A stretch of DNA of 37,704 nucleotides, taken from positions 1-37,704 of the forward strand of contig JAITHD010000096.1 of assembly GCA_031280155.1 (NCBI GenBank). Reading direction: 5' to 3'. The notes under the pieces are model-generated. The model saw only the letters and a list, made by a program, of their open reading frames with translations, did not search any database and was not told the DNA's origin. This stretch comes from Treponema sp. (GTDB taxonomy: Bacteria; Spirochaetota; Spirochaetia; Treponematales; Breznakiellaceae). Positions 1-37,704 of this stretch are shown piece after piece; the stretch's first letter is position 1; every line of letters begins with the position of its first letter. The translations under genes were made by a program, and so were the position numbers.

Positions 1-12
1 AAGGAGTTGTGT

Positions 13-687
13 ATGCAAAAAAAGGCTCCCGCCTTTTTCTTCATAATATGTATGGTTTTCTTATCTTTACCTCTCATGGCCCAAGATGCGGAGGAAGAGC
101 AGGAAGGACCAGAGCAGGAAATTCCCATAAATCCAGATTGGGCTAATTATACGCCTTTTATGTATTCCAAAGGAGATCAGCTTTTTGCGATAGCCCCTAT
201 GTTTGTTTTTCCAATAGTCTTTACAAACAGCGCAGGAACAATCGAACATAACCTTAGCGTTATCGGCATAGGCTTATCCCTAAGATATGCCCGATTCCTG
301 AGCCAAGGATTTTTTATAGGCGGTGAAGTAGGGGCTATAGGCATCACCAGCAAGGCGCAGAATTGGTTGTATCTTGTGCCTTTCGGAGTAACAATAGGGT
401 ATCAGATAACCCTGCACCGTACGCAGTTGCCCTTATTCCTGCGGCGTTTTGAATTTCCTTTTTCGCTTATGGCTGGAGGAGTCGTTACAAGTTATCTAAA
501 TAACGAAGAAAACTATCTAGGATTTTTTTTAAAAGCAGGAACCGCGGCGTTTTTCCGGTTTAATCAAGACTGGTCTTTTGGTATTAATGTTGACTGGTGG
601 TGGGTTCCTCAATGGACTAAAGATAAAGCTAAAGACGTATACGGGAATTTTTTTGAATTTACTGTAACCGCCCGTTATCATTTCTAA
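13..687 (+). CDS. Probable outer-membrane beta-barrel protein
   Basis: The protein has 224 residues. An N-terminal signal peptide (basic start, hydrophobic stretch, cleavage near LMAQD) is followed by an acidic Glu/Gln-rich linker and then alternating hydrophobic and glycine-rich strands. It ends in RYHF, and a terminal aromatic residue is typical of BAM-assembled barrels. An in-frame TTG lies at 7, but AAGGAG at 1-6 is six bases from the ATG at 13, so that start is preferred. The lipoprotein gene follows after 15 bases, suggesting co-transcription. The pattern resembles small treponemal OmpW-like barrels; exact family and substrate are not identifiable. The barrel inference is fairly firm, the function unknown. 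Confidence 0.7.
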   Translation: MQKKAPAFFFIICMVFLSLPLMAQDAEEEQEGPEQEIPINPDWANYTPFMYSKGDQLFAIAPMFVFPIVFTNSAGTIEHNLSVIGIGLSLRYARFLSQGFFIGGEVGAIGITSKAQNWLYLVPFGVTIGYQITLHRTQLPLFLRRFEFPFSLMAGGVVTSYLNNEENYLGFFLKAGTAAFFRFNQDWSFGINVDWWWVPQWTKDKAKDVYGNFFEFTVTARYHF

Positions 688-702
688 GTTAAGGATGACA
701 CT

Positions 703-1788
703 ATGATAGTAAAAAAATCTAGGATGTTTTTACAGCATCTTCCTCTCTGGCTGTTAGGAGGGATACTTTTCATATCCTGTAAGCAGGATCCTATTTTTTA
801 TGCGATTTCTCAAGAAGTTGAACCCATAGCTCCCCGGGTCAGCGGGATGCCTACCAATATTGTGGCGCTCGGTGAAAACCTGTATGTAGCCAGTAGATTT
901 AGCGGAACCATCCATCAATATAGGACAACCGGCTGGGATACGCTGTCGAACCATCCCGGAGGGAAAATTCTTGAGCTGGCGGCCACTGACGCCTATCTTT
1001 ACGCTTTGACCGGAAACGGGGATCCGAATTCTGCGGCGCTTCACAAAATGGATGAAACCGGCGATTGGCAGCCAATTACCATTGGAGGACTTAATATTCA
1101 GACAATTTATGGAGCATCGGATCGTATAGTCGCCTGCGTCATGACTGGAGGCGGTAAGTTTGCTATTTATTCCTTGAAGGATAGCGAAGACGTCCTGGAC
1201 ACAAAATTAAAAGAGGAAACCAATTTTGTGCAGGGTCTTGCGTATTTAGAAGGAACTTTTTATCTTGCCACTGGGGGAGACGGGATTTATACTTTTGGCG
1301 ATAATTCTGTTCAACAAGCCCCTGGTTCAGCGGGACACAATGTAACGGGAATTATTACGGTTGGGGATACGATAGTAGGGGTCAGCAGAAGCGGCGCAAT
1401 ACTGTACGGTACAACAAGTTTTACCGCTGTATCAGCAGGCGCAGCTTTCACCGGCGCCCTTGGACTCTGGGAAGAAGGGGAAAAAAGACTCCTTCTGGTA
1501 GGAATTCAGGGAAGCAGTAATTCCACATCCCATGGCTATCGGGAAATAGTGCTGACTGAGGATGGAAACCTAGAGTCCACGATTAGAATGAACACCCCTG
1601 GGGATGATCCGGAATATTCAAGCATTACTAATGTGGATAAATATAACTCTTCTTTGAGAAGGCATCCGATAGTTAGTTTTTTGCAAGCTAAGGATAATGA
1701 GAAAACCCTTTTTGCGGCGACCGTTAAAAATGGGCTCTGGTCATATCGGATGCGAAACGGAGAATATGCATGGAATGCCGAAGGTTAG
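703..1788 (+). CDS. Putative beta-propeller-like lipoprotein
   Basis: The product has 361 residues. The N-terminus is basic, then hydrophobic, then LFISC with Cys26 as the probable lipidated residue, a relaxed lipobox of the spirochaetal kind. The mature part shows repeated short blocks (for example NIVALGENLYVAS, LELAATDAYLYAL, VQGLAYLEGTFYLA) spaced like blades of a beta-propeller (NHL/YVTN-like). It is therefore probably a periplasmic or surface-anchored binding or scaffold protein. It lies 15 bases after the barrel gene and its 3' end overlaps the start of the rarA gene, so the three may form one transcription unit. The ligand is unknown. Confidence 0.65.
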   Translation: MIVKKSRMFLQHLPLWLLGGILFISCKQDPIFYAISQEVEPIAPRVSGMPTNIVALGENLYVASRFSGTIHQYRTTGWDTLSNHPGGKILELAATDAYLYALTGNGDPNSAALHKMDETGDWQPITIGGLNIQTIYGASDRIVACVMTGGGKFAIYSLKDSEDVLDTKLKEETNFVQGLAYLEGTFYLATGGDGIYTFGDNSVQQAPGSAGHNVTGIITVGDTIVGVSRSGAILYGTTSFTAVSAGAAFTGALGLWEEGEKRLLLVGIQGSSNSTSHGYREIVLTEDGNLESTIRMNTPGDDPEYSSITNVDKYNSSLRRHPIVSFLQAKDNEKTLFAATVKNGLWSYRMRNGEYAWNAEG

Positions 1789-4066
1789 CAGGGAACCGGC
1801 TGGTCCCGTGAAAGACCTTTTCACGGTTCAGGGGGCTTCAGAGGGACCTCTTGCAGATCGGATGCGTCCCCAAAGGCTGGACGATATTGTTGGACAGGAT
1901 CATATTGTCGGACCCGGACGGCTCCTGAGACGGGCTATTCAGGCGGATAGGCTGTCATCGGTGATATTTTACGGTCCTCCGGGTTCAGGTAAAACCAGTC
2001 TTGCTCAAGTCATTGCCAATACCACTCGCAGCGCCTTTGAAAGCCTCAATGCGGTCCTAACTGGAATTAAGGATATTCGAGAGGTTATTAATCGGGCTGA
2101 CGAGGGGCGGCGGCTTTACGGTAAGCGGACTATTCTCTTTGTAGACGAGGTTCACCGCTGGAATAAAGCCCAACAGGACGCGCTTCTTCCTTGGGTGGAA
2201 AATGGAACGGTGATCTTTATTGGGGCTACTACGGAAAATCCTTTTTTTGAGGTAAACCCCGCGCTTGTCAGCCGAAGCAGGATATTTCAGATGCGCTCCC
2301 TTAAACCAGAAGATTTGCGGGAAACAGTCCGACGGACATTGCAGGATAAGGTTCGAGGCTATGGAAAATGGCGGGTTTCTTTTGAAGAAGGCGCTTTGGA
2401 ACATCTGATAAACGTTGCCGGCGGCGACGCCCGGAGCCTTCTTAACGCTTTAGAACTGGCTGTAGAAACCAGTCCGCCGGTCTGGCCCCCGGGGGAAGCC
2501 GCTGATATCTGGGTATCCTTAGCCGCTGCTGAAGAAAGTATTCAGCGCCGAGCGATACTGTATGATCGAGATGGAGACTATCATTTTGATACCATAAGCG
2601 CCTTCATAAAAAGCGTACGAGGCAGCGATCCTGACGCGGCTCTATACTGGCTCGCCAAGATGGTCAGGGCAGGAGAAGACCCATCGTATATTCTTCGGCG
2701 CATGATAATTCTTGCAAGCGAAGATATTGGTTTGGCGGATCCTCAGGCAATCAGGGTGGTTATTTCTTGCGCCGAAGGATTTGAACGCATTGGGTTTCCT
2801 GAAGGCAGCCTCCTTTTATCTGAAGCTTGTCTTTATCTAGCTACCGCGCCGAAATCCAATACAGCCCTCTCTTTTTTTGACGCTATGAAAGAAGTAGAAA
2901 AAGAGGATTCTCAGGTTCCCAATCATCTGCGAGACGATAATCGGGATAAAGAGGGCTTTGGTCACGGAGAAGGGTATATCTATCCTCATGCGTACCGAGA
3001 TCATTGGGCGGTTCAGCAGTATCTGCCCCGGACATTGAGGGGGAAAGTTTTTTATAATCCTTCTAAGATGGGTTATGAGGGACGGATCCGGGAAGAGGTG
3101 TTTCGGAAACGAGAAATCCAGTCTGCTATGATCTTCGGCGGCGCTGCGGCGGAAGAAGTCCTCTCTTGGTCTAGCAATGCTAAAGGCAGAGAAGGCTGGC
3201 TCAAACGCCTTGAATCAGGGAGGAGCGCCTTGCTTTCGTCCGATAGAAACCTTATTTTTGAAGGGCGTTCTATTTCCCGGCACGCTCGAATTCTCATCCC
3301 CGGAGGGGACGACGGGCTGCTTCTCTGGGAAAGTCTCAGGCGTACTCCAGAAGGGCTTACCGCCGCACTGGTGGAACATGAAATCACGAAGAACAGGCTT
3401 CTGGAATACACGGTTTTTTTGGAGGCCCCTGAAAAACCTGAAATTCAGGTTTTTCCTCCTGGAAAACTCCCTGCTCCGGCTGAAACCGGAGTGTTTTTTT
3501 CTACTAATATCTTCGATCATATCTTTGCACGGGAAATTTGGAGAAAAGAAGCGGGTTTTGGGGTTTTCCATAGTTTCGCTGAAAAGGCATATAAACTTCT
3601 TGCTCCTCAAGGAACTCTCGTAATCCTCCAGTCTCCTCCGGTTTTAGGGGAACGGATTTCTCGAATTTTAGAAGAAGAATGCAGCGTTTATGGGGAAGCC
3701 GATTTCATTGCAAGGTTAAAAATTGCAGAAAATTCGTTTTTTATGCCTTCAGAATCCGGGACTGAACGCTGGACCTGGGATGCGGCGGACCTTGAAAAAG
3801 CCTTTCAGGATGCGGGCTTTGAAACGACCCTTACCGTGGCGGATCAGCAAGAAGAGCGGCTTATTACAGAGCGGGACTTAAACGCATGGTTTAACAATGT
3901 TCATTCAAGCTGGGGAACCTTTGTGGCCGGAATTATCGGAGATATGGATTTTTTCAAAGCAAGAAATTTGCTTCAGGAACGGATAAAACAGGGTCCTTTG
4001 GTCTGGAAATGGAAGAGCCTCTTGCTTTTAGGGATCAATCCGGTTGGGCCGCCTTTGGCTTCTTAA
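1766..4066 (+). CDS. rarA: RarA/MgsA AAA+ ATPase fused to a methyltransferase-like domain
   Basis: Residues about 25-450 form a RarA (MgsA) replication-associated recombination ATPase. GPPGSGKT (Walker A) lies at residues 70-77 and [10 protein letters not shown] (Walker B) follows. [20 protein letters not shown] is the sensor/arginine-finger block, and a C-terminal tetramerisation region contains HLRDDN and YKYPH-like [11 protein letters not shown]. RarA acts at stalled replication forks. Usual length is about 430-450 residues; this one has 766, and the extra 300 residues look like a degenerate class I SAM-methyltransferase fold ([13 protein letters not shown], then an acidic strand end, [13 protein letters not shown]). 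A RarA/unknown-domain fusion is known in cyanobacteria and some spirochaetes. The frame is open from 1697, but GGAG at 1759-1762 favours ATG 1766 or 1775. The 5' end overlaps the lipoprotein gene by 23 bases and the 3' end overlaps murJ tail-to-tail by 32. Confidence 0.9.
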
Positions 4067-5618
4067 AAACCGCAATAATTCCCCGAATTTGGGGGTCTTT
4101 AGTTATGAAAAGAAGCAGAACTCCTAAAGCGCCGTAGCATAAGGCGGTAATGATCAGAGGCAGTCCATATCCTATAAATCGTATCCGCCCCGAAAATAAT
4201 GCAAGGAGCCGGGGACTCAGCCACAAAACCGGCAGCATTGCGATTCCTGAAAAAAAAGCGAGCTTGAGGGTATACCGTAAAACAGAGCGTAAGGTTCTGC
4301 CTACGGCGATGCGGGGATTGCGTCTTAGGAAGAACAAGAGCAAGATCGTATTTATTGCGCCTGCCAGAGAGAGCGCAAGGGCTATCCCTGAACCCCGCAG
4401 GGGACCGACTAAGACCAAAGCCGACCCGATATTAACCCCAAAAGAGATAATCCCCGCCAGCGAGGGAGAACGAGAGTCGCTTTGCGCGTAGAAAGCCGGC
4501 GCGAGAATCCGATTAAGAGCAATGAAGTATAGTCCCGCTATATGAAAAGAAAACGCCCCAAGGGTCAATCGAACTGAATCTTCCCCAAAACTGCGGTTCT
4601 GGAAAAGGAGGCGGATCAAGGTTTCCCCTTGAGCAAGCGAAAAGAACGTAATCGGAATCGTGATCAAAGCAATGATATTCATTGCCGTAATAAGCCGTTC
4701 ATTGTAGGTTTCCCATTGGTTTGATTTTGCGTATTCCGCCAAGTCTGGAAGCAGTACCGTGCCGATAGACACCGCAAAAACCCCTAAGATCAGTTCCTGA
4801 AGCCTTAGCGAATATTGCAGGCTCGATACCACCCCTTCGCCGGCGTTTCCCGCCAGCGCGGTGGATACCAGATCGTTGATCTGATACGCCGCCATTCCGA
4901 TAATTGTCGGCACGATAAGCCTTAATACAGTCTTGACGCCGGAATTACGGAACGCCCGTTTAAGCCCTACGAAAAAAAAAGTATAGCCTTTTTGCACAAT
5001 AAAAGGAAACTGGATAGCCGCTTCCAGAAATCCCCCGGCAAGAATCCCTATAGCCATAGCTCTGGCGGGGTTTGCTGTGAAAGGCCTCAGGATATAGACT
5101 GCGGCGATTGTTACCAGATTGAGCAGAATTGGAGCAAGCCCTGAAGGGGTAAAGATGCGGAGGCTGTTGAGAATACCCTGAAAAAAAGCGGCAAGCGAAA
5201 TGAACCCCAAAAAAGGAAACATGAGACGAGTCAAAAACACGGTTTCGTCAAAGGCTTTTATTTTGAAGATAGGTACGATCAAGGGGGCGCTGATAATCCC
5301 GATCATTACCGCAAGGGTTACGAAAAAGGTAAGAAATGTAAACACACAGGAAAGAAATTCTTTAATCGCCGCCGCTTCTTTTTCCAGAAGGTATTCTTTA
5401 AAAGTCGGGATAAAAGCTACTGAAATAGAGCCTTCCGCAAAAAGCCGCCGAAACAGATTAGGGATTAAGAACGCTATTGAAAAAGCGTCTGAAAGCGCGG
5501 TGGTTCCTAACAGGCTGGCTTTGACCATTTCCCGCAACAATCCCAGTACGCGAGAAATCAGCGTAAGAAGAGACAGCATAGAACTATGACGCATCATGGA
5601 ACGGCTGGCGTTTGACAT
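4035..5618 (-). CDS. murJ: Lipid II flippase MurJ (MviN family)
   Basis: The 527-residue integral membrane protein has about 14 hydrophobic helices and the MviN/MurJ signature. This includes a basic N-terminal segment, SRVLGLLREMVKASLLG, AFSIAFLIPNLFRRLFAEG (the conserved FRRLFAEG block) and AFIPTFKEYL. MurJ moves lipid-linked peptidoglycan precursor across the inner membrane and is normally essential. Length matches the family (about 510-530). The start is the ATG read at 5618-5616; an AAGG lies about 12 bases upstream, so the SD is poorly spaced. The gene converges on rarA with overlapping 3' ends, so no terminator fits between them. The 100-base spacer to the PilZ-like gene is a divergent promoter region. 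Confidence 0.95.
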   Translation of the reverse strand: MSNASRSMMRHSSMLSLLTLISRVLGLLREMVKASLLGTTALSDAFSIAFLIPNLFRRLFAEGSISVAFIPTFKEYLLEKEAAAIKEFLSCVFTFLTFFVTLAVMIGIISAPLIVPIFKIKAFDETVFLTRLMFPFLGFISLAAFFQGILNSLRIFTPSGLAPILLNLVTIAAVYILRPFTANPARAMAIGILAGGFLEAAIQFPFIVQKGYTFFFVGLKRAFRNSGVKTVLRLIVPTIIGMAAYQINDLVSTALAGNAGEGVVSSLQYSLRLQELILGVFAVSIGTVLLPDLAEYAKSNQWETYNERLITAMNIIALITIPITFFSLAQGETLIRLLFQNRSFGEDSVRLTLGAFSFHIAGLYFIALNRILAPAFYAQSDSRSPSLAGIISFGVNIGSALVLVGPLRGSGIALALSLAGAINTILLLFFLRRNPRIAVGRTLRSVLRYTLKLAFFSGIAMLPVLWLSPRLLALFSGRIRFIGYGLPLIITALCYGALGVLLLFITKDPQIRGIIAVFKKPKAAQPD

Positions 5619-5659
5619 GGCTTATCGTACCTTGAAATACCAATCTTTGCAATAAGTCC

Positions 5660-5688
5660 TTGCATAGCTAGGATGCGAGTTATATACT
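5660..5688 (+). promoter_or_regulatory. Sigma70-type promoter for the PilZ-like gene
   Basis: TTGCAT at 5660-5665 and TATACT at 5683-5688 are separated by 17 bases, close to the housekeeping consensus. They lie about 30 bases upstream of the ATG at 5719, in the divergent murJ spacer. Confidence 0.6.
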
Positions 5689-5718
5689 TTTAAAAAATAG
5701 GTAAAAAACGGAGCCAGC

Positions 5719-6963
5719 ATGTCTACAGCAATAGAACGCATAGAAAAAAAATATCTGATTAATTGGCTGTATAATGAACAGATTCCCTTGGTATATATTC
5801 GGAAAGGTGAAGAATATCATTTTTTCATCGAAAAACAGACCAAAGATACACTTTATCTCAAATCAGATCATGTCATACCAGACGTGGAAATCGGAGAACA
5901 GATAGATTTGCTCTTTGATTTCAAAGGCAAAACAATTTCGTGCAGTTTTCAGGTGAAGTCCAAACCGGATCTGAAAAACCATAAACATCCGTTCTTCTTG
6001 GTGAATATACCGGAAACCTTGCACAAAGATCTGGAACGTTCTTTTGTCAGGGTTCCTTTTCCAGATACCCTACAGATGGAATTTATCTTTGACGACTGGC
6101 ATCAGCTCCCATGCCCTAAGCTCGATGCTTTTGATATCCCTCAGGAGACAGAGCCTTTGGCGGAATCGAATGTTCGGGATTTGCATAGCGTTATAACTGA
6201 ACTCAATCTTTGGGCTAAGGAATACAGCGACGGGATTAAAGCTGTCCTTTTTAAAGATACTAAACAGATAAGCCCTGAAGAACAGGTCATTATTAAAACA
6301 GGCAAGACTTTGTTTTTGCCCTCTACTCAAGGTCCTTTCATCGAAAAAGATCCATTTCTTCCCAAAAAGCTGATTACCAAAGCGATGTTCAAGGCGTATC
6401 TGAAAAGCATCGGCGAGAATCCTTTGCTGCTGGATCGAGGGATAGACAGATTTCTGCAATCTTTGTATGAAAACGGGATTCTTTCTGCAATCTGGATTCC
6501 TCTGTTTTTTCATGAATATGTTGTTGGGTATATTCATGTTTGGATTACCACCCCTAACAAGCCTCTGGACTACGCCGTACTGGAGAAGCTCTTTATGTAT
6601 GCGAGGATGACCGTCAGCGCTTTGGAGTCAAAAGGCTATTTTGAATGTTACCGGGTAAAGCAGGATTTCAGATCAGCCCAAGGCATTACTATAAGTCCCT
6701 CTGGACTGAGTTTCTCCTTTGATATTTCAGGATATATGCCGGCTTTACTGCCAAAAAGACGGCTTATCATAAAGCTGCTGTTTCCGAATTATACGGCTGA
6801 AGCCGCCGCTCAGATAGTACGCTGGGAAGAAGAAAAATCTTCTATTACTATAATATGCCAATTCTTGGAATTGGGAAACGAGATACTGTCGCGGTTGTTT
6901 ACATTTCTCTACGGTAGAACCTTGCGGGATCCGGGAGCATCGCTTGTTGTCGGAGCAGTCTGA
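5719..6963 (+). CDS. PilZ-like protein with a split c-di-GMP-binding signature
   Basis: This 414-residue soluble protein has a YcgR-N-like start (about residues 20-100: LYLKSDHVIPDVEIGEQIDLLF). It is followed by ERSFVRVPF, whose Arg107 and Arg111 form the RxxxR motif that begins a PilZ domain. The second PilZ motif, (D/N)xSxxG, appears only near residue 325 as TISPSGLSF, with Thr in place of Asp/Asn. About 200 residues lie between, with a GAF-like flavour (LFMYARMTVSALE). Such a layout is reminiscent of spirochaetal DUF1577-type proteins; that assignment is my inference. A role as a c-di-GMP effector is plausible but not proven given the degenerate second motif. GGAG six bases upstream supports ATG 5719. 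Confidence 0.6.
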   Translation: MSTAIERIEKKYLINWLYNEQIPLVYIRKGEEYHFFIEKQTKDTLYLKSDHVIPDVEIGEQIDLLFDFKGKTISCSFQVKSKPDLKNHKHPFFLVNIPETLHKDLERSFVRVPFPDTLQMEFIFDDWHQLPCPKLDAFDIPQETEPLAESNVRDLHSVITELNLWAKEYSDGIKAVLFKDTKQISPEEQVIIKTGKTLFLPSTQGPFIEKDPFLPKKLITKAMFKAYLKSIGENPLLLDRGIDRFLQSLYENGILSAIWIPLFFHEYVVGYIHVWITTPNKPLDYAVLEKLFMYARMTVSALESKGYFECYRVKQDFRSAQGITISPSGLSFSFDISGYMPALLPKRRLIIKLLFPNYTAEAAAQIVRWEEEKSSITIICQFLELGNEILSRLFTFLYGRTLRDPGASLVVGAV

Positions 6964-6974
6964 TATAACTTGAT

Positions 6975-7156
6975 TTATCCGGTTCGCCGTAAAACCTCTA
7001 CCTTTAAGCATGGGGTGTTACGGCGCAACGAAAACGTGTAGTAGAAAACCCGCTTAGAAAAAAAAAGCGGGAAAGAAATAGAAATCTTGGGGAGTAAGCC
7101 GGGCAGCCAAAATAAGCCCTAAGCCCTAAAAAATTTTTAGTCCGGAGGTAGCTGCC
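6975..7156 (+). mobile_element. IS200/IS605-like remnant, copy A
   Basis: The left-end motif TTTATCCGGTTCGCCGTAAA is also found, inverted, at the 27770 and 37100 ends. An inner CGCAACGAAAACGT segment is shared with the 36839 copy. The segment with CGCTTAG, an A-run, GCGGGAA and GAAATCTT is shared with copies at 12211 and 14816. The right end is GGTAGCTGCC, a variant of GGTAGCTGAC. The central hairpin and the TnpB tail are deleted. It occupies the whole spacer between the PilZ-like gene and the next outer-membrane protein gene. Confidence 0.65.
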
Positions 7157-8824
7157 ATGAAAAGAATCATAATTATTCTCTGCTTGGGGCTGTGCGGGAT
7201 TGTCAGGGGATTTGCCGGACCAGCCCAGAAAGTAGCGTACCCAGGAGATTGGGTCTATGATGCGCTTACGGCTTTGTCTCTGGAACAGGGACGTATCTTT
7301 TTTACCAATTCGTCTCTGACTTATGCCCAGATTGAGCTTATGCTTGCTGAAATTGACGAAGCCTCTCTTTCTCAAAGCGGTCTGGCGCTGTACGATCAGA
7401 TTTATGCGTACCTTAATGAATCCTCTTTTTTGTCATTTCAATCTGATATCATAGATATCAATGTAGATACTGCTTTGCAGCCGGAACTGTATTTTAAAAC
7501 CAATGAAACCTTTGATTGGGAATACAAACATGGGGATAGACTGCGGTTTTTTACACTTCCCGCAGATATCTCGGTATCTTCTTACCTTATGCTTCAATCG
7601 GATTTATATATTGGAGAAAACCGCAGACTCTCAAAGGTCCATGACAATTACTTTAATTTTCCTTTTGATAAGCATATAGACGGGGTTGAGAGTTTTGATA
7701 CAGATTTTCCTAAACGGGCGTATTTGAGCGCAGGTCTGCCTTTGGGGAAATATTCGGGGATTAATCTCAGGATAGGCGTTGGGGATAACACCTATGGACG
7801 GACAAAAACTGGGAGCATTATTATTTCTGATACCATGAAAGGAATAAATTACGCTCAACTGAGTCTTTATTCGCCTTGGATCAAATACACTACTGAAATC
7901 ATGGAACTTGAAGTAAATAAATATCTCTATCTTCACTATTTCCAAATGCGGCTGTTTAACCGCTTGTCTCTTGGAATTGTTGAAGGAGTCATGGTTAATG
8001 CGCCGTTTGAACTCCGCTATCTTAATCCGATGATGATTTTTCACGGCTTTACGGCTTGGTCTGATTATGGGAAATACAATGAAGAGACAGGACAAGAAGG
8101 GTTAAAAAGCGGGGATAGCCGGGTTGGTTCTTATGGAGGGGTTATACTGGATTGGAGTCCTTGGAAATATTTTCGGATTTACGGGCTTTTTGGGATGACT
8201 GAATTCCAAGGTCCCGGGGAGGTTGGTTCAGATTCAACCGGACCTAATGCCTTTGCCTTTCAGCTTGGTTCTGAGACGTATATTCCTGTTTCCTCTGGAC
8301 ATTGGCGCTTTGGGTTAGAAGGGGTTTACACATATCCTTATATGTATATTCTTGGGCATAAAAATTGGTCTTTTTATCGGGAAGCCAATGAGACAAGTAA
8401 TCCTTGGAGCCGTGATTGGGTAGGAAATCCGTTTGGTCCTGATTCGATTGTCGGTACGATTTGGGCCGGCTATCAGGATACAAGACTATGGGCTGTTTCG
8501 CTTTCATTTCTTTTTGCCGCCCAGGGAGAAAATTCAGAAACTGCTGTTTTTGATTTGCCGGATAACGAATATTATGCTAACACTCCAGAAGAAAACGCTT
8601 CAGTTACTCCCACAGGCATCCCTGCATACACCTATTTGATAAATCTTAATGGTAAGTGGTCTGCCTCCAGTTGGCTTCACTTCACGCTGCGGACAAGTTA
8701 CAAGATCATCTATAACTTTGAGCATATCCAAGAACGTTTAGAACAGGGCTTTGAAATCAGTTTTTCAATCCAATTCACCCCAAAAGGGTTATGGAGCTGG
8801 AAAGCGCCTCAGCCTATACGATAA
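7157..8824 (+). CDS. Large outer-membrane beta-barrel protein, possibly Wzi-like
   Basis: The product has 555 residues with a signal peptide (MKRIIIILCLGLCG, cleavage near GFAGPA). A short helical domain follows (VYDALTALSLEQGRIFF, YAQIELMLAEID). The long remainder is rich in aromatic/glycine alternating strands such as NRLSLGIVEGVMVNAPFELRYLNPMMIFHGF. The helical start followed by a barrel, and the LNPMM-type block, resemble capsule-assembly Wzi-like and related treponemal barrel families; this is a fold-level guess. The SD GGAGG (7144-7148) lies eight bases from ATG and sits inside the right end of element copy A. A strong hairpin with a T-run at 8948-9010 probably ends the transcript. Confidence 0.6.
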   Translation: MKRIIIILCLGLCGIVRGFAGPAQKVAYPGDWVYDALTALSLEQGRIFFTNSSLTYAQIELMLAEIDEASLSQSGLALYDQIYAYLNESSFLSFQSDIIDINVDTALQPELYFKTNETFDWEYKHGDRLRFFTLPADISVSSYLMLQSDLYIGENRRLSKVHDNYFNFPFDKHIDGVESFDTDFPKRAYLSAGLPLGKYSGINLRIGVGDNTYGRTKTGSIIISDTMKGINYAQLSLYSPWIKYTTEIMELEVNKYLYLHYFQMRLFNRLSLGIVEGVMVNAPFELRYLNPMMIFHGFTAWSDYGKYNEETGQEGLKSGDSRVGSYGGVILDWSPWKYFRIYGLFGMTEFQGPGEVGSDSTGPNAFAFQLGSETYIPVSSGHWRFGLEGVYTYPYMYILGHKNWSFYREANETSNPWSRDWVGNPFGPDSIVGTIWAGYQDTRLWAVSLSFLFAAQGENSETAVFDLPDNEYYANTPEENASVTPTGIPAYTYLINLNGKWSASSWLHFTLRTSYKIIYNFEHIQERLEQGFEISFSIQFTPKGLWSWKAPQPIR

Positions 8825-8947
8825 ATAATATAATAATAACAAAAATTAAAATAAAATCTTAGACAATTTCATAAAATGGGATAGAAATTAAAGTATAGAA
8901 AAAAGTAAAAATAAAAAAGTAATAGGTAAAAAAGTAGCATGAGATAT
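8825..8947. other. AT-rich spacer
   Basis: Very A-rich sequence follows the outer-membrane protein gene. I see no gene, repeat or clear promoter in it before the hairpin at 8948. Confidence 0.5.
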
Positions 8948-9010
8948 GGCTTCTAGTTAGTCGGTGTACTTGTCAGAGGGGGGATATTCCGATAACTAGA
9001 GCCTTTTTTT
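8948..9010 (+). terminator. Large intrinsic-terminator-like hairpin
   Basis: Arms 8948-8964 and 8989-9003 pair over about 15 bp with two single-base bulges, around a 24-base loop. Seven T residues follow at 9004-9010. It is oriented to end transcripts from the outer-membrane protein gene. Confidence 0.65.
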
Positions 9011-9024
9011 ATTTTGACAACTCC

Positions 9025-9062
9025 CGATGCCTCAAGGCAGAGGCTTTACGGCGCTTTTGGTA
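9025..9062 (-). repeat. Left-end fragment of the IS605-like family, copy G
   Basis: ATGCCTCAAGGCAGAGGCTT followed by TACGGC differs at only a few positions from the left end of the 36839 copy (ATGCCTAAAGGCAGGGGTTT then TACGGC). No right end or hairpin is attached. It overlaps the final codons and the stop of the nucleotidyltransferase gene. Confidence 0.5.
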
Positions 9063-9900
9063 AATGTTCGGCTGTATACCTTTGGACCTTTTCATCATAA
9101 TCAGGGAGCTGAAAATTCAGCCGGTCAGCAACCGCTGCCGCGGCTTCTTTGAATAGGTCATGACACACGAAAAGCGCCTCTTGGATATGTTCAGCAGTAT
9201 CAGCGCGGAACGTTTTCAAAAGTTTTTCCCATGTTTTCAGAGGAAGGTATGTATTCATATACTTGTAACAGGGTCCCATATTTACCGAAAAATCGGTTTC
9301 AGTACCAATTTTCCAAGAAAACATCCGGAGCAGTTCTTTTCGGATAATCGACAGGTGTTCAGCGGCGTAGAGTAATTCCTGCCGGCATAGCCCTTTAACA
9401 ATATAGGCGGAAACCCACCAAAACTCATTACAGCAGTCGCTAAAATATGCTGGACTGGGCTTTTTGACCCAATAGTGCTGATCCTTCGGCTCCGGCAGAT
9501 TGGCAGTCTGCCCATCCTTGTCGAGCAGAATCTTGATGAGCGTATCACTATGGAGATAATTGTTAAGAGCGTTCAAAGGCATGAGGGTTAGATCGATCCT
9601 GTTGGCATCTTCAAAAAGCATAAGATACCCAAAGCGGTCTTTAAACGCCGAAGGAAACAGGGACATAGCATCCGGAGTCTGCATGATAATCCGATTTCCA
9701 AAATGTTCCAGCCAGCGTTGGTCCTCAATAAAAGGCTTCATAGCCGTAACCAGATACACAATATCATAGTCTTGAAACCTGTCTCGCGGGGCTTTGGGAT
9801 TTGTTCGGGAACCATTCATGCCTACTACCCGAATCCGTTCATCCTGCCTTGCACATGAAAGAATCAGCTCCATCATCTCTTGTTCAGTCCGCATAGTCAT
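9046..9900 (-). CDS. ANT(6)-family aminoglycoside nucleotidyltransferase-like protein
   Basis: The 284-residue protein matches the AadE/AadK family, which adenylylates streptomycin at the 6-position. Visible marks are VGMNGSRTNPKAPRDRFQDY-DIVY (the GS...DxD nucleotidyltransferase core), RIDLTLMP (third acidic residue), FSDCCNEFWWVSAYIVKGL, and a C-terminal helical substrate domain with MLRMFSW-type and TWEKLLKTF blocks. Length fits (280-300). Two in-frame Met codons (9900 and 9894) are possible; AAGGAAG lies about 12 bases before the first. The 3' end, CTTTTGG-GCGCCG-TAA on the coding strand, lies in a left-end fragment of the IS605-like family, so the last few residues may be element-derived. 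Real resistance is unproven; chromosomal members often have unknown substrates. Confidence 0.85.
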   Translation of the reverse strand: MTMRTEQEMMELILSCARQDERIRVVGMNGSRTNPKAPRDRFQDYDIVYLVTAMKPFIEDQRWLEHFGNRIIMQTPDAMSLFPSAFKDRFGYLMLFEDANRIDLTLMPLNALNNYLHSDTLIKILLDKDGQTANLPEPKDQHYWVKKPSPAYFSDCCNEFWWVSAYIVKGLCRQELLYAAEHLSIIRKELLRMFSWKIGTETDFSVNMGPCYKYMNTYLPLKTWEKLLKTFRADTAEHIQEALFVCHDLFKEAAAAVADRLNFQLPDYDEKVQRYTAEHLPKAP

Positions 9901-10063
9901 CTTTTCGTTATTCTTCCTTTTTCAATAATTTATTATAGATCCCATAATTTTCCAGGATTCTTTTATAACACTGAATCCCCGCAAAGGGCATTTATCGCCG
10001 CCTTTTCTCCGTGGATCTGTTCAGACTGGGCTGTGAACCGCCCCGGGCCCGCGTAAGCCGGGA
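9901..10063. other. Spacer with possible promoter and GC-rich hairpin
   Basis: A TATAAT sequence on the minus strand (9932-9937 region) could serve the nucleotidyltransferase gene, but I see no good -35. A GC-rich inverted repeat (CCGGG/CCCGG) near 10040-10060 follows the end of the next minus-strand gene and may terminate it. Confidence 0.35.
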
Positions 10064-10840
10064 CTACCAGAATTTCCGGTTGGAAAACGGCGGTGTTACT
10101 TTTACATCTTCACCGGAAGGTTCAATAACGTAGAAACCCTGTTTTAAGGCGTATGTCTTTACCTCTTCACCGGCGACCGCAGCGGCTAGTGATCCATAAA
10201 ACTTCCGGTCGTCTCCGTGCAGATCCGCGTAAGCCCGGATTTTTTCCATACGTTTAATGTGTTCGTCAATATTGTCGGTCTTGAGATGTATCTTCACCTC
10301 AACCGCCATAGCCTCGCCGCCGTTTTCCAGAAGCGCGTCTATCTCCGCGTGTATACGATGTTCCTTATCGTCGAGATTTACGTTCTCGCTCAATTTACTG
10401 AAATTAAAGCCGTATTTTTTGAATTTTTCCTTCAAATTGGGGACAAGGGTATGTTCAGCGAATTCCCCGAACCGGTTGCCCAGATGTCCGACCGCTTTTT
10501 GAAGCTCTGCGATGTTTTTCTCTGTGTTTACCTGAAACGCCTCTGTACTTGCCCGAAGCTCTGCGATGTTCTTTTCTGTGCTTGCCCGAAACGCCTCTGT
10601 GTTTACCTGAAACGCCTCTGTACTTGCCCGAAGCTCTGTGATGTTCTTTTCTGTGCTTGCCCGAAGCTCTGTGATGTTCTTTTCTGTGCTTGCCCGAAGC
10701 TCTGCGATGTTCTTTTCTGTGCTTGCCTGAAACGCCGCAAGTCCTTTTGCGTTCTCTTCCTGAATTTTTTCGGTTCTGTCTAAGGTTTCCCAAATACGCT
10801 TGTACAGCGGGGACTTTCGTTTCTTCCTTCCTATAGTCAT
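10064..10840 (-). CDS. Coiled-coil protein with PD-(D/E)XK nuclease-like C-terminus (DUF3782-like)
   Basis: The frame is open from 10930, but GGAG five bases before the ATG at 10840 makes that the likely start, giving 258 residues. The basic N-terminus (IGRKKRKSPLYKRIWETL) leads into a long coiled coil. It is built from near-identical 11-residue units (ASTEKNIAELR, ASTEKNITELR, ASTEAFQVNTE). The C-terminal 130 residues contain HAEIDALLENGGEAMAVEVK, where the E..D...EVK spacing fits a PD-(D/E)XK catalytic core. This layout is that of DUF3782-type proteins common near mobile DNA. The nuclease activity and biological role are not established. Confidence 0.65.
   Translation of the reverse strand: MTIGRKKRKSPLYKRIWETLDRTEKIQEENAKGLAAFQASTEKNIAELRASTEKNITELRASTEKNITELRASTEAFQVNTEAFRASTEKNIAELRASTEAFQVNTEKNIAELQKAVGHLGNRFGEFAEHTLVPNLKEKFKKYGFNFSKLSENVNLDDKEHRIHAEIDALLENGGEAMAVEVKIHLKTDNIDEHIKRMEKIRAYADLHGDDRKFYGSLAAAVAGEEVKTYALKQGFYVIEPSGEDVKVTPPFSNRKFW
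10510..10735 (-). repeat. 33-bp coding tandem repeats (coiled-coil units)
   Basis: About six units of 33 bases, or a multiple of it, encode the STEKN(I)xELRA heptad-like pattern in the DUF3782-like gene. Identity between units is high at DNA level, so copy number could change by slippage or recombination without breaking the frame. Confidence 0.7.
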
Positions 10841-10930
10841 AACGTCTCCACTTCTAAAAATATGCCGTTTCAGAGGGCCGGTCAAGATATTCCACCGTAA
10901 GTCCGCACTTGCCGTCTTTGCTCCCCGCAA

Positions 10931-11114
10931 GGCGCTTTGCCAAACGCGCCGCTGGTTCCGCAGGCTATAGCGCCTGCTTGGTAATCCTACCCGTCAAAAA
11001 GGCAGTGTGCGCCGTACTTTGCATGTTGCTTTATTCTTTTTTACAGGATATTATCAGTTTTGTTTTTTATTGTTTCGAATAAGGTACAAATAGTATCAAC
11101 AAGAAAAAATAAGG
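10931..11114. other. Spacer with no recognised gene
   Basis: I find no ORF, promoter or repeat here that I can support. The stretch becomes AT-rich toward 11114, where the 164-bp repeat begins. Confidence 0.4.
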
Positions 11115-11278
11115 TGGACTTTACCCTGTTAGGTAGAGAGAATTAAGCGGTCAAGTTCCATGGAAATCCGTTATGCCCACAATAGTCAAGAGCCTAATGT
11201 AAACGGATTCGGTTATAATACGCCTCGATGCACATGAATAACGGCTGCCGAACTTCGGCTTCCGGGTGTTTACCGCCC
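11115..11278 (-). repeat. IS3-family transposase tail fragment, copy 1
   Basis: The minus strand encodes IEAYYNRIRLH, a stop, then ALDYCGHNGFPWNLTA and a stop: the C-terminus of an IS3/IS150-type integrase-fold transposase. A second copy with about 85-90% identity lies at 29993-30158, with matching boundaries on both sides. The fragment joins the broken relB gene at its 3' side. Confidence 0.75.
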
Positions 11279-11500
11279 GCTGTTTCCAATTGCGCTATGG
11301 ACTGTTCCAGCCGTTTAAGGTTCACCGGATTATAAAACGGGTCGGGACGGGTCGTTACAACAAATGGGATACCTCCCCTGCCGGAGAGACTGCCGGATAA
11401 AAATGGTAAAGGCTCCCGAAAGAGTAAGCCCAAGTTCGTTAAAGAGCTGTTCAGCCTCGATTTTCAAGTTGTCGTCAATTCGTATACTAATCTGTGCCAT
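11194..11500 (-). pseudogene. relB: relB/dinJ-type antitoxin, frameshifted and truncated
   Basis: From ATG 11500 the minus strand reads MAQISIRIDDNLKIEAEQLF, then NELGLTLSGAFTIFIRQSLRQG, the canonical RelB/DinJ N-terminus (ribbon-helix-helix DNA binding). After RQG the frame is lost near 11380 in a run of G. In the next frame the rest follows: GGIPFVVTTRPDPFYNPVNL, then KRLEQSIAQLETAGG. Removing one G restores the family sequence. The normal C-terminus is then replaced by the IS3-tail repeat (KHPEAEVRQ). No relE/yafQ-type toxin gene follows. The gene is therefore doubly damaged, unless the frameshift is a sequencing error. The promoter and palindrome upstream look intact. Confidence 0.8.
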
Positions 11501-11523
11501 ACGGCAAACTTTTGTAATTCAAA

Positions 11524-11549
11524 ATATACCATTTGGTATGATTTGTCAA
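11524..11549 (-). promoter_or_regulatory. relB promoter with palindromic operator
   Basis: On the minus strand TTGACA (11549-11544) is followed after 17 bases by TATTTT. Inside the spacer lies ATACCA-AA-TGGTAT (11526-11539), a perfect 6+2+6 palindrome placed where RelB-type antitoxins autorepress. Confidence 0.65.
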
Positions 11550-11819
11550 TGAAATGATTGTATATGTTGTTGTTTGCCGGAAATTTCCTTCCTATTACGC
11601 CCGCTCTGCTAATCCGTCTTGAAAGTAGGAAATATCTGGCTATGGAGTTGAATACTTTGGAATTAAAATGGCATGGCGGGAGCAGCCCCGGAGCCGTCAT
11701 TCAGGGCTGAGGGATTATTTTTCACCTACTTTAAAGGTAAAAACTGTCAATAATTTATGAATATTTGTAGACATAATTTTTATAAACTCATATAATTCTT
11801 TATATAACAAATAATTATG
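11550..11819. other. Spacer with one doubtful small ORF
   Basis: A 48-codon frame runs from ATG 11564 to TGA 11710, with no SD and no family resemblance that I recognise. The remainder to 11819 is very AT-rich. Confidence 0.25.
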
Positions 11820-11844
11820 TTGATATATACACCTAACATATCAA
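11820..11844. promoter_or_regulatory. Inverted repeat upstream of the cupin gene
   Basis: TTGATAT (11820-11826) and ATATCAA (11838-11844) form a perfect 7-bp inverted repeat with an 11-base spacer. They lie about 30 bases before the cupin ATG in an AT-rich promoter region, a possible operator. Confidence 0.4.
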
Positions 11845-11871
11845 TATACGAATATAAATTGTAAGGATATC

Positions 11872-12228
11872 ATGAATAACAATCATAAAGACCAGCCTTG
11901 GATTTTTAACCAAGCTATTGAGGCGGAACAAACCGCTCCTGGGGTGAGCCGTAAAGTGCTTGCCTATTGCGACGCTCTGATGTGCGTGGAAAACCATTTT
12001 GAAACCGGCGCGGCCGGCGCGCTTCACCATCACCCCCATACCCAGATTACCTATGTAGCTGAAGGCAGATTCCGCTTTACTATTGGAGATGAAACCCATG
12101 AAGTAACCAAAGGAGACGCCCTTTTAAAACAAAACGCCGTTATACATGGGTGCGAATGTCTTGAAAAAGGCGTATTAATCGATTTTTTCACGCCTCTTAG
12201 ACAAGATTTTTTATCGAAACTGCCGTAA
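11872..12228 (+). CDS. Small cupin-domain protein
   Basis: The 118-residue protein is a single cupin barrel. The first cupin motif is ALHHHPHTQITYVAEGRFRF (metal-binding His cluster and trailing Glu/Gly) and the second is GDALLKQNAVIHGCECLEKG. Stand-alone cupins of this kind serve as small metal-dependent enzymes or sugar/ligand sensors; the substrate is not deducible. AAGGA lies about five bases before ATG. The gene ends in CTG-CCG-TAA, which is also the left-end motif of element copy B, so its last residues (about LSKLP) may derive from that insertion. Confidence 0.8.
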   Translation: MNNNHKDQPWIFNQAIEAEQTAPGVSRKVLAYCDALMCVENHFETGAAGALHHHPHTQITYVAEGRFRFTIGDETHEVTKGDALLKQNAVIHGCECLEKGVLIDFFTPLRQDFLSKLP

Positions 12229-12483
12229 AGCCTTATAAAAAAACCCCTTTGGCATTTAGGCAAAAAGACTAGGTGATAATGAGCATATTGAAAGACCTAC
12301 CCACGCAGCCTGGGGAAGTAACGTCTATGGATATGGCGGCTCTGGCTCTTGGCAACAAGCGTGAAACCGCCGTAGAAATACCTGCTTAGAAAAAAAAAGC
12401 GGGAAGGAAGTAGAAATCTTAGGGAACAAGCCGGGCAATCGACCCAAGCCCTAGAAAAAACCTTTAGGCAGGGGGCATCTGAC
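12211..12483 (+). mobile_element. IS200/IS605-like remnant, copy B
   Basis: The left end (TTATCGAAACTGCCGTAAAG, then CCTTATA and CCCCTTT) is followed by GACCTACCC and a hairpin whose reverse strand reads GACGTTACTTCCC. Next come a TnpB C-terminal tail, an A-run with GCGGG, the GAAATCTTAGGGAACAAGCC segment, and a right end (CCTTTAGGCAGGGGGCATCT then GAC). Orientation follows the tnpB tail. The transposase body is missing. Confidence 0.75.
12279..12389 (+). pseudogene. TnpB C-terminal remnant in copy B
   Basis: The 36-codon frame contains EVTSMDMAALALGN then KRETAVEIPA and a stop. This resembles the EVTxxxxEALA-type C-terminus of IS605 OrfB/TnpB, beyond the catalytic domain. Copy C at 14893-14988 keeps the same tail with six substitutions. 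It begins with ATG by chance or by frame reuse; no independent function is implied. Confidence 0.6.
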
Positions 12484-12504
12484 CGAATTAACCCACGAAA
12501 ACAG

Positions 12505-12528
12505 GAGTGAGGAACTGAGTCCTCACTC
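12505..12528 (-). terminator. Hairpin downstream of asd
   Basis: GAGTGAGGA (12505-12513) and TCCTCACTC (12520-12528) form a perfect 9-bp stem with a six-base loop, nine bases beyond the asd stop codon. On the minus strand it is followed by a short T-run (CTGTTTTCG), a moderate intrinsic terminator. Confidence 0.6.
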
Positions 12529-12536
12529 GGTTGTCC

Positions 12537-13637
12537 TTATTTGATAAATCCCTTGGTTTTGAGCAGTTCCGCATTCAGAATGCCGCCGCCGGCGGCGCCT
12601 CTAACGGTATTGTGAGAGAGTCCTACAAAACGGAGGTCAAAAATGTTGCAGGGACGAATCCGTCCTACGGTCGCCGCCATAGCCTTGTCGGTGTCCCGAT
12701 CTTTTCTTGGCTGAGGACGATCCGCTTCTTCCCGCAGAATAATGGGATGTTTAGGCGCCATAGGAAGGTCCAACTCTTGGGGCAGACTGGTAAAAGACGC
12801 CCAAATCTGTTTTACCTCCTCAATCGACGGTTTTTGAGTACCAAATTCCAGACTGACACACGCGGTATGCCCGTCTGTTACAGGTACGCGGTTACAATGA
12901 GCGCTGATCTTGGGATACTCGGCGTTCTGAAAAACCCCGTTACTGATAGAACCAAAAATTTTAAGAGGCTCCTCCTCGGATTTTTCTTCTTCTCCTCCAA
13001 TGTAGGGAACTACATTGTCGATGACGTTTAGACTCGGTACTCCCGGATAGCCCGCGCCGGAAAGCGCCTGCATCGTTGTTACTATCACCCGCTGAATCTG
13101 ATAGCCTGCTTTGATAAGCGCCCAGATCGGCGTAGTATAGCTTTGAATGGAACAATTCGGCTTGACCGCGATAAAGCCCTTATCCCAGCCCCTTGATTTC
13201 CGCTGGAGGGGAATAATATCCGCATGGTGGGGATTCACCTCGGCAATGAGTACCGGCACGTCCTGAGTCCAGCGGTTTGCGGAAGCATTGGAAATAACCG
13301 GAATCCCCGCGGCGGCATAGCGTTCCTCCAGAGTTTTAACCGCGTCTTTTTCCATTTCAAGCGCGGAAAACACAAAGCTCAAATCTCCCCGCTTAACCGC
13401 TTCCTCGGCGCGAGATACCTGATTAGCGTCTTCCACAATAAGCGATTCTACGCCGTTGCCCCACATTTTTGTATGATGCCAGCGTCCGGCGGTTACGTCT
13501 TTATATGCTTTACCAGCGCTCCGAGGGGAAGCGGCTACATACCGCACTTCAAACCAGGGATGTTCCGCAAGAAGGGCAATATATTGCTGCCCTACCAAGC
13601 CGGTTGCTCCAAGTATTCCAACCGGAATTTTAGTCAT
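12537..13637 (-). CDS. asd: Aspartate-semialdehyde dehydrogenase
   Basis: The 366-residue enzyme reduces aspartyl phosphate to aspartate semialdehyde, the branch point to lysine, threonine and methionine. It has the NADP-binding start GILGATGLVGQQY and the catalytic-cysteine block AVKPNCSIQSYTTP. TTMQALSGAGYPGVPSLNV and CNRVPVTDGHTACVSLEF (substrate-binding Arg and general-base His) follow. The PNCSIQ form belongs to the archaeal/fungal-type ASADH subgroup. AAGGAGAA before ATG 13637 supports the start. dapA lies upstream on the same strand after a 181-base gap, so the two steps are probably transcribed together. Confidence 0.95.
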   Translation of the reverse strand: MTKIPVGILGATGLVGQQYIALLAEHPWFEVRYVAASPRSAGKAYKDVTAGRWHHTKMWGNGVESLIVEDANQVSRAEEAVKRGDLSFVFSALEMEKDAVKTLEERYAAAGIPVISNASANRWTQDVPVLIAEVNPHHADIIPLQRKSRGWDKGFIAVKPNCSIQSYTTPIWALIKAGYQIQRVIVTTMQALSGAGYPGVPSLNVIDNVVPYIGGEEEKSEEEPLKIFGSISNGVFQNAEYPKISAHCNRVPVTDGHTACVSLEFGTQKPSIEEVKQIWASFTSLPQELDLPMAPKHPIILREEADRPQPRKDRDTDKAMAATVGRIRPCNIFDLRFVGLSHNTVRGAAGGGILNAELLKTKGFIK

Positions 13638-13746
13638 ATAGGTTCTCCTTACTATTTAATAAAATCGAAGCTCAATGGCAGCTTTCTGCCATGGAACAGG
13701 CGAATCCTCGAAAAAATCCACAGCTTGTACCAGTCTGGGGAACTGA

Positions 13747-13767
13747 AATCCGTGTTAATCTGTGGAC
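13747..13767 (+). repeat. Dispersed short motif, copy 1
   Basis: AATCCGTGTTAATCTGTGGA plus C in the dapA-asd gap. Close relatives lie at 29576-29595 (reverse strand) and 37344-37363. Confidence 0.5.
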
Positions 13768-13818
13768 CTCATAGAGGTATTCTTAAAGGCAACAACTATA
13801 TATACGCGAAGCCGCTCC

Positions 13819-14733
13819 TTAGAAACCGGACAGGGTAAACCCTAGTTCCTCTAACGCCGCTTTGAGCACAGGTTCGCTGCGTTTCGATAAGGGACCCAGA
13901 GGAAGCCTCACAGGCCCTCCGGGAAGTCCCGCCCAGGTCATAGCGGTCTTAATGGGGATCGGGTTAGTTTCAATAAAAGCCGCTTTGATAAACGGCAGCA
14001 ACTCATAGTGAAGCCTTCGACATTCCGCAAAATTTCCCTCAAGTCCGGCTTTGGTCAGAGCTGCAATTTTATCCGGCACAAGATTGGATATAACCGATAC
14101 AATGCCGTCCCCTCCAAGGGCGAGGAGCGGCAGGGTAAACCCGTCGTCCCCAGAGAGAACCCCAAAAGAACCGGCTTCAGCTTTTCGCCGGTCCCGGACA
14201 TCCCGAATAATATCCCCCATCTGGGTAATATCCCCGGAAGATTCTTTCACCCCGATAATTCCGGGAATCTGGGAAACCTGTTCCATAAGCGGCGCGGGAA
14301 TATTCCGGCCGGTTCGGGAAGCGATGTTGTAGACGACAATAGGCAGCCCTCCCTGTTGGGCTGTTGCTTCAAAATGCCGAAGCAGTCCGGTGTCATTCGG
14401 TTTATTGTAATACGGGGTGACCACTAAGGCGGCGTCAGCTCCCAAGGATTTTACGTGTTTGGTGTATTCAATCGTATGTTTCGTAGCATTAGAACCAGTC
14501 CCCACGATAATAGGAACCTGTCCTTTCGCTTCCTTGACCGCAATCTGAAGCAGCGTATCCTTTTCTTCCTGCTCCAACGTCGGGGTTTCCCCGGTGGTTC
14601 CCAGAGGAACCAGACCGTCAATGCCTGCTTCAAGCTGGAAATTGATGAGTCTGCGAAATCCCTCATAGTCTACCTCACCAGTTTCCTTCATAGGGGTAAT
14701 CAGCGCGGTAAAAGCGCCTCTTAACTGTATCAT
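13819..14733 (-). CDS. dapA: 4-hydroxy-tetrahydrodipicolinate synthase
   Basis: The 304-residue TIM-barrel enzyme condenses pyruvate with aspartate semialdehyde, the first committed step to diaminopimelate and lysine. Visible residues are VPLGTTGETPTL (Thr-Thr of the catalytic triad), VVTPYYNKP (catalytic Tyr), YNIASRTGRN (substrate Arg) and GIIGVKESSGD (Schiff-base Lys). Length is normal. The ATG at 14733 has only a weak SD. A possible promoter is TTGCAT and TAAACT with 17 bases between, just upstream on the minus strand. Product flow fits the downstream asd gene. Element copy C begins about 80 bases upstream of the start. Confidence 0.95.
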   Translation of the reverse strand: MIQLRGAFTALITPMKETGEVDYEGFRRLINFQLEAGIDGLVPLGTTGETPTLEQEEKDTLLQIAVKEAKGQVPIIVGTGSNATKHTIEYTKHVKSLGADAALVVTPYYNKPNDTGLLRHFEATAQQGGLPIVVYNIASRTGRNIPAPLMEQVSQIPGIIGVKESSGDITQMGDIIRDVRDRRKAEAGSFGVLSGDDGFTLPLLALGGDGIVSVISNLVPDKIAALTKAGLEGNFAECRRLHYELLPFIKAAFIETNPIPIKTAMTWAGLPGGPVRLPLGPLSKRSEPVLKAALEELGFTLSGF

Positions 14734-14892
14734 AATCTATAAGTTTATCAAAAACCGTATAAATATGCAATGGAGCAAAACCCTCACTTGAAAGGATTCC
14801 CTGCTTGGGATAAACAGTATCGAAACCGCTGTAAAACCTTATAGAAAAACCCCTTTGACATATAGGCAAAGACTAGGTGATAATGAGCATAA

Positions 14893-14988
14893 GACCTACC
14901 CACAGGGCGTGGGGAAGTAACGTCTATGGATATGGAGGCTCCGGCTCTTGGAAACAGGAGTGAAACCGCCGTAGAAATACCCGCTTAG
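14893..14988 (+). pseudogene. TnpB C-terminal remnant in copy C
   Basis: After a TAA at 14890 the frame reads DLPTGRGEVTSMDMEAPALG, then NRSETAVEIPA and a stop. It is the same tail as in copy B. Upstream the frame is closed, so it cannot be expressed as part of a transposase. Confidence 0.6.
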
Positions 14989-15024
14989 AAAAAAGAAAAA
15001 AGAAAAAAGAAAAAAAAGAAAAGA
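14986..15024 (+). repeat. A-rich simple repeat inside copy C
   Basis: Several units of A(4-8)G follow the tnpB-tail stop. The equivalent spot in copies A and B is a single run of nine A. The tract therefore looks expanded by slippage. Confidence 0.7.
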
Positions 15025-15109
15025 GCGGGAAGAAAGCTGAAATCTTAGGGAACAAGCCGGGCAGCCGACCCAAGCCCTAGAAAAAATCTTTAGGCAGGGG
15101 GAGCTGACG

Positions 15110-15736
15110 ATTCAATACTTACTATTTGATCTGGACAATACCTTGTATTCAGCCCGGTATAGGCTGGAGGATAATGTATATCAACGTATAGCCGAATTTA
15201 TCGCCGCCTATCTGGGGGTTTCGCCGGAAGAGGGTATGCGCCAGCGGTATGAACAGATTGGTCAGTACGGCACTGCCTTGGAATGGCTGAGAGCTGAAAA
15301 GGGGTTTATGGATATTGAAGCCTACTACGCCGCGATTCACCCCCCAAACGAAGCGGATTCTTTGCCCCAAGACCCTAAACTCAGAACGTTTCTTGAATCC
15401 CTTCATCTGCCTCTGGGGATACTTACCAATTCTCCCAGAGAACATGCGGATCGAATTCTTGATAAACTAGGGGTTTCCGATCTGTTTACTCATGTCTTTG
15501 ACATACGCTGGAATCAATTCAGGGGAAAACCCGCGCCGGAAGCGTTCCGCCGGGTTCTTGAGGTCTTAGGGACTCGTCCGGAAACAACGCTTTTTATTGA
15601 CGACATGCCCCGCTGCGTGGAGGGCTACTGTGGAATACGCGGAAAAGGACTGCTTCTGGACGAAGGCGGCATATACCCTGACTATCCGGGGGACCGAATC
15701 CGAACGCTGCCGGAACTCAGGTTTTTTTTATCATAA
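15110..15736 (+). CDS. HAD-superfamily pyrimidine 5'-nucleotidase-like phosphatase with lost start codon
   Basis: The protein is a SDT1/YjjG-like HAD phosphatase. Motif I LLFDLDNTLYSA contains the nucleophile and acid Asp, motif II is GILTNSP, a Lys follows in FRGKPAPEAF (motif III), and motif IV is TLFIDDMPRC. A helical cap lies between motifs I and II. The first ordinary start in frame is TTG 15143, which would delete motif I. The frame stays open upstream, through ATT 15110, ACG 15107 and CTG 15104. GGGGGAG (15097-15103), part of element copy C, sits six bases before ATT. I give ATT 15110 as the most plausible rare start; the gene may instead be silenced. Its stop codon lies in the left end of copy D. 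Confidence 0.7.
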   Translation: MQYLLFDLDNTLYSARYRLEDNVYQRIAEFIAAYLGVSPEEGMRQRYEQIGQYGTALEWLRAEKGFMDIEAYYAAIHPPNEADSLPQDPKLRTFLESLHLPLGILTNSPREHADRILDKLGVSDLFTHVFDIRWNQFRGKPAPEAFRRVLEVLGTRPETTLFIDDMPRCVEGYCGIRGKGLLLDEGGIYPDYPGDRIRTLPELRFFLS

Positions 15737-15860
15737 CCGCCGTAAAACCCCGGGATTTTGAGCGGGATTTTACGGAGTTTTTACGAAAACCAAGCTATAC
15801 CCCTGGCAGGTATCGTTGAAGCAAGACTCCCCACGCCTAAAGGCGGGGGGAGTCGGTCTT
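15727..15860 (+). mobile_element. IS200/IS605-like remnant, copy D
   Basis: The left end TTATCATAACCGCCGTAAAA overlaps the HAD stop. A frame follows reading FYENQAIPLAGIVEARLP. This corresponds to the LYENQALSPWHVSMK reading of copy E on its minus strand, both resembling TnpB C-terminal extensions. ACTCCCCACGCCTAAAGGCG then GGGGGAGT is the right-end hairpin. No canonical AGCTGAC end is seen, so the right boundary is approximate. Confidence 0.6.
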
Positions 15861-16164
15861 TCTTAACAAGACACGGGGCTGCTGCCGCGTTTTGTATAAC
15901 CTTATGCTCCCTGCAAGACAGGGAGATATGCTTGTTTTGCAGCACCTCCCCCTACTTCGATTTCAAGGATTTCCTTGTTTTGCAGTACCCTTTCCCGACT
16001 TTAAAGCGCCCCTTCCCGGTTCTGAAAGGGAACATAAACTGACGGATACGCGCCTCTGGACCCAGAAGGTTCTAAAAAAAAGAGAAAACCGGTACTTTAG
16101 TACCTTTTAGTATGGGCAAAGGGATTTTATACTTTGTTAAATCTTAAATATACCGGAGAAATAA
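15861..16164. other. Leader/spacer before the sugar-transport operon
   Basis: I see no gene here. TTGTTTTGCAG occurs twice, about 50 bases apart. A TATACT sequence at 16128-16133 could be the -10 of the transporter promoter, with the palindrome at 16091-16104 upstream of it. Confidence 0.35.
16091..16104. promoter_or_regulatory. Palindrome upstream of the sugar ABC operon
   Basis: GGTACT-TT-AGTACC is a perfect 6+2+6 palindrome located about 25 bases before the TATACT box, a plausible binding site for a sugar-responsive repressor or activator. Confidence 0.4.
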
Positions 16165-17478
16165 ATGAAAAAAACAATGAACCTTATCCTGCGGTCAGCG
16201 CTGATTGCCATTGGCATATCGGCGCTTATCTCTTGCGGAGGAAACAAAAAAGAAACCCCGCCGGCAGCCGCAAAAACAGCGGATCCTAACGCGCCGGTTG
16301 CTTTGACGGTGTGGTGTTGGGACCCTAATTTCAATGTATACGCGATGAATGAAGCCGCGAAAATATACCGGCGGGATCATCCTAACGTAACGGTAAACGT
16401 CCTGGATATTACCGAATTGGAACAGAAAATTACCACCGCCCTTTCCGCAGGTGAAACCGCAAATCTGCCGGATATAGTGCTGAATCAGGATAACTCTATC
16501 CAGCGATTCATCCAAACCTTTCCCGGCGCGTATGTGCCCCTTAACGGCAAAGTTGATCTCAGTAAATTCGCGCAATTCAAACTTGACGTCGGCAGTTATG
16601 AAGGCAGCAATTACGGCGTACCCTTTGATAACGGCGCGACCGCGACGTTTATCCGGCGGGACATTGTGGAACAGGCGGGATTACAGGTGCAGGATTTCAA
16701 CGATATTACCTGGGAACGGTTTATTGAATTAGGCAAAATCATTAAGGAAAAAACCGGAGTCACCATGATCTCAACCCAAGGAGGAACTAATGATTTCATT
16801 ATGATCATGCTCCAAAGCGCGGGACAATGGTTTTTTGACGAACAAGGCGTGGTCAATATCAAAAATAATGCCGCGTTACGGTCCGCTATCGAGACCTATC
16901 GTGAACTCGTCAATACCGGGGTATGTCTTGAAGTGGCGGACTGGAATGCGTATATCGCTACCCTGAACAATGGAACTGTCGCGTCTACGATTCAAGGCTG
17001 CTGGATCATCGGTTCAATCACTCCTGAAACGTCCCAGTCGGGAAAGTGGGGGGTCGTCAATACGCCGCGTCTCGACATTCCCGGAGGGGTAAACTACTCA
17101 AGCCAAGGCGGGTCCGGCTGGATGGTGATGGCGAACTCAAAGCATCCAGAGACAGCGATGGATTTTCTTAATAAGACTTTTGCCGGAAGCGTAGAACTCT
17201 ACGAAACGATTCTGCCCGCTTCAGGAGCTATCGGAACATGGCTTCCTGCCGGGGAATCAACGGTTTATGAACAGCCCCATGAGTTTTTCGGGGGACAAAA
17301 AATCTACGAAGATTTGGTAAGCTATGCGGGAAAAGTACCCCGGGTAAAATTCGGGGTGTTCAATTATGAAGCCCGGGACGCGGTTGTACGGGCGGTAGCG
17401 GAAATCATGCGGGGAGCTTCCATTGACGCGGCCCTTGATGCAGCTCAAAAATCACTCGAATTCATCATAGAACAATAA
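16165..17478 (+). CDS. ABC transporter sugar-binding lipoprotein (family 1)
   Basis: The 437-residue extracytoplasmic receptor starts with a signal peptide and ALISC, making Cys24 the lipidated residue. It continues as a MalE/UgpB-type binding protein (ALTVWCWDPNFN, NEAAKIYRRDHPNVTVNVLD, GVPFDNGATATFIRRDI, GSGWMVMANSKHPETAMDFL). It delivers a carbohydrate, probably an oligosaccharide or pentoside, to the two permeases that follow. The exact sugar cannot be read from the sequence. GGAG lies before ATG 16165. A stable hairpin after the stop codon would let more receptor than permease be made, as is common in such operons. Confidence 0.9.
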   Translation: MKKTMNLILRSALIAIGISALISCGGNKKETPPAAAKTADPNAPVALTVWCWDPNFNVYAMNEAAKIYRRDHPNVTVNVLDITELEQKITTALSAGETANLPDIVLNQDNSIQRFIQTFPGAYVPLNGKVDLSKFAQFKLDVGSYEGSNYGVPFDNGATATFIRRDIVEQAGLQVQDFNDITWERFIELGKIIKEKTGVTMISTQGGTNDFIMIMLQSAGQWFFDEQGVVNIKNNAALRSAIETYRELVNTGVCLEVADWNAYIATLNNGTVASTIQGCWIIGSITPETSQSGKWGVVNTPRLDIPGGVNYSSQGGSGWMVMANSKHPETAMDFLNKTFAGSVELYETILPASGAIGTWLPAGESTVYEQPHEFFGGQKIYEDLVSYAGKVPRVKFGVFNYEARDAVVRAVAEIMRGASIDAALDAAQKSLEFIIEQ

Positions 17479-17487
17479 GCGTTTTTT

Positions 17488-17524
17488 TCTAAAGCGGAAG
17501 GTCCTTTGAGGACTCCGTTTTAGA
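17488..17524 (+). promoter_or_regulatory. Intercistronic hairpin between receptor and permease genes
   Basis: TCTAAA...TTTAGA arms enclose CGG...CCG and GGTCC-TTTGA-GGAC, a long stem with small bulges. It lies between the stop of the binding-protein gene and the SD of the permease gene and probably stabilises the upstream mRNA or partly terminates transcription. Confidence 0.6.
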
Positions 17525-17548
17525 AAGATTATATGAAGGAGGCCTCTC

Positions 17549-18427
17549 ATGCAAGCTAAAAGTTTAGAAAAGAAATACGCGGTGTGGGGATGGATTTTTG
17601 TAGCTCCCGCAACGTTTTTGATTATCATTATGTCTTTTTTCCCTATGGCTCAAGCGTTTGTACTTTCTCTTCAATCCGGGCGGGGCGCCAATCTGCGGTT
17701 TACTGGTTTGCGGAACTATATGCGGCTTTTTCAGGATGAACAGTTTCTCAGTTCTGTGGCGAATGTTTTTATATATCTGATTTTTCAGGTTCCCATTATG
17801 CTTTTGCTGGCGCTGATTCTCTCGTCGATTCTGAATAACCCGAAACTTGCCTTCAAAGGCGCTTTCAGGACCTTAGTATTTCTTCCCTGCGTTGCGGGTT
17901 TGGTATCCGCCGCGATTATCTTTAAGTCGTTTTTTTCTGTAGACGGCATTGTTAATGTTATTTTTCTTAAACTGGGCATCATAAATGATCCGGTTAGCTG
18001 GCTGACCGATCCGGTCTGGGCGAAGATCATTATCATTCTGGTTATTACCTGGAGATGGACCGGTTACAATACGATATTTTACCTTGCAGGGCTGCAAAAT
18101 ATAGATACTTCAGTTTATGAAGCCGCAAAAATCGACGGCGCTAACGCGGCGCAGCAATTCTTCAATATCACCATACCTCTCTTAAAACCAGTGATTGTGC
18201 TCACTACCATCATGTCTACCAATGGAACTTTACAGCTTTTTGATGAAGTAAAGAACATCACCAACGGCGGTCCAGGCACAGCAACTATCACCATATCTCA
18301 GTACATCTACAATCTTTCTTTTGTATACAGCCCTCAATTCGGCTACGCCGCTTCGGTCTCGTATACTATCTTGATAATGGTTGCGCTGCTGTCTTTTATC
18401 CAGATGAAAATAGGAGATAAAACATGA
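17549..18427 (+). CDS. ABC sugar permease, MalF/UgpA type
   Basis: The 292-residue inner-membrane protein has six predicted helices and the cytoplasmic coupling (EAA) loop EAAKIDGANAAQQFFNITIP near residues 190-215, which docks to the ATPase. It belongs to the binding-protein-dependent carbohydrate permeases (MalF/UgpA/AraP group). GAAGGAGG precedes the ATG. It overlaps the next gene in an ATGA junction, indicating translational coupling. No ATP-binding subunit is encoded nearby. Such cassettes usually borrow a shared MsmK/MalK-type ATPase encoded elsewhere. Confidence 0.92.
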   Translation: MQAKSLEKKYAVWGWIFVAPATFLIIIMSFFPMAQAFVLSLQSGRGANLRFTGLRNYMRLFQDEQFLSSVANVFIYLIFQVPIMLLLALILSSILNNPKLAFKGAFRTLVFLPCVAGLVSAAIIFKSFFSVDGIVNVIFLKLGIINDPVSWLTDPVWAKIIIILVITWRWTGYNTIFYLAGLQNIDTSVYEAAKIDGANAAQQFFNITIPLLKPVIVLTTIMSTNGTLQLFDEVKNITNGGPGTATITISQYIYNLSFVYSPQFGYAASVSYTILIMVALLSFIQMKIGDKT

Positions 18428-19239
18428 AAAAAAGGTATAACGTTTCTAATCTGATCCTTTATGGGTTTCTCGGTCTTACTGTTTTAGCCTCGGCATTTCC
18501 TTTTTTCTGGATGATTTCAGGAGCTACCAATAAAAGCGTAGATATTGTCCGGGGAAATGTATTTCCGGGATTGTATTTGGCGGAAAACATTAAAACCTTA
18601 TTTACTACCGCAGCTTTAGGCAGAGCGTTTTTGAATTCTCTGCGGAATACTGTCAGCGGCACGATTGCAAGTTTGTTTATCTGTTCTCTGGCGGGCTATG
18701 GATTCCAGATTTATCGGGATAAAGCAAAAGACCGGCTTATGACGGTACTGCTTCTGTCTATGATGGTTCCTTTCGCGGCGGTAATGATACCTCTGTTCAG
18801 AATGTTCAGTCAGGCGAAACTTCTGAATACCACTCTGGGGATTATTCTGCCTTCTCTGTCAACGGCGTTTCTGATTTTCTTTTTCAGACAGAATTCCGTA
18901 TCTTTCCCAATGGAAATTGTGCAGGCCGCCAGAGTTGACGGACTTGGAGAATTCGGCATTTACGCCCGGATATATGTTCCGGTAATGACTCCTACGTTTG
19001 CCGCCGCCGGGATCATTACCTTCATGGGGGGCTGGAATAATTATCTGTGGCCTCTTATTGTTTTGCTGAAACAAGAAAGTCAAACCATGCCGCTGCTGAT
19101 AGCCGCCATCACCGCGGGATATACTGTTGATTACGGTATGCTGATGCTGGCGGTTACTATCTGTACCTTACCGACGGTTATCATATTCTTTACCCAGCAG
19201 AAACACTTTGTGGCGGGTATCTTGGGTTCAGTAAAATAA
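18424..19239 (+). CDS. ABC sugar permease, MalG/UgpE type
   Basis: The 271-residue partner permease has six helices and the EAA-like loop QAARVDGLGEFGIYARIYVP followed by GGWNNYLWPLIVL, both typical of MalG/UgpE/AraQ proteins. It forms the transmembrane pore with the preceding permease. The start codon overlaps the previous stop (ATGA). A hairpin with a T-rich loop follows the stop codon and separates it from the sensor kinase gene. Confidence 0.92.
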   Translation: MKKRYNVSNLILYGFLGLTVLASAFPFFWMISGATNKSVDIVRGNVFPGLYLAENIKTLFTTAALGRAFLNSLRNTVSGTIASLFICSLAGYGFQIYRDKAKDRLMTVLLLSMMVPFAAVMIPLFRMFSQAKLLNTTLGIILPSLSTAFLIFFFRQNSVSFPMEIVQAARVDGLGEFGIYARIYVPVMTPTFAAAGIITFMGGWNNYLWPLIVLLKQESQTMPLLIAAITAGYTVDYGMLMLAVTICTLPTVIIFFTQQKHFVAGILGSVK

Positions 19240-19256
19240 TCTGATTTTCCTAAAAA

Positions 19257-19284
19257 CGGCTGTTTTTATTTTTTATAACAGCCG
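19257..19284 (+). terminator. Hairpin between permease and kinase genes
   Basis: CGGCTGTT (19257-19264) and AACAGCCG (19277-19284) form a perfect 8-bp stem with a T-rich 12-base loop. There is no T-run after it, so it may be a partial terminator or processing site. Confidence 0.5.
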
Positions 19285-19308
19285 CCGCCGCAGGAGGAGA
19301 GGGGATTA

Positions 19309-20568
19309 ATGGATGAACAAAAAATCTTTTTAAAAATAATTCCCGCTTTTATTACAACAGGACTGCTCTGTTTATGCGGTGTATTATTCACCTCAAAGTA
19401 TATGTATAGCCCCTCGGTACTGCCGTTAATTTTTGATTTCAATGAAGCCAACAACCGGCTGCTTTTCTCTCTTAATTTTTACGTTCCTTTTATGATATGC
19501 GCTGTTTCTCTTTATACCTGCCTCTTCGCCTCGGATTTTTTTATTCGATGGATAGGGGTTATCGCCGGATTTTTATCCGCAGTCCTTTGCGTTTACAGTT
19601 TGAATGATTTATTTTCTATTACAATCTGTATATATACCGCATACAACGTTACTATTTCTATATCTTTTACCGCGCCGAAAAATTGCCTGTTAGTCCTCGT
19701 TTGTATTCCTTTATACATTGTTTTTCTTTTTCATCCCCAATTCTTAGGCTCAAACCCTGGGGGAATCGGCTTTGTCAATCCCGGTCTTTCAGAAACAATC
19801 GTGATAATAGCTGAACTGCTTATTGTTTCAATAGGGATGATCCTGCTGCGTTTTTTTGTAGATAAATACAAACACGCCCAGGCGGTTATCAATCATTTGC
19901 GTTTAGTAGAAAGACAGATGGTTTTGGTGAATCACCGCCTGCAAGAACTGGCGAAAAACCGGGGCGAAGAAGCGGTAAAACAAGATCGGCTGCGTTTTAC
20001 CCGAGACCTGCATGACGGGTGCGGGTACGCTTTTACTAATATCATCGCCGTAACCGATGCCGCAGTAAGCTGCGGCGACATGGAACATGGACACGCTCAG
20101 GAAATATTTCAGCGTATCAGAAACCTTGCAACCGAAGGGCTGCGGGAGACAAGAGAAACCCTGCGGCTTATCCGCAGCATACAGGAACCGTCTATGAAAA
20201 GTATTGATACTATTTATCAGCTTAAAACGGTTTTTCAGGAAGTTACGGGTATTCAGGTACAGATTGAGTGGGGTAATATGCGGCATGATTACGGTCCGGC
20301 TATAACTCAGGCTCTTGCCCGAATTGTACAGGAAGCCTTTACTAATTCAGTGCGTCATGGACAGGCGACTAGGATTCTGCTTCAATTTTGGGAATTTTCT
20401 GAAGAGTTCAATATGACCGTAACAGATAACGGCGTAGGCGCTTCGGGGATAGTAAAAGGGATAGGGCTTGCCGGTATGGAGGAGCGCCTTGAATCAGTAC
20501 AGGGGAAACTAAAAGTATCCCTGCCTCAGGAAGGCGGCTTTAGGCTTGATATCAGCATACCTTTATAA
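19309..20568 (+). CDS. Membrane sensor histidine kinase, NarL/DesK type (HisKA_3)
   Basis: The 419-residue protein has about six membrane helices in the first 185 residues and a short coiled coil (about 190-225). The HisKA_3 dimerisation box is FTRDLHDGCGYAFTN, with phospho-accepting His235. The ATPase domain has N-box EAFTNSVRHGQATR and G-boxes DNGVGASG and GIGLAGMEERL. The membrane part has no large periplasmic loop, so it probably senses a membrane or intramembrane cue or a partner protein. The gene ends just before the response regulator start, so the two form a two-component pair. Adjacency to the sugar ABC operon makes regulation of that operon plausible but unproven. Confidence 0.92.
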   Translation: MDEQKIFLKIIPAFITTGLLCLCGVLFTSKYMYSPSVLPLIFDFNEANNRLLFSLNFYVPFMICAVSLYTCLFASDFFIRWIGVIAGFLSAVLCVYSLNDLFSITICIYTAYNVTISISFTAPKNCLLVLVCIPLYIVFLFHPQFLGSNPGGIGFVNPGLSETIVIIAELLIVSIGMILLRFFVDKYKHAQAVINHLRLVERQMVLVNHRLQELAKNRGEEAVKQDRLRFTRDLHDGCGYAFTNIIAVTDAAVSCGDMEHGHAQEIFQRIRNLATEGLRETRETLRLIRSIQEPSMKSIDTIYQLKTVFQEVTGIQVQIEWGNMRHDYGPAITQALARIVQEAFTNSVRHGQATRILLQFWEFSEEFNMTVTDNGVGASGIVKGIGLAGMEERLESVQGKLKVSLPQEGGFRLDISIPL

Positions 20569-20587
20569 AAAGAGTAAAAAATATAAT

Positions 20588-21262
20588 ATGAGTGAACCAA
20601 AACTGAAAATTTTATTAGCCGACGATCAGCGGGTCTTTGCGGAAAGCCTCTGTACGTTCTTATCTAACTATGCGGAAGATATGACGGTTATCGGCATTGC
20701 TTTGAATGGAAAAGAAGCAGTTTCCATGACTTGTGAATACCATCCGGATATTATTTTAATGGACGTGCGTATGCCGGAAATGGACGGCGTAGAAGCGGTA
20801 CGGATTATCAAACAAAAAGAGCCGGAAATTAAAATCATCATGCTTTCCACCTATCATGAAGATGAATTCGTCAGGACTTCGCTGCTTGCCGGTTCTTCAG
20901 GGTATCTTTTAAAAGACATATCCCCTACGGAACTAATTACCGCAATTCGGGCGCTCCAAAACAACATTATCCAAATATCCCCGGAAATCGCCCGAAGTAT
21001 GGTGCAGCAGCGGTATACCGGGCAGGACAAAAATAAAGATAGCAAAACTATTCCAGGATCAGAATCCCTGCCTTGGCTTAAAACCCTGACCAATCGGGAA
21101 CGGGAAATTTTTACCTTTTTAGCAACCGGCTATGATAACGAACAAATCGCCCGGACCCTTAACCTAGCGATTCAAACCGTCAAAAATCAGGTGAGCATTA
21201 TATACTCAAAATTGGGAGTAAAAGATCGGTTTGAAATTATCCGTTTGGCAAACCGGCGGTAA
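20588..21262 (+). CDS. NarL/LuxR-family response regulator
   Basis: The 224-residue regulator has a receiver domain with acidic pocket ADDQ and phospho-acceptor Asp59 in LMDVRMPEMDG, a conserved Ser/Thr in MLSTYHEDEF and Lys in YLLKDIS. A LuxR-type helix-turn-helix follows (LTNREREIFTFLATGYDNEQ, IARTLNLAIQTVKNQVSIIY). The frame is open from ATG 20546 inside the kinase gene, but the receiver domain begins immediately after ATG 20588, so that start is preferred; the SD is weak (AAAGAG). It is presumably phosphorylated by the preceding kinase. Confidence 0.92.
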   Translation: MSEPKLKILLADDQRVFAESLCTFLSNYAEDMTVIGIALNGKEAVSMTCEYHPDIILMDVRMPEMDGVEAVRIIKQKEPEIKIIMLSTYHEDEFVRTSLLAGSSGYLLKDISPTELITAIRALQNNIIQISPEIARSMVQQRYTGQDKNKDSKTIPGSESLPWLKTLTNREREIFTFLATGYDNEQIARTLNLAIQTVKNQVSIIYSKLGVKDRFEIIRLANRR

Positions 21263-21301
21263 CGCCGCCTCTCTTGTCCAGTTTTGAAGCACTCCCCAGC
21301 A

Positions 21302-21348
21302 GCACAGGATGTTGTGCCTCCGCCCTATTGGGGGCTTGCTATTTTTTT
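21302..21348 (+). terminator. Terminator after the two-component genes
   Basis: GCACA-GGATGT-TGTGC (21302-21317) and GCCC-TATTGG-GGGC (21322-21335) form tandem small hairpins. A seven-T run at 21342-21348 follows after six bases. Confidence 0.5.
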
Positions 21349-21366
21349 CAAGTTACAGTATGCTAA

Positions 21367-21384
21367 TAGTATTAAATCATACTA
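21367..21384. promoter_or_regulatory. Candidate metalloregulator operator upstream of feoA
   Basis: TAGTAT-TTAAATC-region-ATACTA: arms at 21367-21372 and 21379-21384 form a perfect 6-bp inverted repeat with a six-base AT-rich spacer, about 22 bases before the feoA ATG. Size and position suit a Fur- or DtxR/TroR-type iron regulator; which one is not clear. Confidence 0.45.
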
Positions 21385-21405
21385 ACATGATATAAGGAAC
21401 CAATT

Positions 21406-21669
21406 ATGCGATTATCCAATGCTCCCCAGGGAGCTTCTTTTTCAGTGGTGAAAGTTACCCTCGGCAAAGAAGTGGGAAAACGGCTGGCTGACATGGGCTT
21501 CACCGAAGGCGCTGAAGGCGCGGTTGTCCGGGCGGGATTCTTACAAGGACCCCTGCAAATCCATATTCGGGGCTATGATATTCTCATCCGCCGGTTTGAA
21601 GCCGCCGGGATCGAGGTTGAACCCGGGGCGGTTCAGAACCCCCAAGCCCAGAGGAACCCAGCGGTATGA
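21406..21669 (+). CDS. feoA: Ferrous iron transport accessory protein FeoA
   Basis: The 87-residue SH3-like protein has the FeoA pattern: MRLSNAPQGASFSVVKV, KRLADMGFTEGAEGAVV and GPLQIHIRGYDILIRRFEA. FeoA is a cytoplasmic partner of FeoB needed for ferrous iron uptake. AAGGA lies before ATG. The gene overlaps feoB by four bases (ATGA), so the two are translationally coupled. The C-terminal tail (AVQNPQAQRNPAV) is a short low-complexity extension. Confidence 0.9.
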   Translation: MRLSNAPQGASFSVVKVTLGKEVGKRLADMGFTEGAEGAVVRAGFLQGPLQIHIRGYDILIRRFEAAGIEVEPGAVQNPQAQRNPAV

Positions 21670-23813
21670 GCGGCGCCGTCCAGAAGGTTTTGCGGATCGC
21701 CCTGGCGGGAAATCCTAACGCGGGAAAGACCAGCTTGTTCAACGCCCTCACCGGCGCGCACCACAAGGTTGGCAATTATCCCGGGGTTACAGTGGAAAAA
21801 CGGGAAGGATTGCGGGTTCGCGGGGATTGGCAGTACCATTTCATTGATCTCCCCGGGGTTTACAGCCTTACCGCGTATTCTATTGACGAAGTAGTGGCTC
21901 GGGATTTTATCCTTGAGGAAAAACCGGATATGATCGTTGACGTTTTGGATTCCACGAACCTTGAACGGAATCTGTACCTCTGCCTTCAAATCCAAGAACT
22001 GGGGATTCCGGTTATCGGGGCTCTCAATATGAGCGACGAAGCCGGGGCGAAGGGCCTTCAAATCGACGAAAAACGCCTTTCCGATACCCTCGGAATCCCG
22101 ATGATCAAAACCGTCGGCACAAAAGGAAGCGGAACCGACGCGCTCCTTGATTGTATTGACCGGGTAAAAGCCCAAACCAGGGAAACCCCCGGGGGGCGGC
22201 GGATAAATTACAAAGAGGAGATTGAATCAAAGCTGGAGATTCTCCAAAAACTCATTGCTGAAGATAAGGCTTTCGCGGCAAAGTACCCGGTTCGATGGCT
22301 TGGGGTGAAACTTCTGGAAAAAGACGCAAACGCCTATGAGCGGCTGAAAGAACATTCAAAGCCCCAGGTCATTGAAGCCGCGGCCCGGGATGCCGTAACC
22401 TGGCTGGACGCCCATTTCGGCAAAGATTCGGAGATTATCGTTTCTGAGCAGCGGTACGGGTATATCCGCGGGGCGGTACAAGAGGCGGTGCGGATAACCA
22501 AAACCCCGGATTTTTCGCTGACCGAACGGATCGACAAGATCATTATGAATCCTTTTCTTGCCCTGCCGATTTTTGTTTTTGTCCTGTGGAGCGTGTTTCA
22601 GCTTACCTTTATGCTGGGCGAATATCCTATGCTGGCTCTGGAGAGCTTTTTCAGCGCCCTAAGCAATGGGCTTAACACAGCTCTTGGGGATACGCTGCTC
22701 CGCTCCCTGGTGGTAGACGGCGTTATTGGCGGCGTAGGCGGGGTATTGTCCTTTGTTCCCCTTATTGTGATTCTCTTTTTTCTCCTGTCTATTCTGGAAG
22801 ACACCGGTTATATGTCGAGAGCGGCTTTCGCCACCGACAAGCTGCTTCACGCCTTTGGACTCCACGGGCAGTCGATTTTTCCCATGATGCTGGGGTTCGG
22901 CTGCTCGGTTCCCGCGGTGATGGCGTCGAGAACCTTGAAAAACCCGCGGGATCGGATTATTACGGTGATCATTACCCCGATGATGAGCTGCGGCGCGAAA
23001 CTGCCGGTCCATGTACTCCTTGCGGCGGCGTTTTTTCCTGATAATCCGGCGGATATGGTGATGGGCATCTACGGCGTCGGGGTTGTTTTAGCCCTTTTAT
23101 CCGCATTGGTTCTCAAACGGACGGTCCTGAAAGGGGACCCTACGCCGTTTGTCATGGAACTGCCTCCGTACCGGGCCCCTACGCTTCAGGGCGTCCTGTG
23201 GCATGTGTGGGAAAAAACATGGCAGTATGTGAAAAAAGCGGGAACCATTATTCTAGCATCGGCGATTCTGATCTGGGGGGTCACCACGTTTCCCCGCTAT
23301 GAAATCTCTGACGAAGCGTATCAGACCTTGGAAGATACCTTCAGGGCTGAAAACCCTGAGGCTGACAGCGAAACCCGGGATGCGTGGCTTGACACGATTA
23401 TCACCCAAAACGCCTTGGAATACAGTTACGCCGGGCGGCTGGGCAGGTTCATTGAGCCGGTATTCCGGTCTATGGGCTTTAACTGGAGGATCGCCGCCGC
23501 TTCGGTTACGGGATTCGCCGCCAAGGAGGTGATTGTTTCGACTCTGGGGATTCTCTACCGGGTAGGGACTGAAGAAACCGAGGAAAGCGAAGGCTTGCGG
23601 GACGCTATCCGGGAGGATCCGGACATGACTCCTTTGACGGCGGTGGTGTTTATGATCTTTACGCTGATCATTCCGCCGTGTTTCGCGGCTCTTGCGACGA
23701 TACGGGCGGAAATCGGCTGGAAGTGGTTCGGCTTTGAAATCGGGTTTCTCTTGATTTTGGGCTGGACCCTCTGCTCCGTCATCTACCAAGCGGGAAGGGC
23801 CCTGGGGTACTAA
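21666..23813 (+). CDS. feoB: Ferrous iron transporter FeoB
   Basis: The 715-residue protein has an N-terminal GTPase domain with G1 GNPNAGKTS, G3 DLPGVYSL, G4 NMSDE and G5 TVGTKGSG. A helical GDI-like linker follows, then a membrane domain with two Gate regions (GFGCSVPAVMASR, MMSCGAKLPVHVL) and the C-terminal FAAKEVIVSTLG block. It imports Fe2+ across the inner membrane, driven or gated by GTP. No FeoC follows. Length is within the family range (about 700-780). A perfect 13-bp hairpin just after the stop separates it from the convergent traB-like gene. Confidence 0.96.
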   Translation: MSGAVQKVLRIALAGNPNAGKTSLFNALTGAHHKVGNYPGVTVEKREGLRVRGDWQYHFIDLPGVYSLTAYSIDEVVARDFILEEKPDMIVDVLDSTNLERNLYLCLQIQELGIPVIGALNMSDEAGAKGLQIDEKRLSDTLGIPMIKTVGTKGSGTDALLDCIDRVKAQTRETPGGRRINYKEEIESKLEILQKLIAEDKAFAAKYPVRWLGVKLLEKDANAYERLKEHSKPQVIEAAARDAVTWLDAHFGKDSEIIVSEQRYGYIRGAVQEAVRITKTPDFSLTERIDKIIMNPFLALPIFVFVLWSVFQLTFMLGEYPMLALESFFSALSNGLNTALGDTLLRSLVVDGVIGGVGGVLSFVPLIVILFFLLSILEDTGYMSRAAFATDKLLHAFGLHGQSIFPMMLGFGCSVPAVMASRTLKNPRDRIITVIITPMMSCGAKLPVHVLLAAAFFPDNPADMVMGIYGVGVVLALLSALVLKRTVLKGDPTPFVMELPPYRAPTLQGVLWHVWEKTWQYVKKAGTIILASAILIWGVTTFPRYEISDEAYQTLEDTFRAENPEADSETRDAWLDTIITQNALEYSYAGRLGRFIEPVFRSMGFNWRIAAASVTGFAAKEVIVSTLGILYRVGTEETEESEGLRDAIREDPDMTPLTAVVFMIFTLIIPPCFAALATIRAEIGWKWFGFEIGFLLILGWTLCSVIYQAGRALGY

Positions 23814-23822
23814 CCCTGCTTA

Positions 23823-23867
23823 GGACAGCAGGCGGATTCTGACTATCAAGGGAACCGCCTGCTGTCC
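23823..23867. terminator. Bidirectional hairpin between feoB and traB-like genes
   Basis: GGACAGCAGGCGG (23823-23835) and CCGCCTGCTGTCC (23855-23867) pair perfectly over 13 bp with a 19-base loop. It sits between two convergent genes. There is no long T-run on either side. Confidence 0.65.
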
Positions 23868-23875
23868 GGGTATGG

Positions 23876-25075
23876 TCATTTTATCAGTAAACTTGCCAAC
23901 GATGGTATAGATATGAAGTTCCCAATGGCGCCGCCAACGGAAGAAAGAAAAAAAACTAATAACGCTTTGGTTATACGGTTCCGATAGAGTCCTTTCAGAC
24001 TTACAATGTCGTCGGAAATGGTTTCCGTATCTGAAACCCGGGGTTTTCGCAAGGTAACTTCCGTAAGACCTGAGAAAAAACCTACTGCGATAAAAGGACT
24101 GATCGTACCGATAGGAGCGCCGATGAAGGAAACGATAATCGAGAGGGGATGTCCCAAGGCAATAAGCGCCCCCAGAGCGGCAAGAGACCCGTTGAGCAGG
24201 ACCCAACGGAGAAGCATTTCAAGACTCACTGCTGGACCTACCTGAAAAAATCCTAGTCCTATGAACAGTACAATGAGGATTGGTATGATCCAGCCCGCGG
24301 CTTTTGAGATGCCTCCAGAAGGGGGGATTACATCCAAATCAGACACGTCTTCTTTGATTTCACCGGCGCTTATCTTTTCCAGATGGGCTTTAATCCCCAG
24401 AAGATGTCCTGCTCCCACAACGGCTACTTGCTTTTTTATGGTTCCAGAAGGGCTATCCCCAGTGCTGGTCCAGATTTTGGCGGCTAGGTAGCGATCCCGC
24501 TCGTCAATCAGGGTTGCTTTGACTTCAGGCAGGTAATCAGCTAACTCGGACATCATACCTTCAAGTTCATTACGTTTTTTCATATTTTCGATTTCTTCTT
24601 CACTTAACTTTTCAGAAGAAAATGCGCTGGATAAAAGGGAAGCGAGGAGCTTGCATTTGCTCCATAAACTGCACCGCGCCCAGGCTCGTCGAAGGGTTGT
24701 CTGTACTTCTCGGTCGCAGAAGGCGTAAGGAATTCCCAGTTCTTGGGCGGTTTCGATTGCGGTTTTCATTTCTTCTCCGGGTTTAACCCCTATGGTAGTA
24801 CCTAAACGGCGCTGAAAACCAGACAATATCAGATTGGCGATAAGCAGAAAGCCTTTGCCTTCTTTTAAAATTCGAGCCAAATCCAAGGTTTCCCAGTGTT
24901 CTTTGTCAGCTATGGACTTATATCTGCCTGCATCCAGTTCAACGCAGACCATATCAGGGGGATCTTCCCGGATTATCTGATTTACTTCTTCAATACTTTC
25001 CCGGGAAACATGAGCGGTTCCGATAAGTATGATTTCCCTATTTTCAAGGGCAACGGTTATACGAGTATCATTCAT
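23876..25075 (-). CDS. TraB/PrgY-family membrane protein
   Basis: The 399-residue protein has an N-terminal TraB domain with the signature blocks LIGTAHVSRESIEEV, MVCVELDAGRYKSI, YAFCDREVQTTLRRAW, LIDERDRYLAAKI and VAVVGAGHLLGI. The family shares an EreA/ChaN/TIKI-like fold with conserved Glu and His residues. The C-terminal 140 residues hold four or so membrane helices (GWIIPILIVLFIGLGFF onward). In enterococci PrgY limits pheromone activity; most bacterial members are uncharacterised, though a peptidase role has been suggested. The start is ATG 25075; upstream is a divergent region leading to the small mS38-like gene. Confidence 0.88.
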   Translation of the reverse strand: MNDTRITVALENREIILIGTAHVSRESIEEVNQIIREDPPDMVCVELDAGRYKSIADKEHWETLDLARILKEGKGFLLIANLILSGFQRRLGTTIGVKPGEEMKTAIETAQELGIPYAFCDREVQTTLRRAWARCSLWSKCKLLASLLSSAFSSEKLSEEEIENMKKRNELEGMMSELADYLPEVKATLIDERDRYLAAKIWTSTGDSPSGTIKKQVAVVGAGHLLGIKAHLEKISAGEIKEDVSDLDVIPPSGGISKAAGWIIPILIVLFIGLGFFQVGPAVSLEMLLRWVLLNGSLAALGALIALGHPLSIIVSFIGAPIGTISPFIAVGFFSGLTEVTLRKPRVSDTETISDDIVSLKGLYRNRITKALLVFFLSSVGGAIGNFISIPSLASLLIK

Positions 25076-25148
25076 TGCCGATAGTATACTAGTTTTGAGG
25101 CGGAGGGTATAGAGCGGATGTTGAGGATTCCTTATCTTTACTTCCCTC

Positions 25149-25177
25149 TTGTAATTTATCTAATAATTTGATACGAT
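25149..25177 (+). promoter_or_regulatory. Promoter for the small mS38-like gene
   Basis: TTGTAA (25149-25154) and TACGAT (25172-25177) are separated by 17 bases, about 60 bases upstream of the GTG start. Confidence 0.45.
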
Positions 25178-25237
25178 TAGGATAAACCTTCGGACGCCAG
25201 GAAGAGGTTCCATCTTAAATGCAAAGGAGATATTCAA

Positions 25238-25327
25238 GTGCCTTGTGGAAGAAAACGTAAATTACGAAAAATTGCAACACATAAGCGCAAGAAGAAACTT
25301 AGAAGGAATCGACACAAGAATAAGTAA
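25238..25327 (+). CDS. 29-residue basic AURKAIP1/COX24 (mS38-like) protein
   Basis: GTG at 25238, preceded by AAAGGAGA with seven bases spacing, opens a 29-codon frame: PCGRKRKLRKIATHKRKKKL then RRNRHKNK and a stop. The THKRKKKLRRNRHK core is the AURKAIP1/COX24 domain of mitochondrial mS38. Tiny stand-alone bacterial proteins with this domain occur in Spirochaetes and Bacteroidetes, and are probably small-subunit ribosomal proteins. More than half the residues are Lys or Arg, fitting rRNA contact. The gene is easily missed because of its size and GTG start. A promoter upstream and a hairpin 18 bases downstream make it a complete monocistronic unit. Confidence 0.88.
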   Translation: MPCGRKRKLRKIATHKRKKKLRRNRHKNK

Positions 25328-25344
25328 CGTACCTTCTGTAACAG

Positions 25345-25367
25345 AGCCGCAGTATTGGGCTGCGGCT
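25345..25367 (+). terminator. Hairpin after the mS38-like gene
   Basis: AGCCGCAG (25345-25352) and CTGCGGCT (25360-25367) pair perfectly around a seven-base loop, followed by TATATATG rather than a strong T-run. Confidence 0.65.
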
Positions 25368-25455
25368 TATATATGATTTCAATGCGGTTAAAATTTATTA
25401 ATTTCTCGATTTTTGCTGATAAAAATAATATCATGAGCTATATTTGATAGATAAG

Positions 25456-27462
25456 ATGTATGAAACTAAATCCTTGTTAAGTCAAATTTCTGAACCAGGG
25501 GATTTGAAAAAACTTTCTCTCTCTGAATTGAACCGGCTTGGGACTGAAATTCGTGAAATAATTGTGTCTACAGTGAGCAAAAACGGAGGGCATCTGGCTT
25601 CTAATTTAGGGGTTGTAGAGCTGACTATCGCGCTGCATCGGGTTTTTGATTCCCCGGAAGATAAAATTGTCTGGGATGTAGGGCATCAGTGTTATACCCA
25701 TAAGCTGCTTACTGGAAGGTACGCTGAATTTGATACGCTTCGACAGTTTGGCGGATTGGCAGGATTTCCTAAACGTACTGAAAGTATTCATGACGCTTTT
25801 GATACAGGTCATGCTTCTACCTCAATTTCAGCCGCTTTGGGTCTATTAGCTGGGGAACAGTTTAATGGGGGTCAGCATCGGGTTGTCGCGGTTATTGGAG
25901 ACGGAGCGCTGACCGGCGGGCTTGCCTATGAAGCCCTTTCTCATGCGGGACAACTAGGACTGCCATTAGTGGTTATTCTCAATGATAATAAGATGGCTAT
26001 TAGTCCCAATGTGGGAGGGCTTTCTAAGTATTTAAGCCGGCTCTCTATGAAAGCTAAATACCAGCGTTTCCGCCGCACCTTTGATTCTATGGCGAAACGT
26101 CTGCCTTTGATAGGAGACGTTTTTTTTGATATGGTAGTCCGTCTCAAGCGGGCGGTAAAAGCGGTGTTTTATACGGATAATTTCTTTGTAGACTTAGGTT
26201 TTGAGTATGTAGGACCTATTGAAGGGCATAATATTCAGCAGCTCGAAGGAGTGTTGCAGGACGTACGGCGCTTAGATCGTCCGGTAGTAGTCCATGTGAT
26301 TACTCGGAAAGGTAAAGGCTACGGCTTTGCTGAAGACGATCCCGGCAGTTATCATGGGGTTTCCTCGTTTTCCGTAACCGGCGGTTTAACGGTAAAGGAA
26401 GCTGATCCGGTTGGGGCTGGACCAAAAAGCGCTCCAAAACTGACTAAGACATCCCGAGTAACCCCTATGCCGTCTCCGCCGGTGATAAGCCCTGGGAAAA
26501 AATCCTTTACCGATTGCTTCAGCCGGGCGATTTTGGACGCTGGGGCCCGGGATAATCGGGTAATGGCAATCACTGCGGCTATGGAGAAAGGTACAGGACT
26601 TTCTCCCTTTAAGACGGCTTTTCCAAAGCGTTTTTTTGACGTCGGCATTGCGGAAGAACATGCGGTTACCTTTGCCGCAGGGCTTGCCGCTCAAGGACTG
26701 CGGCCGGTGACCGCTATTTACTCAACCTTTATACAGCGGGCTATTGACCAAGTGATCCATGATGTTGCGCTCCAAAGGCTGCCGGTAATTTTTACGCTGG
26801 ACAGAGCCGGATTTGTAAGCGACGACGGAGAGACGCATCAGGGCTTATTTGATATTGCCCTGTTTCGTCCGATTCCGAATATGACCATTCTTGCCCCTGC
26901 CGGCGGGGGGGAGCTTAAACGCATGTTGGATTGGGCTTTTACTGAACCTCGTCCAACTATGATCCGGTATCCTAAAAGTCTGTGTCCTCCAGAGATCAAT
27001 GCGCTTTTCCAGCCTTTAGAACGCGGTCGTGGGGTGTTTATCCGGGAATGGGGGGTGAATTTGTGTCTTGCTTTTACCGGCAGTCTTTATTCAGAGGTTT
27101 GGGACGCGGCGGATCGGCTTTTGGCGGCAAATATTGCCGCAGACCTGTATAATTTGCGTTTTCTCAAGCCTGTTGATGAGCAGTACCTAACGGATATAAT
27201 GAACCGTTATGAGATGGTAGTTTTCATCGAAGAAGGTATGCTGGAAGGCGGTTTTGGAGAATACGCGGCAGAGCTTGCCTCAAGACGGCGCTGTACCGCT
27301 CAGGTACATACCTTAGGGGTTTCTGGTCACTACGTTGCCCAGGGCAAACGGGAAGAACTGCTGCGTCACAACGGGCTTAACGGAGAAGGAATTGAGGCTT
27401 CAATTTTACAGATTTATGCGGAAAATCGGATTCTTCCTTATTCAAGAGGCGCGATACGATAA
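25456..27462 (+). CDS. dxs: 1-deoxy-D-xylulose-5-phosphate synthase
   Basis: DXS makes deoxyxylulose phosphate from pyruvate and glyceraldehyde phosphate with thiamine diphosphate, the first step of the MEP isoprenoid pathway and a source for thiamine and pyridoxal. Blocks seen are GGHLASNLGVVEL, WDVGHQCYTHKLLTGR, GDGALTGGLAYEAL with NDNKMAISPNVGG (ThDP/Mg2+ site), DVGIAEEHAVTFAAGLA (catalytic Glu), THQGLFDIALFRPIPNM and MIRYPK. There are 668 residues from ATG 25456, slightly above the usual 620-640. The excess is partly a Pro/Lys-rich linker (about residues 325-345). A TTG at 25444 is also in frame. The SD is weak at both. Confidence 0.96.
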   Translation: MYETKSLLSQISEPGDLKKLSLSELNRLGTEIREIIVSTVSKNGGHLASNLGVVELTIALHRVFDSPEDKIVWDVGHQCYTHKLLTGRYAEFDTLRQFGGLAGFPKRTESIHDAFDTGHASTSISAALGLLAGEQFNGGQHRVVAVIGDGALTGGLAYEALSHAGQLGLPLVVILNDNKMAISPNVGGLSKYLSRLSMKAKYQRFRRTFDSMAKRLPLIGDVFFDMVVRLKRAVKAVFYTDNFFVDLGFEYVGPIEGHNIQQLEGVLQDVRRLDRPVVVHVITRKGKGYGFAEDDPGSYHGVSSFSVTGGLTVKEADPVGAGPKSAPKLTKTSRVTPMPSPPVISPGKKSFTDCFSRAILDAGARDNRVMAITAAMEKGTGLSPFKTAFPKRFFDVGIAEEHAVTFAAGLAAQGLRPVTAIYSTFIQRAIDQVIHDVALQRLPVIFTLDRAGFVSDDGETHQGLFDIALFRPIPNMTILAPAGGGELKRMLDWAFTEPRPTMIRYPKSLCPPEINALFQPLERGRGVFIREWGVNLCLAFTGSLYSEVWDAADRLLAANIAADLYNLRFLKPVDEQYLTDIMNRYEMVVFIEEGMLEGGFGEYAAELASRRRCTAQVHTLGVSGHYVAQGKREELLRHNGLNGEGIEASILQIYAENRILPYSRGAIR

Positions 27463-27770
27463 GTCAGGCTGCCCCAGGCTAAAGGCGTGGGCTTGAGGCT
27501 TTTTCAAGGCTTGCTCCTCAAGATTATACTTCATAGAGACGTGCCAAGGGGATAGCGCTTGATTTTCGTACAATTCCTTCCAAAGAGAAATTGTACGGTT
27601 GTTCCAACCCCTATTCCCCCAGTCTTATAGTCTCTCTATAGACGTTACTTCCCCCAGGTTGCGGGGGTAGGTCTAGTGGTCAAGAATATTGGTACAAAAC
27701 GTTTTCGGTGCGCCTTATATCCCCAGCCCTAAAGGGTTTTTCTATAAGGTTTTACGGCGAACCGGATAAA
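27463..27770 (-). mobile_element. IS200/IS605-like remnant, copy E
   Basis: Read on the minus strand it begins with the left end (TTTTATCCGGTTCGCCGTAA) and CCCCTTTAGGG. GACCTACCCCCGCAACCTGG follows, with GGGAAGTAACGTCT (the conserved hairpin), a 9-bp hairpin CGTACAATT/AATTGTACG, and a LYENQALSPWHVSMK-like TnpB extension reading. It ends in the right-end hairpin CCCACGCCTTTAGCCTGGGG with CAGCCTGAC. That end directly touches the dxs stop codon. The GCCCACGCCTTTAG...GGGG form is the familiar IS605-type right terminus. Confidence 0.75.
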
Positions 27771-27813
27771 AGGAAAATTCACTTAATACTTGCAAAGCCG
27801 CCGAAGGTATGTT

Positions 27814-27829
27814 ATCCTTTAAGAAGGAT
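27814..27829. promoter_or_regulatory. Inverted repeat upstream of the glycoside hydrolase gene
   Basis: ATCCTT-TAAG-AAGGAT is a perfect 6+4+6 inverted repeat. It overlaps a possible -10 (TATCCT) that follows TTGCAA by 17 bases, about 60 bases before the GTG start, so it could be an operator. Confidence 0.35.
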
Positions 27830-27875
27830 CATCAGATTTTATTCTCATGGTGCGGATCTTGCAGTAGGAGTTGTT

Positions 27876-29393
27876 GTGATAAAACGTGATTTTCCTAAGA
27901 TCCACTTTTACGATCAGGATTTTGTTGATATTTATGATAAAACCTGGGCATGGATTCAGGATTGCTGGAATATAGGGTGTGAACAGGGCGGGTTGTCCCC
28001 GCTGGAAAGACCGGAGCCGTTGCCGGAAACATCTCATGCTGCGGATAAACCCTTGAGTATTGAAGGTAATTTTTTTTCATATCCCAGCAGTCCAGCGATA
28101 CAGCAGGCGGATGCTATTTTTTCTTCATTTTTTTTAGTCTATTCAAACCGAATTTATCAGGCTCATCCTACGCTGGATGTATTCTATGACAGGCAGGAAC
28201 CGAATGGAGCTATTCGGTCAGCTTACCAGATCGAAACAGGGCTTCCAGTGGTAGACAAAGATAACCCTGAAGGTCTGGGGCTTCCGCTTTTTGCGTGGGC
28301 TGAATTCAATCTTTACCATAAATCAGCTAATAAAAAACGGGTTAAGGATGTACTGCCTATTCTTCATCGGTATACTGAATGGATTGACGCTACGTTTAAG
28401 CGGTCTAATGGACTTTATCAAGTTCCCTTGAGCGCTACGAGTATGGTCAATGCGCCCCGGGAAGGCGCGGTGTATCCTATGGATTTCAATACCATGATGG
28501 CTATTAATGTCCTTTATATGTCAGCTCTGGCGGATATTCTCAATGACAAAGAATCGAGTTTTCAATATAAACGGCAGTATTTTTCTCTCAAGACTCGGAT
28601 CAATACGCTTATGTGGGACCCAGACGACGGGTTTTACTATGACATCGATCAGAACGAAAAACGGATTCCTGTGAAGATGCTTGCCGGTTATTGGGCGCTG
28701 CTGGCGGAGATTCCCAATGACGATAAAGCGGAACAGCTTATTGCCAAGCTGCAAGCCCCCCAATTTTTCGGCGCCCCTCATCCGTTTCCCTCAGTGGCGG
28801 TGAATGAACCTTCTTTTGACGAGTCCGGGCGCGGCTATCGGGGTGCAGTGTTTCCACATCTGACGTTTATGGTGATTAAAGGACTTGAGCGGTATCAGCG
28901 GTGGGATTTAGCCCGGGAATGTGCGATTCGGCATCTTTATTTTGTGTTGGATTCAATGAGTCCTGAAGGGGCTATCCACGCGGCTCATCATAATACAGTT
29001 CACTCAAAAGGGCAGCTTTGGGAGGCATATCTTCCTTTAAAAGAGGGTCCTGCTCAATGGCCTGAACAGCCTGATTTTCCTCGGGTCCAGTATCTTACCT
29101 ATGACGCGCTTTCTACGATTTGTTTAACTATCGAAAATATCGTAGGATTATTCATATCTCTTCCTCGGAAAACAGTAGACTGGATTATTCCGAATCTGGA
29201 AATTATGGGGGTAGAGAATCTATCGCTTAAAAAAAATATGATTACGATTCTATCTAATAAGAGCGGCCGGGGCTGGGAAATCCACATGGAAAGCGAAAAA
29301 CTGTACTATTTCACTATCAATATTCTTGGAAAAAAAAAGAAAACTCTGCCGATTCCTTCGGGAAAGTGTTCCATGCTGATTGATAAATTATGA
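27876..29393 (+). CDS. Trehalase-like / MGH1-like glycoside hydrolase
   Basis: The 505-residue protein is an (alpha/alpha)6-barrel glycoside hydrolase of the trehalase/mannosylglycerate hydrolase (GH37/GH63-like) group. Blocks include FDFVDIYDKTWAWIQDCW-like YDKTWAWIQDCWNIG, PNGAIRSAYQ, NPEGLGLPLFAWAEFNLYHK, TLMWDPDDGFYYDID, GYRGAVFPHLTFMVIKGLER and KGQLWEAYLP. The frame is open from 27708, but the extra 56 residues lie in element copy E and look unlike the family. AGGAG five bases before GTG 27876 gives a start that matches the family. No signal peptide is seen, so it is probably cytoplasmic. Substrate unknown. Confidence 0.75.
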   Translation: MIKRDFPKIHFYDQDFVDIYDKTWAWIQDCWNIGCEQGGLSPLERPEPLPETSHAADKPLSIEGNFFSYPSSPAIQQADAIFSSFFLVYSNRIYQAHPTLDVFYDRQEPNGAIRSAYQIETGLPVVDKDNPEGLGLPLFAWAEFNLYHKSANKKRVKDVLPILHRYTEWIDATFKRSNGLYQVPLSATSMVNAPREGAVYPMDFNTMMAINVLYMSALADILNDKESSFQYKRQYFSLKTRINTLMWDPDDGFYYDIDQNEKRIPVKMLAGYWALLAEIPNDDKAEQLIAKLQAPQFFGAPHPFPSVAVNEPSFDESGRGYRGAVFPHLTFMVIKGLERYQRWDLARECAIRHLYFVLDSMSPEGAIHAAHHNTVHSKGQLWEAYLPLKEGPAQWPEQPDFPRVQYLTYDALSTICLTIENIVGLFISLPRKTVDWIIPNLEIMGVENLSLKKNMITILSNKSGRGWEIHMESEKLYYFTINILGKKKKTLPIPSGKCSMLIDKL

Positions 29394-29689
29394 GGCTGAG
29401 TCGATTGAAAACAAAGTATGGGATACTTTCCGTTTCGACCGAATAGTATTCGGTTGTCCCTGTCGCTTTTCCCTTGTTAATACGGATAGCAACCAATTTG
29501 ATTCTGTTTTTACTTGTCCTTACATATACAATAGTTATATCCCGCAACCTTGCCTTTATTTCTGTATTTTTTAAAGTCCGCAGATTACACGAATTTTACA
29601 GAGTCTATCTTCATCCTCAGTAAAGTGATGCGTTCTTTTCACAGCTTCTTTCAATACGGTTATTTTTTGGTTTTTTAAATTCTATTCCG
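29394..29689. other. Spacer after the glycoside hydrolase
   Basis: AT-rich sequence without a supportable gene. It carries the reverse-strand copy of the short dispersed motif at 29576-29595 and leads into the phage-like fragment. Confidence 0.4.
29576..29595 (-). repeat. Dispersed short motif, copy 2
   Basis: On the minus strand: AATTCGTGTAATCTGCGGAC, close to the motif at 13747 and 37344. Confidence 0.5.
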
Positions 29690-29992
29690 AAGATGCATTT
29701 ACCACTTGGCATGAAACCGAAACGTCTGCCCAGGCGTACTATGAGGAACGCTATCGAGAAATGTTTCCCGAAATATACGAGGACGAGAATGACGAGGATT
29801 ATCCTGGGTCTTGGGGGAGCCTGCAAGCCGACGCGGAGGAAACCATGCTGTCGAACACGGATACGCCGACTACGGCGCTTGGTAAGGAGGAAACAGTATT
29901 GACTATCACCAACAAACTCAACCTTCCCTTCGGACTGGTTAAAGCGGTCTCCACCGGTAAGCACAATACCCGGTTGTATCAGCGCAACTATC
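29690..29992 (+). pseudogene. Truncated phage-like protein fragment(s)
   Basis: An open frame reads WHETETSAQAYYEERYREMF, an acidic stretch, then TITNKLNLPFGLVKAVSTGK followed by HN. The latter resembles the N-terminus of phage-associated RecB-like PD-(D/E)XK nuclease proteins (ITNKxNLPxPxVxAV). AAGGAGG at 29884-29890 lies nine bases before TTG 29899, a possible original start of that second protein. The sequence is cut at 29992 by the IS3-tail repeat, and no nuclease domain follows. The family assignment is tentative. Confidence 0.45.
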
Positions 29993-30158
29993 TGGACTTT
30001 ACCCCGTTAGGTAGAGAGAGTTAAGCGGACAAGTTCCATTGAAACCCGTTAGCCCCCACAATAGTCAAGAGCCGAATGTAAACGGATTCGGTTATAATAC
30101 GCCTCGATGTACAATGAATAGCAACTGCCGAACTTCGGCTTCCGGGTGTTTGCCGCCC
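29993..30158 (-). repeat. IS3-family transposase tail fragment, copy 2
   Basis: The minus strand encodes YIEAYYNRIRLHSALDYCG, with the frame then shifting to NGFQWNLSA and a stop. It pairs with copy 1 at 11115-11278. It lies between the phage-like fragment and the IS1595-like fragment. Confidence 0.75.
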
Positions 30159-30412
30159 ACCGCGTTTTGCCAGCCCAAAGACCGGCGTTTTCCCCGTCCC
30201 CGCTTCGCGCCGAAATACGGCTCCTCCAGTTCAAACCCGCCGTCACCCCGGGGCGTTTCTTTCAGGGTCTCTTTTAGTATTGTTTCCCGCAAGACCTTGT
30301 AGTTGTTGTTGACGGTCTTGCGGTTTACCTTCACCAGTTTTGCCGCGGCGGCCGCGGTTATATCCTCGCTAAAGAACAATAAAATCTTATTGACCTTTTT
30401 GTGCGCTTAATC
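30159..30412 (-). pseudogene. IS1595-family transposase N-terminal fragment
   Basis: The minus strand encodes LLFFSEDITAAAAAKLVKVN, then RKTVNNNYKVLRE and later ELEEPYFGAKRGRGKRRS. This is the helix-turn-helix start and first catalytic-region block (VDESYFG in intact members) of an IS1595/ISXO2-like transposase. Here the motif reads LEEPYFG, with Pro in place of Ser and the catalytic Asp changed to Glu. The rest of the transposase is missing; the IS3-tail repeat follows directly. Confidence 0.7.
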
Positions 30413-30472
30413 TCTTCTACAGCATATACTTACATCATCTCCTCGCCGGTGATGATGGTCTAGAGCCTTATT

Positions 30473-31768
30473 TTATATATTCATTATTTCGAGTGCCTTT
30501 TCAAATATTTTTTTTATTTTCTTTTCTTTTATTTCAGATTCATTAAATCTAAAGCATACATTAACCTTATTGTTTACTGTAATAATACCAACGGTTAATA
30601 GATTTGCGGGAAATGCAGGTCCAATAAACTGTATATCTAAAACATTTATATTTTCATAATTATTGAAATCATATTTTCCTAGATTGGAAATGCCCAAACC
30701 TTTATTTTCCAATTGTTCCCCTATCAATTCAGCCAATTTCTTTGATACATGGTGTTCAAAATTACCGTAGGCCGCAAACATTATTGATTCGATTAAGTCC
30801 TTGTCAAATTCATTGAGAAAATGCACCGCCAAATGCCTGTTTTTTGTATTGAGTAATTGTTCTTTTAATATTATGGCTGTATCTTTTGCTTTTGATATAA
30901 AATCATTTTCGAGATTTCTAGTTACTTTTGCGGCAATTCCTGTAACAAAATTCCCCATACAATTATTCGGTTCAGATACCAAGTCATTACGAATATTTGC
31001 CGCTACCCCGACACGAAGTTCTTCCCTGTCAAGTGTTTCCATGAGCGCTACAGAAAAAGCGGATGTAATTACTTCATTTACCGTCAAGCCGTTTGATTTG
31101 CTTTTTTCCAATAATTTTTTTACGCTATCCCCTTCCAGCGAAGCCGTATAAAGATTGGGGTTATATGTTTTACGATATTTTTTAAAAAAATCATTGTAAT
31201 CTTTTTCGGTAAAACAGGTGCGGTTCTTTCTCCACTCCCCATTAAGCCGCTGCGCGTAGTCTTTTGCTGGCTGTTCCAAAAGGATTGTTTCTTTAAAATA
31301 TTTTTCTTCAGGTTTAAATGGCGGCAATTCTTGATTTGCGTCTATTTTATTATCCAAAGCCAATAATATATCTTTTACCAAATTTAAATAACCAATCCCA
31401 TCGCCAATAATATGATGCCCTAAAATAATTATTTCAGTGTCTTTTCCATTAATTACACAAAATTTAACCAGCGGGCCTTTTAAAAAATCAAATGGAATAT
31501 TATCATTTGTTTTATACCATGTTTGCCAATCAATTTCAGTTGATTTATAACATTCAATGCTTAAACCGCAGCTTTGAACAAGCCATGCATTATTGCCATT
31601 GTCTATTTTCAAGGAACAATTCAACAAAGGATGTTTTATACAAATTTTTTCCAAGGCTTCTTTTACTTTATTTTTGTCAAGTGTCCCGCCAATAATCACT
31701 CTAAAGCATACATTTATACTTGGGGAACGCAAGTATAGTCTTTCATTCATTAACGGAAAATTGTCCAT
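30473..31768 (-). CDS. Stand-alone condensation/acyltransferase-fold protein
   Basis: The 431-residue protein has the chloramphenicol-acetyltransferase/condensation fold. The catalytic motif HHxxxDG appears as LGHHIIGDGIGYL near residues 118-130, and the second half has a GVAANIRND(L) and MGNFVTG block like the DFG/latch region of condensation or alcohol acetyltransferase domains. It is not attached to adenylation or carrier domains and no NRPS gene is near. Possible roles are O- or N-acylation of a lipid, alcohol or peptide (PapA/AATase-like). The coding sequence is strikingly AT-rich and Asn/Lys-rich compared with neighbours, and it sits beside IS debris, which points to recent acquisition. 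SD GAGG lies before ATG 31768. Confidence 0.75.
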   Translation of the reverse strand: MDNFPLMNERLYLRSPSINVCFRVIIGGTLDKNKVKEALEKICIKHPLLNCSLKIDNGNNAWLVQSCGLSIECYKSTEIDWQTWYKTNDNIPFDFLKGPLVKFCVINGKDTEIIILGHHIIGDGIGYLNLVKDILLALDNKIDANQELPPFKPEEKYFKETILLEQPAKDYAQRLNGEWRKNRTCFTEKDYNDFFKKYRKTYNPNLYTASLEGDSVKKLLEKSKSNGLTVNEVITSAFSVALMETLDREELRVGVAANIRNDLVSEPNNCMGNFVTGIAAKVTRNLENDFISKAKDTAIILKEQLLNTKNRHLAVHFLNEFDKDLIESIMFAAYGNFEHHVSKKLAELIGEQLENKGLGISNLGKYDFNNYENINVLDIQFIGPAFPANLLTVGIITVNNKVNVCFRFNESEIKEKKIKKIFEKALEIMNI

Positions 31769-31791
31769 TTTGCAACCTCTATTTTATGATT

Positions 31792-31818
31792 ATTATAGTA
31801 TCCTGCAACTTTTGTCAA
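31792..31818 (-). promoter_or_regulatory. Promoter of the acyltransferase-fold gene
   Basis: On the minus strand TTTGACA ends at 31813 and TATAAT occupies 31797-31792, with 15-16 bases between. It lies about 25 bases from the ATG. Confidence 0.55.
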
Positions 31819-31945
31819 ACCCTTTTCCATAAATTTTTTACAATTTCTAAACCATTTTGCCTTCATTTCGCATAACAGGATTATTTACCCTGCGCCCCCT
31901 CTGACATGATTGGCTCCGGTTCCGCCGTATTTTGCCTGCCCCGGC

Positions 31946-31969
31946 GCTTTGCTCCGCAAAGCCTTTTTT
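31946..31969 (+). terminator. Orphan intrinsic terminator on the plus strand
   Basis: GCTTTGC-TCC-GCAAAGC (31946-31962) is a perfect 7-bp stem, followed by C and six T residues. Both neighbouring genes run on the minus strand, so no obvious plus-strand transcript ends here. Confidence 0.55.
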
Positions 31970-32035
31970 GGACCGGTAAAACAGCGTATGATGAAACATC
32001 AAACAAAGCCATAATTGAAGCCCAACAGCCGATAC

Positions 32036-32833
32036 CTAAATGCCGTGGATGTTCTGTTCTATTTCCTTGAAATACCGTACGGTGCCCACCTTGAGTTCAT
32101 CGGTGGCATCCTCATCACAGACAATAATCGCCCTGGGGTGCATCTGGAGGCAGGAAAGGGTACATAGATGGTTGACCCCCCCTTCTACCGCAGCCTGGAG
32201 CGCCCGAGCTTTGGCATGACCGTTCACAAGGATCATCACCTCCCCGGCGTCCATAATAGTTCCGACGCCTACAGTGAGGGCCGTGGAGGGGACTTTGTTG
32301 ACGTCTCCCTCAAAAAACCGGGCGTTGGCTATCTTGGTGTCCTTGGCGAGGGTCTTTATTCTGGTTCGGGACGTGAGGGACGAACCAGGTTCATTGAAAG
32401 CTATATGTCCGTCGCTGCCCATACCGCCAAAGAAAAGCTCTATCCCTCCAAAGGAAGCAATACGGGCCTCATAGTCCCGGCATTCTTGGGCCAAATCGGA
32501 GGCCATGCCGTTGGGGATATGCGCGTTGGTTTTATCTATATTAATATAACTAAAAAAATTATCCCACATGAACCGGCGGTAACTTTGAGGGTGATCCTCT
32601 CCAATACCTATGTATTCATCCATGTTAAACGTAACCACTTGAGCAAAGGATACTTTCCCGTCTTTATAAGCCTTGATAAGTTCCTGATAAACCCTCAAAG
32701 GGCTGGAACCGGTAGGAAGCCCCAATACAAAAGGTTTATCCTTGCGGGGTTCAAAGCTATTGATCCGGTCTATGATATACGCCGCGGCCCAGCGGCTTGC
32801 CGCGGCATAATCTTTATGAATAATAAGACGCAT
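32036..32833 (-). CDS. nagB: Glucosamine-6-phosphate deaminase
   Basis: The 265-residue enzyme converts glucosamine 6-phosphate to fructose 6-phosphate and ammonia. Blocks match Nag[38 protein letters not shown] (catalytic Asp), [20 protein letters not shown] ([11 protein letters not shown]) and the active-site His within DGHIAF. Length matches Escherichia coli NagB (266). GGGGA precedes ATG 32833. It follows nagA by 26 bases on the same strand, so the two successive steps of N-acetylglucosamine catabolism are one operon. Confidence 0.96.
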
Positions 32834-32859
32834 ACTTTCCCCCTACTGGCTCTAAGTTT

Positions 32860-34029
32860 CTAAAAAACGTTCTTTTTGATAACCCCGCCGACCATAACGG
32901 CCAACACCTTAAATTCCCTATCGAATACGGTTAAATCCGCATCCCGGCCGGGAATAATAGCCCCTTTCCGGGCATAACGCATCACCTGAGCGGGGTTGAA
33001 GCCGGAAGTTTTCACCGCATCCTCCAAGCCAAACCCCACGGAGAGGAGGTTCTTGATTCCCCGAATCATGGTAAGGGAGGAACCGGCTATCACATTGTCG
33101 GTTTTCCGATGGAATACCCCGTCCCGGAATACTACTTCTTCCCCATTGGCAAAAAAAGGCCCTTGAGACTGTTCCGTGGGCTTGAGCGCGTCGGTCACCA
33201 GTACGATCTTGTCAATAGGCTTATCCCGCAGAAGCAGCTTAAAGAGGTCCGGATGCACATGGTAACCGTCGGCAATGATCTCGCAGGACATTTCGGTATG
33301 GATGAGCACCGCCCCAACCGCGTTAGGATTGCGGTGATCCAGCTTGCTCATGGCGTTAAAAAGATGGGTGGCATGGAGGATTCCCGCCTGCATACCCTCT
33401 ACCATGTGCTCATACTGCGCATCCGTATGGCCCGCCTGTAGGATGATCCCCTTCTTAATACAGTAAAGGGCCAGTTCCCGCATACCCTTGATCTCCGGCG
33501 CTACGGTCATATTAACGATACGCCCGCCGGAAGCCTGCCAGAGCCGCTCCATGAAATCTATATCCACCGGTTTCAAGGTTTCGGCTTTCTGAACTCCCAG
33601 GCGATCCGGTGAAAGGAAAGGGCCTTCCAGATGCAATCCCATGATCCGGGATCCCGGCTCCCTGCCCATAGCAGAAGCCACCTGAGCGACCGCTTCCAGC
33701 ATGTTCCCGGATTCTCCAGGATAAAGGGTGGGGTTGAAAGCCGTTACTCCGTATTGGGATAGAAGCCGGGACATTTCCATCATCGAATCCGCTGAAGCGT
33801 CGTCAGTTCCATAACCGCCGAACCCATGGATGTGGGTATCGATAAATCCCGGGGCAATATAAGCTCCTTGGACATCGATAATGCGGACGTCCGAATCGAA
33901 ACGTTTCTTTTCAAACCGTTTCTGGGAAAAAACATCCGCCACCGTACCGCCTTCAACCAACACCGCGCAGTGTTCCATAGAAGCGAAACCGGTCATCACC
34001 GTCCCATTATGCAGGCAGATAGAGCTCAT
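32860..34029 (-). CDS. nagA: N-acetylglucosamine-6-phosphate deacetylase
   Basis: The 389-residue amidohydrolase removes the acetyl group from N-acetylglucosamine 6-phosphate. Marks include FIDTHIHGFGGYGTDD, GLHLEGPFLS (metal-binding Glu), LQAGHTDA and HATHLFNAMSKLDHRNP (metal His residues), and LVTDALKPTEQ (catalytic Asp). Length is normal. It is the first gene of the nagA-nagB pair and lies 66 bases from the convergently unrelated spoIID-like gene, which is also on the minus strand and upstream, so read-through from that gene is possible. No PTS component is visible in the window. Confidence 0.95.
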   Translation of the reverse strand: MSSICLHNGTVMTGFASMEHCAVLVEGGTVADVFSQKRFEKKRFDSDVRIIDVQGAYIAPGFIDTHIHGFGGYGTDDASADSMMEMSRLLSQYGVTAFNPTLYPGESGNMLEAVAQVASAMGREPGSRIMGLHLEGPFLSPDRLGVQKAETLKPVDIDFMERLWQASGGRIVNMTVAPEIKGMRELALYCIKKGIILQAGHTDAQYEHMVEGMQAGILHATHLFNAMSKLDHRNPNAVGAVLIHTEMSCEIIADGYHVHPDLFKLLLRDKPIDKIVLVTDALKPTEQSQGPFFANGEEVVFRDGVFHRKTDNVIAGSSLTMIRGIKNLLSVGFGLEDAVKTSGFNPAQVMRYARKGAIIPGRDADLTVFDREFKVLAVMVGGVIKKNVF

Positions 34030-34095
34030 ATAATAATCATAAAATCAGAAAGTAATTTTGTAAATCGAAAAATCCGGTTGCGAGGTTGTTCTTTT

Positions 34096-36630
34096 CTAAT
34101 TTCCTACCAGTTCCGCGAGAGGATAATAATGCCCCAGTATCTGGGCCGCAGTGAAACCGGCCTGGGCCATACCTGCGGCGCCGCTTTGATCCAGTCCAAC
34201 CCCGTGCCCCCAACCTGCTCCTTGGAAAATGAAATATTCGGGCTTACCGTTTTTACCCGTTTTTGAACGAATGGTAAAGAGGTTGCTCCGCAATCCCCCG
34301 AGGCGGGACCTGATCCGGTCTCCTTTGATATGCATACTGCCCTGGGAACCCCTCAGCTCCACTTCATTAATTCTGCCTGAAATGCCGCGGCCCCGGCTTA
34401 TTACTTGGAGGATATCCCCGATAGTACCGTATTCGGCGTTACGGCTACGAATTTCTTCCGCGGGCACCCATTTTTCCCAACGGTACGCTTGAGAGGAATG
34501 GAGATTCGCCGCCGATGAGTAAGATTGGGGCCTTTCCCGGATCCATCGGGAAAGGCCGTCCAGAAACAGCCAGGATGTTCTGGCCTCAAGGAGCTTATCG
34601 GGAACCGCTATATTAAACGTGTCGGATCCCCACACGAATATACTGTTTTCACTGTAGCCCCCGTGGTTGGCGGAGTAATACGCCTTTAGAGCTTGCCCGC
34701 CGGCTCTCAAATGTATGCCTCTGGTCGCGTCTACCGCGGCGGTGGTTGCCCGGGTTTCACCGGTAACTCCACGGTAGGCCGCAGACAGAGTCGATCCGTA
34801 CAGATCGAAGCCCTTTTCCCTATGCTGCCCCAGATATGCCAAGGTATAGGAACGGGCGGCAATCGCCTGGGCCTTGAGAGCTTCGGCAGGCCATGAAGCG
34901 GGCATTTCCGCGGGGATAACCCCGTAGAGATACTCTTCAATATTGAGGATATTTATCACGGTGATACTGGCCTTCTCAAACCGGAATTCCATGCCGCCCC
35001 GATAGGCCCGATCTTCAGAGCCGGCAATGGAAAGAATGGTGGTATTATCAGGATTGCGATATTCAAGAACTACCGGTCTTTCCGCTATGACAAGATTCTT
35101 TCCCGCATGATCCTGTATCAGAATCCGCCCATTCCGGGGTTCGATCCAAAGCTGATCCGGGGTTTCGCCGGTGAACCATACGGCTCCGTTATCCCCGCGA
35201 AGAATATAGGCCCCGCCGGTTTTTACGGTTATCAAAGATTGCCCTTCCGCAAGGCCTATCCGTACCGGTACCAGACCCTCTTTTCTGAGCGCGGTAACTT
35301 TGGGGGGAACGGCGCCGATCCTGCGCCGTTCCGCAGACTTTTCCCGGCCCTCAGCCGCCTCCGGCAGAAACCGTATCACTTCATTCAGACTTTGGATGAT
35401 CAGATCATTCCCGGGAAAATACGTTTGCGCGCGGTTTAAATACGTATAGGCTTCTTGATAACGTTTCTGAGTGAGGAGAACCGCGCCCAAAGGGAAAAGC
35501 GCGCTTCTGAGTTCCGGATCTTGACGAAGCGCGGTCCGAAAACAAGTCTCCGCTTCGGCGGGAGCCGTTCCTGCCAACAGTTCTCCCAAAATGAACCAGC
35601 CTATAGGGCGGACATTTTCTGTCTTCAGGCTTCTTCGCAACAGTTCAACAGCCCGCTCCCTCTCCCCCATATCGCGACGGAGCAAAGCCTGATAAAACAG
35701 GGTTTCCCCAGTCTCTTGGGAAAGGGGAAGGAGCGCAACGGCCTTTTGGTAATTTCCGGTGAAACAGAGGGTTACAAAAAGCTCTCTTTCCACATCAGGG
35801 CTTACCGGTTTATCTTGGTATAAATTCTCAAGTACCGCGGTTGCATGAAGCCCTTCTCCTGTTTCATAGTAGGTTCGTACCAGTTCCCACTTGATACGGG
35901 TATTTCCCGGTTCGATCTGAAGGAGCTGCTCGAATTCCCGGATACTTCTCTCTGCGTTACCCTGATAATAGGTATCCAACGCGCGCCGTTCTGATGACGA
36001 CGGTATAGAAGGTCTTGGGACTGTTGCCGGCTGCAGCGAGGCCGCGGAAAAAGACATAACCGAAACAGATGGAGATGACGCCGAAGGCGGCGCGGTGAGG
36101 GCGGGGACGGGAGCGGTTGAGGAGGATGACGATGCGCCCGATGACTGCATAACCGGGCCGGAATTTACAGAAGGCACGGAAGATACCGGGGGTGAAGATG
36201 TAGACGTTATTGGAGGACCGGCAGACGCCGATGTATCCGAGGCTTGAGGCCGGGTTACAGATGAAGCCGGCGAGAAGGACATACGCGACGAAGAAGGATG
36301 CGCCGAACGTGACGGTAATTCGACAGCCATAGCGGGCGTTGTAAGTTGCGATGCGGTTGATGAAGGAGGTGAAACAGGCAGCGTAACGGACGGCGCATCA
36401 GGAACATCCTGTGATGGTTTAGAGGCTGTTGACGCCGGTTCAACCTCAACAGCAGGGAGCGGTGGGAGTGAAGCGGGAACCGGAACAGGTGAAGCCGGAG
36501 GTGATGAGGCGGCTGAAGCGGTTGAGGACCCATTCTCTAGTAAAGGCGGCGGACCAGATTGAGGAGACTCCGGTACCGATGGCGCGGTACCGGTGCAGGA
36601 AAAGAAGATAAAACATAATAGCCAAAGCAT
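34096..36630 (-). CDS. Lipoprotein with Pro/Ser/Thr-rich linker, TPRs and SpoIID/LytB domain
   Basis: The 844-residue protein has a short hydrophobic start with FFSC (Cys12 probable lipidation). A roughly 200-residue linker of Ser, Pro, Ala, Thr and Val follows, then TPR-like helices (about 215-430: ALDTYYQGNAERSIREFEQL, AETCFRTALRQDPELRSALF). The C-terminal half holds the SpoIID domain: YGVIPAEMPASWPAEALKAQ, YSANHGGYSENS and GAGWGHGVGLDQSGAAGMAQ. SpoIID proteins are lytic transglycosylases that cut stripped glycan strands; in non-sporulating bacteria they remodel peptidoglycan. The N-terminus lacks basic residues, no SD is visible, and a TATAAT lies only six bases before the ATG. Confidence 0.85.
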   Translation of the reverse strand: MLWLLCFIFFSCTGTAPSVPESPQSGPPPLLENGSSTASAASSPPASPVPVPASLPPLPAVEVEPASTASKPSQDVPDAPSVTLPVSPPSSTASQLTTPAMAVELPSRSAHPSSSRMSFSPASSVTRPQASDTSASAGPPITSTSSPPVSSVPSVNSGPVMQSSGASSSSSTAPVPALTAPPSASSPSVSVMSFSAASLQPATVPRPSIPSSSERRALDTYYQGNAERSIREFEQLLQIEPGNTRIKWELVRTYYETGEGLHATAVLENLYQDKPVSPDVERELFVTLCFTGNYQKAVALLPLSQETGETLFYQALLRRDMGERERAVELLRRSLKTENVRPIGWFILGELLAGTAPAEAETCFRTALRQDPELRSALFPLGAVLLTQKRYQEAYTYLNRAQTYFPGNDLIIQSLNEVIRFLPEAAEGREKSAERRRIGAVPPKVTALRKEGLVPVRIGLAEGQSLITVKTGGAYILRGDNGAVWFTGETPDQLWIEPRNGRILIQDHAGKNLVIAERPVVLEYRNPDNTTILSIAGSEDRAYRGGMEFRFEKASITVINILNIEEYLYGVIPAEMPASWPAEALKAQAIAARSYTLAYLGQHREKGFDLYGSTLSAAYRGVTGETRATTAAVDATRGIHLRAGGQALKAYYSANHGGYSENSIFVWGSDTFNIAVPDKLLEARTSWLFLDGLSRWIRERPQSYSSAANLHSSQAYRWEKWVPAEEIRSRNAEYGTIGDILQVISRGRGISGRINEVELRGSQGSMHIKGDRIRSRLGGLRSNLFTIRSKTGKNGKPEYFIFQGAGWGHGVGLDQSGAAGMAQAGFTAAQILGHYYPLAELVGN
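36570..36593. repeat. Perfect inverted repeat near the 5' end of the SpoIID gene
   Basis: CCGGTACCG-ATGGCG-CGGTACCGG gives a 9-bp GC-rich stem with a six-base loop, about 40 bases inside the coding region. In mRNA it could affect early translation. Confidence 0.55.
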
Positions 36631-36838
36631 AAGGAATTATAACCTGAAAATAAGTTTGAAGTCTATGTGTTATCATTATAAAAGTCCAAATACTAAATGA
36701 TATGCCGGCGCCTTTGAAAAAACCGCTCGGTTATTGCAGCATAAAAAATCAGTCTTATACGGTTTTCTCCACAGGGTAACGAAAACCCTTAAAAACTGAG
36801 ATTTGAAATATAGCCAAAGAAGGGGTTGTGGATTTTAC
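36631..36838. other. Spacer upstream of the SpoIID gene
   Basis: A minus-strand TATAAT (36641-36636) with TAGACT 18 bases upstream may be the SpoIID promoter. Nothing else is recognised before copy F. Confidence 0.4.
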
Positions 36839-37100
36839 GTCAGCTACCCCATGCCTAAGGCATGGGCTTGAGGCTTGTTCCGGTTGCCCGGTGTACTACT
36901 ACCAGTAGTACACCGGTAGTAGTGATGCTCCCCGGTCTTACGGTCTCTCCATAGACGTTACTTACCCACGCCGCGTGGGTAGGTCTATTCGACTTTTTTA
37001 CCATACCACAAAATAGGGAGAGCGGTCAAGGATGTTGTTACAAAACTTTTTCGTTGCGCCTTATGCCTAAAGGCAGGGGTTTTACGGCAAACCGGATAAC
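36839..37100 (-). mobile_element. IS200/IS605-like remnant, copy F
   Basis: Minus-strand order: left end GTTATCCGGTTTGCCGTAAA, then TGCCTTTAGGCATAAGGCGC. GACCTACCCACGCGGCGTGG follows with GTAAGTAACGTCT (hairpin), a 13-bp perfect hairpin at 36888-36916, and the right end CCCATGCCTTAGGCATGGGG with TAGCTGAC. The TnpB tail is reduced to a few codons after GTAACGTCTATGGA. Confidence 0.75.
36888..36916. repeat. 13-bp perfect hairpin inside copy F
   Basis: CCGGTGTACTACT (36888-36900), loop ACC, AGTAGTACACCGG (36904-36916). It is not shared by other copies at sequence level, though copy E has its own 9-bp hairpin in the comparable place. Confidence 0.8.
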
Positions 37101-37122
37101 TAAAAAACTTTGTATTAAGCAG

Positions 37123-37151
37123 TTGACTTTTTGTATACAAATAGCTATAAT
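37123..37151 (+). promoter_or_regulatory. Strong promoter of tRNA-Leu
   Basis: TTGACT (37123-37128), 17 bases, TATAAT (37146-37151), nearly perfect consensus, ending ten bases before the tRNA. Confidence 0.8.
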
Positions 37152-37161
37152 TAATATAAAT

Positions 37162-37243
37162 GCCCAGATGGTGAAATTGGCAGACACGCTAGTTTCAGGT
37201 ACTAGTGCCGCGAGGCTTGGGGGTTCAAGTCCCCCTCTGGGCA
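37162..37243 (+). tRNA. tRNA-Leu (anticodon CAG)
   Basis: An 82-base gene. The acceptor stem is GCCCAGA with TCTGGGC and discriminator A. The anticodon stem is CTAGT/ACTAG around TTCAGGT (anticodon CAG). A long variable arm (class II) GCCGCGAGGC follows, and the T arm GGGGG-TTCAAGT-CCCCC completes it. CCA is not encoded. It decodes CUG codons. Confidence 0.95.
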
Positions 37244-37517
37244 TTCCCTTATAAGATAAAGAATTATTCTTAGTTTAAACCTGTAAAAACTTTGAACCTA
37301 TAATCTCCTTTTCGCAATTTGCCTATAGAAGGCATCACACCGGAATCCGTGTAATCCGTGGACTTTTTATATGCTTTTACTCCGGCGCTTAAAATACAAG
37401 CGATTTTTTTAATATTGACATGACGGCGATGGTTTGTTATGGTTAAGAAACTTGCGGCTTTGTACGGCAGGGAATAGGTTTTTAAAACAAAACAGTAATG
37501 GCAAGAGGCATTGACTA
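37244..37517. other. Spacer after tRNA-Leu
   Basis: No gene is seen. It holds the third copy of the short dispersed motif (37344-37363). I see no clear T-rich terminator immediately after the tRNA. Confidence 0.4.
37344..37363 (+). repeat. Dispersed short motif, copy 3
   Basis: AATCCGTGTAATCCGTGGAC, sharing the core with copies at 13747 and 29576. Confidence 0.5.
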
Positions 37518-37634
37518 ATGAACGTATCTAACCCATCTATTGATAACAAATGGCGGAACCCGGCGGGTTATCCCGGGGGCATATACCCTATCAGCCGGAA
37601 AAGGACAGAGTATGTACACCGGATTGAGCTTTAA
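37518..37634 (+). CDS. Doubtful 38-residue ORF
   Basis: ATG 37518 opens 38 codons (NVSNPSIDNKWRNPAGYPGG onward) ending at 37634. There is no strong SD and no recognised domain. It overlaps the next ORF by 23 bases in another frame. It may only be leader sequence. Confidence 0.2.
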   Translation: MNVSNPSIDNKWRNPAGYPGGIYPISRKRTEYVHRIEL

Positions 37635-37704
37635 GATAGGAGCGGATCAGCGGGAAGGCTGGCTGGGAAGCGCCGTAATTATAGGCGGCGTTTTTATCTG
37701 TCTG
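37612..37704 (+). CDS. 5' end of an unidentified gene, cut by the window
   Basis: AAAAGGA about six bases before ATG 37612 opens a frame that runs to the window edge (31 codons: MYTGLSFKIGADQREGWLGS, then a hydrophobic AVIIGGVFICL). The hydrophobic stretch suggests a membrane segment. Too short to identify. Confidence 0.4.
   Translation, partial: MYTGLSFKIGADQREGWLGSAVIIGGVFICL

Follow-up and report, generated by a model that had tools for sequence, protein, structure and literature searches.

The window analyzed here is a 37,704-nt stretch of DNA (contig C155) from a 2.48-Mb MAG of Treponema sp., which comprises 269 contigs, is 82% complete and, to judge from MAG names, represents a probable termite-gut spirochaete. 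On its plus strand, positions 15110-15736 encode a HAD-family hydrolase, whose superfamily membership is clear from a PF00702 match (5e-20). The gene is pyrimidine 5'-nucleotidase-like: it matched TIGR01993 (pyrimidine 5'-nucleotidase) at 1.1e-34, with a score of 119.8 bits that lies below the equivalog cut-off of 142.9. The coding sequence of motif I (LLFDLDNTLY) begins at 15119, and the frame is open back to a TGA at 15038-15040. Neither ATG nor GTG nor TTG occurs in frame between this TGA and motif I, in agreement with an earlier note on this DNA, which had reported none between the right end of an inserted element and motif I. The substitutes that it listed (CTG at 15104, ACG at 15107 and ATT at 15110) are also present as described, together with the Shine-Dalgarno (SD)-like GGGGGAG at 15097-15103, six bases before the ATT. 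A mechanical ORF caller started the gene at TTG 15143, inside motif I, and so produced a 197-aa protein without the catalytic DxD.

To see what the start used to be, we examined HAD homologues, which were present in 35 of 40 relatives when matches of any strength were counted. The best 25 (loci L031-L055, the window's own copy included) were covered over nearly their full length, and 22 genes, namely the window's copy and 21 from relatives with 42-70% identity, were aligned at motif I. All 21 relatives carry a start codon just before motif I; in most of them it is an ATG immediately preceding the codon that aligns with ATT 15110. Its absence in the window therefore goes beyond chance. The pairing ATG ATT is frequent (for example, ATG ATT CGG TAT in G004 and ATG ATT AAA TAC in G002), so that ATT 15110-15112 appears to be the ancestral second codon. 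A few homologues start some codons further upstream, and one (L055) uses GTG. Many of the homologues L032-L055 also have a TATAAT- or TATGAT-like box some 5 nt upstream of their ATG. This suggests that HAD transcription may be leaderless across the order; judging by the position of the box, the ancestral HAD gene probably had no leader or hardly any. In the window, a weak match to such a promoter (TTGAAA at 14788-14793, a 15-nt spacer and GATAAA at 14809-14814, plus strand) presumably represents the native promoter remnant, and its GATAAA box ends 4 nt before the old ATG.

Between this remnant and the gene lies a 288-nt repeat, copy C (14821-15108, plus strand), the boundaries of which were set independently, from the alignment of the other copies. 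When the flanks of copy C are joined, they read ..GATAAACAGTAT | GATTCAATAC.., which restores ATG ATT in frame; in a longer form, ..GGGATAAACAGTAT|GATTCAATACTTACTATTT.. gives ATG ATT CAA TAC in the HAD frame. Therefore, copy C was inserted between the AT and the G of the ATG, with A14819 and T14820 on its left and G15109 on its right, and the element-free allele should read ..CAGTATGATTCAATAC. The AT at 14819-14820 is also the end of the TTTAT-like target (here AGTAT), as judged from the left-flank consensus and the homologues. Because the target by itself predicts this AT, independent support is limited to the native G, the preserved frame and the agreement with the homologues. At the old start position there is now a hybrid ACG (15107-15109), of which AC belongs to the element and G is native. 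Most copies of the element terminate in GCTGAC, whose near-invariant final base is C 15108 here, and a base-call error there is therefore unlikely.

The earlier note had suggested that an element insertion erased the HAD start. The homologues and the joined flanks uphold the loss by insertion; the codon, however, was split rather than erased. The comparison with insertion-free relatives that it had recommended places the ATG exactly where copy C ends here, and thus confirms, as far as sequences go, the insertion origin of the lost start. In the genus relatives G002, G004 and G005, the 500 bases inspected ahead of the HAD gene contained no element. An empty allele with the same neighbours was not found among the relatives, and no dapA match occurred near their HAD genes.

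The aligned copies share a common architecture. The left end, C-CGG-TTTGCC or C-GAAACCGCC..GTAAAACC, is followed by a promoter-like TTGAC..TATACT or TTGACA..GATAAT, then by the core, an A/G-rich stretch and the right end ..GGGG-AGCTGAC. The promoter-like pair scores at least 9 of 12 in 69 of 86 copies, and in copy C it takes the form of a sigma-70-type promoter, TTGACA (14855-14860), an 18-nt spacer and GATAAT (14879-14884), on the plus strand. The core contains a remnant of the TnpB C-terminus, DLPTGRGEVTSMDMEAPALGNRSETAVEIPA* (14893-14988, plus strand), which overlaps the expected guide-RNA (omegaRNA) scaffold. Its in-frame part corresponds to the last 31 TnpB codons (14893-14985); the C-terminus of a tnpB fragment (L098) that itself matches PF07282 is 74% identical to it (45 bits). 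In addition, another locus, L095, has the same left end, promoter included, immediately ahead of its tnpB frame (L095/L022 match), and the element promoter is therefore likely to be the tnpB promoter. Given this shared left end and the TnpB C-terminus in the core, we identify the element, from its sequence, as a TnpB transposon that has lost most of tnpB.

The element is thus a core-deleted, PATE-like derivative within the IS200/IS605 superfamily. It retains TnpB coding sequence, causes no target duplication and is inserted 3' of a short fixed motif; hairpin-forming stretches were seen at both ends, by eye only. As in PATEs of IS605 type, the copies are transposase-free and core-deleted and have no terminal inverted repeats, and partly deleted tnpB copies share their ends. 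The position of the right end next to the flank fits that of a predicted TnpB omegaRNA gene. TnpB fragments elsewhere in the genome match PF12323, PF01385 and PF07282, and as far as seen all are broken or cut by contig ends, so that no intact tnpB was seen in the MAG. Likewise, a search for the Y1 transposase (PF01797) gave no match in the MAG, which is 82% complete. The host family does have Y1 proteins, including one in the genus member G002, and none is linked to these element ends. The tnpB of L095 (G000:C226) is nearly full-length and frameshifted, and it carries the motifs GLDMS, VVENL and HNRDKNAAIN, which we take to be those of an active nuclease rather than of a nuclease-dead regulator.

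We also searched for the element across the genome. The covariance model gave 104 matches at E values up to 0.01 and 91 at 1e-5, corresponding to about 90 copies, whereas five genus relatives gave 2 to 7 matches each. Treponema/Spirochaetaceae MAGs (isolates Pc512_bin91 and bin53) contain closely related elements. The core pattern was absent from viral contigs, and viral carriers were rejected. Matches to the pattern in Bacteroidales and in a Chromatiales MAG are probably due to chance: in BLAST against the element, the Chromatiales sequence matched only the 20 nt of the pattern and the Bacteroidales sequences did not match at all. Among 50 copies, the left flank is TTTAT in most (positions -4 to -1: T in 40, T in 45, A in 41 and T in 46), the right flanks are variable, and target duplication is absent.

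Two further copies lie on the plus strand of the window. Copy A (6979-7156; TTTAT|CCGG.. ..GGAGGTAGCTGCC) is a shorter relative without the tnpB 3' part that directly adjoins the ATG of ORF 7157-8824, and its right end places GGAGG, the equivalent of the GGGGGAG in copy C, at SD distance from this ATG. Copy B (12216-12483; TTTAT|CGAAAC.. ..CATCTGAC) faces the 3' end of a convergent asd-like gene and is among the few antisense copies. A weak minus-strand match to the covariance model (35 bits) at 36915-36987 is perhaps a decayed copy. Another repeat in the window, about 165 nt long and unrelated to the element, occurs at 11115-11278 and 29993-30158 with about 90% identity between the sites, and part of it seems to lie beside another copy of the element (L011). 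In addition, 33-nt in-frame direct repeats at 10520-10731, in the minus-strand ORF 10064-10930, encode a coiled-coil-like ASTEKNIAELR unit.

Next, we counted orientations for the 74 copies whose right end could be resolved and which lie no more than 300 nt from a gene. Sixty-four point in sense into a gene start and 10 are antisense (binomial p 9e-11); the genes were called by a simple codon-usage script, and the antisense count may wrongly include one copy or more, C4:9482 among them. The gap between the right end and the start codon has a median of 37 nt and is 20 nt or less in 17 cases. Of the genes downstream of the 64 sense copies, 61 start with ATG, one with GTG and two with TTG, the last two being HAD and a gene 158 nt from its copy. 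In 41 upstream regions, TTTAT was not enriched in sense (14 occurrences, against 20 in the other orientation), and a target preference was rejected as the cause of the bias. The likelier cause is thus selection or biased insertion rather than the supply of targets. With some 90 miniature elements of TnpB origin pointing six to one into gene starts, promoters and leaders may have been rewired wholesale, and gene finders would mis-start genes with such insertions, as at HAD, where the catalytic motif is lost.

How, then, might the HAD gene work now? We propose that a non-autonomous TnpB-derived transposon inserted directly 3' of AGTAT, probably by a single-strand, IS200/IS605-type route, so that the start became AT...288 nt...G with the junction read as ACG. 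The ancestral start would have been near-leaderless, with a -10 box just before the ATG, and the insertion would have moved this native promoter away. In its place, the element would supply three things: a promoter, the SD-like sequence and, between them, a structured leader. The leader would measure about 215 nt and consist mostly of the old tnpB 3' end and the element right end. Supply of an SD by this element family is plausible in view of copy A, whose GGAGG adjoins an ATG; the SD-like sequence before the ATT of HAD would be a putative further case. The GGGGGAG at HAD is G-rich and non-canonical, and part of the right end is paired in the predicted leader fold, which is not exceptional (z -1.25). 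The likeliest substitute start would be the ATT, presumably a weak one, and its use would cost the protein only the original Met. AUU starts are known from infC and pcnB in E. coli, and initiation at AUU is inefficient in the known cases. Taken as a whole, we hold this account with considerable confidence; its firm parts are what the element is, where it ends, how many copies there are and how they are oriented, the loss of the ATG as judged by comparison, and the intact state of the gene. If it is correct, then nature has provided here a clean example of a transposon that cuts a start codon in two and brings its own promoter and ribosome-binding site, and the locus tests how a gene survives the loss of its ATG.

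The same insertion could nevertheless have silenced HAD effectively: the element would drive transcription but useful translation would not follow, and the event would be too recent for decay to show. This is a serious possibility to which we give somewhat less than an even chance, considering that a canonical start is absent from the frame, that neither AUU nor ACG generally serves well as a start, and that a second, distant HAD match in the genome (C172, 29% identity) may or may not overlap in function. However, decay was rejected for this gene: its 204 aligned codons contain no stops, frameshifts or excess changes, only two departures from near-invariant columns were found (0-8 in the others), and the branch of 0.22 compares with 0.25 in the nearest relative, at a dN/dS of 0.15. 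This leaves either translation from the ATT or a recent silencing, much as the earlier note had set a rare start with an element-supplied SD beside silencing. The terminal branch of copy C (0.076 per site, against a median of 0.067, a rough guide to age as the source copy is unknown) hints that the insertion is not brand new, and a comparable load of neutral changes would be expected to leave some two stop codons in HAD, again as a rough estimate. Since the element also puts a promoter and an SD-like sequence back in place, we lean slightly towards weak use of the ATT rather than a silent gene. Translation from the hybrid ACG or from CTG 15104 seems improbable: both codons are near-cognate and the ACG occupies the ancestral start position, but GGAG is only 3 nt from the ACG and 0 nt from the CTG, too short for an SD-led start, whereas it is 6 nt from the ATT.

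Other explanations concern the element itself. Two loci might have been wrongly joined through a repeat of about 90 copies in a short-read MAG, in which several contigs end inside copies. We rejected such a misassembly as very unlikely, since copy C is distinctive, sharing at most a 73-nt exact stretch with any other fetched copy, and the joined flanks yield an ATG in frame, as expected, an outcome that would be rare if the join were random. The 64:10 sense bias and the conserved promoter pair and hairpins might instead suggest that the copies are dedicated regulatory leaders, a riboswitch-like family kept for control and not transposon debris. We consider this unlikely, because the core is TnpB coding sequence, the target flank is fixed, and the conservation may reflect common descent; covariation in the core hairpin is weak (-0.58 of -23.9 kcal/mol) and was not accepted as proof of RNA function. 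A search of the element against Rfam gave no match over threshold and no credible one below it, and together with the TnpB coding core this led us to reject a known RNA family (riboswitch, HEARO or intron). A self-splicing intron that would restore the ATG was rejected as improbable as well, as no intron family matched and the site is what one expects of transposon ends at a fixed target. Finally, it is conceivable, but would be very surprising, that the element-derived leaders of about 60 genes are TnpB-type guide-RNA scaffolds, so that the 5' ends of mRNAs double as guides and TnpB acts in trans; TnpB, which is missing or broken in the MAG, would then process or regulate these mRNAs.

Among known systems, the transposon favoured here closely resembles the palindrome-associated transposable elements (PATEs) of Haloquadratum walsbyi, a group in which some members descend from IS605-type transposons that lost their core (PMC3119063). 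Both are transposase-free, lack terminal inverted repeats, reach high copy numbers and use a short target sequence. In contrast to PATEs, our element occurs in a spirochaete, retains the tnpB promoter and 3' end, is strongly oriented into gene starts and in one copy splits an ATG. It also shares a TnpB coding remnant, and a right-end RNA region beside the flank, with the IS200/IS605 TnpB elements (ISDra2 and the IS1341-like, tnpB-only elements; PMC8612924). ISDra2 inserts 3' of TTGAT without duplication (PMC8612924), and the T-rich TTTAT plays the same part here; the present element, however, has only 288 nt, and neither intact tnpB nor Y1 tnpA was found in the MAG. 'Mobile promoters', as generally understood (cf. 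PMC8049555), are insertion sequences and repeats that likewise carry an outward promoter reaching a downstream gene, but the element described here provides dozens of genes in a single genome with a leader and an SD-like end as well. With regard to the start codon, cvfC1 of S. aureus has an AUU start with a strong SD (PMC13009471), and HAD resembles this gene, as well as infC and pcnB, in having ATT as a candidate start behind an SD. Unlike in those genes, the predicted ATT start of HAD would have been forced by an insertion, and its G-rich SD would come from the end of a transposon.

Follow-up and report, generated by a model that had tools for sequence, protein, structure and literature searches.

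A free-standing condensation-fold acyltransferase gene as probable integron cassette cargo in a Treponema lineage reported to lack integrons

The isolation of a free-standing condensation-fold acyltransferase gene in a Treponema contig is best explained by carriage as an integron cassette, in a lineage reported to be free of integrons. The gene lies in the window, which here denotes the whole analysed stretch of 37,704 nucleotides, in genome G000 (2.48 Mb, 269 contigs, 82% complete). It is intact and real, confirming the original observation of it; the interpretation given with that observation is partly supported and missed that isolation and composition together fit an integron gene cassette. 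We consider it probable that the product is a free-standing acyltransferase with the condensation/PapA fold and that the gene is carried as integron cassette cargo. To the broader proposal, that termite-gut treponemes and their family have an integron system of their own kind with the acyltransferase as one cargo, we assign about even weight. Such a system would combine a sub-cut-off integrase that lacks part of the IntI model and carries an N-terminal extension of ~110 residues, long attC sites, cassette ends that pair well beyond the R box, over ~18 nt and with a single constant mismatch, and solitary cassettes dispersed over the chromosome. The argument draws on the following window features:

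29993–30158, no strand assigned: second insertion-sequence remnant, with copies at window 11115–11278 (91%) and on contigs C31 and C109
30156–30479, no strand assigned: insertion-sequence remnant over the gene's stop codon, 93% identical to a stretch of G000 contig C10 over 335 bases
30473–31768, minus strand: free-standing condensation-fold acyltransferase gene, 431 aa (intact ORF, profile match, alignment, structure model)
31397–31417, minus strand: HHIIGDG catalytic motif, residues 118–124 (sequence and alignment)
31789–31818, minus strand: promoter-like TTGACA-18-AATAAT, 11/12, close upstream of the start codon (site scan)
31868–31894, plus strand: attC-like left arm (R'', spacer, L'') of the family type, opposite to the gene (score 25.4)
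31869–31876, minus strand: GTTATGCG, read as the cassette start (G^TT) of the gene; its other strand is the R'' box of the half-site (sequence reading)
31946–31962, plus strand: hairpin with a T tail
31970–31993, plus strand: perhaps a decayed right arm of the attC-like site (by eye only)
32036–34029, minus strand: nagB and nagA, upstream neighbours and context outside the cassette (ORFs and Pfam)

The predicted enzyme and its relatives

The window protein matched the Pfam Condensation family (PF00668) at E 7e-14, with 51.8 bits against a curated cut-off of 30.6. Its HHxxxDG motif is complete, as originally claimed, and H118, H119, D123 and G124 are invariant in 10/10 aligned sequences, some of them partial. 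NCBIfam returned a weak match to one NRPS/PKS model and nothing else; no CAT profile appeared among Pfam or NCBIfam matches up to E 1, and the PapA_C profile stayed below its cut-off (15.2 bits versus 30, E 0.014). A structure model built from a 10-row alignment (mean pLDDT 72, pTM 0.77) had AzeD of Pseudomonas aeruginosa (PDB 8s6l) as its top match among the folds listed (Z 31.3, rmsd 3.4, 373 aligned residues), followed by the first condensation domain (C1) of CDA synthetase (Z 25.7), PapA5 (22.8) and a bacterial wax synthase (22.6). PapA5 (1q9j) and the wax synthase (6chj) have the same fold and perform free-standing acyl transfer, at 13% and 12% identity to the window protein. Together with the Pfam match, the likeness to PapA5 and to the free-standing AzeD bears out the earlier assignment to the condensation fold.

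Our best reading of the modelled protein is a free-standing thioester-dependent acyltransferase that uses CoA or a carrier. Such an enzyme would transfer the acyl moiety of an acyl-CoA or carrier thioester onto an amine or hydroxyl; to judge from the fold, the general base would probably be the second His of HHIIGDG. It might make an acylated product new to such organisms, as originally suggested. An AzeD-like role instead, whether as a dehydratase or on a carrier protein in trans, appears quite unlikely. The PDB title calls AzeD a dehydratase, its fold ranks above all others listed, with full-length likeness over 373 residues, and among solved structures compared by sequence its entry is second best after bacitracin synthase 3; however, identity is only 16%, the reaction cannot be read from a shared fold, and G000 (82% complete) holds no other condensation domain. 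Azetidomonamide is described as an NRPS-type product in the available part of a review of dehydroamino acids (PMC10880069), whereas the window gene has no NRPS in the window or in G000, at that same completeness.

The lack of an NRPS partner, part of the original prediction, thus holds for the window, and in G000 the gene gives the sole PF00668 match. We extended the PF00668 search to 12 further genomes, a set drawn from outside the L007 genome described below, and found no condensation domain beyond the orphan copies in ten of them (G003, G205, G016, G116, G171, G061, G029, G126, G070 and G575, the last being the Po218 genome); G003 and G116 had no PF00668 match at all. G545 has one orphan PF00668 match, and G436 has ten, several of them in NRPS-sized ORFs.

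A family-wide search found the acyltransferase in 10/195 genomes, in several of them as remnants, and it is therefore no vertical housekeeping gene. Full or near-full copies occur in G000, G205 (where the contig begins inside the gene), G016 (final residues out of frame), G171, G061 and G029 (two paralogues), and partial forms in G126 (contig-end piece), G116 (broken piece), G070 (degraded) and G003 (remnant of ~30 residues). Within the window's genus, represented by six genomes that are all 62–82% complete, one carries the intact copy and another the G003 remnant, with different contig neighbours. This pattern and the lack of a CAT match speak against the vertically shared housekeeping or CAT clade that was named with the original prediction as its refutation. 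A peptide-pattern scan of genome contigs, sensitive to close relatives only, picked up five loci with spirochaete labels throughout and added two homologues, PG1894_85 (L007) and Po218_bin106 (L011), the former being the closest homologue of the window protein (73% identity). By profile search across the phylum, 18/392 genomes matched, those outside the family distantly. In a 17-sequence tree, nine family-type copies formed one clade (99/100), with the window sequence beside that of PG1894 (90/85). Among viral contigs, the protein profile picked out 25 stretches, of which 0 were confirmed. Among plasmids, the window protein had no match; for the G061 protein, with E up to 10, the best 30 of 105 matches all fell below 30% identity and were mostly NRPS or condensation proteins. 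The sample code Th196 of one homologue stands for Termes hospes, a termite, in the available part of PMC7024585; names and relatedness suggest a termite origin for the other homologues as well.

A look for partner genes at homologous loci, which had been suggested with the original prediction, found no constant partner. In G016 (L020 4825–12451) and G116 (L027 1054–3529), the gene or its broken piece lies directly downstream of a gene for a phosphonopyruvate-decarboxylase-like TPP enzyme, presumably AepY; PEP mutase is near both loci, and in L020 an NTP-transferase/aminotransferase fusion comes after. These loci are a phosphonate cluster with the acyltransferase inside, and we rejected the phosphonate genes as a constant partner, as they are common to the G016/G116 genus only. 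In G029, one of the two paralogues shares 4 bases with the beginning of a GDSL lipase gene (L024 3249–5692). A protein family of 216–228 aa without a Pfam match (L022 6997–7659, L024 5719–6405, L026 5878–6528, L097 1551–2234, also L180, L151 and L156) is adjacent to the acyltransferase gene or a piece of it in three genomes (G061, G029, G070). This candidate, too, was rejected as a constant partner, because its relatives occur near other attC or integrase loci (L097, L180, L151, L156).

These settings also bear on the enzyme's role. Rather than yielding a product, its acylation might serve to inactivate a drug or toxin or to protect against one; we think this doubtful, though such a role is compatible with cassette carriage. 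The cassette setting itself, a GNAT acetyltransferase in another cassette of the genus (L128) and an MFS transporter gene ~1 kb from the G061 copy point in this direction; against it, no relative of known resistance function appeared among the matches, and other neighbours are surface-sugar (G171) or phosphonate (G016) genes.

Distribution likewise bears on whether the gene could be an old vertical gene that most lineages of the family have lost and that is adjoined in the window by chance attC-like sequence or an unrelated repeat. In keeping with this, the copies in G016, G171, G061 and G029 show no attC arm, identity between genera is near that of Dxs for several pairs (for example G000–G205, 0.68 versus 0.69), and G016 and G116 share the site beside AepY. 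We nevertheless judge vertical descent unlikely, given a lone intact copy and a lone remnant, with different contig neighbours, among the genus's six genomes, an identity of 0.69 between G016 and G070 (131 residues) versus 0.58 for Dxs, a gene GC of 0.32 in contigs that are otherwise 47–49% GC (the window, G205 and the G070 remnant), and the fact that L007 is a cassette array. A species-tree conflict considered for G205 and G171, which share a genus label, was dropped because their Dxs identity is 0.67 to each other versus 0.69 and 0.68 to G000.

The window copy and its surroundings

Integron cassettes recombine by crossover at G^TT, and their R'' pairs with the cassette's own R'. A cassette of the kind proposed here would comprise an AT-rich gene, a promoter belonging to it and a terminal attC site, and a tyrosine recombinase would excise and insert it.

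The composition of the gene, which had been called unlike that of its neighbours, is indeed distinct. With GC 0.323 and GC3 0.280, its GC3 is the lowest of 23 window ORFs compared; the other 22, picked by us as likely genes, have a mean GC3 of 0.483 (sd 0.064), placing the acyltransferase gene 3.2 sd below. A promoter-like site lies close upstream of the start codon, among 13 such sites in the window versus 7.1 expected by chance, and TTGACA is similarly placed in the L007 cassettes. Further upstream, nagB and nagA have a second copy on G000 contig C107, at 77% DNA identity to the window copy and without an acyltransferase gene.

The flanking insertion-sequence debris reported earlier was recovered, the stretches 29993–30158 and 30156–30472 being repeated elsewhere in G000 at 82–94% identity. 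Similarity in the latter extends to 30479, across the last 7 bases of the acyltransferase gene. By motif, we take the remnant at 30156–30479, whose ORF has no Pfam match, to be IS1595-like, and that at 29993–30158 to be an IS3-like transposase end. The hairpin that had been called an orphan terminator is present at 31946–31962 on the plus strand, but terminator-like sites number 2 in the window versus 3.0 by chance; by eye, it resembles a hairpin within an L007 attC site (L007 2547–2563). Elsewhere in the window, the ORF at 10064–10930 encodes a protein with tandem TEKNIAELRAS-type repeats. A search for RNA families gave one sub-threshold match and nothing more, and one for defence families gave 0 matches for 9 proteins.

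The attC-like left arm at 31868–31894 scored 25.4, versus best shuffles of 20.8 (of 20) and 20.5 (of 200), a score that is partly circular because 3/6 training sites had been found by similarity to the window stretch. Scored with L007-type arms alone, it reached −3.5, below chance sites in the window. Its candidacy is supported by the family type it resembles, which occurs in complete end-paired sites elsewhere. No right arm passing the score was found at this site, whose folding does not exceed that of shuffles (z −0.7 and −1.0). On the gene's side, the 108 bases from GTTATGCG to the ATG align to the cassette start of the L007 homologue better than 300/300 shuffles. This 5' flank scores a little higher with two other L007 cassettes (25.1 and 25.5) than with that of the homologue (24.1), and it therefore reflects layout, not descent. 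The pattern GTTATGY-5..35-TTGACA has 0 matches in the window, where the spacing is longer. At the 3' end, no attC arm occurs in the 600 bases beyond the stop; the gene's own attC is not visible because the insertion-sequence remnant covers this end.

Other copies were searched likewise. Downstream of the G205 copy, a 53-nt site follows the stop codon, with both R boxes, a left arm of 17.4, no right arm by score and a folding z of 0.3. In G003, GTTATGCG lies 56 bases upstream of the remnant's ATG, and there is no arm. Nine other copies or pieces have no arm within 600 bases, L011 and L025 on one side only, the other being off the contig; stray CATAAC or GTTATG hexamers lie near L022, L024 and L027. 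From these features, we infer that the window copy is an integron cassette. It would have entered next to nagB, in head-to-head orientation to an attC-like half-site of older date, and its own attC may have been lost to a later insertion at the 3' end.

Cassette arrays, end pairing and the IntI-like recombinase

The locus of the closest homologue, L007, comprises 5994 bases with a GC of 33% outside the homologue, which is the first of six same-strand genes, each with an attC-like repeat before and after it. The repeats start with GC(A/G)CATAAC and finish with GTTATG(T/C)GC, the first and last being cut by the contig ends, and the five whole sites fold with z of −4.7 to −8.1 versus shuffles. 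In 6/6 L007 cassettes, the start, counted from just past the G of GTT, agrees with the reverse-complemented end of the same cassette at 15–17/18 nt, versus 8–13 of 18 nt for the mismatched start–end combinations (n = 30).

The same relation was found in seven further cassettes from five genomes (three in G022 and one each in G073, G072, G069 and G003; 36 loci scanned). Over the outer 13 nt, own ends scored 9.86 and other ends 4.93, with 1 of 10,000 permutations as good; L007 was left out of this count, as the score used passed one L007 site only. The weakest of the seven is the G072 pair (12/20). At pairing position 10, 14/14 cassettes show an identical mismatch, perhaps an extrahelical base, in which the start has A and the reversed end has G; these are the six of L007, the seven end-paired ones and one at the putative G022 attI (loci L007, L128, L172, L177, L179, L181). 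The cargo of L128, a cassette in the window's own genus, is a GNAT acetyltransferase.

This end pairing follows integron-cassette logic, not MITE logic. The thought that the repeats are MITEs or other hairpin repeats between genes, rather than attC sites, draws on the spread of half-sites over many contigs, up to 28 per genome, as MITEs would be. It is very unlikely, since within individual cassettes the sequence following one repeat pairs with that preceding the next, which is unexpected for a MITE; in addition, the genes lie on one strand in L007 and G022, and an IntI-like gene heads the G022 array. We regard the cassette call for L007 and G022 as firm.

The G022 locus (L172) contains four attC sites in a row, and 3/4 of its cassettes carry ORFs of at least 70 aa (four ORFs in total), at GC 0.20–0.26 versus 0.43 for the stretch. 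The same strand carries, upstream, the gene for a 384-aa tyrosine recombinase (L172 3972–5126), then GTATAAATGACGTTATGCG, then the first cassette. The ends of this cassette pair likewise, and GTATAAATGACGTTATGCG, between the IntI-like gene and the cassette, is a candidate attI-like core, known from this one case. The best solved relative of the recombinase is IntI4, and homologues at 48–54% occur in G205, G029 and G070. Four IntI-like proteins score 186–214 bits against TIGR02249, below the cut-off of 265, and in three of them model positions ~180–230 are unmatched, a segment that we take to be the IntI additional domain. The IntI-like recombinases of L172, L096, L097 and L098 share an N-terminal extension of ~110 residues and SPLD near the C-terminus.

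No integron integrase above the cut-off was found in the 15 genomes searched, and sub-cut-off matches also occur in 14/14 control genomes; below-cut-off matches alone therefore mean little. What supports the IntI-like gene as a putative integrase is its place at the head of an array. An enzyme of this type may be the mover of such cassettes; G000 itself has one weak integrase match, which is unrelated to the IntI-like proteins.

Half-sites of the window type are widespread in the family. A search with window 31790–32035 gave matches in 7/15 genomes, including nine short ones on 31864–31900 in G000, G003, G004, G005 and G070. Complete sites surround three of these (L120 in G070, L121 in G003 and L122 in G004), of which 2/3 passed a stricter L-box test. 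A 25-base half-site pattern with at most 3 mismatches occurs in 106/195 family genomes (reversed control, 0), with 13 half-sites in G000. Among the contigs fetched, 10/12 left arms lie less than 500 bases from a contig end, as repeated sites do in short-read assemblies. Six attC half-sites were counted in G164, a genome of 4.1 Mb listed as 100% complete. Loot et al. 2024, as cited in PMC11023631, reportedly described attG insertion of cassettes into chromosomes, and such insertion would account for single cassettes outside an array.

Relation to known Treponema integrons and significance

Chromosomal integrons are known in T. denticola, T. succinifaciens and T. brennaborense, according to the available part of a 2013 survey (PMC3607928), which gives termite-gut treponemes as without integrons and places the gain in Treponema after the termite-gut species had split off. 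As far as that part goes, the known integrons likewise have attC hairpins with R and L boxes, and the T. brennaborense intI, at 1197 bases (~398 aa), is near the 384–401 aa of three IntI-like ORFs found here. In contrast, family attC sites are mostly 170–190 nt long, versus 63–132 in the known Treponema integrons (PMC3607928); also unlike those, the R box here is GTTATGC, the integrase falls below the IntI cut-off and half-sites occur on many contigs. Another study modelled Spirochaetes attC sites, and the word "termite" is absent from its main text (PMC8352920). Among the matches listed in our literature search, which covered titles and the starts of abstracts and few subscription journals, there was no report of integrons in termite-gut spirochaetes.

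Half-sites in 106/195 genomes together with an IntI-headed array would shift the integron gain earlier or add a second gain. The long end pairing and the missing integrase segment bear directly on cassette recognition. An integron system of this kind would give these gut spirochaetes a means of gene exchange; it would also explain single, partnerless AT-rich enzymes in these genomes and supply cassette cargoes.
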